NCBI RefSeq assembly: GCF_033366695.1
Contig: NZ_JAOBTQ010000001.1
Location: 2,666,001 to 2,730,000, forward strand
Direction of reading: 5' to 3'
DNA: 64,000 bases
Source of the DNA: Streptomyces sp. SCL15-4
Lineage (GTDB): Bacteria > Actinomycetota > Actinomycetes > Streptomycetales > Streptomycetaceae
A model generated the notes under the pieces. The model searched no databases, was not told the origin of the DNA, and was given only the letters and a program-made list of their open reading frames with translations. Both the position numbers and the translations under genes were made by a program. Shown piece after piece: positions 1 to 64,000 of this stretch (position 1 is the first letter of the stretch; each line of letters opens with the position of its first letter).

Positions 1-1
1 C

Positions 2-493
2 GGTCCGGCCGGCGGGCAGCCGTACACCGTGGTGACCGTCTTCGAGCCGGGCGACACCGACGGGCTCGGCGAACTGCTCGCCGCCGCGCTGCCGCTGGCC
101 GCGCGCGGGGCGGCCGTGGTGCTGACCGGCTGGGGACCGCCCGAGCGCTGCGCCACCACCTCGGTGCTGCGCACGGCCGCCGCGCTGGCCGACCCGCTGC
201 CCGGCGCCCGCGGCTGGCGGCCCGCCCGCCGCGACGACCTGGAGGAGGCCGCCGCCCGGGCCGGGCTGCGCCCGGACGGCTCCGGCCGGGTCGCCTGCCC
301 GTTCGGGTACGCCGGCCTCGACAGCGCCGTACGAGGGCTGCTGTCGACCGGGCTGTTCGACGCGGCGATCGCGGCGACCGACGCCCGGCAGGTCGACAAG
401 GAGCTGACGGAGGCCCTGCACCCGTACCGCCGTCCGGACGGCACGGTGTGGATGCCGAACGTCTTCCGCTACCTCGTCGCCCGCGTCCCCTAG
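2..493 (+). CDS. SAM-dependent methyltransferase, 3' part only
   Basis: The reading frame is open from the left edge of the window to the TAG at 491-493, so the N-terminal half, including the glycine-rich SAM-binding motif, lies outside. What remains (about 163 residues) resembles the C-terminal half of a class I methyltransferase: a hydrophobic strand followed by VVLTGWGPPERC, then a helical part, and a C-terminus containing GTVWMPNVFRYLVARV. I infer the family from these segments and cannot name the substrate. It converges on ftsH with only 3 bp between the stop codons, and I see no hairpin there, so the two transcripts probably overlap. Confidence 0.7.
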   Translation, partial: GPAGGQPYTVVTVFEPGDTDGLGELLAAALPLAARGAAVVLTGWGPPERCATTSVLRTAAALADPLPGARGWRPARRDDLEEAAARAGLRPDGSGRVACPFGYAGLDSAVRGLLSTGLFDAAIAATDARQVDKELTEALHPYRRPDGTVWMPNVFRYLVARVP

Positions 494-496
494 GGC

Positions 497-2434
<1,938 letters not shown>

Positions 2435-2474
2435 ACCGGGACGGTACGACACCCTTTCCGCACCGGCACGCGCT

Positions 2475-2505
2475 GAGGGCGCCCTTCCGGTGGAAGGACG
2501 CCCTC
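2475..2505 (-). terminator. hairpin between ffh and ftsH
   Basis: Arms GAGGGCG-C-CCTTCC and GGAAGG-A-CGCCCTC form 13 pairs with one mismatch around a 3-nt loop, 37 nt past the ffh stop codon. There is no U-tract, as is common for Streptomyces terminators. It probably ends or attenuates ffh transcription ahead of ftsH. Confidence 0.6.
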
Positions 2506-2541
2506 GGCGGCGTACGGGCCGGGCCGGGCCCGGAAGCCGGG

Positions 2542-4092
2542 TCAGCCCATGAACTTCTTGAACTCGTCCGGCAGCTCGAAGTCCTGGTCCTGCTGGCCCG
2601 GCAGGCCGAACGCGCCGCCGGCCTGCGCCGCGGCCTCGCGGCGCTGGGCCGCCTCCAGCTCCTGCTGCTTGCGCTTCATCGGGTTGCCGGAGCGCTGCTT
2701 GCCCTTGGCCTTCTTCTGCTGCTTCTTCTGCCGGCCGGGGCCGCCGCCCATGCCCGGGATCCCCGGCATGCCCGGCATGCCGCCGCCCTGGGCCATGCGG
2801 GACATCATCTTGCGGGCCTCGAAGAACCGCTCGACCAGACCCTTGACCGCGCTGACGTCGACACCGGAGCCCTTGGCGATACGGGCGCGGCGGGAGCCGT
2901 TGATGATCGTCGGGTCCTGGCGCTCGGCCGGGGTCATCGACTTGATGATCGCGGCGGTGCGGTCGACGTCCCGCTCGTCCAGGTTGGCGATCTGGTCCTT
3001 GATCTGGCCCATGCCCGGGAGCATGCCGAGCAGCTTGCTGATGCTGCCCATCTTCCTGACCTGCTCCATCTGGGACAGGAAGTCGTCCAGGGTGAAGTCC
3101 TGGCCCTTCTTGGACGCCAGCTTCGAGGCCATCTTGGCGGCCTCTTCCTGGCTGAAGGTCTTCTCCGCCTGCTCGATCAGGGTGAGCAGGTCGCCCATGT
3201 CGAGGATGCGGGAGGCCATCCGGTCCGGGTGGAACGCGTCGAAGTCGTCCAGCTTCTCGCCGTTCGACGCGAACATGATCGGCTTGCCGGTGATCTGCCG
3301 GATGGACAGGGCGGCACCGCCGCGGGCGTCGCCGTCGAGCTTGGAGAGCACCACGCCGTCGAAGCCGACGCCGTCGCGGAAGGCCTCGGCGGTGTTGACG
3401 GCGTCCTGACCGATCATCGCGTCGACGACGAACAGGATCTCGTCCGGGGAGACGGCGTCGCGGATGTCGGCGGCCTGCTGCATCATCTCGGCGTCGATAC
3501 CGAGGCGGCCGGCGGTGTCCACGATCACGATGTCGTGGACCTTGGACTTCGCGAACTCGATGGAGTCCTTGGCGACCTTCACCGGGTCGCCGACGCCGTT
3601 GCCCGGCTCCGGCGCGTACACCGCGACGCCGGCGCGCTCGGCGACGACGCTCAGCTGGTTGACGGCGTTGGGGCGCTGGAGGTCGCAGGCGACCAGCAGC
3701 GGGGAGTGGCCCTGCTCCACCAGCCACTTGCCGAGCTTGCCGGCGAGGGTGGTCTTACCGGCACCCTGGAGACCGGCCAGCATGATCACGGTGGGCGGCT
3801 GCTTGGCGAAGCGGAGCCGCCGGGTCTCGCCGCCGAGGATCTCCACCAGCTCGTCGTTGACGATCTTGATGAACTGCTGCGCCGGGTTGAGCGCCTTGGA
3901 GATCTCGACCCCGAGCGCCCTCTCCTTGACGTTCTTGACGAACGCGCGGACGACGGGGAGGGCCACGTCGGCTTCGAGAAGCGCGATGCGGATTTCCCGG
4001 GCCGTGGCGTCGATGTCCGCCTCGCTGAGCCTGCCCTTGCCCCGCAGGGACTTGAAGGTGGCTGTGAGGCGGTCGGAGAGAGTATCGAACAC
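2542..4092 (-). CDS. ffh: signal recognition particle GTPase Ffh
   Basis: Protein subunit of the signal recognition particle. It binds 4.5S RNA and hydrophobic signal sequences and docks with FtsY. The 516-residue product has an N-terminal helical domain, G1 GLQGAGKTT, the DTAGRL motif, TKLDGDARGG, and a C-terminal M domain rich in methionine (MMSRMAQGGGMPGMPGIPG region) with a basic tail. The start is the GTG giving VFDTLSDRL; the in-frame upstream extension has no family similarity. Its partner FtsY is encoded about 7 kb away. It lies 150 bp downstream of glnD on the same strand. Confidence 0.95.
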   Translation of the reverse strand: MFDTLSDRLTATFKSLRGKGRLSEADIDATAREIRIALLEADVALPVVRAFVKNVKERALGVEISKALNPAQQFIKIVNDELVEILGGETRRLRFAKQPPTVIMLAGLQGAGKTTLAGKLGKWLVEQGHSPLLVACDLQRPNAVNQLSVVAERAGVAVYAPEPGNGVGDPVKVAKDSIEFAKSKVHDIVIVDTAGRLGIDAEMMQQAADIRDAVSPDEILFVVDAMIGQDAVNTAEAFRDGVGFDGVVLSKLDGDARGGAALSIRQITGKPIMFASNGEKLDDFDAFHPDRMASRILDMGDLLTLIEQAEKTFSQEEAAKMASKLASKKGQDFTLDDFLSQMEQVRKMGSISKLLGMLPGMGQIKDQIANLDERDVDRTAAIIKSMTPAERQDPTIINGSRRARIAKGSGVDVSAVKGLVERFFEARKMMSRMAQGGGMPGMPGIPGMGGGPGRQKKQQKKAKGKQRSGNPMKRKQQELEAAQRREAAAQAGGAFGLPGQQDQDFELPDEFKKFMG

Positions 4093-4242
4093 GGCGGCGT
4101 AGGTCCTCGCGTCGGCGGCTGTCTGAGTCGTCCTCCAGGGTATCCGGCCGCGCAAGCGATTCGCCCCCGCCCGCTCGGGTGGACGAGCGGAAAGGCCGAC
4201 CCGCGCCGGCGGGGACGACCGCGCCGACGCTCCGGAAGGCCA

Positions 4243-6696
4243 TTATTCCCGCAGCGTCTCCTCCAGCATCCCGGCCAGCGACGACGCGTCCGCGTCCGGC
4301 AGCGGCGCGCCGGCGCCCGTCGTGACGTAGAACGCGTCCACCGCGTTCGCCCCCAGCGTCGACACGTGCATGCTCCGCACCCGTACGCCCGCCTTCTCCA
4401 GGGCCGTGCCGATGCGGTGCAGCAGGCCCGGGGCGTCCTGGGCGCGGACCTCGATCACCGTGGCGTGGCGGGAGGCGGCCGGGTCCACCGTGACCCGGGG
4501 CGGCGGAGCGGTCCAGCCGCGCCGGCGGGGGTAGGCGGCGTCGCGTTCGGCGAGGCGGCCGGCGATGTCCAGGGAGCCGTCCAGGGCGCGGACGAGGTCG
4601 GTGCGCAGCCGGGCCGCCTGGGGCAGGGAGCCGTACTCGGCGGCGACCCGCCAGTCGAGGAGGAGGATCGTGCCGTCCTCGTCCACGCCCTCCGGCAGGC
4701 GCAGGGCGCGCAGTTCCGCCGTGCGGACGGTGAGGCGGTGCACGGCGAGGACCCCGGCGACCGCGGGCAGGACGCCGGGCCGGTCGGGGACGGCGATGAG
4801 GAGTTCGACGCCCAGGGGTTCCGGTTCGCCGGGCGGCTCGCCGCCGGGCACGGGTTCGGCCTGGGCGCGCAGGGCGAGGACCGGGCCGCCGGTGCGGAAG
4901 GCCTCGACGGCGAGCCGCTCCTGCTCGGCGGTGGGCGCGGCCGGCTCGGGTTCGTCGGGCGCGGCGCCGGCGAGGACGCCCCGGACGCGCCGGACCAGGT
5001 CGGCGACGAGGGAGCCGCGCCAGGAGGACCAGGCGGCCGGGCCGGTGGCGAGGGCGTCCGCCTCGGTGAGGGCGTGCAGCAGTTCCAGGGTGCTCTGGGA
5101 GCCGACCGCGTCGGCCACGGAGCGGACGGTGGCGGGGTCGTCCAGGTCGCGGCGGGTGGCGGTCTCGACGAGCAGCAGGTGGTGGCGGACCAGCGTGGAC
5201 AGCACGGTGACGTCGGCGCGGTCGAAGCCGATGCGGGCGGCGACGTCCTTGGCGATGATCTCGCCGGCCACCGAGTGGTCGCCGGGCCAGCCCTTGCCGA
5301 TGTCGTGCAGCAGGGCTGCGACCAGGAGCAGGTCGGGGCGGCCGACCCGGCGGGTGAGTTCCGAGGCGCGTACGGCGGTCTCGATGAGGTGCCGGTCGAC
5401 CGTCCAGATGTGGACGGCGTTGCGCTGCGGCCGGCAGCGGACCCGTTCCCAGTCCGGGAGCAGGCGGCTGATCAGGCCCTCGGCCTCCAGTGCCTCCCAG
5501 ACCTCGACGGTCGGGCGGCCGGAGCCGAGGAGGGTGACGAGCTGTTCGCGGGCCTCGGCGGGCCAGGGGGTGGGCAGGGGGCGCGCGGTGGCGGCCATGC
5601 GCCGGACGGCGTGCAGGGAGAGCGGGAGGCCGGCCTGCGCGGCGGCGGCTGCGGCGCGCAGCGGGAGGACGGGGTCGCGGTCGGGGCGGGCGGCGCGGGC
5701 GAGCACCACTTCGCCGTCCTGTTCCACCACGCCCTCGGCCAGCGGCGAGCGTTCGGTGGCCGGCCGGCCGGCGCCGAGCAGGGCGCGCAGCCGGGGCCGT
5801 ACGGCGCGGGAGCGCAGGACGCGTCCCACCTCGCGCCAGGTGACATCGCCGGCGTACGCGATGACGCCGGCGGCTTCGTAGACCTGGCGCAGCAGGGTGT
5901 CGGCGTCGAGCAGGCCCAGTTCCGCGGCCACCTGGTCCTGTTCCTGGAGGGCGAGCCGGTCGGTGGCGCGGCCGGTGGCCAGGTGGAGGGCGTCGCGGAC
6001 GTCGAGCAGGCGGCGGCGGGCGTCGGCCAGGCCCTCGCGGGGGGCGTCGGCGAGCCAGGAGGCGGCGACGGCGCGCAGCGCGGTGGCATCGCGCAGGCCG
6101 CCGCGGGCCTCCTTGAGGTCGGGTTCGAGCAGGTAGCGCAGTTCGCCTTGGCGGGCGGCGCGCTCGGCGCACAGGTCCCGGAGTTCGGGCAGGCGCTTCG
6201 GCGCCTGGTTGCGCCAGTCGGTGAGGACGGCGGTGCGCAGGCCGGCGGTGAGGGTGCTGTCGCCGGCGAGGTGGCGGGCGTCCAGCAGGCCGAGGTGGAC
6301 CTTCAGGTCCTCGGCGGCGGTGGTGCGGGCCTCGGCGGGAGTGCGGACGGAGTGGTCGAGGGAGAGGCCGAGGTCCCAGACGGGGTACCAGATCCGGTCG
6401 GCGAGGGCGGCGACGGCGGCGGGGTCGGAGCCGTCGTGCAGCAGCACGAGGTCGAGGTCGCTGCGCGGGGACAGCTCGGCGCGGCCGTAGCCGCCGACGG
6501 CGACGAGGGAGACGCCCCTGGCCGGGCCGGCCGCCGCGGCGAACAGTCCGGCGAGCCAGTCGTCGGTCAGTCCGGCGAGTGCGGAACGGCGCGGCGGCCC
6601 GGACCGCGCGTCCTCGGTGAGGAGGCGCAGCCGGGCCGCCGCGTAGCCGCCGGGACCTGGGTCTTCCGTTTCCGTGTACGTGTCCGTGCCCGTCAC
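4243..6696 (-). CDS. glnD: PII nucleotidyltransferase GlnD
   Basis: Bifunctional enzyme that modifies and demodifies PII protein according to glutamine status. The 817-residue product has the nucleotidyltransferase motif GGYGRAELSPRSDLD near residues 70-85, an HD hydrolase domain with LLHDIGKGWPGDHS, and two C-terminal ACT-type segments (ELLIAVPDRPGVL and VIEVRAQDAPGLLHRIGTA). The GTG start is preceded by the strong ribosome site GGAAGAGGAG. In S. coelicolor the homologue is reported to adenylylate GlnK rather than uridylylate it, so the classical uridylyltransferase name may mislead. It is the third gene of amtB-glnK-glnD, 29 bp after glnK. Confidence 0.93.
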   Translation of the reverse strand: MTGTDTYTETEDPGPGGYAAARLRLLTEDARSGPPRRSALAGLTDDWLAGLFAAAAGPARGVSLVAVGGYGRAELSPRSDLDLVLLHDGSDPAAVAALADRIWYPVWDLGLSLDHSVRTPAEARTTAAEDLKVHLGLLDARHLAGDSTLTAGLRTAVLTDWRNQAPKRLPELRDLCAERAARQGELRYLLEPDLKEARGGLRDATALRAVAASWLADAPREGLADARRRLLDVRDALHLATGRATDRLALQEQDQVAAELGLLDADTLLRQVYEAAGVIAYAGDVTWREVGRVLRSRAVRPRLRALLGAGRPATERSPLAEGVVEQDGEVVLARAARPDRDPVLPLRAAAAAAQAGLPLSLHAVRRMAATARPLPTPWPAEAREQLVTLLGSGRPTVEVWEALEAEGLISRLLPDWERVRCRPQRNAVHIWTVDRHLIETAVRASELTRRVGRPDLLLVAALLHDIGKGWPGDHSVAGEIIAKDVAARIGFDRADVTVLSTLVRHHLLLVETATRRDLDDPATVRSVADAVGSQSTLELLHALTEADALATGPAAWSSWRGSLVADLVRRVRGVLAGAAPDEPEPAAPTAEQERLAVEAFRTGGPVLALRAQAEPVPGGEPPGEPEPLGVELLIAVPDRPGVLPAVAGVLAVHRLTVRTAELRALRLPEGVDEDGTILLLDWRVAAEYGSLPQAARLRTDLVRALDGSLDIAGRLAERDAAYPRRRGWTAPPPRVTVDPAASRHATVIEVRAQDAPGLLHRIGTALEKAGVRVRSMHVSTLGANAVDAFYVTTGAGAPLPDADASSLAGMLEETLRE

Positions 6697-6725
6697 CCGG
6701 CGACTCCTCTTCCTGTCGGTCCTGC

Positions 6726-10246
<3,521 letters not shown>

Positions 10247-10670
10247 CTAGTGCGCCAAGCCTTATCAGAATGCCGGTAAATAACGCCTCCTGTCCGGGAG
10301 TTCTCACCCTTCGAACGAGCTGCCGACTTGCCTCCGGCATACCCACCGGATGCATGCGCCCCCGTGAACTCGCACACTTAGAGTAATCTCGCGATCACCC
10401 ATCAGTCACCGGCGCCCCGGAAACGCCACCATTCGCCACCCCTTCGAATGGATACACGATTGACTCCGCGCGATTGACTGGCGGGGGCGGGCGGAAACCC
10501 GGCGGAGCGGTGCACTCAAGGGCGCACAAATCCTGTTGTGCCACCCGGTTCGCTCCAAGGCGCCGCATTGACCGCGTGAGCGCGCGGGAAGGCGGAGCCG
10601 TAGCGTTACGTTCCGCTTCCGCTTCGTTCCGTGTCGTAACCACCGGCGCGCAGGACCCGTTGGAGGGGGC
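10247..10670. other. 424-bp divergent intergenic region, nsdA / PrimPol gene
   Basis: No open frame here has coding character. The segment 10250-10460 is clearly richer in A and T than the surroundings, which fits promoters for both divergent genes. I could not assign a convincing -10/-35 pair. Confidence 0.4.
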
Positions 10671-11327
10671 ATGGGCTTCACGATCGGCGGCATCCGCGAG
10701 ATCCGCTCCGGCACGCGTCGGCGCGGGCGCCTGGCGGAGTGCACCGCCGTCGCCGAGTTCACCGGACTGTGGGGCTGGGACGTGGTGCCGGGCGCGCGGG
10801 CCGCCGGGGGCGCCTGCTCGTGCGGGCGGTCCGACTGCCCGGCGCCCGGCGCGCACCCGCTGGAGTTCGCGCCGCCGATCCCCGCCGGGGCCACGCTGGA
10901 CGAGGTCGGCAAGGCCTGGTCCGAGTTCCCGGGGGCCGCCGTGATGCTGCCGGTCGGCCAGGCGTTCGACGTCATCGAGGTGTCGGAGCCGGTCGGCCGC
11001 CGTGCACTGGTCCGGCTGGAGCGGATGGGCCTGCCCCTGGGGCCGGTCACCGCCGCCCCCGACGGCCGCGCCCACTTCTTCGTCTCCCCCGGCGCCGCCG
11101 CCGACCTGCCCCGGCTGCTGTACCGCATGGGCTGGGACGACCCGGCCGCGCTGGACCTGCGCGGCCTCGGCCCCGGCACCCACATCACCGCCCCGCCCTC
11201 CGACCGCGGCGGCCTCGGCCCGGCACGCTGGCTGCGCCCGCCCGCGCTGGACTCGGCGACGCGGCCTCCGGCGGCCCGGCTGCTGCTGGGGACGCTGGCG
11301 TACGTGGCGCACCGGTCACCGGGGTGA
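10671..11327 (+). CDS. bifunctional DNA primase/polymerase (PrimPol-like) domain protein
   Basis: A 218-residue protein resembling the N-terminal catalytic domain of bifunctional primase-polymerases (archaeo-eukaryotic primase superfamily). Visible features are AVAEFTGLWGWDVVPGA, a cysteine cluster CSCGRSDCPAPGAHPLEF typical of this domain, and a compact C-terminal half. It has no helicase or superfamily 3 partner domain, so it is not a plasmid or phage replicase as such. It starts at ATG 14 nt after GGAGGG. It may act in repair or may have lost polymerase activity; the diagnostic acidic pair is not obvious to me. It faces ftsY across a strong hairpin. Confidence 0.7.
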   Translation: MGFTIGGIREIRSGTRRRGRLAECTAVAEFTGLWGWDVVPGARAAGGACSCGRSDCPAPGAHPLEFAPPIPAGATLDEVGKAWSEFPGAAVMLPVGQAFDVIEVSEPVGRRALVRLERMGLPLGPVTAAPDGRAHFFVSPGAAADLPRLLYRMGWDDPAALDLRGLGPGTHITAPPSDRGGLGPARWLRPPALDSATRPPAARLLLGTLAYVAHRSPG

Positions 11328-11347
11328 CCGGTGCGCCGGACACGACG

Positions 11348-11386
11348 AAGCTCCCGTCCCCGACCGCGTGTCGGGAGCGGGAGCTT
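11348..11386. terminator. bidirectional hairpin between PrimPol gene and ftsY
   Basis: Two 17-nt arms (11348-11364 and 11370-11386) pair around CGCGT with only an internal mismatch pair, and A and T ends lie on both sides. It sits between two convergent genes and can end both transcripts. Confidence 0.8.
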
Positions 11387-11417
11387 CTCGCTGTCACACC
11401 GGGACGTTCCCAGGTGC

Positions 11418-12629
11418 TCAGTCGCCGATCAGCGCGTCCACGAACGCCTCCGGCTCGAACGGCGCGAGGTCGTCCGCGCCCTCGCCGAGCCCGATCAGCT
11501 TGACCGGCACGCCCAGATCGCGCTGGACCGCGACCACGATGCCGCCCTTCGCCGTGCCGTCCAGCTTGGTCAGCACGATGCCGGTGATGTCCACGACCTC
11601 GGCGAACACCCGGGCCTGCACCAGGCCGTTCTGCCCGGTGGTCGCGTCCAGGACGAGCAGCACCTCGTCCAGCGGCGCGTGCTTCTCCACCACGCGCTTG
11701 ACCTTGCCCAGCTCGTCCATGAGGCCGGTCTTGGTGTGCAGACGTCCCGCGGTGTCGATCAGCACCACGTCGACGCCCATCTCCTTGCCCTCCTTCACCG
11801 CGTCGAAGGCGACGGAGGCCGGGTCGCCGGCCTCGGGACCGCGCACGGTGTGGGCGCCGACGCGCTCGCCCCAGGTCTGGAGCTGGTCGGCGGCGGCGGC
11901 GCGGAAGGTGTCGGCGGCGCCGAGCACGACGGTGCGGCCGTCGGCGACCAGCACCCGGGCGAGCTTGCCGGTGGTGGTGGTCTTGCCGGTGCCGTTGACG
12001 CCGACGACCATGACGATGCCGGGCTTGCGGCCCTCGGGCTCGGTCTTCACGGTGCGGTCGACATCGGTGCCGACCAGCGTGAGGAGTTCCTCGCGGAGCA
12101 GGCCGCGCAGTTCCTCGGGGGTGCGGGTGCCGAGCACCCTGACGCGCTCGCGCAGCCGCTCGACCAGTTCCTGGGTGGGCTGCACGCCGACGTCGGCGGT
12201 GAGCAGCGTGTCCTCGATCTCCTCCCAGGTGTCCTCGTCCAGGTGCTCGCGGGAGAGCAGGGTGAGCAGGCCCTTGCCCAGGGCGTTCTGCGAGCGGGAC
12301 AGGCGGGTGCGCAGCCGGACGAGCCGGCCCGCGGTGGGCTCCGGGATCTCGAGTTCGGGAACCTCGACGGCGGGGCCGGCGGGAGGCTCCTCGACGACGA
12401 CCGGCGCGGGGCCGCCCGGGAGATCCACCTCCTCGATCGTCCGGCGCGGTTCGTCGCGCGGCGTCTCGGCCTCTTCGCCGACATGCGGCTCGGCCGGGGG
12501 CGCGGTGATGTCGGGCGCCTTCGGGGGCGGCGGGGGCAGCGGCTTCCGGCGCCGGCTGCCCACGATCAGCCCGCCGAGCGCGCCGAGCACGACCACGGCG
12601 ATGACTACAGCAAGGATGACGGTTTCCAT
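11418..12629 (-). CDS. ftsY: signal recognition particle receptor FtsY
   Basis: Membrane-associated GTPase that receives the Ffh-ribosome complex. The 403-residue product starts with a hydrophobic segment (VILAVVIAVVVLGALGGLIV) followed by a basic RRRK and a proline/acid-rich A region. The NG domain follows with GVNGTGKTTTT, DTAGRLHTK and TKLDGTAKGG, ending GEGADDLAPFEPEAFVDAL, typical of FtsY. The ATG giving METVIL is chosen because it starts directly at the membrane segment. Its partner Ffh is encoded about 7 kb to the left on the same strand. Confidence 0.95.
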   Translation of the reverse strand: METVILAVVIAVVVLGALGGLIVGSRRRKPLPPPPPKAPDITAPPAEPHVGEEAETPRDEPRRTIEEVDLPGGPAPVVVEEPPAGPAVEVPELEIPEPTAGRLVRLRTRLSRSQNALGKGLLTLLSREHLDEDTWEEIEDTLLTADVGVQPTQELVERLRERVRVLGTRTPEELRGLLREELLTLVGTDVDRTVKTEPEGRKPGIVMVVGVNGTGKTTTTGKLARVLVADGRTVVLGAADTFRAAAADQLQTWGERVGAHTVRGPEAGDPASVAFDAVKEGKEMGVDVVLIDTAGRLHTKTGLMDELGKVKRVVEKHAPLDEVLLVLDATTGQNGLVQARVFAEVVDITGIVLTKLDGTAKGGIVVAVQRDLGVPVKLIGLGEGADDLAPFEPEAFVDALIGD

Positions 12630-12781
12630 AACCCGACCAGTATCGGCCATGGGGTCCCCGAGAACCCCGTTTGTGACTTCCTCCGAGAGACAAAGGCCAC
12701 TTAACACGAGGACTCGGAGCAAAGTACGATGGTGACACCTCTATCCACGCGCGTAGAGTCCCCCACGTCCCCCTTCCCCCC

Positions 12782-14251
12782 ATGTCAGGCACCCCTTTCA
12801 TGAGCAAATCCGTCGAGACCGAAGGCGCTCTCGAAACCCGCGGCATCGAGCAGGTTCCCGACCGCGAGCGCACCGCGCGGACCCGGGAACTGTTCCCGAC
12901 ATGGGTCGGCGCGAACATCAGCGTGCTGCTGCTGACCATGGGCGCGAGCCTGGTCGTGGCCTACCACCTGAACATCTGGCAGGCCCTGATCGTGGCCGTG
13001 GCCGCGCCGGTCGTGTCGTACGGCCTGGTCGGTCTGATCGGCATCGCCGGCAAGCGGGGCGGCGCGCCCGGCATGGCGCTGTCGCGCGCGGTCTTCGGGC
13101 AGCGCGGCAATCTGCTGCCCGGTTCGCTGATCTGGGTCGCGCGCTGGGGCTGGGAGACGATCAACGCGGTGACCGGCGCGTACGCGGTGCTCACCATCCT
13201 GGACATCCTGTTCGGCATCAAGGCGAACAGCGTCCTGGACATGGTGACGCTGCTGGTGTTCGTCGTGGCGACCTTCGCCATCTCCGGGCTCGGCATCAAC
13301 GCCGTGCAGAAGTGCAACAAGTACGCGACGTACCTCTTCGGCGCCTTCTCGGTGCTGGTCCTCGGCTATCTGGTGGCGGACACCGACTGGTCGGAGGTGG
13401 CGCACCAGGGCGCCGGCTCCACGGCCTCGGTGATCACCGGCGTCGGCATGATCGCGGCGGGCGGTGTCAGCTGGATCCCGTCCGCGCCGGACTTCACCCG
13501 CTATCTGCCGCGTACGGCGTCCTCGAAGGCGATCGTGGGCACGGCGGTGGGCGGTGCCGGTGTCGTCGTGCTGCCGATGGTGCTGATGGGCGCGGTAATG
13601 GCGGTCTCCACCCCGGACCTGGCCTCGGCGAGCGACCCGGTGTCCTTCCTGGGCGAGATCCTGCCGACGTGGATCGCGGTGCCGTACCTGTTCATCGCGC
13701 TGATCGGCATGCTGCTGATCAACTCGATGTCGATGTACTCGGCCGGCTTCACCGCGCAGACCCTCGGCTTCAAGGTGCCGCGGCACTGGGCGGTGTCGGT
13801 GAACGCGGTGATCTCGCTGGTGTTCGGCGGGGTGCTGATGCTGGTGGCGACCAGCTTCATGGGTTCCTTCATCGCCTTCCTGTCGCTGCTGGCGGTCGCC
13901 TTCTCCGCGTGGGTCGGCGTGTTCGGCGCGGACATGTTCCGCCGCACCGAGTACGACGGCCGGGCCATGGCCGACACCACCCCCGCCAGCGCCTACTGGT
14001 ACAAGGGCGGCTTCTCCCCCGCGGCCGTGGCCGCCTGGGCGATCGGCCTGGTGTCGGGGCTGATGTTCACCACCTCCGACTGGTTCACCGGTCCGCTGGC
14101 GACGAACAACGTGATCGGCGAGTACGGCCTCGGCTGGGTCGCCACGATCGTGATCTCCGGTGTGCTGTACCTGGCGCTGCCGAAGCCGGTCACGGTCGCG
14201 CCGGCCGCGGCCGAAGAGATCGCCGGCCGGCCCGCGACCAGCGGCGCCTGA
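12782..14251 (+). CDS. NCS1-family permease (cytosine/purine type)
   Basis: Proton- or sodium-coupled uptake permease of the nucleobase:cation symporter 1 family, of about 489 residues with about twelve hydrophobic segments. Family features include the N-terminal RTRELFPTWVGANISV, the GKRGGAPGMALSRAVFG loop, SLIWVARWGWETIN, and the TM6 segment GGVSWIPSAPDFTRYLPR, which fits CodB-like and related carriers. The first ATG gives MSGTPFMSK; the second, 18 bp downstream at 12800, is equally possible because neither has a clear ribosome site. The substrate is inferred only at family level: cytosine, purine, or possibly another nitrogen compound. Confidence 0.82.
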   Translation: MSGTPFMSKSVETEGALETRGIEQVPDRERTARTRELFPTWVGANISVLLLTMGASLVVAYHLNIWQALIVAVAAPVVSYGLVGLIGIAGKRGGAPGMALSRAVFGQRGNLLPGSLIWVARWGWETINAVTGAYAVLTILDILFGIKANSVLDMVTLLVFVVATFAISGLGINAVQKCNKYATYLFGAFSVLVLGYLVADTDWSEVAHQGAGSTASVITGVGMIAAGGVSWIPSAPDFTRYLPRTASSKAIVGTAVGGAGVVVLPMVLMGAVMAVSTPDLASASDPVSFLGEILPTWIAVPYLFIALIGMLLINSMSMYSAGFTAQTLGFKVPRHWAVSVNAVISLVFGGVLMLVATSFMGSFIAFLSLLAVAFSAWVGVFGADMFRRTEYDGRAMADTTPASAYWYKGGFSPAAVAAWAIGLVSGLMFTTSDWFTGPLATNNVIGEYGLGWVATIVISGVLYLALPKPVTVAPAAAEEIAGRPATSGA

Positions 14252-14397
14252 TCCCGGTCGGCCTCCTGATCATCTGACGCACCGTCGCTGACGTCCCCCT
14301 CCGCCGAGCCGTACCGGAGGGGGACTTCGCATGCCCGCACGGCCCTACGTTTCGATCTCGTCGGCCCCCGGCGTCCCGCCCGCCGTCCTGTCCGCCC

Positions 14398-14568
14398 GAC
14401 CGGGCCGCTGCGGAGACGGCCGTCCACGCCGGCGAGTACGGGATCGCCACCTTGCGGACCGAGGAGCACCACGGTGCGGAGGACACCTGGCCGCCGTCGC
14501 CGTTCGTCTTCGCGGGCGCGGTGCCCGGGGCCGTCCGCCGGATCGCGGTGACGGTGCCGGCGGAGGTC
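14398..14568 (+). pseudogene. luciferase-like flavin monooxygenase relic, N-terminal piece
   Basis: The + strand encodes AVHAGEYGIATLRTEEHHG followed by PPSPFVFAGAVPGAVRRIAV. This is the EHHG region near residues 30-65 of luciferase-like, F420/FMN-dependent monooxygenases (typical form: EYGF...SEHHG...PSPLV.A...A..T.RIR). There is no proper N-terminus and the frame is lost after about 57 codons. The next part of the protein is found inverted at 14771-14930. I call it a relic because no complete reading frame joins the parts. Confidence 0.6.
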
Positions 14569-14770
14569 GGCCACCGCCGACCTCACCGCCGAGCGGATTC
14601 CGCCCAACCCTCGGTGCCGTATTCGGTGAGGGAAGAACGGCGGGCCGAACCGGGCAGTCCGGCGGGCGGCGGCCTTCGAGGAAGCGCCGACCAGCGGCAG
14701 GGGGCGCGGGCGGGTGTACGGGCAGGGGTGAGCCGTACTCTGCGGGCCCGGTGCCCGGGTCCGCATCAGC

Positions 14771-14930
14771 TCGTCCCGGCGCCGGACATCGCGTACTCCT
14801 CGGGCCGACAGCCGACCCCGGCCACGATCACCAACCGGCCGTCGGTAGGCCCGGCGCGGCGATGTCCTCCGCCGGCCGCAGCGGGTCGTGCGGCGGGCCG
14901 AGCCGGGCGCTCCTGCCGTACGACACCGCC
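14771..14930 (-). pseudogene. luciferase-like monooxygenase relic, middle piece, inverted
   Basis: On the - strand one frame encodes LGPPHDPLRPAEDIA, and after a frameshift the next encodes TDGRLVIVAGVGCRPEEYAM. These match the consecutive luciferase-family motifs PLHDPLRLAEDIA and GR....GVGYRPEEYA that normally follow the EHHG region. The piece therefore continues the protein seen on the + strand at 14398-14568 but in opposite orientation. Together they suggest an old gene broken by a local inversion and indels. The rest of the 786-bp gap (14252-15037) holds nothing else I can recognise. Confidence 0.55.
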
Positions 14931-15007
14931 GCCCCGGTCCGGGCGGTGGGCCGGGACGGGGGCGGCGGACGGTTCGAGGAGAGGGGCAGCGGGGACTTGG
15001 CCCTTCT

Positions 15008-15037
15008 CCCCGAGTCTCGGGGGCCTCGCAACGAGGC
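15008..15037 (-). terminator. tandem hairpins after glcP
   Basis: GCCTCG/CGAGGC with a 3-nt loop starts one base after the glcP stop codon. It is followed directly by CCCCGAG/CTCGGGG with a 1-nt centre. Position and pairing fit a factor-independent terminator without a U-tract. Confidence 0.55.
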
Positions 15038-16456
15038 TCAGCCCATCTCCTCCAGGGACTTGCCCTTCGTCTCCTTGACGAACTTCAGGACGAACGGGAT
15101 GGAGAGCGCGGCGCAGACGGTGTAGATCACGTAGGTGCCGGAGAGGTTCCAGTCGGCCAGCGACGGGAAGCTCGCGGTGATGGCCCAGTTGGCGATCCAC
15201 TGCGCGGAGGCGGCGACACCGAGGGCGGCGGCGCGGATCTTGTTCGGGAACATCTCGCCGAGGAAGACCCAGACCACCACGCCCCAGGACAGCGCGAAGA
15301 AGAGGACGAACAGGTGCGCGGCGATCAGGGCGACCCAGCCCTGGGTGCTCGGCAGCTTGCCGTCGACCAGGTGGTAGCTGAACGCCCACGCCTCCAGCGC
15401 CAGGCCGACGACCATGCCGACCGAGCCGATGAGGGCGAGCGGCCTGCGGCCGATGCGGTCCACGAAGATCATCGCGATCACGGTGCCGACGATGTTGATG
15501 ATCGAGGTGGTGAAGGAGTAGAAGAACGAGTCCGACGGGTCGACGCCGACCGACTGCCACAGCGTCGAGGAGTAGTAGAACGCGACGTTGATGCCGACGA
15601 ACTGCTGGAAGACCGACAGGCCGATACCGACCCAGACGATCGGCTTGAAGAAGAAGGAGCCGCCGAGCAGGTCCTTGAAGGACGACTTGTGCTCGCTCTT
15701 CATCGCGTGCTCGATCTCGGCGACGCGGGCGTCCAGATCGATGTCCTTGCCCTCGACCTCGGCGAGGATCTCACGGGCGCGCTCGCGCTTGCCGGCGGAG
15801 ATCAGGAAGCGGGGGGACTCGGGGATCGCGAAGGACAGCATGCCGTAGAGGACGGCCGGGACGACCATGACGCCGAGCATGACCTGCCAGGCTTCCAAGC
15901 CCATCAGCTTGCCGCGCTGGTCGCCGCCGGCGGCGTTGAGCAGGCCCCAGTTGACCAGCTGGGAGACGGCGATGCCGACGACGATCGCGGCCTGCTGGAA
16001 GGAGCCGAGCCGGCCGCGGTAGGCGGGCGGGGCCACCTCGGCGATGTAGGCGGGGCCGATCACGGAGGCCATGCCGATGGCGAAGCCGCCGATGATCCGC
16101 CAGAAGGCCAGGTCCCACAGCGCGAACGGCAGCGCGGAGCCGACGGCGCTGATGGTGAAGAGGGCGGCGGCGATCTGCATGCAGCGGATGCGGCCGATGC
16201 GGTCGGCTATGCGGCCGGCGGTCGCGGCGCCGATGGCGCAGCCGATCAGCGCGATCGCGATGACCTGGGCGAGGGCGGCGGAGCCGATGTCGTAACGGTC
16301 CCGGATGGCCTCGACGGCGCCGTTGATCACGGAGCTGTCGTAGCCGAAGAGGAAGCCGCCCATGGCGGCAGCCGCCGCGATGAAGATGACGTGCCCGAGA
16401 TGTTCGGGGTGAGCCGTTCTGGCTCCTGACTGAGGTGCCTGCGCTGTGCTGGTCAC
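15038..16456 (-). CDS. glcP: glucose permease GlcP, MFS sugar porter
   Basis: Proton symporter of the sugar porter branch of the major facilitator superfamily; the Streptomyces homologue is the main glucose uptake system. The 472-residue product has twelve TM segments and the family signatures GFLFGYDSSVINGA, DRIGRI in loop 2-3, PAYIAEVAPPAYRGRL after TM4, PESPRFL after TM6, DRIGRRP in loop 8-9 and VFLGEMFPNKIR near TM11. The GTG start (VTSTAQAP) is set by GAGGAG 7 nt upstream. Upstream lies a LacI-type palindrome. It is monocistronic, followed by tandem hairpins. Confidence 0.9.
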   Translation of the reverse strand: MTSTAQAPQSGARTAHPEHLGHVIFIAAAAAMGGFLFGYDSSVINGAVEAIRDRYDIGSAALAQVIAIALIGCAIGAATAGRIADRIGRIRCMQIAAALFTISAVGSALPFALWDLAFWRIIGGFAIGMASVIGPAYIAEVAPPAYRGRLGSFQQAAIVVGIAVSQLVNWGLLNAAGGDQRGKLMGLEAWQVMLGVMVVPAVLYGMLSFAIPESPRFLISAGKRERAREILAEVEGKDIDLDARVAEIEHAMKSEHKSSFKDLLGGSFFFKPIVWVGIGLSVFQQFVGINVAFYYSSTLWQSVGVDPSDSFFYSFTTSIINIVGTVIAMIFVDRIGRRPLALIGSVGMVVGLALEAWAFSYHLVDGKLPSTQGWVALIAAHLFVLFFALSWGVVVWVFLGEMFPNKIRAAALGVAASAQWIANWAITASFPSLADWNLSGTYVIYTVCAALSIPFVLKFVKETKGKSLEEMG

Positions 16457-16557
16457 GGTGTAACTCCTCGGGCCACGGCAACGCTGCCGGGTGGGGGCGA
16501 GCCCTTCCAGGTCTCCAGTGGCGCACACGCGGGGGCCACTTACACCTGAAGGTAAAA

Positions 16558-16567
16558 GCAACGTTGC
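16558..16567. promoter_or_regulatory. LacI-type palindrome upstream of glcP
   Basis: The perfect palindrome GCAACGTTGC with the central CG typical of LacI/GalR-family operators lies 102 bp before the glcP start, in an A/T-enriched stretch (16540-16680). The regulator is unknown. The 250-bp gap holds no gene. Confidence 0.45.
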
Positions 16568-16706
16568 AGAGACTATGCCTTCAAGTTTCGAAGTCAATAC
16601 TTCAACGACTGTGAGTTTTCAGATATGCCTGACGATCTTGCGTTCAAGAACTGAACACCAGGCCGGTCGATCTTCCGGCGATCCCGCTAGTGGATCTTGA
16701 AAAGGG

Positions 16707-19700
16707 CTAGCGCAGCCGCTGGGAGATCACCTTGGAGACGCCGTCTCCTTGCATGGACACGCCGTAGAGCGCGTCGGCGACCTCCATCGTGCGCTTCTGG
16801 TGCGTGATCACGATCAGCTGCGAACTCTCCTGGAGCTCCCGCATGATCCCGATCAGCCGCTGGAGGTTGGTGTCGTCCAGCGCCGCCTCGACCTCGTCCA
16901 TGACGTAGAACGGGCTCGGCCGGGCCTTGAAGATCGACACCAGCAGCGCCACCGCGGTCAGCGAGCGCTCGCCGCCCGAGAGCAGGGAGAGCCGCTTGAC
17001 CTTCTTGCCCGGCGGACGCGCCTCCACGTCCACGCCCGTGGTGAGCATGTTGCCGGGGTCGGTCAGCACCAGACGGCCCTCGCCGCCGGGGAACAGCCGG
17101 CCGAAGACGCCCTCGAACTCCCGGGCGGTGTCCCGGTAGGCCTCGGTGAAGACCTGCTCGACGCGCTCGTCGACCTCCTTCACCACCTGGAGCAGGTCGG
17201 CGCGGGTCTTCTTCAGGTCCTCCAACTGCTCGCTGAGGAACTGGTGCCGCTCCTCCAGCGCGGCGAACTCCTCCAGCGCCAGCGGGTTGACCTTGCCCAG
17301 CTGCTGGTACGCCCGCTCGGCCGCCTTGAGCCGCTTCTCCTGCTCGGCACGGTCGAAGGGACGGGGCCGGTTGCGCGGGTGGCCGGGGTCCTCGGGGAGT
17401 CGTTCGCCGTCGGCGGGGGGCGAGGGCGGCACCGGCTGGTGCGGCCCGTACTCGGCCACCAGCCCCTCCGGTTCGACACCCAGTTCCTCCAGCGCCCTGG
17501 TCTCCAGCTGCTCGATGCGCAGCCGCTTCTCCGCTCCTAGTACCTCGCCCCGGTGTACTGAATCCGTCAACTTGTCAAGTTCCGCCTTGAGTTCGCGGCC
17601 GGCCGTGCGGGCGGCGGCCAGCTCGCCCTCGCCCCGGGTCTTGGCGGCCTCGGCGGCGGCGCGCTCCTGCTCGGCGCGGGCGAGGGACACCTCCACGTGC
17701 GCGAGCAGTTGCCGGGCGCCGGAGGCGACGGCGCCGGCCACGGCCGCCTCGTGGCGCAGCCGGTCCCGGCGCCGCTCGGCACGCGCGCGTGCCTCGCGTT
17801 CGGCGCGGGCCGCCCGCTCGAGCGCGTCGGCGCGTCCGGCGAGTCCCTTGACCCGCTCCTCGTGCGTACGGACCTGGAGGCGGGCCTCCATCTCGGTCTG
17901 CCGGGCGTTGGCGCCGTCGGCGGCGAGCCGGTCCCGGACGGAGGTGTCCGGTTCCTCCTCCACCGGTGCCTCCGCGGCCACGGCGAGCCGCTCGGCCAGT
18001 TCCTCGGCCTCCTGTACGGCCTTGTCCAGCGCCTCCTGCGCGCGGGCCGCCGCCGCGGCCGACCGCTCGGCCTCGCCGGCGGCGCCGCGGGCCTGGCCGG
18101 CCAGGCGGCCGAGCCGCTGGGCGACGGCCGACTTCTCCCGGTCGGCGGCGCGGCGCCGCTCGCCGAGTTCCTCCACGACGGCCGCGGCCCGCGCACGGTG
18201 CTCGGCCGCCGTGCGCTGCGCCTCGGCCAGCTGCCGGCAGCGGACCTCCAGCTCGGCAAGTTCGGCCGCGGCCTCGTCCACGGAGGCCTGGACCTCCAGC
18301 AGGCTCGGAGCACCGGCGGAGCCGCCGTGCGCGATGTGCGCGCCGAGGAGGTCGCCTTCGGCGGTGACGGCGGTCAGACCGGGGCGGGCGTGGATCAGGG
18401 TTTCGGCGTCGGCCAGGGTGTCCACGACCACGATGTCCCGCAGGAGGCGGCGGACGGCGGGCATGAGGTCGGCGGGGCCGTGGACGAGGGTGGCGGCGAA
18501 GAGGGGGGTGGCGGGGGGCCGGCTGTCCGCGGGTGCGGGGTGGCCGGGTGCGCCGGTGCGGGGTGCTTGGCCGGCGTCGTCGGCTGGTGCGTCGTCGTGG
18601 TGGCCCGCGCTCCTGTGGGGCGCTTCCTCCGGAGCGCCCGTCAGGAGGAGGGTGGCTCGGCCGGCGTCCTGTTTGCGGAGGAGGGTGAGGGCCTCGGCCG
18701 CTGCCGCGGGGGTGGTGACGGCGAGGGCGTCGGCCGCCGTGCCGAAGGCCGCCGCCAGAGGGATCTCGTAGCCCGGGGTGATCCTAAGGAGTTCCGCGGC
18801 CGGGCCGAGGATGCCGGTGAGGCGGTCCCGGGCGCCGAGCAGTGTCCCGGTGCCGTCCTTGCGGCGCAGGCCCAGCGCCAGCGCCTCGTGGCGGGCCCGG
18901 GTCGCCGCACGGGTGCGCTCGGCGGCGGTGAGGGCGTCGCGGGCCGCGCTCAGGGCGGCCTCCGCTTCGGCCAGCTCACGCTTGGCCGCCTCGTGCCGCC
19001 CGGCCAGGTCGGCGTCGCCCGCGTCCAGGCCGTCGACCTCCGCGCGCAGGGCCTCGTACTCCTCCTGCGCGCCCACCGCCCGCTCCTGCGCCTCGTCGCG
19101 GGCCGTGGTCAGCCGGTCGATCTCGGCCTGGGCGGAGGCGACGCGCGAGCGGGCCGCGCCCACCTGCCCGGACAGCCGGGCCAGCCCCTCGCGGCGGTCG
19201 GCGATGGCACGGGCGGCGTCCTTCAGCCGGCGCTCCTCCACGGCCAGCTCGTGCTCCAGCTCGGCGCGGTGGGCGACCGTGTCGTCCAGTGCCCGCCGGG
19301 CCGCCTCCAGGGCCGCCTCCAGCTCGGCCTCCTGCTCACGGACGCGGGCGGCTTCGCGCTCCAGGTCCTCGGGGTCGCGGCCGCGCCGCTCCTCGGGGGG
19401 CGCGGAGGTGGCGCTCTTGACCCGGGCGTCGGCCAGGGAGATCGTGCCGCGGACGCGTTCGGCGAGCTGCGACAGGTCGTACCAGGTCTGCTGGGCGCGC
19501 TGGAGGCGCGGAGTGAGCCGGCGCACCTCCTCTTCCAGCAGGGTCTCGCGGTGCAGGGCCTGCCTCAGCTCCCGCTCGGCGCTCTCCTTGCGTTCCTTCA
19601 GCGCCGCCTCGTCGGCGATCTCGGCCCGGAGCGCCGCACGCAGCTGTACGAGGTCGTCGGCGAGCAGCCGCAGCCGGGCGTCGCGCAGGTCGGCCTGGAT

Positions 19701-20351
19701 GACGGCGGCCCGGCGCGCCACCGCCGCCTGCCGGCCCAGGGGCTTGAGCTGGCGGCGCAGTTCGTCGGTGAGGTCCTGCACGCGCGCCAGGTTGGCCCGC
19801 ATCGCGTCCAGCTTGCGGAGCGCCTTCTCCTTGCGCTTGCGGTGCTTGAGGACCCCGGCCGCCTCCTCGATGAAGGCGCGGCGGCCCATGGGATCGGCGT
19901 GCAGGACGGAGTCCAGCTGGCCCTGGCCGACGATGACGTGCATCTCGCGGCCGATGCCGGAGTCGGAGAGGAGTTCCTGGATGTCCAGCAGGCGGCAGGT
20001 GTCGCCGTTGATCTGGTACTCGCTGCCGCCGTTGCGGAACATGGTCCGCGTGAGGGTGACCTCGGCGTACTCGATGGGCAGGGCCCCGTCGGAGTTGTCG
20101 ATGGTCAGGGAGACCTCGGCACGGCCGAGCGGCGGACGGCCGGTGGTGCCGGCGAAGATGACGTCCTCCATCTTGCCGCCGCGCAGCGACTTGGCGCCCT
20201 GCTCGCCCATGACCCAGCTGAGCGCGTCCACCACATTGGACTTGCCCGAGCCGTTCGGACCGACGACACACGTGATCCCCGGTTCGAAGCGGAGTGTGGT
20301 CGCGGAGGCGAACGACTTGAAGCCGCGCAGGGTCAGGGCCTTGAGGTGCAC
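16707..20351 (-). CDS. smc: chromosome segregation protein SMC
   Basis: Condensin ATPase that organises and segregates the chromosome with ScpA and ScpB. The 1214-residue product has Walker A GPNGSGKS (31-38), two long coiled coils (about 160-500 and 660-1000), a hinge (about 505-660), the signature LLSGGERSLTAVALLVSIF and Walker B FYVMDEVEAALDD near the C-terminus. The GTG start gives MHLKALTLRGFKSF, the standard N-terminus. Residues about 571-617 form an Ala/Pro/His-rich low-complexity insertion within the hinge. A conserved small protein gene and acylphosphatase lie upstream on the same strand. Confidence 0.96.
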   Translation of the reverse strand: MHLKALTLRGFKSFASATTLRFEPGITCVVGPNGSGKSNVVDALSWVMGEQGAKSLRGGKMEDVIFAGTTGRPPLGRAEVSLTIDNSDGALPIEYAEVTLTRTMFRNGGSEYQINGDTCRLLDIQELLSDSGIGREMHVIVGQGQLDSVLHADPMGRRAFIEEAAGVLKHRKRKEKALRKLDAMRANLARVQDLTDELRRQLKPLGRQAAVARRAAVIQADLRDARLRLLADDLVQLRAALRAEIADEAALKERKESAERELRQALHRETLLEEEVRRLTPRLQRAQQTWYDLSQLAERVRGTISLADARVKSATSAPPEERRGRDPEDLEREAARVREQEAELEAALEAARRALDDTVAHRAELEHELAVEERRLKDAARAIADRREGLARLSGQVGAARSRVASAQAEIDRLTTARDEAQERAVGAQEEYEALRAEVDGLDAGDADLAGRHEAAKRELAEAEAALSAARDALTAAERTRAATRARHEALALGLRRKDGTGTLLGARDRLTGILGPAAELLRITPGYEIPLAAAFGTAADALAVTTPAAAAEALTLLRKQDAGRATLLLTGAPEEAPHRSAGHHDDAPADDAGQAPRTGAPGHPAPADSRPPATPLFAATLVHGPADLMPAVRRLLRDIVVVDTLADAETLIHARPGLTAVTAEGDLLGAHIAHGGSAGAPSLLEVQASVDEAAAELAELEVRCRQLAEAQRTAAEHRARAAAVVEELGERRRAADREKSAVAQRLGRLAGQARGAAGEAERSAAAAARAQEALDKAVQEAEELAERLAVAAEAPVEEEPDTSVRDRLAADGANARQTEMEARLQVRTHEERVKGLAGRADALERAARAEREARARAERRRDRLRHEAAVAGAVASGARQLLAHVEVSLARAEQERAAAEAAKTRGEGELAAARTAGRELKAELDKLTDSVHRGEVLGAEKRLRIEQLETRALEELGVEPEGLVAEYGPHQPVPPSPPADGERLPEDPGHPRNRPRPFDRAEQEKRLKAAERAYQQLGKVNPLALEEFAALEERHQFLSEQLEDLKKTRADLLQVVKEVDERVEQVFTEAYRDTAREFEGVFGRLFPGGEGRLVLTDPGNMLTTGVDVEARPPGKKVKRLSLLSGGERSLTAVALLVSIFKARPSPFYVMDEVEAALDDTNLQRLIGIMRELQESSQLIVITHQKRTMEVADALYGVSMQGDGVSKVISQRLR

Positions 20352-20597
20352 GCCCCTGGACTCTACCCGCCGCGGCCGCCGGCCCGGCCCGCGAACCCTC
20401 GCCGCCGCGCGGTTTCGTCATCGGCCACGCAGGGCACACCAGACGTTAAGAAGGTGAAAGGATGCGGGGGAAAGAAGGAAGGGACGCCGAAGCGTCCCTT
20501 GCAATTCTGACGACTGGATCGCAGTCGCCGAATCAACTGAGCGGTTGATACGGGCAACCCGATCGTTGCGTCCGCTGTTGTGGAGCTGAGGCAGCGA

Positions 20598-20801
20598 TCA
20601 GGTGAGCGCAGGCTCCGCCTGGTGTGCGTCGATGCTCTCCATGATCCTCTCCTGAGAGGCGGCAGCCGCCAGCGCGTCGTTCTCCGCCTGGATCCGTACG
20701 ATCTCGGACTCCAGGTCCTGCACACGCTGCTGCAGCCGTCGCATCTCGGCGAGGAGTCGAGGGTCGGAGCCGCCGACGTAACCGAGAAGCGCCTTTGCCA
20801 T
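20598..20801 (-). CDS. small conserved coiled-coil protein, 67 aa
   Basis: I recognise this as a conserved small actinobacterial protein but know no function. It begins MAKALLGYVGGSDPRLLAEM and continues as one amphipathic helix with heptad-like RRLQQRVQDLESEIVRIQAEN, then an Ala-rich end. No signal peptide or membrane segment is seen. The ATG is preceded by GGAGGA at good distance, which supports translation. It lies 246 bp upstream of smc on the same strand; that gap contains no other gene and probably holds the smc promoter. A role linked to SMC would be pure guess. Confidence 0.72.
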   Translation of the reverse strand: MAKALLGYVGGSDPRLLAEMRRLQQRVQDLESEIVRIQAENDALAAAASQERIMESIDAHQAEPALT

Positions 20802-21181
20802 GATGGATGGTCCTCCACAATGAGTGACCGACCGATGCGGTTGGGTCGTGAGGGATTCGCACCCGTGGTGCTTGGCACATCCGGGTGTTGCTCTGCTGTT
20901 GTTCCATGCCAAACAGCTAAGGTGCGCGGGGCTTTCAGCGTCTCACCAAAAAGTTTGACGGTCAACACGATCACGCCCTGTATTGGAAGGCGAACCGGGT
21001 GCACGGCCGCGAACACAGCGGTGCTGCGACTCCTCCGGGGCCTTCAGGGCGTGGCGACCAGCAGTACCTGCGGAGCCTGCCATGCCACGCCCGTCTTGGC
21101 AACCACCAGGGCGTTTCCGCTTCCGGCGGGTGCCCGGGGCGGCCCGCCGGAGGCCGGCGCGGGAGGCGTGGCGGACCCCGA
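20802..21181. other. 380-bp intergenic region before the small coiled-coil gene
   Basis: No gene is supported here. The stretch about 20890-20990 is A/T-enriched and, on the - strand, contains TTGACC followed by a T-run, which may be part of a promoter for the small coiled-coil gene. I cannot define a matching -10. Confidence 0.35.
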
Positions 21182-21463
21182 TCAGCGGATGGCGAAGCCG
21201 TCGTAGCCGCCGCGCGGTGTGTCCCAGATCTCTGTCACACCGTCCACGCGTCCGGGCGTGTCGCTGCCCTGGAGCCAGTCCAGCAGCCCTTCGCAGCCCT
21301 CGCGCGGCCCCTCCGCGACCACCTGGACCCGGCCGTCGGCCAAATTGAGAGCAAAACCACTCAGCCCGCCGATCTCCAGTGCCCTGGCCCGCGTGAACCA
21401 GCGGAATCCCACGCCCTGCACGTGTCCGCGCACCCAGGCGACCAGTCGTACGTCCTCGCTCAT
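21182..21463 (-). CDS. acyP: acylphosphatase
   Basis: Small cytoplasmic enzyme that hydrolyses the carboxyl-phosphate bond of acyl phosphates. The length of 93 residues is normal. The signature [19 protein letters not shown] contains the catalytic arginine, and the second motif [20 protein letters not shown] supplies the catalytic asparagine. It starts at ATG ([11 protein letters not shown]). It lies upstream of the small coiled-coil gene and smc on the same strand but is separated by 380 bp, so it is probably transcribed on its own. Divergent from the CAP-domain gene. Confidence 0.93.
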
Positions 21464-21621
21464 GGGTGCAACCTAACCGGCCGGTGTCACCCGGGACACG
21501 CCCGCCCCGGCGACATCGGGTACCGTCCGGACCCGGTGAATCGTGGCCGAAACCCACTCGAAGGAGTGGAATGGGTCGGCCGTGCGTACGAGGAACGCGG
21601 ACGAGGAAGAGGGCAAGGATC

Positions 21622-22869
21622 ATGGGACGCCACCGACGCTCCGCCGCCGGAGGCGACGCCCCCCGGCACGCGCCCGCGCACTTCCCTTCCGGACAACGCC
21701 CGATACCCGGGGACATCGGGCCGTATCCGGACCCGGACGCCTACGCCGAGGCCACCGCGAAGGCACAGGCCTATCTGTTCGCGACGGACGAGAACCCGGC
21801 GCCGGCCGCCGGGAACGGTTCCGGCCACGAGGGCGGTTCCGGGGGCCGCGAGGGCGGCCCGGGAGCGGTCCGCGGCCGGTCGCGGTGGGTCAAGGCCGTA
21901 CGGCCGGTGCGCGCCGCCCTGCTCGGAGTGTCCGTCGCCGTCGTCCTCGGCACCATCGCGGTGACCACGGGCGCGGTGCCGGGGCTGGAGCACTACCGGC
22001 TCGGCGGCGGTACGCACACCACCGGCGGGGAACGGACGGGGCCCGTGGCCTCACCCGGCAACACGGCGAGCGAGCAGGGCGGCGCCTCGGGCAGCGCCGA
22101 CGCCGCTCCCCCGGCGGGTTCCGGCGAGGACGGCGGCAGGCGGACCGGCCGGGCACCGAGCGCGCCGGCCGGCACGTCCCCCTCCGGCTCCGCCTCCTCG
22201 TCCGCGTCCGTCTCGAAGCCACCGTCCGCCACGCCGTCCCCCTCGCGGACGGCCCCCGGGAAGCGGACGCCGAAGAGCGGTCCGGCCAGGACCCCGGCGA
22301 CCAGGCCGGCCGAGCCCGCCAAGCCGACCAAGCCGTCCAAGCCCGCCAAGCCCGCCAAGCCGTCCGCGTCCGCCACTCCGGCCAAGCCCGCGCCCGAGCC
22401 GAAGCCCACCGCGCCGGAGCCCACCGCGTCCCGTACGTCGGCCCCCGCCACCAAGGCCCCGGCCCCCTCCTCCACCGCCACGGTGGTGCGGGAGGCCGCC
22501 GTCGAGGCGGAGGTGCTGAAGCTGGTCAACGACGAGCGGGCGAAGGCCGGTCTCGGCGCGCTGGCGGCGAACTCCACGCTGACCGGGCTGGCCGAGGCGT
22601 TCAGTGACGACATGGCCGCGCGGGGCTTCTTCGCCCACACCGACCCCGACGGCCGGACGCCGTGGGACCGGGCCGCGCGGGCCGGGGTCGGCGGTCTCGG
22701 CGGTGAGAACATCGGCCGCGGCCAGGCGGACGCGGCGGCCGTGCTGGCGGCCTGGATGGACAGCCCCGAGCACCGCGCCAACATCCTGGACCCCGGCTTC
22801 ACGACCTTCGGCGCGGGCGTCCACCTCGGCCCGGGCGGCCCCTGGTGGACGCTGGAGTTCGGGTACTAG
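21622..22869 (+). CDS. CAP (SCP/PR1) domain extracytoplasmic protein
   Basis: A membrane-anchored or secreted protein of 415 residues. The cytoplasmic N-terminus (MGRHRRSAAGG) is followed by a TM anchor, AALLGVSVAVVLGTIAVTTG (about residues 94-113). A long Pro/Ala/Ser/Lys-rich linker with repeated KPAKP-type units follows, then a C-terminal CAP domain (about 290-415) with VLKLVNDERAKAGL, FFAHTDPDG, ENIGRG and a final HRANILDPGFTTFGAGV. The family is linked to wall-associated or spore coat-like roles, but activity is not known. The ATG is chosen over upstream in-frame codons because GRHRRSA is the usual start of these proteins. Confidence 0.85.
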   Translation: MGRHRRSAAGGDAPRHAPAHFPSGQRPIPGDIGPYPDPDAYAEATAKAQAYLFATDENPAPAAGNGSGHEGGSGGREGGPGAVRGRSRWVKAVRPVRAALLGVSVAVVLGTIAVTTGAVPGLEHYRLGGGTHTTGGERTGPVASPGNTASEQGGASGSADAAPPAGSGEDGGRRTGRAPSAPAGTSPSGSASSSASVSKPPSATPSPSRTAPGKRTPKSGPARTPATRPAEPAKPTKPSKPAKPAKPSASATPAKPAPEPKPTAPEPTASRTSAPATKAPAPSSTATVVREAAVEAEVLKLVNDERAKAGLGALAANSTLTGLAEAFSDDMAARGFFAHTDPDGRTPWDRAARAGVGGLGGENIGRGQADAAAVLAAWMDSPEHRANILDPGFTTFGAGVHLGPGGPWWTLEFGY

Positions 22870-22895
22870 ACGCCGCATCCGGCGACAGAGGGACG

Positions 22896-22925
22896 GCGGC
22901 GGCGCGGCCGGCCTTACGCCGCCGC
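22896..22925. terminator. GC-rich hairpin between convergent genes
   Basis: Arms GCGGCGGCG and CGCCGCCGC (9 bp) enclose a 12-nt loop that contains the stop codon of the flavodoxin-like gene. It lies 26 bp after the CAP gene, so it can serve as a terminator for the rightward transcript. Confidence 0.5.
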
Positions 22926-23498
22926 GCGCCCCACGGCGAAGACCTTCGCCGTCTCCGCCACCCGGCGGCCCAGGTGCTCGGCGGTGGCGATGTCGGCCTT
23001 GTGGACGCCCTCGGGGCCCTGGTCGTTGTCGGACTGGGCCGCGGCTCCGGCGAAGAAGCCGAGGCGGTTGAGGTCGTTCTCGGAGGCGGTGCTGCTGTTC
23101 CAGCCGGGAAGCAGGCCGAGGCTGACCCAGTGCATGCCGTGCTGGGCGGCGAGCGTCTGGAAGAACTGAAGGGTGTGCAGCTTGTCGCCGCTCTTGGACG
23201 CGGAGTTGGTGAAGCCGGCCGCCAGCTTGTCCTGCCAGACCCGGCCGAACCAGCGCTGGGAGGTGGTCTCGGCGAAGACGTGGAACGCGCCGGAGGCGGT
23301 GCCCATGTAGGTGGGCGAACCGAAGACGATCGCGTCGGAGCGGTCCAGCGTCTCCCACTGGGCGTCGGTGATCTCGTCCACCTTGATCAGGTGCGCCTCG
23401 GCGCCCGCGTCGGCGGCACCGGCGCGGACGGCCTCGGCGAGGACGGCGGTGTGGCCGAAGCCGGAGTGGTAGGCGATGGACACCACGGGCGTGGTCAT
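22914..23498 (-). CDS. flavodoxin-family NAD(P)H-dependent oxidoreductase (WrbA-like)
   Basis: Probable FMN-binding quinone or nitro reductase of 194 residues with a flavodoxin fold: N-terminal strand and phosphate loop VSIAYHSGFGHTAVLAEAV, VDEITDAQWETLDRSDAIVFGSPTYMGTA for isoalloxazine binding, and the family helix KLAAGFTNSASKSGDK with the aromatic GLLPGW region. It starts at ATG (MTTPVV). It is divergent from an HxlR regulator that carries the N-terminal cysteine of redox-sensing members, and an inverted repeat lies between them, so induction by quinones or electrophiles is likely. Confidence 0.85.
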   Translation of the reverse strand: MTTPVVSIAYHSGFGHTAVLAEAVRAGAADAGAEAHLIKVDEITDAQWETLDRSDAIVFGSPTYMGTASGAFHVFAETTSQRWFGRVWQDKLAAGFTNSASKSGDKLHTLQFFQTLAAQHGMHWVSLGLLPGWNSSTASENDLNRLGFFAGAAAQSDNDQGPEGVHKADIATAEHLGRRVAETAKVFAVGRAAA

Positions 23499-23576
23499 GA
23501 GGACTCCCTGGAAAAGGTGGCGGAAAACGGGCGGCTCGACGTGAGAGCGGCTCGTGAACGGTAACCAAAGGAAAGT

Positions 23577-23593
23577 ACTAACCACGAGTTAGT
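23577..23593. promoter_or_regulatory. inverted repeat, probable HxlR operator
   Basis: ACTAAC, 5 nt, GTTAGT is a perfect 6-bp inverted repeat in the 136-bp gap between the divergent flavodoxin-like and hxlR genes. The location and size suit the winged-helix dimer encoded next to it. Confidence 0.6.
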
Positions 23594-23634
23594 GCAACCT
23601 GGTGGTAAGCGCTGCACGGGCGTACTCTTGGGGT

Positions 23635-24030
23635 ATGACGGCCACCACCCAGGACCACGACGACCTCGCGTACAACGTCTTCGCCAAGGCCTGCCCGTCG
23701 CGCGGCACGCTGGAGCACGTCACGGGCCGCTGGGGCGGGCTGACGCTCGGCGCGCTGTACGAGGGATCGCTGCGCTTCAACGAGCTGCGCCGGCGTGTCG
23801 ACGGGGTGAGCGAGAAGATGCTCTCGCAGACCCTGCACGCGCTGGAGCGCGACGGCCTGGTGCACCGCGAGGCACAGCCGACGAACCCGCCGCGCGTGGA
23901 CTACGAGCTGACACCGCTGGGCCGCCGGGTCGCCGAGCGGCTGCTGGCGCTCATCCACTGTGTGGAGGGCGCGATGGACGACGTCCTCGCGGCCCGCGCG
24001 CACTACGACGGGACGCGCGGCGCCCTCTGA
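23635..24030 (+). CDS. HxlR-family transcriptional regulator, probably redox sensing
   Basis: A winged-helix dimer of 131 residues with the family core [40 protein letters not shown] and [10 protein letters not shown]. The cysteine at position 20 (FAKACPSRG) is in the place used by YodB/QorR-type members to sense quinones and diamide; a second cysteine lies near the C-terminus (IHCVEG). The ATG at 23635 gives [10 protein letters not shown]. It is divergent from the flavodoxin-like gene. Its last 28 bp overlap the 3' end of mutM on the other strand. Confidence 0.85.
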
Positions 24031-24863
24031 CACCTCGGGCAGAAGTAGCTGGACCGGTTCATCCAGGGGCGGCGGCGCATGGGAGTACCGCAGCGCTTGC
24101 ACGGCAGCCCTTCACGGCCGTACGCGTCCAGGGACCGGTCGAAGTAGCCGGACTCGCCGTTGACGTTGACGTACAGGCTGTCGAAGCTGGTGCCGCCGAC
24201 GGCGAGGGCCGCGTTCATCACGTCGCGGATGTGGCCGAGGAGTTCCGCCGTGACGGGACGGGTGAAGTGCGCCGTCGGGCGTTCGTAGTGGACGCGGGCG
24301 CGCCACAGGGCCTCGTCCGCGTAGATGTTGCCGACGCCGCTGATCAGCGACTGGTCCAGCAGGGCGCGCTTGATGGTGGTCCGCTTGCGGCGCAGCGCCA
24401 GGTGGAAGGCCTCGTCGTCGAAGAGCGGGTCCAGCGGGTCGCGGGCGATGTGCGCGATGACGTCGGGCAGACCGGCGGCGGTGTTGTCGTGCAGGGACAG
24501 GCCGCCGAAGGTGCGCTGGTCGACGAAGCGGAGTTCGGTGCCGAGCGAGTCGGCGAACCGGACGCGGATGCGCAGGTGCTTCTCGTCCGGCGTGTCATGG
24601 GGCTGGACCAGCAGCTGGCCGCTCATGCCGAGGTGGGCCAGGACGGACTGGTCGGTCTCCTCCAGCGGCAGCCACAGGTACTTGCCGCGTCGGCGCGGCG
24701 CCCCGATGTGGTGGCCCTTGAGCCGGTGCGCGAAGTCGTCGGGCCCGGCGAGATGCCGGCGCACGGCACGAGGGTGCAGCACCTCGGTCTCGGCGACGGT
24801 CCGGTGCGCGATCCAGCGCTCCAGGCCCCGCCGGACGACCTCGACCTCGGGCAACTCGGGCAT
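24003..24863 (-). CDS. mutM: formamidopyrimidine-DNA glycosylase MutM (Fpg)
   Basis: Base-excision repair enzyme that removes 8-oxoguanine and formamidopyrimidines and nicks the abasic site. The 286-residue product begins MPELPEVE (Pro2 nucleophile, Glu3), has the conserved lysine in RRRGKYLWL, the H2TH motif region [15 protein letters not shown], and a C-terminal zinc finger CKRC...CPRC. The ATG leaves proline at position 2 as catalysis requires. Last gene of the long leftward run from recG, 128 bp after rnc. It overlaps the convergent hxlR gene tail to tail. Confidence 0.95.
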
Positions 24864-24991
24864 CGGACTCCCCGTGAGAACCGTACGGACCGGTGGATGG
24901 GACGAGCGCCCGTGCCGGCGTGGACGGCCGGACGGGCGCTCGGGGTGCTGCTCGACCGGCACGGGCCGGCGATCCGGCGCGTGCCGCTCGG

Positions 24992-25813
24992 TCAGGCGGT
25001 GGCGGAGGAGGCGTCGCCGCGGTTCAGGGCCTCGTCCGCGGTCTCGCGGACGGGCTCCTTGGCCGCGTTGGCACGCTCGTCCGCCGCGGCCCGGATGGAC
25101 CGCCAGGCGGACTCGGCGGCCTGCTGCTCCGCCTCCTTCTTGCTGCGGCCGGTGCCGGTGCCGTACGAGACGCCTCCGACGCGGGCGGCAGCAGTGAAGG
25201 TCTTCTCGTGGTCGGGGCCGGTCTCCGTGACCAGGTACTCGGGCACGCCGAGCCCCTCGATCGCGGTCAGCTCCTGGAGGGAGGTCTTCCAGTCCAGGCC
25301 GGCTCCGAGGTTGGAGGACTTCTCGATCAGCGGGTCGAACAGGCGGTGCACCAGTTCGGAGGCCGCGTCGAGGCCCTGGTCGAGATAGACCGCGCCGATC
25401 ACCGCTTCAAGGGTGTCGGCGAGGATGGACGCCTTGTCCCGGCCGCCCGTGCCCTCTTCACCCCGGCCGAGCCGGATGAAGGCGCCGAGGTCGAGGCCGC
25501 GGCCGACCTCCGCCAGCGCACGCGAGTTGACCACCGCGGCCCGCAACTTGGCCAGCTGGCCTTCGGGCAGGTCGGGGTGGGTGCGGTACAGCGTGTCCGT
25601 GACGACGAGACCGAGCACGGAGTCCCCGAGGAACTCCAGCCGCTCGTTCGTCGGCAGGCCGCCGTTCTCGTACGCGTAGGAACGGTGGGTCAGCGCTCGC
25701 ACCAGAAGGGCGGACTCGACCTGGTAGCCGAGCCGCCCTTCCAGAAGCGTGTGGGACGAGGCCTGCGGACTACCCCCGCGCTGGCGGGGACTAGCTGCTT
25801 TCGCGTCTGTCAT
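24992..25813 (-). CDS. rnc: ribonuclease III
   Basis: Double-strand-specific endoribonuclease for rRNA processing; the S. coelicolor homologue is AbsB, required globally for antibiotic production. The 273-residue product has the signature [16 protein letters not shown], the acidic sites around [13 protein letters not shown], and a C-terminal dsRNA-binding domain (about 175-245) with [19 protein letters not shown]. An Ala-rich tail follows. The ATG (MTDAKAASP) follows GAGAGG at good spacing and lies 19 bp after the rpmF stop, which supports co-transcription with rpmF and yceD. Confidence 0.95.
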
Positions 25814-25832
25814 CGGGCCTCTCACCAGCCAC

Positions 25833-26006
25833 TCAGACTTCGAGGACCTGGCGCTTGTTGTAGGTGCCGCAAGACGGGCACGCGATGTGCTGCAGCTTGG
25901 GCTCGTGGCAGCGCTCGCACGCAACCAGGGTGGGGACCGCAGCCTTCCACTGCGACCGGCGGTGGCGCGTGTTGCTGCGCGACATCTTCCGCTTCGGAAC
26001 AGCCAC
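25833..26006 (-). CDS. rpmF: 50S ribosomal protein L32
   Basis: A 57-residue ribosomal protein with the basic start [17 protein letters not shown] and two cysteine pairs, CERC and CPSC. This is therefore the zinc-binding form. The GTG start is supported by AGGAGA 7 nt upstream. It starts 2 bp after the stop of the YceD-family gene, the classical yceD-rpmF pair, and is followed 19 bp later by rnc. Confidence 0.96.
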
Positions 26007-26008
26007 GG

Positions 26009-26653
26009 CTACTTCTCCTGCTTCTCGTCGACGCCCGCTTCGGCGCCGCTCATCTCGTCCTTCTCGCCGTCCGTCGTGGTGCCGGCGAGTCCCTGCAAAG
26101 CCGCCCAACGGATGTCGACGGCGTCATGATGGTGGTCCGGGTCGTCCGCGAGCCGCACTCCGCATTCGGAGCACAGACCCGGACAGTCGTCCTGGCACAC
26201 CGGCTGCATCGGCAGTGCGAGCACCACCGCATCGCGCAGCAGAGGTTCGAGGTCGATCAGACCGTCCTCGATGAAGAACCTGTCCTCGTCGTCCTCGGCG
26301 TCGTCGCCCGGTTCCGCGATCACGCGGCCCCGGTCGTCGGCGTCAGGGTACGAGAACATCTCCTGGAAATCCGCTTCGAGCTCCAGCCCGACCGGCTCCA
26401 GACACCTTACGCACTCCCCCTCGGCCGTTGCACGGGCGGTGCCTGTGACAAGCACCCCTTCCATGACCGACTCGAGGCGGAGTTCGAGCTCCAACGGGCT
26501 GCCTTCCGGCACTCCGATGACTCCCGGGATGCCGAGATCCCGCGGAGCGTCGATCTCGCGGGTCAGGCGCTTCAGCGCGCCAGGACGCCGGCCCAGCTCG
26601 TGCGTGTCGATCACGAGGGGGTTGCGGTGGTCGAGGCGGGCGTTGGAAGCCAT
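26009..26653 (-). CDS. YceD family (DUF177) protein
   Basis: Conserved protein encoded before rpmF in most bacteria; plant and E. coli members are linked to 23S rRNA accumulation. The 214-residue product has HELGRRPG near the start, [14 protein letters not shown] strands, the motif ECVRCLEP, an acidic middle, and [17 protein letters not shown] followed by [13 protein letters not shown], a cysteine cluster that may bind metal. The ATG at 26651-26653 gives [17 protein letters not shown]. Tightly coupled to rpmF (2-bp gap). Confidence 0.9.
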
Positions 26654-26782
26654 TCCTGCTTTCGATCTGCGAACTCGGAGGGACGCCGCCCGGTGGTGCC
26701 CCCGGGCAGCGGTGATCGCGGGCATGCGCGACCGAACAGCCAGGATACTGGACCTTTCGCTCAGCGCCCAATCCGGTGCCGG

Positions 26783-27907
26783 CTACAGCCCCCGGCCCTG
26801 TTCGTACGCCCGCAACTGCTCCGCGCTGATCATGCCGGTGTCGAAGAGGCTGGTCTCGTCCAGGGCGTAGCCCTGCTGGGGCTGGGACCGGTCCTGCGGC
26901 TGGTGCGAGGGCTGCTGGGACGGCTGGGACTGGTGGGTCTGCCGGGGTTCGTAGGCGGGCTGGGTGTCGTAGCCCTGGTGGCCGTAGGGGTCCGCCTGTC
27001 CGTAGCCGTACGGGTCCTGGGCCGGCGCGTACGCCGGCTGTTGCGGGAAGCCCGGGTAGGGGTCCGGCTGCCGGAGCGGGGCCTCGTCCGCCGGCGGGTA
27101 GGCGGCGGCGGGGGCGGGGGTGTAGGCGGGCTGCGGCTCGTACGCGGGCCGGGCCGGCTCGGGCCGCCGCCGTTCCGCGCGGTCGCTGTCCGCGAGGGCC
27201 GCGAGGTCGGCGAGGTAGTCGGCGTCGCTGGAGTGCTGGAAGGTCGTGGTGTCGTCGGCGAGCGCGCCGAGGTCGTCGGTGGCGATCCGGCCGTGCAGCT
27301 TCTGCCGGCCCCGGCCGACGGCCTCCAGGGTCTTGGCGAGGACCGCCTCGAAGGCGCCGAGCTTGGCGTCCACGTAGGCGTCGGCGTCCCGGCGCAGGGT
27401 CTCCGGGTCGTGGCTGCGCTCGGGGGCGTCCTCGTCCGCGTAGCCCTGCTCGTCCAGGCCGGGGCCGGTGCCGAGGAGTTTCTCGCGGCCCCGGCCGACC
27501 GAGCCGAGGGTCTTGGTGAGGACGACTTCGAAGTTGGCGAGCTTGGAGTCGACGTAGTCGTCGGCCTCGGCGCGGATCTCCTCGGCCTCCTTGCGGGCCT
27601 CGGCCAGGATCCGGTCGGCCTCCGCCTGGGAGCGGCGGGCGATCTCGGTGCCGGAGATCAGCGAGCCGCGCTCGGCGTGCGCGCTCTCGATGATCCGCTC
27701 GGCCTCCTGCCGGGCCTGCTCGACCATCTGCTCACGGCCGCCGATCAGTTCCTGCGCCTGGGCGAGGGAGCCGGGCAGCGCCTGGCGCACCTCTTCGAGC
27801 ATCGCGAGCAGCTCGGCGCGGTTGACCACGCACGACGCCGACATGGGCATGGACCGGGCGCCGGAGACCATGGAGACGATCTCGTCGAGCTTTTTCTGCA
27901 CGTCCAC
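26783..27907 (-). CDS. coiled-coil protein with internal repeat (DivIVA-like helix)
   Basis: A 374-residue protein I recognise as conserved in Streptomyces at this locus; function not established. The N-terminal half is a long coiled coil (about 25-120) rich in Ala, Glu and Arg (QARQEAERIIESAHAERGS), similar in style to DivIVA or ATP-synthase b subunits. It then has two copies of an ~30-residue unit, YVDSKLANFEVVLTKTLGSV and YVDAKLGAFEAVLAKTLEAV, each followed by GRGR-x-KL. The C-terminal third is a Pro/Gln/Tyr-rich disordered tail, ending in ISAEQLRAYEQGRGL. GTG start; the GTG two codons later is an alternative. It sits between coaD and yceD-rpmF. Confidence 0.75.
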   Translation of the reverse strand: MDVQKKLDEIVSMVSGARSMPMSASCVVNRAELLAMLEEVRQALPGSLAQAQELIGGREQMVEQARQEAERIIESAHAERGSLISGTEIARRSQAEADRILAEARKEAEEIRAEADDYVDSKLANFEVVLTKTLGSVGRGREKLLGTGPGLDEQGYADEDAPERSHDPETLRRDADAYVDAKLGAFEAVLAKTLEAVGRGRQKLHGRIATDDLGALADDTTTFQHSSDADYLADLAALADSDRAERRRPEPARPAYEPQPAYTPAPAAAYPPADEAPLRQPDPYPGFPQQPAYAPAQDPYGYGQADPYGHQGYDTQPAYEPRQTHQSQPSQQPSHQPQDRSQPQQGYALDETSLFDTGMISAEQLRAYEQGRGL

Positions 27908-27964
27908 CTGTGCTCGCCACTCTCTACAGCCGGGTTGGAGACGGACGGGACGACTGTAGCCCCA

Positions 27965-28444
27965 TCAGTCCCTGGCGAGGCGTGTGTTCAGCGCCTGGAG
28001 CACCCGCGGCGGCACCAGGTGCGAGACGTCCCCGCCCCAGGCCGCGACCTCCTTGACGAGGGAGGAGGACAGGAAGCTGTAGGTGGGGTTGGTGGGCACG
28101 AACAGCGTCTCCACGCCGGTGAGGCCGTTGTTCATCTGGGCCATCTGGAGTTCGTAGTCGAAGTCGCTGACGGCGCGCAGGCCCTTGACGATGGCGGGGA
28201 TGTCGCGCTGCTTGCAGAAGTCCACGAGGAGGCCGTGGAAGGCCTCGACGCGGACGTTGGCGTACTCGGAGGTGACCTCGCGGATCAGCTCGATCCGCTC
28301 GTCGATCTCGAACAGGCCCTTCTTGGACTTGTTGATCATCACCGCGACGTAGACCTCGTCGTACAGACGGGAGGCTCGGGCGATGATGTCGAGATGTCCG
28401 TTGGTGATCGGGTCGAACGACCCGGGACAGACGGCGCGGCGCAC
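27965..28444 (-). CDS. coaD: phosphopantetheine adenylyltransferase
   Basis: Transfers AMP from ATP to 4'-phosphopantetheine in coenzyme A synthesis. The 159-residue product has the nucleotidyltransferase motif [15 protein letters not shown], the binding residues around [16 protein letters not shown], and the C-terminal [14 protein letters not shown] chose the GTG giving VRRAVCPG because GAGGG lies 8 nt upstream and the length is standard. An in-frame ATG 30 bp further upstream overlaps the rsmD stop codon as ATGA and would add ten residues. Confidence 0.94.
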
Positions 28445-28470
28445 TTGTGATCCCTCGCTCTCCGGTCCGG

Positions 28471-29058
28471 TCATCGTGCGTCTTCGCACGTAGAGGCGGC
28501 GCGACCGTACCAAAACGTTCCCTCGCCGTAGCGACGGGACCGGATCGCCTCGAAGCCGTCCGGCCAGTGGAATTCGCCGCCTCTGGTGCTGCGCTCCACG
28601 GTGACGAGCGCTTGCTCGGCGAGCCAGCCCTCCGAGTGGAGTGTGAGCAGAATCTCGCGAAGATCGCGATCCGTGACGGCGTACGGAGGGTCGAGGAAGA
28701 CGAGGTCGTAGGGCTCGGCCGGAGGCTCGGCGCGGATGATCTGCTCCGCTTTGCCCGCTCGTACCTCGGCGCCGGGCAGGCCCAGGTTCCGCACGTTCTC
28801 GCGGACGGTCCGGGCCGCGCGGGCGTCGGCCTCGACCAGGAGGGCGTGGCCGGCGCCCCGGGACAGGGCCTCCAGGCCCACGGCGCCCGAGCCGGCGTAG
28901 AGGTCGAGGACGCGCTCGCCGTCCAGAGGGCCGCCGAGGAGGGACTGCCAGGTGGAGAAGAGACCTTCGCGGGCGCGGTCGGAAGTGGGGCGGGTGCCGG
29001 TGCCTGGGGGGACGGCCAGGCGACGTCCGCCGGCTGCGCCGGCGATCACGCGGGTCAT
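28471..29058 (-). CDS. rsmD: 16S rRNA (guanine966-N2)-methyltransferase RsmD
   Basis: SAM-dependent methyltransferase acting on G966 of 16S rRNA during 30S assembly. The 195-residue product has [29 protein letters not shown], the SAM motif [20 protein letters not shown], and the catalytic DLVFLDPPY. It starts at ATG. It lies 41 bp downstream of recG and directly upstream of coaD, the widespread recG-rsmD-coaD order. Confidence 0.94.
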
Positions 29059-29099
29059 CTTCGGTCCTTGGTCGTGGGTCGGTTCGGGTCCAGTGTGGC

Positions 29100-32000
29100 T
29101 CACCCCTTCTCCAGGTACTGCTCCCGCTCCTCGTCCAGCAGGGCGTCCAGGGCCGTGCGCAGGCCCGGGAGGCGCTCCAGCTCCGGGTCGGCCGCCACGG
29201 CCGCCGCCGCCTCGGCCCTCGCCTCCGCGATGACCTCCTCGTCCTCGATGACCGCGAGGACCCGCAGGCTGGAGCGGGCGCCGGACTGGGCCTGGCCCAG
29301 GACATCGCCCTCGCGGCGCTGTTCGAGGTCGATGCGGGACAGTTCGAAGCCGTCCAGGGTGGCGGCGACCGCGTTCAGCCGCTGGCGGGCCGGGCTCGCC
29401 TCGGGCATCTCGGTGACCAGGAGGCACAGGCCGGGGGCGGAGCCGCGGCCGACCCGGCCGCGCAGCTGGTGCAGCTGGGAGACGCCGAAGCGGTCCGCGT
29501 CCATGATGACCATGGCCGTGGCGTTCGGGACGTTGACGCCGACCTCGATGACGGTGGTGGCGACGAGGACGTCGGTCTCGCCGGCCGCGAAGCGGCGCAT
29601 CACGGCGTCCTTGTCGTCGGGGTGCATACGGCCGTGCAGGGCCTCCACCTTCAGGCCCTTGAGGGGGCCGCGGCCCAGCTGGTCGGCCACGTCGAGCACG
29701 GCCAGCGGGGGCCGCTTGTCCGCCTCGCCCTCGGCGGGCTTCTTGCCGGCCTTCTTCGGGTCGTCCTCCTCGTCGCCGATGCGCGGGCAGACCACGTACG
29801 CCTGGTGGCCGGCCGCGACCTCCTCGCGGACCCGTTCCCAGGCGCGGGCCAGGAAGTGGGGCTTGTCGGCGGCCGGGACGACATGACTGGCGATCGGGGA
29901 GCGGCCCGCCGGGAGCTGGTCCAGCACCGAGGTCTCCAGGTCGCCGAAGACCGTCATGGCGACCGTGCGCGGGATGGGCGTGGCCGTCATGACGAGCAGG
30001 TGCGGTGGCTGTCTGCCCTTGCTCCGCAGGGCGTCGCGCTGCTCCACGCCGAAGCGGTGCTGTTCGTCGACCACCACCAGGCCGAGGTCGTGGAAGCGGA
30101 CCTTGTCCTCGATCAGGGCGTGGGTGCCGATGACGATGCCGGCCTCGCCGGTGGCGAGGTCGAGCAGGGCCTGACGGCGGGCCGCCGTGCCCATCGAGCC
30201 GGTGAGCAGCACCACCTTGGTGGCGTGCTCGGCGCCGCCCGGAACGGCCTCCCGCCGCCCGTCGCCGTCCTTCCGCGCAGGCGCTTCGCTCCACAGCCCC
30301 CAACCGGCCAGCTCCCCCATCATCTCCGTGATGGACCGGTGGTGCTGCTGGGCGAGCACCTCGGTGGGCGCGAGCATGGCCGCCTGACCCCCCGCGTCGA
30401 CCACGGCGAGCATGGCGCGCAGGGCCACCATGGTGTTGTGGGTGACCGTGAAATGGTCGGTGACGTACGCGTGGCCCGGGTGGGCGACGCTGATGCACTG
30501 GACCGGCTTGCGGCCCACGTACTCCACCGCCCGGATTCCCCGCCGGAAGGTGTCGTTCGTCGGGCGGGGCCGTACGCGGTCGGCCTTGCGGGTGAGCCTG
30601 AAGGGTGCGAATTCGCCGGGCAACGCGACGGAGACGTCGAAGGCGGACCGCTTCGGCAGCACCCGCGCCCGACCGCCCAGGGACCGTACAAGCCATGCGA
30701 CATCGTCCGCGAGCCCGCGCGAGGCCGAGCACAGGGAGATGCTCGTTCCGTCCCGCCGAACCGTGCCGTCCGTGTCCAGGAGCCCCTGAAGGAGGGCAAG
30801 ACGGTTCTTGATCGACGTGTTCTTGAACTCGGCGGGGATGAACGTGTCGTGTGACGTCAGCCCCCGGAGACCGAGGTCACGCAGGATCTGGATCACTGGA
30901 TTCCGGATGTCGCCCGAGCGCCTTGCCGACTGGATCGTGAAGTCGCACGGAGAGCCCGGGACGGGCACGAGACGGCAGTCGGGAGCGACCGACGCGGCCA
31001 CGGCTTCGTGGATCTCCGGGTCGGCAGTGGACAGGCGCAGGTCGTGCCGGAACGAGCCGGCCCCGAGGAGCACTCCGAACAGGTAGGGGTCGAGCGGGAG
31101 TCCCGAGTCGTCGCCGAGGTCCACCGGGGTCGCCGCCGGGATGTACCACTTCGACGACCCGTCGGCCTCGAACAGATCGTGCCGGATCTCCCGCGTGGTC
31201 AGCACCTCGGGCGACCGGCCGCGATGCTCTCCGCTGCTGGTGCCGACGATCCACAGGTGCTCGTCATCGCATTCCACAGAGCTTCCGTCGGAGAGCACCA
31301 TCCGCCACACGTCGCGCTCGCCCTGTGGAAAGACTCCGTCGACCACGGCGATGCCGCCATCGGGCACGACGACCTCGTGGCCCACCCGCATATCGCCCAT
31401 GCGCCGGAACCCCGCGGGGGTCAGCACCAGCGCGTCCAGCGGCTGGGCCTTCCCCGAGCCGACCTCGCCCTGGAGCAGGCGGTGCATCGGGTGGGGCGTG
31501 GCGAGGTCGTCGAAGATCTCGCGGGAGACCTTCCGCTGGCCCTCGGTGAGGGTGAAGGGAAGGCGGTCGTCGAAGGCCGCGAGGAGGCCGTTGGGGCCGG
31601 GGACGCGGGGCACGGCGGGCAGGTGGGTCTCGGCGTGCCGGCGGCGGGCCAGGGCGACCTGGAGGACGAAGGCCTCGTCCCACTTCAGGCGGGCGCGGGC
31701 GTCGGCGATGTCGGCCTTGGTGTGCGGCCGGTGGATCTTGAGCAGGGCCTCCGGGAGCGGGAGCAGGCCGCGGCCGGCGCGCAACGACTCCGGGAGCGGG
31801 TCCAAAGCCTCCCGGGCGCTGGGCAGCACCGTCTGGACCGCCTTGCCGATCTTCCAGGACTCCAGTTTGGCGGTCGCGGGATAGAGCGGGATCAGGGCTC
31901 CGGCCCAGGACTCCACGGCCTCCTCGCCCTCGCCGTCGCCCCGCAGCAACTCGTAGGCCGGGTGGGCGAGCTGGAGGCGGCGGTTGAAGACGGACACCTT

Positions 32001-32366
32001 TCCGGCGAACATCGCGCGGGTGCCCGGCAGCAGGTCCTTGTGGGGTTTGTGCACGCCGGCGCCGAAGAAGACGAGCTGGAGCCGGCCGCTGCCGTCCGTG
32101 ATCGTGACCTCCAGGCGCTGGCCCTTGCCGCGGGGGGCCCTGGCCGAGGCGAAGGTGTGCAGCCGGGCGTCGGCGACCTGGGCGACCACCGTGACGTGCT
32201 CGTCCATGGGGAGGTCGGCGAGGTGGGTGAGCTGGCCGCGCTCCTCGTATCTGCGCGGGTAGTGGTGCAGCAGGTCGCCGACGGTGTGCAGGCCGAGATG
32301 CTCGGCCATCACCTTCGCGGTGGCGGGGCCGAGCACCTTCTTGAGCGGTTCTTGCAGTGCGGGCAC
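29100..32366 (-). CDS. recG: ATP-dependent DNA helicase RecG, intein-containing precursor
   Basis: RecG rewinds and remodels stalled forks and branched DNA. The 1088-residue precursor is about 340 residues too long. Residues 1-306 carry the wedge/OB domain and end in the Walker A GEVGSGK. Residues 307-644 are an intein, and the helicase resumes at Thr645 (TMVALRAM). The two exteins total 750 residues, a normal RecG length. Later motifs are intact: [35 protein letters not shown]. The GTG start gives [13 protein letters not shown]. Because the insertion splits the ATP-binding lysine from the following threonine, RecG should be inactive until the intein is spliced out. First gene of the long leftward operon-like run. 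Confidence 0.95.
30435..31448 (-). other. class 3-type intein in the RecG Walker A motif
   Basis: This codes for 338 residues between Lys306 and Thr645 of RecG. It starts with Ala, not Cys or Ser ([14 protein letters not shown]). Block B is [14 protein letters not shown] with His64 and Trp66. Block F is [18 protein letters not shown] with Cys318, and block G is TVTHN with Thr336, His337 and terminal Asn338, followed by extein Thr. Trp, block-F Cys and block-G Thr form the WCT signature of class 3 inteins, in which the block-F Cys is the first nucleophile. A LAGLIDADG endonuclease domain is inserted (motifs near intein residues 123-131 and 220-228). The first reads LFGVLLGAG with Ala in place of the catalytic Asp; the second, LQGLLDTDG, keeps it. 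Confidence 0.92.
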
Positions 32367-32981
32367 GCATCAATTGCACACCACGGCACTGACAATGCCG
32401 TCGACCACGCCCCGCGCCGCCCGGCCCGGATGCCGTAAACATCAGGGAAACTCCTGGTCAGGCGCGCCGATCGGACCCTAGGATGGCGCGCTCCGGCCAT
32501 CCTTCGCGGTCACCGCCCCACCGGGACCGCCCGACCCCGCGCCGCACGCACGCCTCCCGCGGCGCAGTGACGATGGACTCCCACACCTCACAGGCACCGC
32601 CCCAGGCCCCCCACCGACCCCACGCGCCCCGCGGCCGACGGCTGCCGGCGCGGGACGCGCGCACCGTGACCGCGCCCACCGACCACCGGTCCGCCCGGCA
32701 CCGGCGGGCCCGCGCGGCGGCCGGGGCACGCTCCGACGGCCCGCGGGCGGGCATCCTGGGTTCACCGCGCGGCGGCGGCACGCGCGCGCGTCCGGTGCCG
32801 GACCGGCCCGGTCCGCCGGTGCGGCGCCTCGTCCCGCCCGGCGGCCCGGAGCGGCCGGCGCCGGGACCGAAGCGCCGTACGGGCCCGCGCGGCGCCCGCC
32901 GCGGCCGGCCGGCCCGGCGCTGCCCGGCCGGGCGTTCATCGGGCCGCTCGCACGGGCGGGCCTCGGGGAGGGGGACGGACG
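32367..32981. other. 615-bp gap between divergent recG and TPR gene
   Basis: Very GC-rich. Open frames exist on both strands but are Arg/Pro/Gly-rich with no recognisable domain and look like composition artefacts. GGGGAGGGGG just before 32982 is the ribosome site of the TPR gene. Promoters for recG and the TPR gene must be here but I could not locate them. No gene is called. Confidence 0.35.
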
Positions 32982-35900
32982 ATGAGTGGGATCACGGACA
33001 TCGACGCGCTGCGTCAGGCGCTGGCGGAGAACTCCGAGGAGCCGGAGGGACCGGCCCGCAACGCGCGCGCGGAGGAGCTGCTCGCCGAGGCGGAGCGGCT
33101 GGACGTCCCGCTCGCCGTGATCGAGGCGCTCGGACACCAGCTGAGGGTCTACCACCACAGCTCCGAGAAGGACAAGATGTTCGTCCCGTTCGCGCGGCTG
33201 CTGCGCATGTGGGACGAACGGCCCGAGGACTTCGACGAGTACGAGACGCACTCGCTGCACTGGGTCTTCAAGTGGATGTCGGCGGGCATGCTGGACCAGC
33301 CGCACATCCCGCTGGACTCGATCGAGAAGTGGCTCGGCGAGATGGAGCGCCGCTACCGGCTCGCCGGGCACTCCGAACGGGCCGTGCGCGGCGCCGAGTT
33401 CAGCGTGGCCGCACACATCGGAGACCTCCCGCGCGCGCGGCGGGCGTACGCCGCGTGGCTGGCCGCCGACCGGGACGCGATGGCCGACTGCCCCGCCTGC
33501 GAGCTGCGCCGGCAGGGTGGCTGGCAGGTGCGGTGCGGCCGGGACGCGGAGGCGCTGCGGCTGTGGCGGCCGGTGCTGGAGGGCGAGTTCGCCTGCGCGC
33601 ACGAACCGCACTCCGTGCTGGCGTCCTCGCTGGCCCCGCTGCTGCGCCTCGGCCGGCTGGAGGAGGCCCGCGCGCACCATCTGCGGGGCTTCCGGCTGGT
33701 GCGGCCGATGGAGAGCATGCGGGCCGCGTACGCCGACCACGTGGAGTTCTGCGCGCTGACCGGGAACGAGGCGCGCGGCCTGGAACTGCTGGCCGAGCGG
33801 CCGGCGTACTTCACCGACACCGGGCATCCGCGCAGCGGGCTCGACTTCCTGGCCGTGGTGGCGCTGCTGATGGACCGGCTGGCCGAGCGCGGGCTCGGCG
33901 GGCAGCGGGTGCCGGGCCCGGCCGGGCGGACCTGGACGGCGCGGGAGCTGGCCGCGCACGCGCGCGGGGCGGCGACGGAACTCGCCGCGCGGTTCGACCA
34001 CCGCAACGGCACGTCCGCCGTCGGCGACCGGGTCCGGGCGCGGATGGACCAGCGGCCGCTGGTGGAGCGGCTGCCGCTGGGCATACGGGCGGTACGGCCC
34101 GCCGCGGTGCCGCCGGCCGCGCCGCCGGCGCCGGCGGCCTCCGGGGAGCCCGGGCTGACCGCGCTGCTCACCGAGGCGCGGCGGCAGTCGGAGACCCTGC
34201 GGCCGCACGCGCTCCAGGCGTGGGCGGCGGTGGCGCGGGCCGCCGGGGACACCGAACTGGAGCCGCGTGACCGCGCGGAGATCGCCGACCACGAGGCGAT
34301 GGCCCGGGGCCCCGAGGGCATCCCCTTGTTCGAGCGCGCGGCCCGGCTGTACGCGGAGGCGGGCGACCCCGGGGAGGCCCTGGCGGCACGCGCGCGGGGA
34401 GCGTACGTACGCGCTCTGTCGGGCGAGGTCGAGCCGGCCCTGACCACGGTCGCCGTGCTGTACGACGAGGTGCTCGCGCTGTACGCCGACGAGGGCACGG
34501 GAGTGCGCCAGACGGCATCGGTGGCGATGAGCCGGGCCCGCGTCCTGATGCGCCGGGTCCACGCGGCGGTGGAGGCGGACGCGGGGACGGGCGGCGCGGG
34601 CGTGGACGCCGCGGGCATCGCCGCCGACGGGCCGCGCGCGGACGCCGGCCGGGAGGCCGTGGCCTCCCGGCCGGCCGACGCGGGCGCGGGGACCGGAGGG
34701 ACCGGTGCCGGTGCCCGGCGACCCGGTGCGGATCTCCCCCGTGCCGTCGCCGAGGCCGAGGCGGCCGTGCGGGAGGTGCTGGCGCTCGTCGAGGGGCGCG
34801 GCGGGGGCGAGGTGCGGCTGGCGGCGCGGGCCGCCGAGGCACGGGGGATGCTCGCCGAGCTGGCCGGGCTCACCGGGAACGCGCGGCGGGCGGCGGAGCT
34901 GTTCCGGCGGGCCGCCGACGGGTACGCGGCCGCCGGGGTGCCGTGGTTCGCGGTGGAGTACGAGGTCCAGGTCGCCGCCCTCGCCCACCAGGCCGGTGAC
35001 CTCACCGGGGCCGAGCGCGCGCTGCGGGCGGCGCTGGAGCACGGCGGGCCGTACGTGGAGCCGGTCGGACGGGCACAACTGCACCTCCAGCTCGCCGAGG
35101 TGCTCGGTGCGCTGGACGCGCCCGGCGAGGCCTCCGAGCACGCGCTGGAGGCCGCGCACTGGGCCGACGAGGCGGGCGAGGGCGGCACCGTGGGCGCCTG
35201 GGCGCGGCAGCGGCTGGGCGGGTTCCTGCTGCGCCGGGGCCGGTACGAGGAGGCCGCCGAGGTGCTCCGGTCCGCGCTGGCCGACCTGAGCCCGGGCACG
35301 CACGGCGACGAGGCGGTGGTCCAGGCCCGCTGGTGGCTCGGGGACTGTCTGGGCGAGCTGGGCGAGCACCGGGCGGCCGCCGAGGAGCGGCTCGGGGCGG
35401 CCGAGCTGGCCCGGCACTGGCCCGAGCAGCAGGACCACGCCACGCTCGCCCACCTCGCCGCGGAGTCGCTGGGCAGCGCCGGTCTGACGGCCGAGGCGGA
35501 CCGGGCCTACGCGCGCGCGGGCGAGCTGTGGCGCGCGCTCGGCAACGCCCCGTTCCTGGTCCGTTCGCTGCGCGCCCGGGCCTGGCTGGCGCTGGGCGGC
35601 GAGTCCGGGTCGGCGTCCGCCCGGGCGCTGATGACGCAGGCGGTACGGGCGTGCGAGACGGCGCTGGCCGCCGCCCGGGGCCCGGACCGGGCCGAGCTGG
35701 CCGAGGAACTCGGCGACACGCACCGGCAGTTCGCCGAGCTGCTGGCCCGCTCGGCGTCCGAGGAGGCCGAGGACGCGGCGATCCGGGCCGCGTTCGAGGC
35801 GGCGCTCGGGCAGATGAGCCGGGCCGCGGCGGTGTTCACCACGCTCGGCGAGGCCGGGCTGCACGGCCGTACCGGCGCGGAACTGGGCGCGGGCTGGCTG

Positions 35901-36065
35901 GAGGCCGACCTCGGCCGTCCGCGGCGGGCACAGGCACGCGCGCGTGCGGTGCTCGCGGTCTACGCGGGCGCCGACGAGGCGGACGAGACGGTGCGGGCCC
36001 GGCGGGAGGAGGCGGCCCAGATGCTCCAGGCGACCCAGGAGGGAACACCTCCGGAACGGCCCTGA
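32982..36065 (+). CDS. large tetratricopeptide-repeat protein of unknown function
   Basis: A cytoplasmic protein of 1027 residues, almost entirely helical with many degenerate TPR units (for example AAELFRRAADGYAAAGVPW, YEEAAEVLRSALADLSPG, EADRAYARAGELWRALGN). The N-terminus (MSGITDIDALRQALAEN) is distinctive, and a Cys pair occurs in MADCPACELRRQGGW. An Ala/Gly-rich linker lies near residues 530-590. No enzyme domain, signal peptide or membrane segment is seen, so it is probably a protein-binding scaffold or regulator. The ATG has a strong ribosome site. It lies between recG and the DAK2 gene, a pair that is adjacent in many bacteria, so it may be a lineage-specific insertion. Converges on the DAK2 gene with a 13-bp gap. 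Confidence 0.75.
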   Translation: MSGITDIDALRQALAENSEEPEGPARNARAEELLAEAERLDVPLAVIEALGHQLRVYHHSSEKDKMFVPFARLLRMWDERPEDFDEYETHSLHWVFKWMSAGMLDQPHIPLDSIEKWLGEMERRYRLAGHSERAVRGAEFSVAAHIGDLPRARRAYAAWLAADRDAMADCPACELRRQGGWQVRCGRDAEALRLWRPVLEGEFACAHEPHSVLASSLAPLLRLGRLEEARAHHLRGFRLVRPMESMRAAYADHVEFCALTGNEARGLELLAERPAYFTDTGHPRSGLDFLAVVALLMDRLAERGLGGQRVPGPAGRTWTARELAAHARGAATELAARFDHRNGTSAVGDRVRARMDQRPLVERLPLGIRAVRPAAVPPAAPPAPAASGEPGLTALLTEARRQSETLRPHALQAWAAVARAAGDTELEPRDRAEIADHEAMARGPEGIPLFERAARLYAEAGDPGEALAARARGAYVRALSGEVEPALTTVAVLYDEVLALYADEGTGVRQTASVAMSRARVLMRRVHAAVEADAGTGGAGVDAAGIAADGPRADAGREAVASRPADAGAGTGGTGAGARRPGADLPRAVAEAEAAVREVLALVEGRGGGEVRLAARAAEARGMLAELAGLTGNARRAAELFRRAADGYAAAGVPWFAVEYEVQVAALAHQAGDLTGAERALRAALEHGGPYVEPVGRAQLHLQLAEVLGALDAPGEASEHALEAAHWADEAGEGGTVGAWARQRLGGFLLRRGRYEEAAEVLRSALADLSPGTHGDEAVVQARWWLGDCLGELGEHRAAAEERLGAAELARHWPEQQDHATLAHLAAESLGSAGLTAEADRAYARAGELWRALGNAPFLVRSLRARAWLALGGESGSASARALMTQAVRACETALAAARGPDRAELAEELGDTHRQFAELLARSASEEAEDAAIRAAFEAALGQMSRAAAVFTTLGEAGLHGRTGAELGAGWLEADLGRPRRAQARARAVLAVYAGADEADETVRARREEAAQMLQATQEGTPPERP

Positions 36066-36078
36066 GCCGCCTGCCGGC

Positions 36079-37926
36079 TCACTCCACCCCGATCAGCAGC
36101 AGTGCTCCTTGCCGGCCGCCGTGGTAGACCACCGTGTCCACGGCGAGGTAGGACTCCCGAACGCGTGTCTCCAGACGGGCGGCGACGGTGTCGGGTGCCT
36201 CGTCGCCGACGACGAGGGTGACCAGTTCGCCGCCGGACTGGAGCATGCGGTCCAGGACGGTGCGGGCGGTCGCGGTGACATCGGTGCCGATCACCGCGAC
36301 ATCGCCGTCGATCAGACCGAGCACGTCCCCGGCCTGGCAGATGCCGGCCGTCGTCCAGGACTGGCGCTCGGCGACGACGACCTCGGCGTACCGGGTGGCG
36401 CCCGCCGCCGAGGTCATCTGGACGACGTCCTCGTCGAACCGGCGCCGGGGCTCGTGCACGGCGAGCGCGGCGATGCCCTGGACCGCCGAGCGGGTCGGGA
36501 TCAGGGCCACCCGGATGCCCTCGGTGCGGGCCTGCTCGGCCGCGGCGGCGGCCGTGTGGCGCAGCTCGGCGTCGTTCGGCAGCAGGACCACCTCGCGCGC
36601 GTGGGCCCGCCGTACGGCCTGCACCAGTTCCCCGCTGGCGGGCGGCTCCCCGGGGCGCGCGAGGACGGTGGTCGCGCCGGCCTCGCCGTACAGCCCGGCC
36701 AGTCCCTCGCCGGGTACGACGGCGACGACCGCGCGCTGGGCGGGCGCGCGGGAGGGGCGCTCACGGCCGGGAGGCGCCTCGCCGTGTCCCAGGGGCGTGA
36801 TCCGGATGCGGTAGGGGCGGCCGGCCTCCACTCCGGCCTCCACGGCGGCGCCGGCGTCGTCGACGTGCACGTGGACGTGGACGTTCCACAGTCCGTCGCC
36901 GCCGACCACGACCAGGCAGTCCCCGAGGGCGTCGAGCCGGTCGCGCAGCCGGGCCACGGCCGCGTCGTCGGCCTCCAGCAGGTAGATCACCTCGAAGGCG
37001 GGCCCGCCGGCGTCGGCCCGGCCGGCACCGGCGTCCGCGCCGGCGGTCTCGGCCGCGTCGAGAGCCGGGTCGGCGTCGGAGGCCGGGTCCGTACCGGGAC
37101 CGGCCTCACGCGCACCGGCGGCTCCGGCGGCCGGAGCGCACCCCGGCCTCTCCCGCACCGCCTCCCCCGTGACCGCCTCGACCAGTGCCCCCAGCACCGC
37201 CACCAGACCCCGGCCGCCCGCGTCGACCACCCCGGCCCGCCGCAGCACGCCCAGCTGGTCCGGGGTCGCCGCCAGGGCGGTCCGCGCGCCCTCGTAGGCG
37301 GCCCGGGCGACCGTCCGGCAGTCGCCGCCGGCCTCCTCGGCGGCGTGCGCGGCGGCCGAGGCGACCGTCAGCACCGTGCCCTCGACGGGATGGGCCACGG
37401 CCTGCCGGGCGGAGTCGGCGGCCCGGCGCAGGGCCAGCCGCAGCACCGGGCCGTCGGCGCGGGAGTCGGAAGCGGCGGAGGACGCCTCCCCGGTCCCGGC
37501 GAGCACCTGGGCCATGCCCCGCAGCAGCTGCGCGAGGATCGTCCCTGAGTTGCCCCGGGCCCCGATCAGCGCCCCGTGCGCCATCGCCCGGACCGCGTCG
37601 GCGAGGGAGGGCTCCGCGCAGCCGGTCTCGTACCCGGCGAACACCGCCTCCACGGCCGTGGCCGCCGACTCCAGGGTCAGGTACAGGTTGGTCCCGGTGT
37701 CGCCGTCGGCCACCGGGTAGACATTGATCGCGTCGATCTCCTCGCGGGCACCGCCCAGTGCCCGCAGCGCCAGAGAGCACCAGGTGCGCACCGCGAGAGC
37801 ATCGAAGAATGTCTGCGGCACCTGCGCCACCTGCGCCTCCCTGACCCGGTCGTACGTGGGACGCAGCGTAGACCCCGGGCCGCTGCCTTCCGGAAGCGGG
37901 CCGGGAGCGGGTGTCTGATCAGCCAT
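36079..37926 (-). CDS. DAK2 domain protein, FakA/YloV-like kinase
   Basis: Resembles FakA, the ATP-binding subunit of bacterial fatty-acid kinase, which phosphorylates fatty acids held by a DegV/FakB protein. The 615-residue product has an N-terminal DAK2 (DhaL) domain with the metal/nucleotide site NVYPVADGDTGTN, then GARGNSGTILAQLLRGM, HPVEGTVLTVAS and GVVDAGGRGLV. An acidic Ala-rich linker follows, then the C-terminal YloV-type domain. The ATG giving MADQTPAPG has a poor ribosome site, so a start nearer to VPQTFFDALAV is possible. Divergent from rpmB, as in the common rpmB-yloV-recG neighbourhood. No FakB partner is in the window. Confidence 0.82.
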   Translation of the reverse strand: MADQTPAPGPLPEGSGPGSTLRPTYDRVREAQVAQVPQTFFDALAVRTWCSLALRALGGAREEIDAINVYPVADGDTGTNLYLTLESAATAVEAVFAGYETGCAEPSLADAVRAMAHGALIGARGNSGTILAQLLRGMAQVLAGTGEASSAASDSRADGPVLRLALRRAADSARQAVAHPVEGTVLTVASAAAHAAEEAGGDCRTVARAAYEGARTALAATPDQLGVLRRAGVVDAGGRGLVAVLGALVEAVTGEAVRERPGCAPAAGAAGAREAGPGTDPASDADPALDAAETAGADAGAGRADAGGPAFEVIYLLEADDAAVARLRDRLDALGDCLVVVGGDGLWNVHVHVHVDDAGAAVEAGVEAGRPYRIRITPLGHGEAPPGRERPSRAPAQRAVVAVVPGEGLAGLYGEAGATTVLARPGEPPASGELVQAVRRAHAREVVLLPNDAELRHTAAAAAEQARTEGIRVALIPTRSAVQGIAALAVHEPRRRFDEDVVQMTSAAGATRYAEVVVAERQSWTTAGICQAGDVLGLIDGDVAVIGTDVTATARTVLDRMLQSGGELVTLVVGDEAPDTVAARLETRVRESYLAVDTVVYHGGRQGALLLIGVE

Positions 37927-38089
37927 GGTAGTTTCGTTGTACTGGCGCAGCCGTTGTATGCTGCTCCGGTTGCCCGATCCCGATCGGGCCATTCCCCCTG
38001 GCAGCGCCACTCAGATCACAGGTCTTAGGATCTCGGTCCCGGCATGCCGGGATCAACCGTAAGTGCATCTGAAGTCTTTGGAGTGACCC

Positions 38090-38275
38090 GTGGCTGCCAA
38101 CTGCGACGTCTGCGGCAAGGGGCCGGGCTTCGGCAACAACATCTCGCACTCGCACCGCCGTACGTCCCGTCGCTGGAACCCGAACATCCAGCGTGTGCGT
38201 ACCGTGGTCGGCGGGACGCCGAAGCGCGTGAACGCTTGCACCTCGTGCATCAAGGCCGGCAAGGTCTCGCGCTGA
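38090..38275 (+). CDS. rpmB: 50S ribosomal protein L28
   Basis: Ribosomal protein of 61 residues: [20 protein letters not shown], then [11 protein letters not shown] and a C-terminal [12 protein letters not shown]. Two CxxC pairs make it the zinc-binding paralogue type. The GTG start is preceded by GGAGTGA. It is monocistronic, with a canonical terminator 43 nt after the stop. An A/T-enriched stretch around 37925-37960, containing TTGTAC and TATGCT-like elements, is a likely promoter region, but the spacing is not ideal. Confidence 0.96.
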
Positions 38276-38317
38276 CGCTCAGCTGAGCGCGCGGCCACTG
38301 TCTGGTTCGCTGCACAG

Positions 38318-38349
38318 AGCCGGTCCACCCTTGGGTGGACCGGCTTTTT
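38318..38349 (+). terminator. intrinsic terminator of rpmB
   Basis: A perfect 13-bp stem AGCCGGTCCACCC/GGGTGGACCGGCT with a 2-nt loop is followed by a run of T. This is the most classical rho-independent terminator in the window. Confidence 0.93.
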
Positions 38350-38395
38350 GCCGTACCTCCGTAACCCCGTAGCCCCGTCCCGCCCGTAACCCCCG

Positions 38396-39196
38396 TCACG
38401 CCCGAGGCGCGTCCCTCCTGAGCGCCCAGCCGTGGTCCACCGGCCCGATCCCGGCGCCGAGGGCGAACCCGGCGGCGATCGCGCCGGTGACGTACTCCTT
38501 GGCCGCCGTGACCGCCTCCGGCACGGACTTGCCCAGGGCCAGCCCGCAGGCGATCGCGGACGCGAGGGTGCAGCCGGTGCCGTGGGTGTGCCGGTTGTCG
38601 TGGCGGGGCGCGCGCAGCAGGTGCTCCTGCGAGCCGTCGGTGAGCAGGTCCACGGCGTCCCCGGACAGATGCCCGCCCTTGATCAGCACCCAGCGCGGTC
38701 CGTACGCCAGCACGGCCGCCGCGGCCCGGCGCAGATCCGCCTCGGACTCCACCCGTATCCCGGTGAGTTGCGCCACTTCGTCCAGGTTGGGAGTGGCCAC
38801 GGTCGCGGCGGGCAGCAGCTCGGTGCGGACGGCGTCCAGCGCGGAGGCGGCCAGCAGCGGATCGCCGTGCTTGGAGACGCCCACCGGGTCCACCACGGCC
38901 GGCGCGTCCGTGCCGGAGATCAGTTCGGCGACCGTCGCGACCAGTTCCGCGGAGGCCAGCATGCCGGTCTTCACGGCCTGGACGCCGATGTCGTCCACGA
39001 CGCTGCGGTACTGGGCCCGCACCGCCGCCGCCGGCAGCTCCCAGGCGCCCTGGACGCCGAGGGAGTTCTGCGCGGTCACCGCGGTGAGCACGCTCATGCC
39101 GTGCACGCCGTGCGCCAGCATCGTCTTCAGGTCGGCCTGGATCCCGGCCCCGCCGCCGGAGTCGGAGCCCGCCACCGTGAGCACCCTGGTGATCAC
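38396..39196 (-). CDS. thiD: hydroxymethylpyrimidine (phosphate) kinase ThiD
   Basis: Phosphorylates HMP and HMP-phosphate for thiamine synthesis. The 266-residue ribokinase-fold product has [49 protein letters not shown], and the catalytic [14 protein letters not shown]. The GTG start overlaps the thiL stop codon as GTGA, so the two are translationally coupled. Confidence 0.95.
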
Positions 39197-40158
39197 GACT
39201 CGATGTCCCCGAAGTGGTCCCAGCCGCCCTTGCTGGTCCACGGCGCCCCGTCGACCGTCACCTGGGGCAGCGCGGAGGGGTTGAGGACCTCGCCGATGAC
39301 CTTCCAGCGGGCCGGCAGCTTGGTGTCGGACGGGAAGGTGGCCACGATCGCGTGGTCCTCTCCCCCGGTCAGCACCCACTGCAACGCGTCCACGCCGACG
39401 GCCTGGCCGATGTCGTGCATCTGCGTCGGGATGTCGATGGCGCCGGAGCGGATGTCGATGCGGACCTTGCTGGCCTCGGCGATGTGCCCGAGGTCGGCGA
39501 TCAGGCCGTCGCTCACGTCGCACATCGCGGTGGCGCCGAGCGCGGCGGCGGCCGGACCGGCGTGGTACGGCGGCTCGGGACGCCGGTGGGCCTCCACGAA
39601 CGCGCGCGGCGAGCGGAAGCCGCGGGCGAGCACCGCGTACCCGGCCGCGGACCAGCCCAGCCAGCCGGTGACGGCCACCAGGTCGCCGGGCTGGGCGCCG
39701 GCCCGGGTGACGGGCTCGTGGTTGCGCAGATCGCCGAGCGCGGTGATCGACACCATGATCGTGTCGCCGCGTACGACGTCCCCGCCGACCACGGAGGCGC
39801 CGGCGACCTGGCACTCGTCGCGCAGGCCGTCCATCAGCTCGGTGGGCCAGGTGACCGGCAGCTCGGCCGGGACGACCAGGCCGAGCAGCAGCGCGGTCGG
39901 CACCGCGCCCATCGCGGCGATGTCGGCGAGGTTCTGCGCGGCGGCCTTGCGGCCCACGTCGTAGGCGGTGGACCAGTCGCGGCGGAAGTGCCGGCCCTCC
40001 AGCAGGATGTCGGTGCTCGCCACGACCCGGCGGTCGGGCGCGGCGACCACCGCGGCGTCGTCGCCGGGGCCGACCCGGACCGCCGCGGTGGTGGTGAGAC
40101 GGGAGGTGAGCTCCCTGATGAGCCCGAACTCCCCGAGCTCACCAACAGTGCCCTTCAT
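39193..40158 (-). CDS. thiL: thiamine-monophosphate kinase ThiL
   Basis: Makes thiamine pyrophosphate from thiamine monophosphate and ATP. The 321-residue product has the PurM-like motifs [63 protein letters not shown] and [13 protein letters not shown]. It starts at ATG ([12 protein letters not shown]). First gene of thiL-thiD. The 270-bp region to the divergent Lrp-type gene holds no gene and no recognisable TPP riboswitch. Confidence 0.95.
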
Positions 40159-40291
40159 GTCCCTTGGCTCCCCTTCTCTCCCATGCCGTGCCCGGTCGCG
40201 CGTCTTCAGTGTCCCCGATACGGTCGAGGTGTCCGTCGTCGCGGTCGCCCCCGGCCGACGACGCGGCCGTGGTGACCGTTCGTACGGTCCG

Positions 40292-40304
40292 GGTGACCGT
40301 CACC
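40292..40304. promoter_or_regulatory. short inverted repeat in thiL / Lrp-type gap
   Basis: GGTGACCGTCACC is a perfect 6-1-6 inverted repeat, and GGTGACCGT occurs again 21 bp to the left. It may be an operator for one of the divergent genes; no regulator can be assigned. Confidence 0.25.
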
Positions 40305-40428
40305 GTCCGTCGTGCCCGCGCCCTGCCGCGCAAGCCCGCATCCCGGAGGTCTCCCCGCGAAGCGCGGCGACGCGATACCGTGGCGTTCCTTTTCCCCACA
40401 TGATCCTCGTGGCCGCCCTGGAGGTTCC

Positions 40429-40662
40429 GTGGTACAGGCGTACATCCTGATCCAGACGGAGGTCGGCAAGGCGTCGACCGTCGCCGAGACGATCAGCAAG
40501 CTCCCTGGAGTGATCCAGGCCGAGGACGTGACGGGTCCGTACGACGTGATCGTGCGCGCCCAGTCCGAGACGGTCGACGAACTCGGCCGCATGGTGGTCG
40601 CGAAGGTCCAGCAGGTGGACGGCATCACGCGCACCCTGACCTGTCCGGTCGTGCATCTGTAG
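40429..40662 (+). CDS. Lrp/AsnC ligand-binding (RAM) domain protein
   Basis: A stand-alone 77-residue effector-binding domain of the Lrp/AsnC family (VQAYILIQTEVGKASTVAE, GVIQAEDVTGPYDVIVRAQ, VDGITRTLTCPVVHL) without the DNA-binding helix-turn-helix. Such proteins bind amino acids and may modulate full-length Lrp-type regulators. GTG start after the clear ribosome site GGAGG. It is followed 20 bp later by a DUF3515 lipoprotein on the same strand. Confidence 0.88.
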   Translation: MVQAYILIQTEVGKASTVAETISKLPGVIQAEDVTGPYDVIVRAQSETVDELGRMVVAKVQQVDGITRTLTCPVVHL

Positions 40663-40682
40663 CCCCCGTCTACGCTTGGCCG

Positions 40683-41204
40683 GTGAACATCTTCCGTCAC
40701 CGGCCTCTCGGCCTGCTCCTACCGGCCCTGCTCGTCGCGGTCGCGGGCTGCTCCGCGGCGGACGGCAGCGACACCGTGACGGCACCCACCCCCGACGCAC
40801 GGACCGCCCCGCTCTGCCGGGACCTGGACAAGGCGCTGCCACGGAAGGTGGACGGACAGCCCCGCCGGGACCCGGAACCCCCGTCCGCCTACACGGCGGC
40901 CTGGGGAAGCCCGGCGATCATACTGCGCTGCGGCATCGTTCGGCCGCCCAAGATGGTCGACGAGAAGGTGGCCCTCGGCGAGGATCCGAACGCGGTCGGC
41001 GGCGGCGTGAACGGCGTCGACTGGCTGATGGAGAAGCAGGACGACGGCACCTGGCGGTTCACCACGTCCGAGCGCCGCGCGTATGTGCAGGTGACCTTGC
41101 CGGAGAAGCTGTCCGGGCCGGACGACAGCGCGCAGGTGCTGACGGACCTGGCGGCGGCCGTGAAGAAGGCGATCCCGGAGGGGATCGCCTCCATGCGGCA
41201 CTGA
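40683..41204 (+). CDS. DUF3515 lipoprotein
   Basis: Actinobacterial protein of unknown function, 173 residues. The N-terminal signal GLLLPALLVAVAGC ends in a lipobox with Cys23, so it is probably an extracytoplasmic lipoprotein. The mature part has the family cysteines LCRDLDKALP and ILRCGI, and WLMEKQDDGTWRFTTSERRAYVQV. The GTG start follows the Lrp-type gene by 20 bp, and the two may form a transcription unit. Converges on ddl with a 13-bp gap. Confidence 0.85.
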   Translation: MNIFRHRPLGLLLPALLVAVAGCSAADGSDTVTAPTPDARTAPLCRDLDKALPRKVDGQPRRDPEPPSAYTAAWGSPAIILRCGIVRPPKMVDEKVALGEDPNAVGGGVNGVDWLMEKQDDGTWRFTTSERRAYVQVTLPEKLSGPDDSAQVLTDLAAAVKKAIPEGIASMRH

Positions 41205-41217
41205 CCCGGACGCGGGC

Positions 41218-42375
41218 TCAGCGCAGGCCGGTCGGGCGGCGCAGCGCCGCCTGCACCAGACGGTCGACCAGCTCCGGATAGCTCACGCCCGTCGCCTGCC
41301 ACATCTGCGGGTACATGGAGATCGGCGTGAAGCCGGGCATGGTGTTGATCTCGTTGATGACGAACTCGCCGTCCTCGGTGAGGAAGAAGTCCGCGCGGAC
41401 CAGGCCCTCGCAGGAGGCCGCCTCGAACGCCTCGACCGCGAGCCGCCGCACCTCGGCGGTCTGCTCCTCGGTGAGCGGGGCCGGGACGACGCCGGGCGTG
41501 GAGTCGATGTACTTGGCCTCGAAGTCGTAGTACGCGTGGGCGTCCGGCGGCGGGATCTCGGCCGGGACGGAGGCGCGCGGGCCGTCCTCGAACTCCAGGA
41601 CGCCGCACTCGATCTCGCGGCCCCGCAGGGCGGCCTCGACAAGGATCTTCGGGTCGTGCCGCCGCGCCTCGGCGATGGCCTCGTCCAGCCCGGCGAGGTC
41701 GTCGACCTTGGTGATGCCGATGGACGAGCCCGCGCGCGCGGGCTTCACGAACAGCGGCCAGCCGTGCTCGCCGGCGAGGTCGATGATCTTCTTGCGGGCG
41801 GCGGAGGCGTCCCGCTCCCACTCGCGCGGCCGGATCACCACGTACGGGCCGACCTTGAGCCCGAAGGAGGTGAACACCCGCTTCATGTACTCCTTGTCCT
41901 GGCCGACGGCCGAGGAGAGCACGCCCGAGCCGACGTAGGGCACCCCGGACAGCTCCAGCAGACCCTGGAGGGTGCCGTCCTCGCCGTAGGGGCCGTGCAG
42001 CACCGGGAAGACCACGTCGACCTCGCCGAGCGCCTTGGGCACGGAGCCGGGCTCGCTGTAGACGACCTCGCGGCTGGTGGGGTCGACGGGGAGCACCACG
42101 CCGCCCTCGTGCGCCTCCGCGAGGTCGTCGACCTCGGGGGTGCGGCGGTCGGTGATGGCCATCCGCTCCGGCTCGTCGGCGGTGAGCACCCAACGGCCCT
42201 CCCGCGTGATGCCGATCGGCAGGACGTCGTACTTCGTCCGGTCGATGGCCGTGAGGACCGCGCCGGCGGTGACCATGGAGATCCCGTGTTCGGAGCTGCG
42301 CCCGCCGAACACGACGGCCACGCGCGGCTTGCGCGCCGGCTGCTCGGGGTTCTGGGGAAGGTTCTTGGTGCTCAT
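41218..42375 (-). CDS. ddlA: D-alanine--D-alanine ligase
   Basis: Cytoplasmic ATP-grasp enzyme that forms the D-Ala-D-Ala dipeptide of peptidoglycan precursors. The 385-residue product has VAVVFGGRSSEHGISM, VFPVLHGPYGEDGTLQG, FVKPARAGSSIGITKV, the tyrosine in AHAYYDFEAKYI that favours D-Ala over D-lactate, and the metal site EFVINEINTMPGFT. The ATG giving MSTKNLP is chosen; an in-frame ATG 33 bp upstream is also possible. Same strand as gpsA-plsC, 125 bp downstream of gpsA. Confidence 0.95.
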   Translation of the reverse strand: MSTKNLPQNPEQPARKPRVAVVFGGRSSEHGISMVTAGAVLTAIDRTKYDVLPIGITREGRWVLTADEPERMAITDRRTPEVDDLAEAHEGGVVLPVDPTSREVVYSEPGSVPKALGEVDVVFPVLHGPYGEDGTLQGLLELSGVPYVGSGVLSSAVGQDKEYMKRVFTSFGLKVGPYVVIRPREWERDASAARKKIIDLAGEHGWPLFVKPARAGSSIGITKVDDLAGLDEAIAEARRHDPKILVEAALRGREIECGVLEFEDGPRASVPAEIPPPDAHAYYDFEAKYIDSTPGVVPAPLTEEQTAEVRRLAVEAFEAASCEGLVRADFFLTEDGEFVINEINTMPGFTPISMYPQMWQATGVSYPELVDRLVQAALRRPTGLR

Positions 42376-42500
42376 ATCGCGTTGAGCGTACCTGTAGGTA
42401 GTCGGCAAGTCAGCGCGCGCTCCCGGGCCGTCGCTCAGCGTCGCACGGATGGTCGCGGAGCGTCGCGGACGGCCTGGTACGGGCCCGTGCGGGGCCGGTT

Positions 42501-43511
42501 TCAGCGGCGTTCGGGCTTGGCGCTGCGCGCCATCAGCTCCTTGAGCGCGGCGACCGGCGACTTGCCCTCGTGCACGATCTCGACGACCGTCTCGGTGATG
42601 GGCATGTCGACGCCGTGCCGGCGGGCCAGATCCAGCACGGACTCGCAGGACTTGACGCCCTCGGCGGTCTGCCTGGTGACGGCGATGGTCTCCTGGAGGG
42701 TCATGCCCTTGCCGAGGTTGGTGCCGAAGGTGTGGTTGCGGGACAGCGGCGAGGAGCAGGTGGCCACCAGGTCGCCCAGGCCCGCGAGTCCGGAGAAGGT
42801 CAGCGGGTCGGCGCCCATCGCGAGGCCGAGCCGGGTGGTCTCGGCGAGGCCGCGGGTGATGAGCGAGCCCTTGGCGTTGTCGCCGAGTCCCATGCCGTCG
42901 GCGATGCCGACCGCGAGCCCGATGACGTTCTTGACCGCGCCGGCCAGTTCGCAGCCGACGACGTCGGTGTTGGTGTACGGCCGGAAGTACGGCGCGTGGC
43001 AGGCGGCCTGGAGCCGCTGGGCGACGCGCTCGTCGGTGCAGGCCACGACGGCCAGGGCGGGCATGCGGGCGGCGATCTCACGGGCCAGGTTGGGCCCGGT
43101 GACGACCGCGATCCGGTCGGCGCCGACCTTGGCGACGTCCTCGACGACCTCGCTCATCCGCATGGTGGAGCCGAGTTCGACGCCCTTCATCAGCGAGACG
43201 AGGACGGTGTCCGGCGCCAGCAGCGGGGACCACGCGGCGAGGTTCTCGCGCAGGGTCTGGGAGGGGATCGCGAGCACGGTGAAGTCCGCGCCGGCGAGCG
43301 CCTCGGCCGCGTCGGCGGTGGCGCGCAGGTTCTCCGGCAGCTCCACGCCGGGCAGGTAGTCGGGGTTGGTCCGGGTGGAGTTGACCGCCTCGGCCAGCTG
43401 CGGCCGACGGGCCCACAGGGTCACGTCGCAGCCGGCGTCGGCGAGCACCATGCCGAAGGCGGTGCCCCACGAACCGGTGCCCATGACGGCCGCCCGCACA
43501 GGCTTGCTCAC
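42501..43511 (-). CDS. gpsA: NAD(P)-dependent glycerol-3-phosphate dehydrogenase GpsA
   Basis: Makes sn-glycerol 3-phosphate from dihydroxyacetone phosphate for phospholipids. The 336-residue product has the Rossmann motif AAVMGTGSWGTAFGMVLA, the VLAIPSQTLR strand, GPNLAREIA, the catalytic lysine region LAGAVKNVIGLAVGIADG, and LAGLGDLVATCSSPLSRN. The GTG start overlaps the plsC stop as GTGA. It sits directly after an acyltransferase of the same pathway, so the pair supplies acylated glycerol phosphate. Confidence 0.95.
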   Translation of the reverse strand: MSKPVRAAVMGTGSWGTAFGMVLADAGCDVTLWARRPQLAEAVNSTRTNPDYLPGVELPENLRATADAAEALAGADFTVLAIPSQTLRENLAAWSPLLAPDTVLVSLMKGVELGSTMRMSEVVEDVAKVGADRIAVVTGPNLAREIAARMPALAVVACTDERVAQRLQAACHAPYFRPYTNTDVVGCELAGAVKNVIGLAVGIADGMGLGDNAKGSLITRGLAETTRLGLAMGADPLTFSGLAGLGDLVATCSSPLSRNHTFGTNLGKGMTLQETIAVTRQTAEGVKSCESVLDLARRHGVDMPITETVVEIVHEGKSPVAALKELMARSAKPERR

Positions 43512-44284
43512 TTGCTCTGCCCTTCCGTCTGCCTGCCCCGCGCCTGCGTCTGCGCCTGGGTGCGGCGCCGCTGCTCGATCCGCTCACGGCGCGGGTCGTA
43601 CGGCGTCTCGGGCGCCTTCTCGCCGCGGATCTCCTCCAGCAGGCGGGTGATGGCCGCCATGATGACCTCGGTGGCCTCCTTCAGCACGTCCGGGGTCATC
43701 TCCCTGCCGTAGAAACGGGAGAGGTCCACGGGCGGGCCGGCCAGCACGCGGTGCGTCTTGCGCGGGAAGAGGTCCGGCTTCCTGGCGTACGGCGGCAGCA
43801 GTTCGTTGGCGCCCCACTGCGCGACCGGGATGACCGGGCAGCGGGTCTCCAGGGCGACCCGGGCGGCGCCGGTCTTGCCGGTCATGGGCCAGCCGTTCGG
43901 ATCGCGGGTGAGGGTGCCCTCGGGATAGAAGGCGACGCACTCGCCGCGCTCGACGGCGTCGATGGCGGCCCGGAAGGCGCTGAGCGCGTCCGTGGACTCG
44001 CGGTAGACGGGGATCTGTCCGGTACCGCGCATCGCGGCGCCGACGAATCCCTTCTTGAAAAGGCCGCTCTTCGCCAGGAATCGCGGGACCCGTCCGGTGT
44101 TGTACTGATAGTGCGCGTATGCGAAGGGGTCCACGTGGGAATTGTGGTTCACCACGGTGATAAATCCGCCCTCGGCCGGAATGTGCTCCATTCCACGCCA
44201 GTCCCGCTTGATCAGAACCACCAGCGGCGGTTTGCAGATCACCGCGGCGAAGCGGTACCAGAAGCCGATTCTGCGGCGGGGCAC
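43508..44284 (-). CDS. plsC: 1-acyl-sn-glycerol-3-phosphate acyltransferase
   Basis: Membrane-associated acyltransferase that makes phosphatidic acid. The product has about 258 residues with the catalytic NHNSHVDP (HX4D), GTGQIPVYRES, FYPEGTLTRDP and the hydrophobic VIPVAQWGANELL. I chose the GTG giving VPRRRIGFWYRF because GAGGAAGG lies 7 nt upstream; an in-frame GTG 27 bp earlier is an alternative. The Gln/Arg-rich C-terminal tail is probably disordered. Translationally coupled to gpsA. Divergent from cofC. Confidence 0.9.
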   Translation of the reverse strand: MPRRRIGFWYRFAAVICKPPLVVLIKRDWRGMEHIPAEGGFITVVNHNSHVDPFAYAHYQYNTGRVPRFLAKSGLFKKGFVGAAMRGTGQIPVYRESTDALSAFRAAIDAVERGECVAFYPEGTLTRDPNGWPMTGKTGAARVALETRCPVIPVAQWGANELLPPYARKPDLFPRKTHRVLAGPPVDLSRFYGREMTPDVLKEATEVIMAAITRLLEEIRGEKAPETPYDPRRERIEQRRRTQAQTQARGRQTEGQSK

Positions 44285-44437
44285 AAGGACACCTTCCTCT
44301 AGGACTGCCACCCCGGCGGGGGCCGCACAAGTGTGGCCCTGGGCCGCCGGTCTGTCGAGAACACCGTACGCCCCGCTTCCCGGCGCACCTCAGAGCCCGG
44401 GGGACAATGAACGGGACGAGAGAGGGACGGTACGCCG

Positions 44438-45088
44438 GTGCAGTGGACCTTGGTCATCCCGCTGAAGCCCCTGGCCCGGGCCAAGAGCAGGCTCGCGGAC
44501 GCCGTCGGCGACGGGGAGCGCCCGGGGCTGGTGCTGGCGTTCGCGCAGGACACGGTGGGCGCGGCACTGGCCTGCGCCGAGGTCTCGGATGTGGCGGTCG
44601 TCACGGACGACGAGCTGGCCGGACGGGAGCTGGCGGCGCTGGGCGCGCGGATCGTCCCGGACGTCCCCGGCGGCGGCCTGAACGCCGCGCTGGCCCATGG
44701 TGCGGCCGTCGTACGGGAAAACCGTCCCGGCGCCGCGGTCGCGGCCCTGAACGCGGATCTGCCGGCCCTGCGCCCCGCGGAACTGTCCCGGGTGCTGGCC
44801 GCCGCCACGGAATTCCCCCGGGCTTTTCTGCCGGATACGGCGGGAGTGGGCACGACTTTGCTGGCGGCGGTCGGCGGCCGCGCATTGCGCCCGGCGTTCG
44901 GCGTGGATTCCCGCGCGCGCCACCGGGCCTCCGGCGCCACGGAACTCGCGCTGACGGGCGTCGATTCGGTACGGCAGGACGTGGACACCGGCGCCGACCT
45001 GCGCACGGCACTGGTCCTGGGGGTGGGACGGCATACGGCGGCGGTGTCGGCGGGGCTGCCGATGCCGGGGTCCCTGGACCCCCACTAG
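44438..45088 (+). CDS. cofC: 2-phospholactate/phosphoenolpyruvate guanylyltransferase
   Basis: Enzyme of coenzyme F420 synthesis (CofC/FbiD) that activates 2-phospholactate or phosphoenolpyruvate with GTP. The 216-residue product has the nucleotidyltransferase start WTLVIPLKPLARAKSRLA, the metal site NADLPALRPAEL, GTTLLAA and FGVDSRARHRASGA. GTG start after AGAGGGA. F420 use fits the actinobacterial setting. It is not clustered with other F420 genes here. Confidence 0.92.
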   Translation: MQWTLVIPLKPLARAKSRLADAVGDGERPGLVLAFAQDTVGAALACAEVSDVAVVTDDELAGRELAALGARIVPDVPGGGLNAALAHGAAVVRENRPGAAVAALNADLPALRPAELSRVLAAATEFPRAFLPDTAGVGTTLLAAVGGRALRPAFGVDSRARHRASGATELALTGVDSVRQDVDTGADLRTALVLGVGRHTAAVSAGLPMPGSLDPH

Positions 45089-45098
45089 GCTGGCGGCC

Positions 45099-45302
45099 AT
45101 GCAGGCCACCGCGTACACCTACGACGAGGAAACCCGCTGCGGCCAGGTGCTCCTCGACGACGGCACCCCCGTGCCCTTCGACGCCGCCGCGTTCGACGCC
45201 GGCGGCCTGCTGCTGCTGCGGCCCGGGCAGCGGGTGCGGATCGAGACGGAGGGCGAGGGGGATGCCGTCCGGATCACCCTCGTCACCCTGCAGACGCTGT
45301 AA
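45099..45302 (+). CDS. small conserved protein, possible OB-fold
   Basis: A 67-residue protein, MQATAYTYDEETRCGQVLLD..., with alternating strands and LLLLRPGQRVRIETEG near the end. The pattern (G-x-V, acidic turn, F-D-A, then L-x-P-G-Q-R-V) resembles cold-shock-type OB-folds but lacks the RNP motifs, so this is only a structural guess. The ATG lies 10 bp after the cofC stop, so it is probably co-transcribed with it. The convergent hupS lies beyond a hairpin. Confidence 0.7.
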   Translation: MQATAYTYDEETRCGQVLLDDGTPVPFDAAAFDAGGLLLLRPGQRVRIETEGEGDAVRITLVTLQTL

Positions 45303-45320
45303 CCGCCCTCGTACACGCCG

Positions 45321-45351
45321 CGGGCCGGGCTCCCTGTGGGAGTCCGGCCCG
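45321..45351. terminator. bidirectional hairpin between cofC unit and hupS
   Basis: Arms CGGGCCGGGCTCCC and GGGAGTCCGGCCCG pair with a single G-T wobble around a 3-nt loop. It lies between two convergent units. Confidence 0.75.
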
Positions 45352-45373
45352 GCGCGTGAGTGTCCTGGCGGCC

Positions 45374-46042
45374 TTACGACGTCGCCTTGCGGGCGGTGGT
45401 CTTCTTGGCGGTGGTCTTGCGGGCCGTCGACTTCTTGGCCGGGGCCTTCTTCGCGGTGACCTTCTTCGCCGGGGCCTTCTTCGCGGCCGGCGCCTTCTTG
45501 GCGGTGGTCTTCTTCGCGGTGGCGGTCTTGGCGGTCGCCGCGGTCTTCGTGGCGGGAGCCTTCTTCGCCGTGGTCTTCTTCGCGGCGGCCGTCGTCGTCT
45601 TCTTCGCCGGCGTCGCCTTCTTCGCCGTGGTCTTCTTGGCGGCGGCGGTCGTCGTCTTCTTGGCGGCGGCCTTCTTGCCGGCGGCCTTGGCGATGGTGGG
45701 CGGCGGGCCGGACAGGCTGCCCTTCGGCGCCTTCTTCACGGCGACCTCGCCGCCCCGCGGAAGCTTCTTGGAGCCGCTCACCAGGTCCTTGAAGCCCTGA
45801 CCGGCGCGGAAGCGCGGCACGGAGGTCTTCTTGACGCGAACCCGCTCGCCGGTCTGGGGATTGCGGGCGTAACGGGCGGGGCGGTCCACCTTCTCGAAGG
45901 ACCCGAAACCGGTGACCGAGACCCGCTCGCCCGCGACGACCGCGCGGACGATGGCGTCCAGGACATGATCGACAGCATCGGCGGCCTGCTGGCGGCCGCC
46001 CAACTTGTCGGCAATCGCTTCTACGAGCTGCGCCTTGTTCAC
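45374..46042 (-). CDS. hupS: HU-type nucleoid protein HupS with lysine-rich tail
   Basis: Histone-like protein of Streptomyces spores. Residues 1-93 form a normal HU domain ([57 protein letters not shown]). Residues about 100-222 are a low-complexity tail of [14 protein letters not shown] units that resembles histone H1 and binds DNA. The total of 222 residues fits the two-domain actinobacterial form and distinguishes it from the short HupA. GTG start. The tail is encoded by imperfect DNA repeats. A promoter candidate lies 50-80 bp upstream. Confidence 0.94.
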
Positions 46043-46093
46043 GTCTTCCCCTTCGGAGACATCGCCAGAACGAAAGTGTTCAAGCTTTTTCGC

Positions 46094-46122
46094 ACGTTAG
46101 GCAGATATATACCGCAAATCAA
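46094..46122 (-). promoter_or_regulatory. candidate promoter of hupS
   Basis: On the - strand TTGATT and TAACGT are separated by 17 nt in an unusually A/T-rich stretch (46070-46140), 52 bp before the GTG start. It fits the vegetative consensus moderately. Confidence 0.4.
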
Positions 46123-46179
46123 ACACGAAACGGGCTTATCACCCTTGTGCCGCAACGGACTCGGCCGCCCCGGACGGTG

Positions 46180-46410
46180 TCAGTGGTCCTCTTCGGGCAT
46201 CCGACCCGCGTCGAGGTCCGCCGTGAACCGATCGAGCCGCCTTGCCGCGTCGGCGAGGTCGTGCTTGGCCGCGGCCGTAATGACCAGCAGCTTCCGGGTC
46301 AGCGCCACCCGTACGCCCTCCGGGACTTGCAGTGCGCGCACTCTTGCGTGCGCTTCCTTAAGCTGGTTCGCGACGGCCGTATAGAGCTGGAGTTGGCCGT
46401 CGTGTCCCAT
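46180..46410 (-). CDS. small conserved helical protein, 76 aa
   Basis: Starts MGHDGQLQLYTAVANQLKEA and continues as mostly helix (VRVALTRKLLVITAAAKHDLADAARRLDRFTADLDAGRM). I recognise it as a conserved Streptomyces protein of unknown function. No membrane or signal segment. The ATG start is chosen for its conserved-looking N-terminus; the frame is open further upstream. It lies between leuD and hupS on the same strand, beyond the leu terminators, so it is probably expressed separately. Confidence 0.65.
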   Translation of the reverse strand: MGHDGQLQLYTAVANQLKEAHARVRALQVPEGVRVALTRKLLVITAAAKHDLADAARRLDRFTADLDAGRMPEEDH

Positions 46411-46595
46411 GCACAGATTGTGCCATCTGGGGCGAGTTGTCGCCTGCGCAGGGGGCAACTACCGCGTCAAATGGCTTTCCAGGCACTTGCGGTGGGGGCG
46501 GACACAGCACTCACGTACCCAGGCAACGGCCTTCGTAACACGCGAAGTTGAGCGTATTCGCAGGGTGGCGCGGGTGCGTCCGGGGGCGGACATGG

Positions 46596-46628
46596 CTGTA
46601 CCCCCGATCGTGGCGACCGGGGGTACAG
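46596..46628 (-). terminator. leuCD terminator, distal hairpin
   Basis: Perfect 11-bp arms CTGTACCCCCG/CGGGGGTACAG with an inner TCG/CGA pair around TGG. It is the second of two hairpins after leuD. Confidence 0.7.
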
Positions 46629-46650
46629 GCGGGAGGTCTGGGTGGCCGAA

Positions 46651-46673
46651 ACCCGACCCTCGCGGGGTCGGGT
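46651..46673 (-). terminator. leuCD terminator, proximal hairpin
   Basis: Perfect 9-bp stem ACCCGACCC/GGGTCGGGT with a 5-nt loop, 10 nt after the leuD stop codon. With the distal hairpin it forms a tandem terminator. Confidence 0.75.
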
Positions 46674-46683
46674 CCGCGCCGGA

Positions 46684-47277
46684 TCAGACCGGGAGGGTCC
46701 GCGGCTTGTAGGCGGGGCGGCCGGCCTCGTAGGTGGCGATGTCCGACTCGTTCCGGAGCGTGATGGAGATGTCGTCCAGGCCGTTCAGCAGCCGCCAGCG
46801 GGAGTTCTCGTCCAGCTCGAAGGAGGCGGTGATGCCCTCGGCGCGCACCTCGCGCGCCTGGAGGTCCACCGTGACCTCGGCGGTGGGGTCCGCTTCCGTC
46901 AGCTCCCACAGCGCGTCCACGATCTCCTGGTCGAGGACCACCGTGAGCAGGCCGTTCTTCAGCGAGTTGCCGCGGAAGATGTCGGCGAAGCGGGAGGAGA
47001 TCACGGTTTTGAAGCCGTAGTTCTGCAGCGCCCAGACGGCGTGCTCGCGCGAGGAGCCGGTGCCGAAGTCGGGTCCGGCGACCAGGACCGTGGCGCCCTG
47101 CCGCTCGGGCCGGTTGAGCACGAACTCGGGGTCCTTGCGCCAGGCCTCGAACAACCCGTCCTCGAAGCCGTCGCGGGTGACCTTCTTGAGCCAGTGAGCA
47201 GGGATGATCTGGTCGGTGTCCACGTTGCCGCGGCGCAGCGGGACGGCCCGGCCGGTGTGGGTGGTGAAGGCTTCCAT
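46684..47277 (-). CDS. leuD: 3-isopropylmalate dehydratase small subunit
   Basis: Swivel-domain subunit of isopropylmalate isomerase in leucine synthesis; works with LeuC. The 197-residue product has [36 protein letters not shown] and [17 protein letters not shown]. It starts at ATG ([12 protein letters not shown]) 2 bp after the leuC stop, so the two are coupled. Two hairpins follow. Confidence 0.96.
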
Positions 47278-47279
47278 GG

Positions 47280-48701
47280 TTATCGGACTCCAGCGGGGAC
47301 GTCGGTCAGGTCGGCCGGGGAGGCCAGGTGGCCCAGGACGGCGGTGGCCGCCGCGACCTGCGGCGACACCAGGTGCGTACGGCCGCCCTTGCCCTGCCGT
47401 CCCTCGAAGTTGCGGTTGGAGGTGGAGGCGGAGCGCTCGCCCGGGGCCAGCTGGTCGGGGTTCATGCCGAGGCACATCGAGCAGCCCGCGTGCCGCCATT
47501 CGGCGCCGGCCTCCTTGAAGACCACGTCCAGACCCTCGGAGACGGCCTGGAGACCCACGCGCGCGGAGCCGGGGACGACCAGCATCCGTACGCCGTCGGC
47601 GACTTTGCGGCCGCGCAGGATGCCGGCGGCGGCGCGCAGGTCCTCGATGCGGCCGTTGGTGCACGAGCCTACGAAGACGGTGTCCACGCCGATGGAGCGC
47701 AGCGGCTGTCCGGCCGCCAACCCCATGTACTCCAGGGCCTTTTCGGCGGCCAGGCGCTCCGAAGCGTCTTCGTACGAAGCCGGGTCGGGGACGGACGCCG
47801 AAAGCGGCGCGCCCTGGCCGGGGTTGGTGCCCCAGGTGACGAACGGCGACAGCTCGGTGGCGTCGATGACGACCTCGGCGTCGAAGACCGCGTCGTCGTC
47901 GGTGCGCAGCGTCTTCCAGTACGCGACGGCCGCGTCCCAGTCGGCGCCCTCGGGGGCGTGCGGGCGGCCCTTCAGATAGTCGAAGGTGATCTCGTCGGGC
48001 GCGATCATGCCCGCGCGGGCACCGGCCTCGATCGACATGTTGCAGATGGTCATCCGGGCCTCCATCGAGAGCTTCTCGATGGCGGAGCCGCGGTACTCCA
48101 GGACGTAGCCCTGGCCGCCGCCGGTGCCGATCCGCGCGATGATCGCCAGGATCAGGTCCTTGGCGGTGACGCCGTCGGGCAGCTCGCCCTCGACGGTGAT
48201 GGCCATGGTCTTCGGGCGGGCCATGGGCAGCGTCTGGGTGGCCAGCACGTGCTCCACCTGCGAGGTGCCGATGCCGAACGCCAGCGCGCCGAAGGCACCG
48301 TGCGTGGAGGTGTGCGAGTCGCCGCAGACGACCGTGGTACCGGGCTGGGTCAGGCCCAGCTGCGGGCCGACGACGTGCACGACGCCCTGCTCGACGTCGC
48401 CGAGCGGGTGCAGCCGTACGCCGAAGTCGGCGCAGTTCTTGCGCAGGGTCTCCAGCTGGGCCCGGGAGACCGGGTCGGCGATCGGCTTGTCGATGTCGAG
48501 GGTCGGGGTGTTGTGGTCCTCGGTCGCGATGGTGAGGTCGAGGCGGCGGACCTTCCGGCCGCTCTTGCGCAGGCCGTCGAAGGCCTGGGGGCTGGTCACC
48601 TCGTGCAGCAGGTGCAGATCGATGTAGAGGAGGTCGGGCTCGCCCTCGGCGCGCCGGACGACATGGTCGTCCCAGACCTTCTCCGCGAGTGTCCTACCCA
48701 T
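47280..48701 (-). CDS. leuC: 3-isopropylmalate dehydratase large subunit
   Basis: Aconitase-family [4Fe-4S] subunit that isomerises 2- to 3-isopropylmalate. The 473-residue product has [27 protein letters not shown], and cluster ligands in [15 protein letters not shown] and [13 protein letters not shown], followed by [12 protein letters not shown]. It starts at ATG ([13 protein letters not shown]). Divergent from ndgR, whose homologue is reported to bind the leuC upstream region; a candidate operator lies in the 206-bp gap. Confidence 0.96.
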
Positions 48702-48875
48702 CGCTTTCCCTCCGGCCGGCAAGCGTCCACCGACCCAACTAGAGATCTTGAGGAGCGGTGGCTGCCCTTCGGGGGCCCCTGGACGTCGTGATTCCGGGCG
48801 TCCACCGCCAGGCCCGTTGGTCATCGGGCCGCCGTGTGGTTCCAGGGTGGCGCGTTCCACGGAAAATTGAACTTG

Positions 48876-48894
48876 CGTTTCACAGAGTGAGACG
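48876..48894. promoter_or_regulatory. inverted repeat between leuC and ndgR, IclR-type operator candidate
   Basis: CGTTTCAC, 3 nt, GTGAGACG is an 8-bp inverted repeat with one mismatch, 13 bp before the ndgR start. The position suits NdgR autoregulation and possibly control of leuCD. Confidence 0.45.
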
Positions 48895-48907
48895 TGAGTA
48901 TCGTTGC

Positions 48908-49624
48908 ATGGACAACAGTAGCGGCGTCGGCGTTCTGGACAAGGCGGCCCTCGTCCTGAGCGCTCTGGAGTCCGGTCCGGCCACCCTCGCGGGTCTGGTC
49001 GGCGCCACCGGACTGGCACGACCCACGGCCCACCGCCTGGCCGTGGCCCTGGAACACCACCGCATGGTGGCACGCGACATGCAGGGCCGGTTCATCCTCG
49101 GCCCGCGCCTCGCCGAGCTGGCGGCGGCCGCGGGCGAGGACCGCCTGCTGGCGACGGCGGGCCCCGTGCTCACCCACCTCCGCGATGTCACCGGCGAGAG
49201 CGCGCAGCTGTACCGGCGCCAGGGTGACATGCGGATCTGCGTGGCAGCGGCGGAACGTCTCTCCGGCCTGCGCGACACCGTCCCGGTCGGCTCCACGCTC
49301 ACCATGAAGGCGGGCTCCTCGGCGCAGATCCTGATGGCCTGGGAGGAGCCCGAGCGGCTGCACCGGGGCCTGCAGGGCGCCCGCTTCACGGCGACGGCCC
49401 TGTCGGGCGTACGGCGGCGCGGCTGGGCCCAGTCCATCGGCGAGCGCGAGCCCGGCGTCGCGTCCGTCTCCGCGCCCGTGCGCGGCCCCTCCAACCGCGT
49501 GGTGGCCGCGGTCTCCGTCTCCGGCCCCATCGAGCGCCTGACCCGCCACCCGGGCCGCATGCACGCCCAGGCGGTCATCGACGCGGCGGCCCGCCTCTCG
49601 GAGGCCCTGCGCCGCTCGGGCTGA
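48908..49624 (+). CDS. ndgR: IclR-family regulator NdgR
   Basis: Regulator of amino-acid metabolism and antibiotic production in Streptomyces, known to act on leuCD. The 238-residue product has a winged helix-turn-helix ([44 protein letters not shown]) and a C-terminal IclR effector domain (about 75-238) with [22 protein letters not shown] and [25 protein letters not shown]. It starts at ATG. Divergent from leuCD. Confidence 0.93.
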
Positions 49625-49720
49625 CATCGGGAACCAGAGCGCCCCGTCCCCGGGAAAGGCCCGCCTCAACGCCGCGGCAGGCCTTCTCCGAGGGCGGGGC
49701 GGCTCTTCGTTCCCTCTCTT

Positions 49721-49965
49721 TCGCGGGAGCGCGGTCTCCGCCCCCCGGACGGCAGGAGCGGTTCCTCCCCTCAAGGCGGCGTGACCGCCTTTCCGGAGCG
49801 CCGGGACTCTTCGCCTCGACCGAGCGCGGCCCCCTCCCCAAAGCGGCGCCACTCCTCCCTTCAAGGGGACGCGGCCTCCTCCTGGGAGCGGCGGCGCTCC
49901 CCCCCTCAAGGCAGCGCGACCTCCTCTCCCCGGTCGGCTCTCCGCCTTCCAGGAAGCCGGCTTCC
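49721..49965. repeat. degenerate 45-bp tandem repeat
   Basis: Units starting TCAAGG or close variants begin at 49771, 49816, 49861 and 49906, exactly 45 bp apart. A related unit begins near 49721 and a worn one near 49948. Each unit has a CGCG(G/A)CC core and a C/T-rich second half. The 505-bp gap between ndgR and the DUF4188 gene (49625-50129) holds no gene that I can support; frames on the - strand through the repeat are open only because 45 is a multiple of three. Confidence 0.6.
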
Positions 49966-50129
49966 TTCTCCGGGCGGGCGGATCCCCCCCCCCGTGAGAG
50001 CCGGCCGTCTCCCGGGCGGCGGGCAGCCGGGCCGAGGGGCGCGGGGCGTGGCGGTCCGCGGCTTCGCCGCGTGCGCGCGGGCGATGCCGCACGACCCGCC
50101 CCCGCCCCGCGCACGAGCCCCCGCGGCGC

Positions 50130-50627
50130 CTAGGCGTCCTCCGCTCCGGCCGACCGATGAGCGAACCGGTCCTTGGCATAGCGGCCCCGCTTCTCCAGCG
50201 GAACCTGACCGTGCGCCGCCGCCAGTCCGAACGCCGGCATGTCCCCGTAGACCGCCTCGTACGACCCCTCCGGCACGACGTACGTCTCGTGCCAGATCCC
50301 CACCTCCCCGCGCAGCCTCCCCGCCCGCTCCAAGCGGTTCAGCCGCGTCCACGCCTTGTGGTGGAACGCGTCCGGCGCCGTGGCGTAGGCGTACAGCTTC
50401 TCCTTCGACTCCCAGTACTGCACGACGTAGTACGTCCGCGGCGACGCCGTCAGCAGGACCTTGGCCAGCAGGCCCCGCCCGGGGTCCCGCTCCAGTTCGC
50501 GGAGCATGCGGAGCATGCCGAGCATCACCGGCAGCCACAGCCGCACGGCCCGGAAACGGTTGACGCGCATGCCGATCAGCAGGACGACGACCTCGCCCCG
50601 CGCGTCGGCGGTGGTACGGGACACCAT
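50130..50627 (-). CDS. DUF4188 family protein, possible monooxygenase-like
   Basis: A 165-residue protein with a hydrophobic N-terminal part and the features LLIGMRVNRFRAVRLWLPV, PRTYYVVQYWESKEKLYAYA, HHKAWTRLNR, GIWHETYVVPEG and YEAVYGDMPAFGLA. I recognise this as the DUF4188 family; it is related to ABM-type and oxime-dehydratase-like alpha/beta barrels, but the reaction is unknown. It starts at ATG. Divergent from a MerR regulator across 80 bp that contain a strong operator-like repeat, so it is probably the regulated target. Confidence 0.75.
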   Translation of the reverse strand: MVSRTTADARGEVVVLLIGMRVNRFRAVRLWLPVMLGMLRMLRELERDPGRGLLAKVLLTASPRTYYVVQYWESKEKLYAYATAPDAFHHKAWTRLNRLERAGRLRGEVGIWHETYVVPEGSYEAVYGDMPAFGLAAAHGQVPLEKRGRYAKDRFAHRSAGAEDA

Positions 50628-50653
50628 GACTTCCCCCTTGTCGGTGAGCGGCG

Positions 50654-50692
50654 CTATCCAACGGCCGATGATTGGATAGTGCCCCTATCCAA
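50654..50692. promoter_or_regulatory. MerR-type operator with three CTATCCAA half-sites
   Basis: CTATCCAA and TTGGATAG form a perfect 8-bp inverted repeat with a 10-bp spacer (50654-50679), and a third CTATCCAA follows at 50685-50692. They fill the 80-bp gap between the divergent DUF4188 and merR genes. Confidence 0.65.
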
Positions 50693-50707
50693 GAAGGAGC
50701 GCAAGGG

Positions 50708-51352
50708 ATGCGGCTTGCCGAGCTGAGCAGACGCAGCGGTGTGTCCACCGCGACGATCAAGTACTACCTGCGCGAGGGCCTGTTGCCGCCGGGCCGCCAG
50801 GTCAACACGACGACCGCGGAGTACGACGAGGAGCACCTGCGCCGGCTGCGGCTGGTGCGCGCGATGATCCAGGTGGGCCGGCTGCCGGTGGCGACGGTCC
50901 GCGAGGTGCTGGGGCACGTGGACGACGACTCCCTGGGCCGCTCCATCCGCCTGGGCGCGGCCCTGTGGGCGCTGCCGCAGGTGCCGGAGCCGGACGAGGA
51001 GGACGAGTACGTCCAGGCCGCGCACCGGGAGGTCGCCGCGCTGCTGGACCGGCTCGGCTGGCTCAACGCCAAGCTGCTCGCGACCATCTCCCCCGCGTAC
51101 CGCTCGCTGGTGGTGGGGGTGGCCGCGTTCCGCCGGCTCGGCTACGACTGGGGCGCGGAACGGCTCGCGCCGTACGCCGAGTTGATGCACCGGACGGCCG
51201 TGCTGGACCTGGACAACCTGGAGACGCAGCCGACGGAGGCGGAGCGGATCGAGTTCGCGGTCCTGGGGGCGATCGTCAACGAGCCGCTGCTGCGGGCTCT
51301 GCACCGGCTGGCCCAGGAGGAGGAGTCGGCGCGGCGGTACGGCTTCGGCTGA
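50708..51352 (+). CDS. MerR-family transcriptional regulator
   Basis: The 214-residue product has an N-terminal MerR winged helix (MRLAELSRRSGVSTATIKYYLREGLLPPGR) and the wing Y-D-E-E-H-L-R-R-L-R-L-V-R. A long helical effector part has no cysteines typical of metal sensors, so the ligand is probably an organic molecule. The ATG is preceded by AAGGAG. Divergent from the DUF4188 gene. A perfect 14-bp hairpin follows 23 bp after the stop. Confidence 0.88.
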   Translation: MRLAELSRRSGVSTATIKYYLREGLLPPGRQVNTTTAEYDEEHLRRLRLVRAMIQVGRLPVATVREVLGHVDDDSLGRSIRLGAALWALPQVPEPDEEDEYVQAAHREVAALLDRLGWLNAKLLATISPAYRSLVVGVAAFRRLGYDWGAERLAPYAELMHRTAVLDLDNLETQPTEAERIEFAVLGAIVNEPLLRALHRLAQEEESARRYGFG

Positions 51353-51375
51353 GCCGGCGGGCCGCCGGATACGGC

Positions 51376-51405
51376 AAAGGCCCTCCACCGAGGTGGAGGG
51401 CCTTT
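51376..51405. terminator. bidirectional terminator, merR / tRNA cluster
   Basis: Perfect 14-bp stem AAAGGCCCTCCACC/GGTGGAGGGCCTTT with a 2-nt centre and A/T ends on both sides. It lies between the rightward merR gene and the leftward tRNA cluster, and can end both. Confidence 0.88.
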
Positions 51406-51413
51406 CCCGGATG

Positions 51414-51486
51414 TACCCCCGACCGGATTCGAACCGGCGCTACCGCCTTGAGAGGGCGGCGTGCTAGGCCGCTACACAACGGGGGC
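51414..51486 (-). tRNA. tRNA-Glu (CTC)
   Basis: The 73-nt cloverleaf begins GCCCCCGTTGTGTAGCGG; the anticodon stem CCGCC/GGCGG holds loop CTCTCAA (anticodon CTC), and the T-loop is TTCGAAT. The acceptor stem closes with a G-U pair and A as discriminator. CCA is not encoded. Confidence 0.96.
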
Positions 51487-51514
51487 GTGGATCTTACGTT
51501 TCCGCAGATCCGAG

Positions 51515-51586
51515 CTGGTCTACCTGGACTCGAACCAAGACTAACTGAACCAGAATCAGTCGTGCTGCCAATTACACCATAGACCA
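51515..51586 (-). tRNA. tRNA-Gln (CTG)
   Basis: The 72-nt cloverleaf begins TGGTCTATGGTGTAATTGG; the anticodon stem ACTGA/TCAGT holds loop TTCTGGT (anticodon CTG), and the T-loop is TTCGAGT. Discriminator G; no encoded CCA. Confidence 0.95.
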
Positions 51587-51607
51587 ATGATGGTTTAGAC
51601 CAGTCAG

Positions 51608-51680
51608 TACCCCCGACCGGATTCGAACCGGCGCTACCGCCTTGAGAGGGCGGCGTGCTAGGCCGCTACACAACGGGGGC
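51608..51680 (-). tRNA. tRNA-Glu (CTC), second copy
   Basis: Sequence identical through the whole 73 nt to the copy at 51414-51486, with anticodon CTC. The flanks differ. Confidence 0.96.
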
Positions 51681-51709
51681 CCTAGCGATCCCGACAAGAT
51701 CGAGATCAG

Positions 51710-51782
51710 TACCCCCGACCGGATTCGAACCGGCGCTACTGCCTTGAGAGGGCAGCGTGCTAGGCCGCTACACAACGGGGGC
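51710..51782 (-). tRNA. tRNA-Glu (CTC), third copy
   Basis: Same as the other two except for a compensating pair in the anticodon stem: CTGCC/GGCAG instead of CCGCC/GGCGG. Anticodon CTC. The paired change shows that the stem is under selection. Confidence 0.96.
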
Positions 51783-51803
51783 TTTGCAGATGAGCTCTGC
51801 GAG

Positions 51804-51875
51804 CTGGCCTACCTGGACTCGAACCAAGACTAACTGAACCAGAATCAGTCGTGCTGCCAATTACACCATAGGCCA
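51804..51875 (-). tRNA. tRNA-Gln (CTG), second copy
   Basis: Same as 51515-51586 except that the acceptor stem reads TGGCCTA/TAGGCCA, again a compensated base-pair change. It is the first tRNA of the leftward cluster Gln-Glu-Glu-Gln-Glu, which is probably processed from one transcript. Confidence 0.95.
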
Positions 51876-51966
51876 CTGGAACTCAAGCCCCTGCCGGGGT
51901 TCTCGTTCTAGCTTGCTCCTCGGGGCTTCGGCCTTTCGGCCCGCGCCCCTCGGCGCAGAAAGAACA

Positions 51967-52698
51967 TTACCCGAAGGTGGACGGGGCTCCAAAACGGGTA
52001 TCGGCGCGGACGAGCGCGGGGAGTTCGGCGAGGGTCGTGATCCGGTGCGCGAGGGGCTGTCCGGCGGGTCGCGCCAGGACGGTCCCGCGGTCGATCCACA
52101 CGGACAGCAGCCCGGCCTCGGCGGCGCCCCGGCCGTCGATCTCCGGGTGGTCCCCGACGTAGGCCACCTCGTGCGGTGGCAGGCCCAGTGCCTCGCAGGC
52201 CGCCAGGAAGGCGCCCGCCTCCGGTTTGGAGACGCCCAGCTCGGCCGCGCACAGGACGGATTCGAAGCGGTCGAGGAGGCCGAGGGTGCGCAGCTTGTGC
52301 TCCTGGACCGTGATGCTGGAGTTGGAGAGCACCGCGTGCCGGTGGCCGGCCGCGAGGGCGTCCAGGGCGGGCAGGACGTCCGGGAACAGGCTCCAGGCGG
52401 CCTCGTAGTGGACCAGATAGCGGCCGAACCAGGCGTCGGCCTCGTCGTCGGTGAGGTCCCGGCCCACGAAGACGCGGGTGCGGTCGCGACGCTGTGTGAC
52501 GAAATCCACCTCTCCGGCGGAGAACCGGGCCCACTGGACGTCGGTGATCTCCCGCCAGCGCACCAGCGCCCGCTCCACGTCGCCGTACGCGGCGAGCAGC
52601 CCCTCGGCCAGCAGATGGGCCCGCATGCCCGCCCGGTCCGCGGTCGTGTAGTCGAAGAGGGTGTCGTCCACGTCCCAGACGACGGCTCTGATGGTCAT
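51967..52698 (-). CDS. HAD-superfamily hydrolase
   Basis: Haloacid dehalogenase-type phosphatase of 243 residues. Motif I is VVWDVDDTLFDY, motif II VLSNSS, motif III lysine in GVSKPEAGAFLAACEALG, and motif IV VAYVGDHPEIDGRGAAEAG. A helical cap lies between motifs I and II. The substrate is unknown. It starts at ATG (MTIRAVV). Same strand as gltX, 151 bp downstream of it; upstream of the tRNA cluster in the leftward direction. Confidence 0.87.
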   Translation of the reverse strand: MTIRAVVWDVDDTLFDYTTADRAGMRAHLLAEGLLAAYGDVERALVRWREITDVQWARFSAGEVDFVTQRRDRTRVFVGRDLTDDEADAWFGRYLVHYEAAWSLFPDVLPALDALAAGHRHAVLSNSSITVQEHKLRTLGLLDRFESVLCAAELGVSKPEAGAFLAACEALGLPPHEVAYVGDHPEIDGRGAAEAGLLSVWIDRGTVLARPAGQPLAHRITTLAELPALVRADTRFGAPSTFG

Positions 52699-52849
52699 GT
52701 CCCGACCGTACCGCCGGACCGCGAGCCGTTCCGGAGGACGAGGCGTTCGCGCGCGGGTCACCGCCCGCGCAAGGGAGCCGACGCGCGGTGACACGCGCGA
52801 GGGGCGGCACCCGGGGTTTCCGGGTGCCGCCCCTCGTGTGCGGCGTCGG

Positions 52850-54364
52850 TTACGCGGTGAGCCTGGCCAGGGCCGCGTCGATCCTGGCCAGCGTCGCGTC
52901 CTTGCCCAGGACCTCCAGGGACTCGAACAGGGGCAGGCCGACGGTGCGGCCGGTGACGGCCACGCGGACCGGCGCCTGGGCCTTGCCGAGCTTGAGTCCG
53001 TGCGCCTCGCCGGCGGCCAGGACGGCCTCCTTCAGCGACTCGGCCGAGGTCCAGTCCGCCGCTTCCAGCTTCTCGCGGGCCGTGCGCAGCAGGGCGTCGG
53101 AGCCCTCCTTCATCGCCTTCGTCCAGCTCGCCTCGTCGAAGACCGGCTCCGGCAGGAAGAGGAAGTCGACGTTGGCGGTGATCTCCGACAGGACCTTCAG
53201 GCGGGTCTGGGCATGCGGGGCGATCGCCTGCCACTTGGCCTCGTCGAAGTCCTCCGGCGCCCAGGGCGCGAACGGGGCTCCCAGCCACGGCCGGCAGCGC
53301 TCGGTGAACTCCGCCGCCGTCAGCATGCGGATGTGGTCGCCGTTGATCGCCTCGCACTTCTTCAGGTCGAAGCGCGCCGGGTTGGGGTTGACGTCGGAGA
53401 TGTCGAAGGCCTGGACCATCTCCTCGATCGTGAAGATGTCCTTGTCGGCGGAGAGCGACCAGCCCAGCAGCGACAGGTAGTTGAGCAGTCCCTCGGGCAG
53501 GAAGCCCTGCTCGCGGTAGAGGTTCAGCGAGGACTGCGGGTCGCGCTTGGACAGCTTCTTGTTGCCCTCGCCCATGACGTAGGGCAGGTGGCCGAACTCC
53601 GGGACGCGCTGGGCGACGCCCAGCTCGATCAGCGCCTTGTACAGCGCGATCTGGCGCGGGGTGGAGGAGAGCAGGTCCTCGCCGCGCAGGACGTGGGTGA
53701 TCTCCATCAGGGCGTCGTCGACCGGGTTGACCAGCGTGTACAGCGGGGCGCCGTTCGCGCGGACGATGCCGTAGTCGGGCACGTTCTCCGGGGTGAAGGT
53801 CAGCTCGCCGCGGACCAGGTCGGTGAACGTGATCGTCTCGTCCGGCATCCGGAACCGGACGATGGGCTCACGGCCCTGCGCCTTGTACTGCTCGACCTGC
53901 TCGGCGGTCAGCTCGCGGCAGTGGCCGTCGTAGCCGGAGGGCCGGCCGGCGGCGCGGGCGGCCTCGCGGCGGGTGTCCAGCTCCTCCTGGGAGCAGTAGC
54001 AGTGGTAGGCGTAGCCACCGTCGAGGAGCTTGCCGGCGACGTCCTTGTAGAGGTCCATCCGCTGCGACTGGCGGTACGGCGCGTGCGGGCCGCCGACCTC
54101 GGGGCCCTCGTCCCAGTCGAAGCCGAGCCAGCGCATCGCGTCGAGGAGCTGGTTGTAGGACTCCTCGGAGTCGCGGGCCGCGTCGGTGTCCTCGATGCGG
54201 AAGACCAGGGTGCCCTGGTGGTGCCGGGCGAACGCCCAGTTGAACAGGGCGGTGCGCACCAGGCCCACGTGCGGGTTACCGGTGGGCGAGGGACAGAAAC
54301 GGACGCGGGGGGGTGCCCCCTGCTCGAGCGGAGCCGAGAGCTTGGGGGAGGGTGCGCTAGCCAC
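52850..54364 (-). CDS. gltX: glutamyl-tRNA synthetase
   Basis: Class I aminoacyl-tRNA synthetase of 504 residues with the HIGH-type motif SPTGNPHVG, the catalytic domain [18 protein letters not shown], the KMSKS-type KKLSKRD, and a C-terminal anticodon-binding domain. Actinobacteria use this enzyme to charge both tRNA-Glu and tRNA-Gln, the latter then amidated by GatCAB; both substrate tRNAs are encoded about 1 kb downstream. The GTG giving MASAPSPKL is chosen and overlaps the upstream FAH gene by 8 bp; a TTG three codons earlier is possible. Residues about 4-20 are encoded by a dispersed palindromic repeat and are not part of the fold. Confidence 0.95.
54311..54353. repeat. dispersed Streptomyces palindromic repeat inside gltX
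   Basis: The stretch GGGTGCCCCCTGCTCGAGCG plus its continuation to AGCTTGGGGGAGGGTGC has arms CCCCC-x-GCTC and GAGC-xx-GGGGG around a GC-rich centre. From memory this kind of element is scattered in intergenic regions of Streptomyces genomes. Here it is read in frame as the N-terminal extension of GltX. Confidence 0.5.
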
Positions 54365-55142
54365 GCTTGACAACCTTGTTGGTGAGAGTGCCGATGCCTT
54401 CGATGGTGACGGCGACCTCGTCGCCGACGTTCAGGGGGCCGACCCCCGCGGGGGTTCCGGTGAGGATGACGTCGCCGGGGAGCAGCGTCATGGCCTCCGA
54501 GATGTTGACGACCAGGTCCTCGATGGAGTGGATCATCTCGCTCGTGCGGCCCAGCTGGCGCTGTTCGCCGTTGACGGTGAGCTGGATGGTCAGGTCGCCC
54601 GCGCGGGCGAGGTCGAGGCCGGTCTCCACCCAGGGGCCGAGCGGGCAGGAGCTGTCGAAGCCCTTGGCCCGGGCCCACTGCTTCTCGCGCTTCTGCACGT
54701 CGCGGGCGGTGACGTCGTTGGCGCAGGTGTAGCCGAGGATGACGTCCTTGACGCGCTCGCGCGGGACCTCGCGGCACATGCGGCCGATCACGACGGCCAG
54801 CTCGGCCTCGTGGTGCAGCTCCCGGGAGAACGACGGGTACCGGATCTCGTCGCCGGGGCCGATCACCGAGGTGGACGGCTTGAAGAAGGCGAACGGCGCC
54901 TCGGGAACCTCGTTGCCCAGCTCGCGCGCGTGCTCGGCGTAGTTGCGGCCGAAGGCCACGACCTTGTTGGGGAGCACCGGCGGGAGCAGGCGGACCTTGC
55001 TCAGCGGCACCTTCGTCCCGGACAGTTCGTAGTCCGCGAACGGGATGCCCTTGATGATGTCGAGGACGAGTTCGTCCTGCTTGTCGCCCTCGACCGCGCC
55101 GAAGGCTACGTTCCCGTCGATGGAGAACCTGGCGATGCGCAC
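54357..55142 (-). CDS. fumarylacetoacetate hydrolase (FAH) family protein
   Basis: Metal-dependent hydrolase or decarboxylase of the FAH fold, 261 residues: [27 protein letters not shown], the metal ligands in [11 protein letters not shown] and [11 protein letters not shown], the [12 protein letters not shown] loop, and [15 protein letters not shown]. It acts on some 2-oxo or 2-hydroxy dienoate or oxaloacetate-like compound; the specificity cannot be read from the sequence. GTG start. Its stop lies inside the start of gltX, so the two are translationally coupled despite unrelated functions. Confidence 0.88.
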
Positions 55143-55311
55143 GGGATGCTCGCGCCCCTCGTTTGAGAACCGGCGTATTGACGCCCCAGGTTATCGGAGC
55201 TATGGGCCGCTCACCGCTGCCGGGTGTGTCGTCGCAGGTCAGAGGCGGGTCACCGGGGTTCGGCGCGGAGCCGGCGCACCTCGTGCCCGGCGTCTTCCCG
55301 CCGGGCGGACA

Positions 55312-55358
55312 CGGACGCGGCCGGAGTGATCGTCGCCCGATCCCTCCGGCCGCGTCCG
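55312..55358 (-). terminator. long hairpin after the small peptide gene
   Basis: A perfect 15-bp stem (55312-55326 with 55344-55358) contains an inner 5-bp stem GATCG/CGATC around TCGCC. It starts 13 nt after the stop of the 64-aa gene and is strong evidence that this small gene is a real transcription unit. Confidence 0.8.
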
Positions 55359-55371
55359 GTGAAGCCGTGGG

Positions 55372-55566
55372 TCACTCGCCCGCCGGGGCCCCCGAGCCCA
55401 CCGGGATCTCCATGAGGACGGTGCGCCGGGGGTTGGCCGTCTGGGCGGGGAGGTCGATGGAGTGCTCCGGCAGCTCGGGCGTGTGCAGCTCGCCGGCGTC
55501 CTTCAGGTGCGCCAGGGTGGTGCGTCGCGGGTTGGCTATCTTGCGGAACATCATCGTCGTCTTCAC
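55372..55566 (-). CDS. small peptide with duplicated ANPRRT motif, 64 aa
   Basis: I do not recognise the family. The peptide has two copies of ANPRRT followed by a hydrophobic residue or Thr and Leu (residues 11-16 and 44-49: KIANPRRTTL and QTANPRRTVL). Between them lies the acidic, Pro-rich stretch GELHTPELPEHSIDLP. There is no signal peptide, no cysteine and no membrane segment. The GTG start has AGGA about 8 nt upstream; two ATG codons at positions 5 and 6 are alternatives. A strong hairpin follows the stop, and a 7-bp inverted repeat lies 115 bp upstream. It stands alone between the FAH gene and the conservon. It could be a peptide precursor, a small regulator or an adaptor ligand. Confidence 0.6.
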   Translation of the reverse strand: MKTTMMFRKIANPRRTTLAHLKDAGELHTPELPEHSIDLPAQTANPRRTVLMEIPVGSGAPAGE

Positions 55567-56136
55567 CGTTGTCGTCCTGTGGCCTCTGGTCGAGTGGGTT
55601 GGCAGAGTCGTCCGTCTCGTAAAGCGTCAGGCTAAACATCCGATTCCCCGGTGAAGTCGCCTTCTGTCCCTGAGAAGTGTGTGAGTTTGCTCACGAACTC
55701 ACGGGCAATTCGGTCAATTCCGACCGCCAATCGGCCCCAACGAAACGGACATTGGACACCTGAAGCCACCATTCCGCTCCTGATCATGGCGACTGGGACA
55801 CCAGGCCACACCCGTCGACTCGCCGAATTATGACCGTTATCGACCGAATCCGGGTCCACGACCGGTAGTTCGTCACTCACACGTTGTCACGGAGGTCACA
55901 GCTCGGCCCACTGCCCTTGTTGGAGATCCTGCACTGTGCTGGAATTCCACGGACCGCCGCGGGATCGAGCCGGCGCGCAGGGGCGCAACACAGCGCCGAG
56001 CGGCGGCGGGACAGGGGGAGCCAGCGCCGGTCACTCAAGACCACCCGGGGGGCGTTTTCAGGGCGCTCCCCACAACGCCGACACCGTGTCCCTCCGTTCA
56101 TGCGGAGGGGCGCCTGGTCCAGAGGTTGCGACGCTA
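55567..56136. other. 570-bp divergent region before the conservon
   Basis: The first 300 bp are A/T-enriched for this genome and hold the 55681-55702 inverted repeat; promoters for the small peptide gene and the cvnA1 operon are expected here. The rest (55930-56136) is GC-rich leader before the GTG of cvnA1. No additional gene is supported. Confidence 0.4.
55681..55702. promoter_or_regulatory. inverted repeat GTGAGTT-N8-AACTCAC
   Basis: Perfect 7-bp arms with an 8-bp spacer that itself contains CTCAC pairing with the left GTGAG. It lies in the divergent region between the small peptide gene and cvnA1 and is a candidate operator for either. No regulator is identified. Confidence 0.4.
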
Positions 56137-59100
56137 GTGCAGGGACGTTTCAAGAGGGATGGCAGCGCTTCGGCGGAGCCGGAGCCGCACGGCGGGGCCG
56201 ACCGCGGTTCGACGCCCCAGCACGCCCAGAACCCGGGTCCGGCCCCGGCCAAGGACGGCGGTGAGCGCGCCGGACGCCCCGGCGCCCCCACCCTGTCGGC
56301 CCCCGCGAAGACGGCTCCCTCCGGCGCCCCCACGCCGACGGTGAAGCCCGCCCCGGGCGGCTCCGTCGGCTCCGGTTCCCGGATGCACCTGCGCAACTGG
56401 CGCATCTCCACCCGCCTGGTCTCGCTGCTCGCGCTCCCCGTGGTCGCGGCCACCACGCTGGGCGCCCTGCGCATCAACGAGAACCTGAACGACATCCAGC
56501 AGCTCGACAACATGAAGCTGCTGACGGAGATGACCAAGCAGGCCACCGAGCTGGCCGCGGCGCTCCAGGAGGAGCGCGACCAGTCCGCCGGCCCGCTGGC
56601 GCACGGCGGCCTGAAGGCGAACGACTACCAGATCAAGGCCTACCAGCAGAAGACCGACCGGGCCCGCGACGAGTTCCTCGACGACTCCGAGAAGATCGAC
56701 GCGGCGAGCAAGGACGGCAAGCTCCAGGGCGTGCGCGACGCGCTCGTCGGTCTCGCCAACCAGCTGGACGACCTGGCCAAGATCCGCCAGAAGTCGTACG
56801 CGTCGGAGCGCAACGCCTCGCAGACGGTCGAGTCCTACCACCGGCTCATCACCCAGCTGATCGGCCTCTCCCAGGACATGGCCGAGGCGTCCAGCAACCC
56901 GGAGATGATCTCCCGTACCCGCGCCCTGGCGGCCTTCTCCACCGCCAAGGAGTACGCCTCCGTACAGCGGGCCATGATCGCCGCCGCGCTCCCGGCGACC
57001 CCCGCCACCAAGGGCGACCTCTCCGAGAACGACCGCCTCTACGGCCAGTCGGCGTACGAGAGCGAGAACTCCGAGCTGGCGATCTTCCGGAAGATCTACG
57101 CGGACCACGACGCCGAGGAGCTGCTGAAGCCGATCGACGAGGGCAACCCGACGATCGAGGCCGCCGACACCTACGCCAAGCGCTCCTTCGAGTCCCCCGA
57201 CGGCCTGCAGCAGTTGCCGGCGCGGTCCTACAAGGACTGGGTGGACGACAGCTCGACCAAGATCGAGCAGATGAAGAAGATCGAGCACACGCTCCTGGAG
57301 GAGATGGAGCAGAAGGCCCGCGAGCTGAAGAGCGCCACCGAGCGGGAGGCCATCTTCTCCGGTGTGCTGATCCTGCTCGTGCTCGGTGTCTCGCTGGTCG
57401 GCGCGTTCGTCGTGGCCCGCTCCATGATCCGCTCGCTGCGCCGGCTCCAGGAGACCGCCACCAAGGTCGCCCAGGACCGCCTGCCCGAGCTGGTCAAGCA
57501 GCTCTCCGAGTCCGACCCGCAGGACGTCGACACCTCCGTGGAATCGGTCGGTGTGCACTCCCGGGACGAGATCGGCCAGGTGGCCGCGGCCTTCGACGAC
57601 GTGCACCGCGAGGCGGTCCGCCTCGCCGCCGAGCAGGCCCTGCTGCGGGGCAACGTCAACGCGATGTTCACCAACCTCTCGCGCCGCTCCCAGGGTCTGA
57701 TCCAGCGCCAGCTGTCGCTGATCTCCGAGCTGGAGTCCCGCGAGGCCGACCCGGACCAGCTGTCCTCGCTGTTCAAGCTGGACCACCTCGCCACCCGTAT
57801 GCGCCGTAACGGCGAGAACCTCCTCGTGCTCGCGGGTGAGGAACCGGGCCGCCGCTGGACCCGTCCCGTCCCGCTGGTCGACGTGCTGCGTGCCGCCGCG
57901 TCCGAGGTGGAGCAGTACGAGCGCATCGAGCTGGCCGCGGTGCCCACCACCCAGGTCGCCGGCCGGGTCGTCAACGACCTCGTGCACCTGCTCGCCGAGC
58001 TGCTGGAGAACGCGACCTCGTTCTCCTCGCCGCAGACCAAGGTCAAGGTCACCGGTCACGCGCTGCCCGACGGCCGCGTCCTGATCGAGATCCACGACAC
58101 CGGTATCGGCCTGTCCCCGGAGGACCTCGCCGCGATCAACGAGCGGCTCGCCTCGCCGCCCACCGTGGACGTGTCGGTGTCCCGCCGCATGGGTCTGTTC
58201 GTGGTCGGCCGGCTCTCCCAGCGTCACGGCATCCGCATCCAGCTGCGCCCGTCCGACTCCGGTGGTACGACCGCGCTGGTCATGCTGCCGGTGGACGTCG
58301 CCCAGGGCGACAAGAAGCCGACGCCGGGCAAGCCCGGGGCGCCCATGTCCACCGGTGGTCCCGCGGCCGCGCAGGCCGCCGCCGGTGCGGCAGCGGCCAG
58401 GCGGCAGACCGGCAACAACGGCGGTGGTCCGGCCGGCGGGGCTGCTCGGCGGCGGTCCGGGCCCGCGCGGCCAGGTCGGCTCCGGCCAGGGCCCGCGGGC
58501 CTCGCTGCCCGGCACCGGCCAGGGCGGCCGTCCCGGTGCGCCGGGCGGGGCACGCGGTCCGCAGGGCGGTCCCGGTGCCGCGCCGCAGCAGGGCGGCCGG
58601 ATGCCGGCCGGTTCCGGCGCGGGCGGCTTCGGCGGCCAGGCGCCCGGTGCGCCGCAGGGCCTCCAGGCCGCGCACCCGAACGGCCCTCAGCAGGACCTGT
58701 TCGGCAGCGGCAGCGGTAGCGGCGGCCGCGGCCGCAAGCGCTCCGGCGGTCCGGCGGACCAGGGACGCCGGCCCCAGCTGCCGCCGCGCGGCGGTCCGCG
58801 GGCCGAACTGCCCGGCGGCGAGCCGCAGTCCCGCACCCCGGGCTGGGCCGACGCCCAGGCCCCGCTGTCCCGTGCCTCGCTGGACACCCCGCGCGGCCAC
58901 GACGAGCAGGACCCGGCACAGACCTCGCACCTGCCGCGCGTGGACGACCGGCAGGGTCCGGGCTCCACCGCGGAGATGCCCCGCATCGACGCCCAGGGCC
59001 CGGCCCCGACGGACGGGTTCCCGCGCGCCGAGCTGCCCGGCCCGGCCCAGCGGACCGGCCAGTACGCGCAGCCCGACACGACCCGGCAGACCGGCCAGTT

Positions 59101-60100
59101 CGCCCGCCCGGACGACCTCCGGACCACGGGCCAGTACCCGCAGCCGGACGACGGCCGGAACACGGGCCAGTACCCGCAACTCGACAACGCGCAGACCACG
59201 GGCCAGTACCCGCAGCCCGACAACGCGCAGACCACGGGCCAGTACCCGCAGCCCGACGACGGCCGGAACACGGGACAGTTCGCCCGCCCGGACGACCTCC
59301 GGACCACGGGCCAGTACCCGCAGCCGGACGCCGAGTGGCAGGCGGGACCCTTCGACGGTCCCGGCGGCCGGCAGGACACCGGTTCGTTCGCCCGCTCCGA
59401 CGTGTTCGGCGCTCCCGGCGCCGGCCGGCCGGACCACGGCACGCAGCACACGGGCCAGTTCCCGGCGCCGCAGGCCCCGCAGGCGTACGACGGCGGGTAC
59501 GACGGCGGCTCCACCGGGCAGCACGCGCTGCCGAGCGCCGACCGGACCGGGCAGTTCGAGCGCCCGCAGCCGGCCGGCCGTGACGACTTCGGCGCCCCGC
59601 GCCCGCCGGCCCCGCAGCAGCAGCGGCCGGCCCGCCAGGAGCCGGAGGCTCTGCCGCCGGCCAGCGGCCCGGGTGACGGCCGTACGCCGCTGTTCGACAC
59701 GCTGGAGACCAACTGGTTCCAGCAGCAGCAGGACCAGGAGAACGCGGCCGCGGCCGCGCAGCAGCAGGCGCCCGCGCCCGCTCCGCAGCGGTCCGGGTCG
59801 AACACCGGCTCCTGGCGGACCTCGCCGAACGACGAACTCGTCCGGCAGGCCGAGCGCGTGCGGCAGCCCGCCGCGGGCGGGGTCACCACCTCCGGCCTGC
59901 CGCGCCGTGTACCCCGGGCCAACCTCGTGCCCGGCACCGCCCAGCAGCAACAGCACCAAAGCGGTCCGCAGGTCTCGCGTGCGCCCGATGACGTACGCGG
60001 ACGGCTGACCAATCTTCGTCGGGGTATCGCTCAGGGCCGTCAGGCCGGCAGCGGCCAGACCGGCAGCTTCCCGAGCCCCACTCACCAGCAGGAGCGTTAG
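56137..60100 (+). CDS. cvnA1: conservon sensor kinase CvnA1, frameshifted
   Basis: Membrane histidine kinase-like protein that heads a conservon and would signal to the roadblock, DUF742 and GTPase proteins encoded behind it. The GTG start gives a basic leader; TM1 is LVSLLALPVVAATTLGAL, an extracytoplasmic helical domain follows, TM2 is VLILLVLGVSLVGAFVVA, then HAMP and a HATPase domain with LLAELLENATSFSS, IHDTGIGLS and RRMGLFVVGRL. The frame shifts at a GGGG run at 58438-58441. Without correction the product ends at 58719 after 860 residues with about 90 wrong ones; removing one G gives about 1320 residues, including a Pro/Gln-rich tail with eight 12-residue TGQY/F repeats. The kinase part is unaffected. 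Confidence 0.85.
59054..59341 (+). repeat. eight 36-bp tandem repeats in the cvnA1 tail
   Basis: Units of 12 codons, T-G-Q-(Y/F)-x-x-(P/L)-D-x-x-x-x, run without interruption. Units 2 and 7, 3 and 6, and 4 and 5 are nearly identical in pairs at the DNA level, which suggests recent duplication or conversion. Confidence 0.85.
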
Positions 60101-60523
60101 TTGAGTCCGATGAGCCAGGCGGCACAGAACCTGAACTGGTTGATCACCAACTTCGTGGACAACACCCCTGGGGTGTCCCACACAGTGGTGGTCTCCGCCG
60201 ACGGCCTTCTGCTGGCGATGTCCGAAGGCTTCCCGAGAGACCGCGCCGACCAGCTGGCGGCCGTCGCCTCCGGGCTGACCTCGCTGACGGCCGGGGCGTC
60301 CCGGATCTTCGAGGGCGGCACCGTGGCACAGACGGTCGTCGAGATGGAGCGCGGGTTCCTCTTCCTGATGTCCATCTCGGACGGGTCGTCCCTCGCGGTC
60401 CTGGCCCACCCGGACGCGGACATCGGCCTCGTCGGCTACGAGATGGCACTGCTCGTCGACCGCGCGGGTGCGGTACTCACCCCGGACCTGCGCGCCGAAC
60501 TCCAGGGCAGTCTGCTCCACTGA
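60101..60523 (+). CDS. cvnB1: roadblock/LC7 domain protein CvnB1
   Basis: A 140-residue roadblock/LC7 protein (LNWLITNFVDNTPGVSHTVV, VSADGLLLAMSEGFPRDRADQLAAVASGL, GFLFLMSISDGSSLAVLAHP), the family that binds and regulates the conservon GTPase. TTG start directly after the cvnA1 stop, with GGAG 8 nt upstream; the ATG three codons later is an alternative. Second gene of the conservon. Confidence 0.92.
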   Translation: MSPMSQAAQNLNWLITNFVDNTPGVSHTVVVSADGLLLAMSEGFPRDRADQLAAVASGLTSLTAGASRIFEGGTVAQTVVEMERGFLFLMSISDGSSLAVLAHPDADIGLVGYEMALLVDRAGAVLTPDLRAELQGSLLH

Positions 60524-60634
60524 CCGGCCCCGGCACCACCCACCTCACAAAAACACCGTCCGGCCGCCACAATCCCCCCACCGGCCCCGTCAGACGGCTT
60601 GACTGACCAACTTGCTGTCCCGCCCGGAGGATTC

Positions 60635-60991
60635 ATGACCCCGCCCACCGCCCATCATGATCCGTACGCGGAGCCGTACGGGGACGAGGGCGATCAGCCG
60701 CTGGTGAGGCCCTACGCCATGACCGGCGGCCGGACCAGGCCCCGCTACCAGCTCGCCATCGAGGCGCTGATCAGCACCACGGCCGACCCGGCAGCGCTCA
60801 TGGGGCTGCTCCCGGAGCACCAGCGCATCTGCCATCTGTGCCGTGAGGTCAAGTCGGTCGCGGAGGTCTCGGCGCTGCTGAACATGCCGCTCGGCGTGGC
60901 CAGGATCCTGGTGGCCGACCTCGCCGAGGCCGGCCTGGTCGCCATCCACCAGCCGGTGGCGACGAGAACAACGGCGGCGCTCCTGACGTGA
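60635..60991 (+). CDS. cvnC1: DUF742 protein CvnC1
   Basis: The 118-residue third conservon protein. It has the DUF742 features LVRPYAMTGGRTRPRYQLAIEALI, HQRICHLCREVKSVAEVSALL and a helix-turn-helix-like LNMPLGVARILVADLAEAGLV. The ATG is chosen because GGAGG lies 6 nt upstream. It lies between the roadblock and GTPase genes, with a 111-bp spacer before it. Confidence 0.92.
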   Translation: MTPPTAHHDPYAEPYGDEGDQPLVRPYAMTGGRTRPRYQLAIEALISTTADPAALMGLLPEHQRICHLCREVKSVAEVSALLNMPLGVARILVADLAEAGLVAIHQPVATRTTAALLT

Positions 60992-61012
60992 CGCTGCTCG
61001 AAAGGGTGCTCA

Positions 61013-61588
61013 GTGGACTTCGCAAGCTCTGACACGGGTCGGGCCACCACCTCCGCGAAGATCGTGGTGGCGGGCGGCTTCGGCGTGGGCAAGACCACGT
61101 TCGTCGGCGCCGTCTCGGAGATCAACCCGCTGCGCACAGAGGCCGTCATGACGTCCGCGTCGGCCGGCATCGACGACCTCACCCACACCGGAGACAAGAC
61201 CACCACCACGGTGGCCATGGACTTCGGCCGCATCACCCTGGACCAGGACCTCATCCTCTACCTGTTCGGCACCCCCGGACAGGACCGCTTCTGGTTCATG
61301 TGGGACGACCTGGTCCGCGGCGCCATCGGCGCCATCGTCCTCGTCGACACCCGCCGCCTCGCCGACTGCTTCCCCGCCGTCGACTACTTCGAGAACTCCG
61401 GCCTGCCCTTCGTCATCGCCCTCAACGGCTTCGACGGACAACAGCCCTACAGCCCCGACGAAGTCCGCGAAGCACTCCAGATCGGCCCCGACACCCCCAT
61501 CATCACCACCGACGCCCGCCACCGCGCCGACGCCAAGAGCGCCCTCATCACCCTCGTCGAACACGCCCTCATGGCACGCTTGAAGTAG
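61013..61588 (+). CDS. cvnD1: conservon small GTPase CvnD1
   Basis: A Ras-like/MglA-like ATP/GTP-binding protein of 191 residues: P-loop GGFGVGKTT (21-29), switch region TTTTVAMDFGRI, FGTPGQDRFWFMWDDLV, and the base-recognition strand FVIALNGFDG, where the usual NKxD is replaced by NGFD. It acts as the G-protein of the conservon complex. GTG start 21 bp after cvnC1. A hairpin follows 44 bp later. Confidence 0.93.
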   Translation: MDFASSDTGRATTSAKIVVAGGFGVGKTTFVGAVSEINPLRTEAVMTSASAGIDDLTHTGDKTTTTVAMDFGRITLDQDLILYLFGTPGQDRFWFMWDDLVRGAIGAIVLVDTRRLADCFPAVDYFENSGLPFVIALNGFDGQQPYSPDEVREALQIGPDTPIITTDARHRADAKSALITLVEHALMARLK

Positions 61589-61966
61589 CACCCAAGTGCG
61601 ACGGGCAATACGGCAGTTGTCGTAAAGGTTTGGGAGCCGGCTGTGGCCTTTGACACGGTCGGCTCCGATGTTCATAACAGTTCGGCAGAGGTATGGCCGG
61701 GTATCACCACGCCACGCGGTCGAACGGTGCCGCTGCGCGCACAAACGTCCCGCCTTTTGGCAAGGCTCGCTCTTTATGACCGTTTTATCTGGCGTTTACA
61801 ACGGCTCCATCACAGGGTCCCGCTGTTTGGAATCGCGCTGGTCCACGTGCTGGAATGCCTGAACTGCCCAATGGTCGAAGACGTACTCCGTAGTGGTCTG
61901 TGGCGAACCGGGCTCTGAGAGACTGCGGCACACGTAGGTGCCGACCGCCGAGAGGTTGTTGGTCGA
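61589..61966. other. 378-bp region between the two conservons
   Basis: A/T-enriched compared with the flanking genes, in particular 61590-61650 and 61770-61800. It holds the hairpin at 61633-61666 and presumably the promoter of the second conservon. Short open frames exist but lack family similarity or a ribosome site. Confidence 0.4.
61633..61666 (+). terminator. hairpin after cvnD1
   Basis: GGAGCCG and CGGCTCC (7 bp) are extended by a CTGTG/CACGG helix with wobble pairs. No T-run. Probable end of the first conservon transcript. Confidence 0.5.
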
Positions 61967-64000
61967 GTGAGGCGAAGCAAGAACGGTCCCGAGCCGTCGG
62001 CGCGGGGCAACTTCACCCCGCCGCCGCGCGCTGCGGCGCCCACCCCCGTTCCCGGTGCGGAGCCGGCAGCGGCTCCGGCGTCCGGCGGCCGTCTCTCGCC
62101 TCGCAACTGGCGGGTGCCGACCCGGCTGAACGCGATCCTGCTCATACCCGCGCTGGTCGGCCTCGTCATGGGCGGCTTCCAGGTGAAGGGCTCGATCGAC
62201 ACCTGGCAGGAGGCCCGCGACGCCGAGAACACGGCCCGTCTGGTGCGCGCCGCCCTCGCCTACGCCGACGCGCTGGAGAACGAGCGCGACATCACCGCCG
62301 AGCCGCTGCTCCTGAAGAAGAAGGACGCGGAGAGCAAGCAGACCGTCGACAACGCCCGCAAGGCCACCGACCAGGCCGCCGCGGTGTTCGAGGAAGCCGC
62401 GAAGAGCGCGCCGGACAAGTCCGGTCTCAAGCGCCGGCTGTCGCTGTTCCACGAGGCCGAGCCCGAGCTGGCCAGGCTGCGGCAGGCCGCGTACACCTCC
62501 CGGGTGACCGGCGTGAAGACCGAGGAGGGCTACGTCGAGGTCGCCCACCCGCTGATGGAGTTCGCCAACGAACTCGGTCTGGGCACCGGAAACATCACCT
62601 CCTACGGCCGTACCGTCTACGCCATCTCGCTGACCAAGGCGGCGCTGTCGCTGGAGCGGTCGATCGGTACGCACCTGCTGGTCAAGCCCGGTCCGGACGC
62701 CCCGAACCTCACGACCCAGCAGATCTCCCTGTCCTCGTACACCTACCTGGAGCGCATCGCGCTGGAGGAGTACCGGGGCGGTGGCACCGAGGCCGACGCG
62801 CAGAAGCTGAAGGACGCCACGACGAAGGTCGAGGCGGACGCCGCCGCGCTGGCCCGCAAGGCCAAGAGCGAGAACCCGGACTACGTCGCCCCGCCGTCCG
62901 ACCCGGCCGACATGGTCACGGCGCTGGCCACCATGAAGGACACCGGCTCGCTGACCCGTGCCGGGCTGGCCGCCAAGGGCATCACCGCCGACAACTGGTT
63001 CGCGGTCAACACGCTGAAGTACAAGGCGTACCGCCAGATCGAGGCGGACATGGCCGACAAGGCGGTGAGCGAGGCGTCCGGCATCGCCGACGACGCCAAG
63101 ACCTCCGCCCTGATCACCGGTGCCGTGGTGGTCATCGGTCTGCTGGCCGCGTTCATCCTGGCCGGTCTGGTGGCCCGGCAGATGAGCCGCGCGATGCGCC
63201 GGCTGCGCAACGCCGCCTTCGGCATCGCCGAGCAGCGGCTGCCGATGCTGGTCGACCAGCTCTCCCGCACCGACCCCGGCCGGGTCGACACCCGGGTCGA
63301 GCCGATCCCGATCACCAGCAAGGACGAGATCGGCGAGGTCGCGCGCGCCTTCGACCAGGTGCACCGCGAGGCGGTCCGGCTCGCCTCCGAGCAGGCGCTG
63401 CTGCGGGGCAACATCAACGCGATCTTCACGAACCTCTCGCGCCGCAACCAGTCGCTGATCGAGGGCCAGCTGACCCTGATCACCGACCTGGAGAACAACG
63501 AGGCGGACCCGGACCAGCTGGAGAACCTGTTCAAGCTGGACCACCTGGCCACCCGTATGCGCCGCAACGGCGAGAACCTCCTCGTGCTCGCCGGCGAGGA
63601 GCCCGGCCGCCGCTGGGACCAGCCGGTGCCGCTGGTCGACGTGTTGCGCGCCGCCTCCTCCGAGGTGGAGCAGTACGAGCGCATCGAGCTGTCCGGTGTG
63701 CCGGAGGCCGAGATCCACGGCCGCGCGGTCACCGACCTGGTGCACCTGCTGGCCGAGCTGCTGGAGAACGCCACCACGTTCTCCTCCCCGCAGACCAAGG
63801 TGCGCGTCACCGCGACCCGGCTGCCCGACGGCCGCGTCATGATCGAGATCCATGACAAGGGCATCGGTCTGACCGCCGAGGACTTCGCGGACATCAACCA
63901 CAAGCTGGCCAACCCGCCGACCGTGGACGCCGCGATCTCCCAGCGCATGGGCCTGTTCGTGGTCGGCCGGCTGTCCGACCGGCACGGCATCCGGGTCCAG
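61967..64000 (+). CDS. cvnA2: second conservon sensor kinase CvnA2, 5' part
   Basis: GTG start after GAGAGG; open to the right edge of the window (678 codons), so the C-terminus is missing. Basic Pro/Ala-rich leader, TM1 AILLIPALVGLVMGGF, an extracytoplasmic helical domain, TM2 ALITGAVVVIGLLAAFILAGLVA, HAMP, and a HATPase domain with ELLENATTFSS, IHDKGIGLT and RMGLFVVGRLSDRHG. From HAMP onwards it is very similar to CvnA1, while the sensor domains differ, as expected for paralogous conservons. Confidence 0.9.
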   Translation, partial: MRRSKNGPEPSARGNFTPPPRAAAPTPVPGAEPAAAPASGGRLSPRNWRVPTRLNAILLIPALVGLVMGGFQVKGSIDTWQEARDAENTARLVRAALAYADALENERDITAEPLLLKKKDAESKQTVDNARKATDQAAAVFEEAAKSAPDKSGLKRRLSLFHEAEPELARLRQAAYTSRVTGVKTEEGYVEVAHPLMEFANELGLGTGNITSYGRTVYAISLTKAALSLERSIGTHLLVKPGPDAPNLTTQQISLSSYTYLERIALEEYRGGGTEADAQKLKDATTKVEADAAALARKAKSENPDYVAPPSDPADMVTALATMKDTGSLTRAGLAAKGITADNWFAVNTLKYKAYRQIEADMADKAVSEASGIADDAKTSALITGAVVVIGLLAAFILAGLVARQMSRAMRRLRNAAFGIAEQRLPMLVDQLSRTDPGRVDTRVEPIPITSKDEIGEVARAFDQVHREAVRLASEQALLRGNINAIFTNLSRRNQSLIEGQLTLITDLENNEADPDQLENLFKLDHLATRMRRNGENLLVLAGEEPGRRWDQPVPLVDVLRAASSEVEQYERIELSGVPEAEIHGRAVTDLVHLLAELLENATTFSSPQTKVRVTATRLPDGRVMIEIHDKGIGLTAEDFADINHKLANPPTVDAAISQRMGLFVVGRLSDRHGIRVQ

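Follow-up and report, generated by a model that had tools for sequence, protein, structure and literature searches.

A predicted class 3 intein with a degenerating homing endonuclease in the RecG helicase of Streptomyces sp. SCL15-4

How can Streptomyces sp. SCL15-4 produce active RecG, a helicase of DNA repair, from a reading frame in which 338 additional residues split the Walker A motif? We addressed this question in a window of 64,000 nucleotides, the whole stretch of contig NZ_JAOBTQ010000001.1 that was analyzed and whose numbering is used below. The recG precursor gene (29100..32366, minus strand) comprises 1088 codons plus a stop and has a GTG start; its product scores 1095.5 bits with the NF008167 equivalog model, above the cut-off of 995, and is thereby identified as RecG. 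Translation and junction alignment define an N-extein of 306 aa that ends with LLQGEVGSGK (31449..32366, minus strand) and a C-extein of 444 aa plus the stop (29100..30434, minus strand) that begins with Thr+1 (30432-30434). The insert between them, residues 307-644 (30435..31448, minus strand), is in frame and splits Walker A at the Lys/Thr boundary (GSGK/A...THN/T). The sequence-only reading had placed 338 of 1088 residues between GSGK and T at these positions, which translation and alignment reproduce exactly. The calculated masses of 117.9 kDa for the precursor, 81.1 kDa for spliced RecG (750 aa) and 36.8 kDa for the excised insert also agree with its expected products of about 80 and 37 kDa. 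The intein query gave one match in the SCL15-4 genome, and a search of this genome for an uninterrupted RecG (joined junction, E 1e-25) found none. Because the P-loop is split and no other RecG was found in the genome, active RecG in SCL15-4 should depend on splicing. The recG gene is preceded by a large divergent gene (32982-36065, plus strand; 1027 aa), whose sole Pfam match, to TPR, falls short of the cut-off (PF13424, 1.3e-4); on the other side lie genes for a methyltransferase (PF03602) and a cytidylyltransferase-like protein (PF01467).

Class 3 inteins are defined (PMC5222942, PMC3196547) by Trp at B:12, Cys at F:4 and Thr at G:5. We additionally considered a first residue other than Ser, Thr or Cys, the block B His, a C-terminal Asn, a nucleophilic +1 residue and the HINT fold. 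The SCL15-4 insert contains Ala1, His64, Trp66 (B:12; 31251..31253), Cys318 (F:4; 30495..30497), the predicted initiating nucleophile, Thr336-His337-Asn338 (G:5-G:7; 30435..30443) and Thr+1, all encoded on the minus strand. Ala1, the Trp, the block F Cys, THN and Thr+1 are kept in 71/71 RecG inserts found in the genus, and the only other near-invariant Cys is Cys60 (31269..31271, minus strand; 69/71), beside the block B DDEH. An AlphaFold model of the insert (pLDDT 92) matches solved class 3 inteins in their HINT fold and, along its entire length, PI-SceI; a model of the entire 1088-residue precursor, built with 45 close RecG sequences, reached pLDDT 44 and was left out of the analysis. The best match in a PDB sequence search was an engineered gp41-1 intein with grafted WCT residues (6riz, 3e-7), followed by native gp41-1 (6qaz, 7.7e-6); DnaB inteins of class 3 from M. 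smegmatis and M. chimaera came next (3.7e-5 to 2.1e-4). Thus, the residues listed by the sequence-only reading (Ala first, Trp after the block B His, block F Cys, Thr-His-Asn and Thr+1) are all present, and every testable sequence and fold feature agrees with its class 3 assignment. Sequence and model together very probably identify the insert as a class 3 intein whose LAGLIDADG homing endonuclease is degenerating, and it is predicted to splice itself out. By homology, the intein would fold as a HINT domain after translation, and Cys318 would attack the Lys306-Ala307 bond; the acyl group would then move to Thr+1, Asn338 would cyclise, and the exteins would be set free as one RecG of 750 residues in which the GSGKT P-loop is restored.

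Of the 392 Streptomyces genomes searched with the intein as query, 123 had a match (E 0.001); among the matches listed, RecG-like rows were chosen by frame length and identity and then fetched. Uninterrupted recG was identified with a joined junction of 78 residues. The insert is present in 71 genomes and the site is empty in 317, without overlap between the two sets. Since only four genomes (G001, G050, G099 and G119, the last with the C-terminal part of RecG) fall in neither set, at most four inserts were missed. The shared residues and junction of the 71 inserts, together with 317/392 uninterrupted recG genes, argue that the insert is not a chance feature. Full-length inserts (336-339 aa) number 45, and shortening or erosion has affected the remaining 26 (247-327 aa; the insert end in L062 and L069 was set by an HN[STC] pattern rather than by alignment).

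Beyond the genus, RecG-like matches, recognized by identity and frame length, were found among 150 family genomes in two other genera (G870, with a confirmed junction, and G779), with a further match in a 605-residue frame in G763. At the class level, 104 of 394 genomes matched (E 1e-8); the 18 loci read outside Streptomyces included no RecG and consist of 17 PhoH-like proteins and one other P-loop protein (L154). The protein database adds RecG inteins of Kitasatospora and two Actinomadura. RecG with this intein was parsed in 161/199 proteins, with Ala1, Trp, Cys and THN in 161/161; the 38 unparsed proteins include RecG-annotated P0156 and P0168, and P0122 and P0123 share one intein, although P0123 bears the label of a Nanopelagicales MAG. 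Among 528 named-contig matches, the best 80 are all RecG (79 Streptomyces and one Actinacidiphila, A. oryziradicis). Public records with the insert cover many Streptomyces, including S. scabiei and S. avermitilis, whose RecG intein presumably has an InBase entry. A separate set of inteins with class 3 ends, inserted outside Walker A between IEVAPLAYMRGR and A...THN/T, occurs in proteins of many actinobacterial genera that we take to be PhoH-like from the flanking sequence (Streptomyces L073-L077 and L079; the 17 outside the genus are L156-L161, L163, L164, L166, L167, L169-L171, L173, L175, L176 and L178).

The endonuclease domain and its missing catalytic residue had escaped mention in the sequence-only reading. 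The domain spans approximately residues 118-289 (30582..31097, minus strand; limits judged visually from the alignment) and is supported by Pfam matches to LAGLIDADG_3 (PF14528, E 1.7e-7) and Hom_end (PF05204, E 1.5e-4) and by the fold match to PI-SceI. The LAGLIDADG fold is present, and a catalytic Asp is found in only one of the two motifs: Asp227 of block E (LLDTDG; 30768..30770, minus strand) is kept, and alignment shows Ala130 (D130A; 31059..31061, minus strand) in block C, LLGAGSF instead of the LLGDGSF of most relatives. Both catalytic Asp are kept in 37/45 full-length copies. The block C Asp is replaced by Ala in two of these copies (SCL15-4 and L020), by Gly in three, and by Val, Glu and Asn in one each; the block E Asp is present in 44/45 and lost in one. 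The other 26/71 copies have a shortened or eroded endonuclease with the splicing residues kept.

In SCL15-4, the loss of the block C Asp looks recent from the alignment, because P0002 (97% identical) shares the Ala whereas S. achromogenes P0003 (91% identical) has Asp. Formerly, the endonuclease would have inserted copies of the intein at this position in recG genes that lacked it; with the block C Asp changed to Ala, homing was probably lost in the SCL15-4 lineage and splicing probably kept. Nicking or binding might persist in a LAGLIDADG enzyme in which one Asp has been exchanged. Scored at sites where 42 other rows show a 60% majority, derived residues number 17 in the intein of the SCL15-4 lineage versus none in P0003, and 17 versus 13 in the exteins (intein/extein contrast, Fisher p 0.0015); when five outgroups were used, the intein count was 20 versus 0. 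The 17:0 asymmetry depends on P0003 as the single sister sequence and on majority polarity, and recent replacement of the P0003 intein by homing would leave an identical pattern. No concentration of derived changes in the endonuclease was found (11/172 sites versus 8/147 in the splicing part, Fisher p 0.81), and endonuclease-focused change in this lineage was rejected. The 20 derived changes lower the net charge by 8 (e.g. K81E, K94E and K202T), with three adding Arg (Q78R, W195R and Q231R); this fall in charge would fit weakened DNA binding.

A different state of the intein was found in 12 Streptomyces (L057-L060, L063-L067 and L069-L071), whose RecG inserts of 247-273 aa have lost the endonuclease motifs: block C is ruined and Asp227 is replaced by Gly in 12/12, with the splicing residues kept. 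Among full-length copies, the splicing part exceeds the extein in synonymous difference in 971/990 pairs (medians 0.557 versus 0.329), and GC3 is 0.825 in the intein versus 0.947 in the extein. The 12-species group, with corresponding medians of 0.258 and 0.260, shows such an excess in 25/66 pairs, and its GC3 is 0.945 versus 0.931. The simplest reading of these sequence comparisons is homing transfer for the full-length copies and long vertical residence for the 12-species group. The excess synonymous difference may come partly from the lower intein GC3 rather than from transfer, and since the lower GC3 leaves more room for synonymous change, the contrast is suggestive and not proof. The dN/dS of the splicing part in the 12-species group is 0.283 versus 0.163 for the extein, indicating less constraint than on the extein at a value well below 1; in full-length copies it is 0.085 for the splicing part, 0.154 for the endonuclease and 0.132 for the extein.

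A host tree of RecG (141 rows: 71 with the intein and 70 of the 317 empty copies) requires at least 27 presence changes (shuffled mean 47.5), of which the starred branches force 11; 43 of its 138 inner branches are weak. In this tree, SCL15-4 groups with the empty copies L081 and L110 (98), and the 12-species group is one clade (98). Because the tree held just 70 empty copies, a C-extein of this clade was searched in all 392 genomes and ten high-scoring empty copies, including the two closest, from G349 and G048, were added. The 12 species stay together in the enlarged tree with lower support (89), and none of the added empty copies was seen inside the clade. The empty copy of G349 (L347) is its immediate sister (98 for the 13), so precise loss of the intein just outside the clade is possible.

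The RecG inteins form one clade in trees of 101 (support 100) and 39 inteins (100/98), both constructed without a class 1 outgroup. Nearest to this clade (86; 98/95), with viral inteins around, is the intein of L154, the closest non-RecG relative in these trees; it is 45% identical and lies in Walker A (AHPVGAGK/T) of a 2042-residue frame with Helicase_C from another family of the class. Viral inteins parsed from the best 80 of 591 loci (IMG/VR, L185-L264) possess HxW, the block F Cys and THN in 78/78 cases, a class 3 result favoured by the scan patterns (one with HLW) and by the parse (HN end); 68/78 are located at ...GK/...T/S in P-loop proteins. Among INPHARED phages, 605 records match the intein and none reaches 60% identity. 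A phage or plasmid source is likely, with no donor found among the INPHARED phages, IMG/VR contigs and plasmids searched; possible descent of class 3 inteins from a phage intein was proposed earlier (PMC3196547).

Three Rhodococcus plasmids match the intein at 45.8% over its whole length. In Rhodococcus rhodochrous (plasmid NZ_CP120357.1, L345:3603-7280), the RecG-like protein (1225 aa) is lengthened by a long segment at its N-terminus; its class 3 intein of 353 aa occupies the same site and retains both endonuclease Asp. The plasmid (300 kb) is typed as mobilizable and has two tyrosine recombinase genes just downstream of the RecG-like gene. The protein scores up to 647.7 bits with RecG models, below the curated cut-off of each one listed, and above the cut-off of PF19833. 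Around the junction, 30 of 36 bases match the Rhodococcus gene, which is labelled 'helicase-related protein'. We considered and rejected an unrelated plasmid helicase as the source from which the intein jumped into RecG, as the Rhodococcus protein is itself RecG-like. One route by which the intein spreads is suggested by its presence in this plasmid-borne RecG.

Could the intein persist because it acts as a stress switch, with RecG staying inactive during exposure to oxidants or zinc? Splicing of Msm DnaBi1, a class 3 intein in a P-loop, is inhibited by H2O2 through a sensor that forms an internal Cys48-Cys118 disulfide (PMC6195587), and zinc inhibition of mycobacterial DnaB splicing is stated in the title of PMC7360933. 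The invariance of Cys318, the near-invariance of Cys60 (69/71) and the retention of splicing residues in the 12-species clade after loss of both endonuclease motifs are in line with such a role. However, the position of Cys48 is Val47 of SCL15-4 in the pairwise alignment with DnaBi1, and Val (70) or Ile (1) in 71/71 RecG inteins, whose residues 41-53 include a Cys in 1/71; thus, the exact DnaBi1 switch is absent. Moreover, the last 300 residues of the SCL15-4 N-extein are devoid of Cys, 317/392 relatives manage without the intein, and splicing residues must stay regardless while RecG matters to the cell. Cys60 is a possible disulfide partner. Support for stress gating of RecG does not go beyond shared chemistry, and we consider conditional splicing improbable. 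Still less likely is that the intein no longer splices and RecG of SCL15-4 is dead: the 17 derived intein residues, against none in the sister, speak for it, yet no listed derived change falls at residues 1, 61-66, 318 or 336-338, and the reading frame is open. That the insert is a stable extra domain that is never removed, as its in-frame presence in many species might suggest, is scarcely credible given the P-loop split between Lys and Thr, the splice residues invariant even in copies eroded to 247 aa, and the 317/392 relatives uninterrupted at the site.

With self-splicing as the preferred reading, the SCL15-4 insert taken as a single case is an ordinary class 3 intein of known type and not a new kind of element. 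Its wider interest lies in the occurrence, at one site of one gene in one genus, of empty sites, full inteins with both Asp, point-mutated inteins and shortened ones. These states range from apparently mobile to stripped-down and therefore provide a good natural series for intein decay. The homing cycle is testable in culturable Streptomyces, as is the question whether immobile inteins persist through constraint or through benefit. A bolder proposal is that RecG inteins are kept for a benefit, with splicing-timed RecG as a post-translational repair switch and SCL15-4 at the first step toward it; the basis is that the 12-species clade has lost both endonuclease motifs, that its intein diverges in step with its gene (synonymous difference and GC3 alike), and that none of the ten added empty copies falls within it, although one is its immediate sister. 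We regard the proposal as improbable.

Among known systems, PI-SceI (the VMA intein) combines a splicing domain with a LAGLIDADG endonuclease and matches the RecG intein in fold over the whole length at 17-18% identity. It is a class 1 intein, unlike the RecG intein. The DnaB inteins Msm DnaBi1 and M. chimaera DnaB-1 (6bs8, 6rix/6riy) have the WCT residues, DxxH and the fold in common with it at 28-31% identity. Msm DnaBi1 also sits in a P-loop, but has no endonuclease and has Ser at +1; the equivalent of its Cys48 is absent from the RecG intein. Viral class 3 inteins share the P-loop site in other hosts, with a best identity of 43-44% among those listed. In the literature, PMC5050341 does not mention RecG, and the single mention of inteins in PMC1193525, in a figure legend, does not concern RecG. 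Among the open-access papers listed, judged by title or start of abstract, no work on RecG inteins of S. avermitilis, Streptomyces or Actinobacteria was found. Table 1 of a 2018 review (PMC5874633) already includes RecG among intein hosts, with the organism given only as Eubacteria, and the insert is present in public Streptomyces records. The RecG inteins of Kitasatospora, Actinacidiphila, Actinomadura and the Rhodococcus plasmid share the insertion point, signature and clade of the SCL15-4 intein. The same site, signature and clade characterize those of S. avermitilis (P0196), S. scabiei (P0170) and S. achromogenes (P0003); the named relatives checked keep both endonuclease Asp, whereas SCL15-4 and P0002 have lost one.
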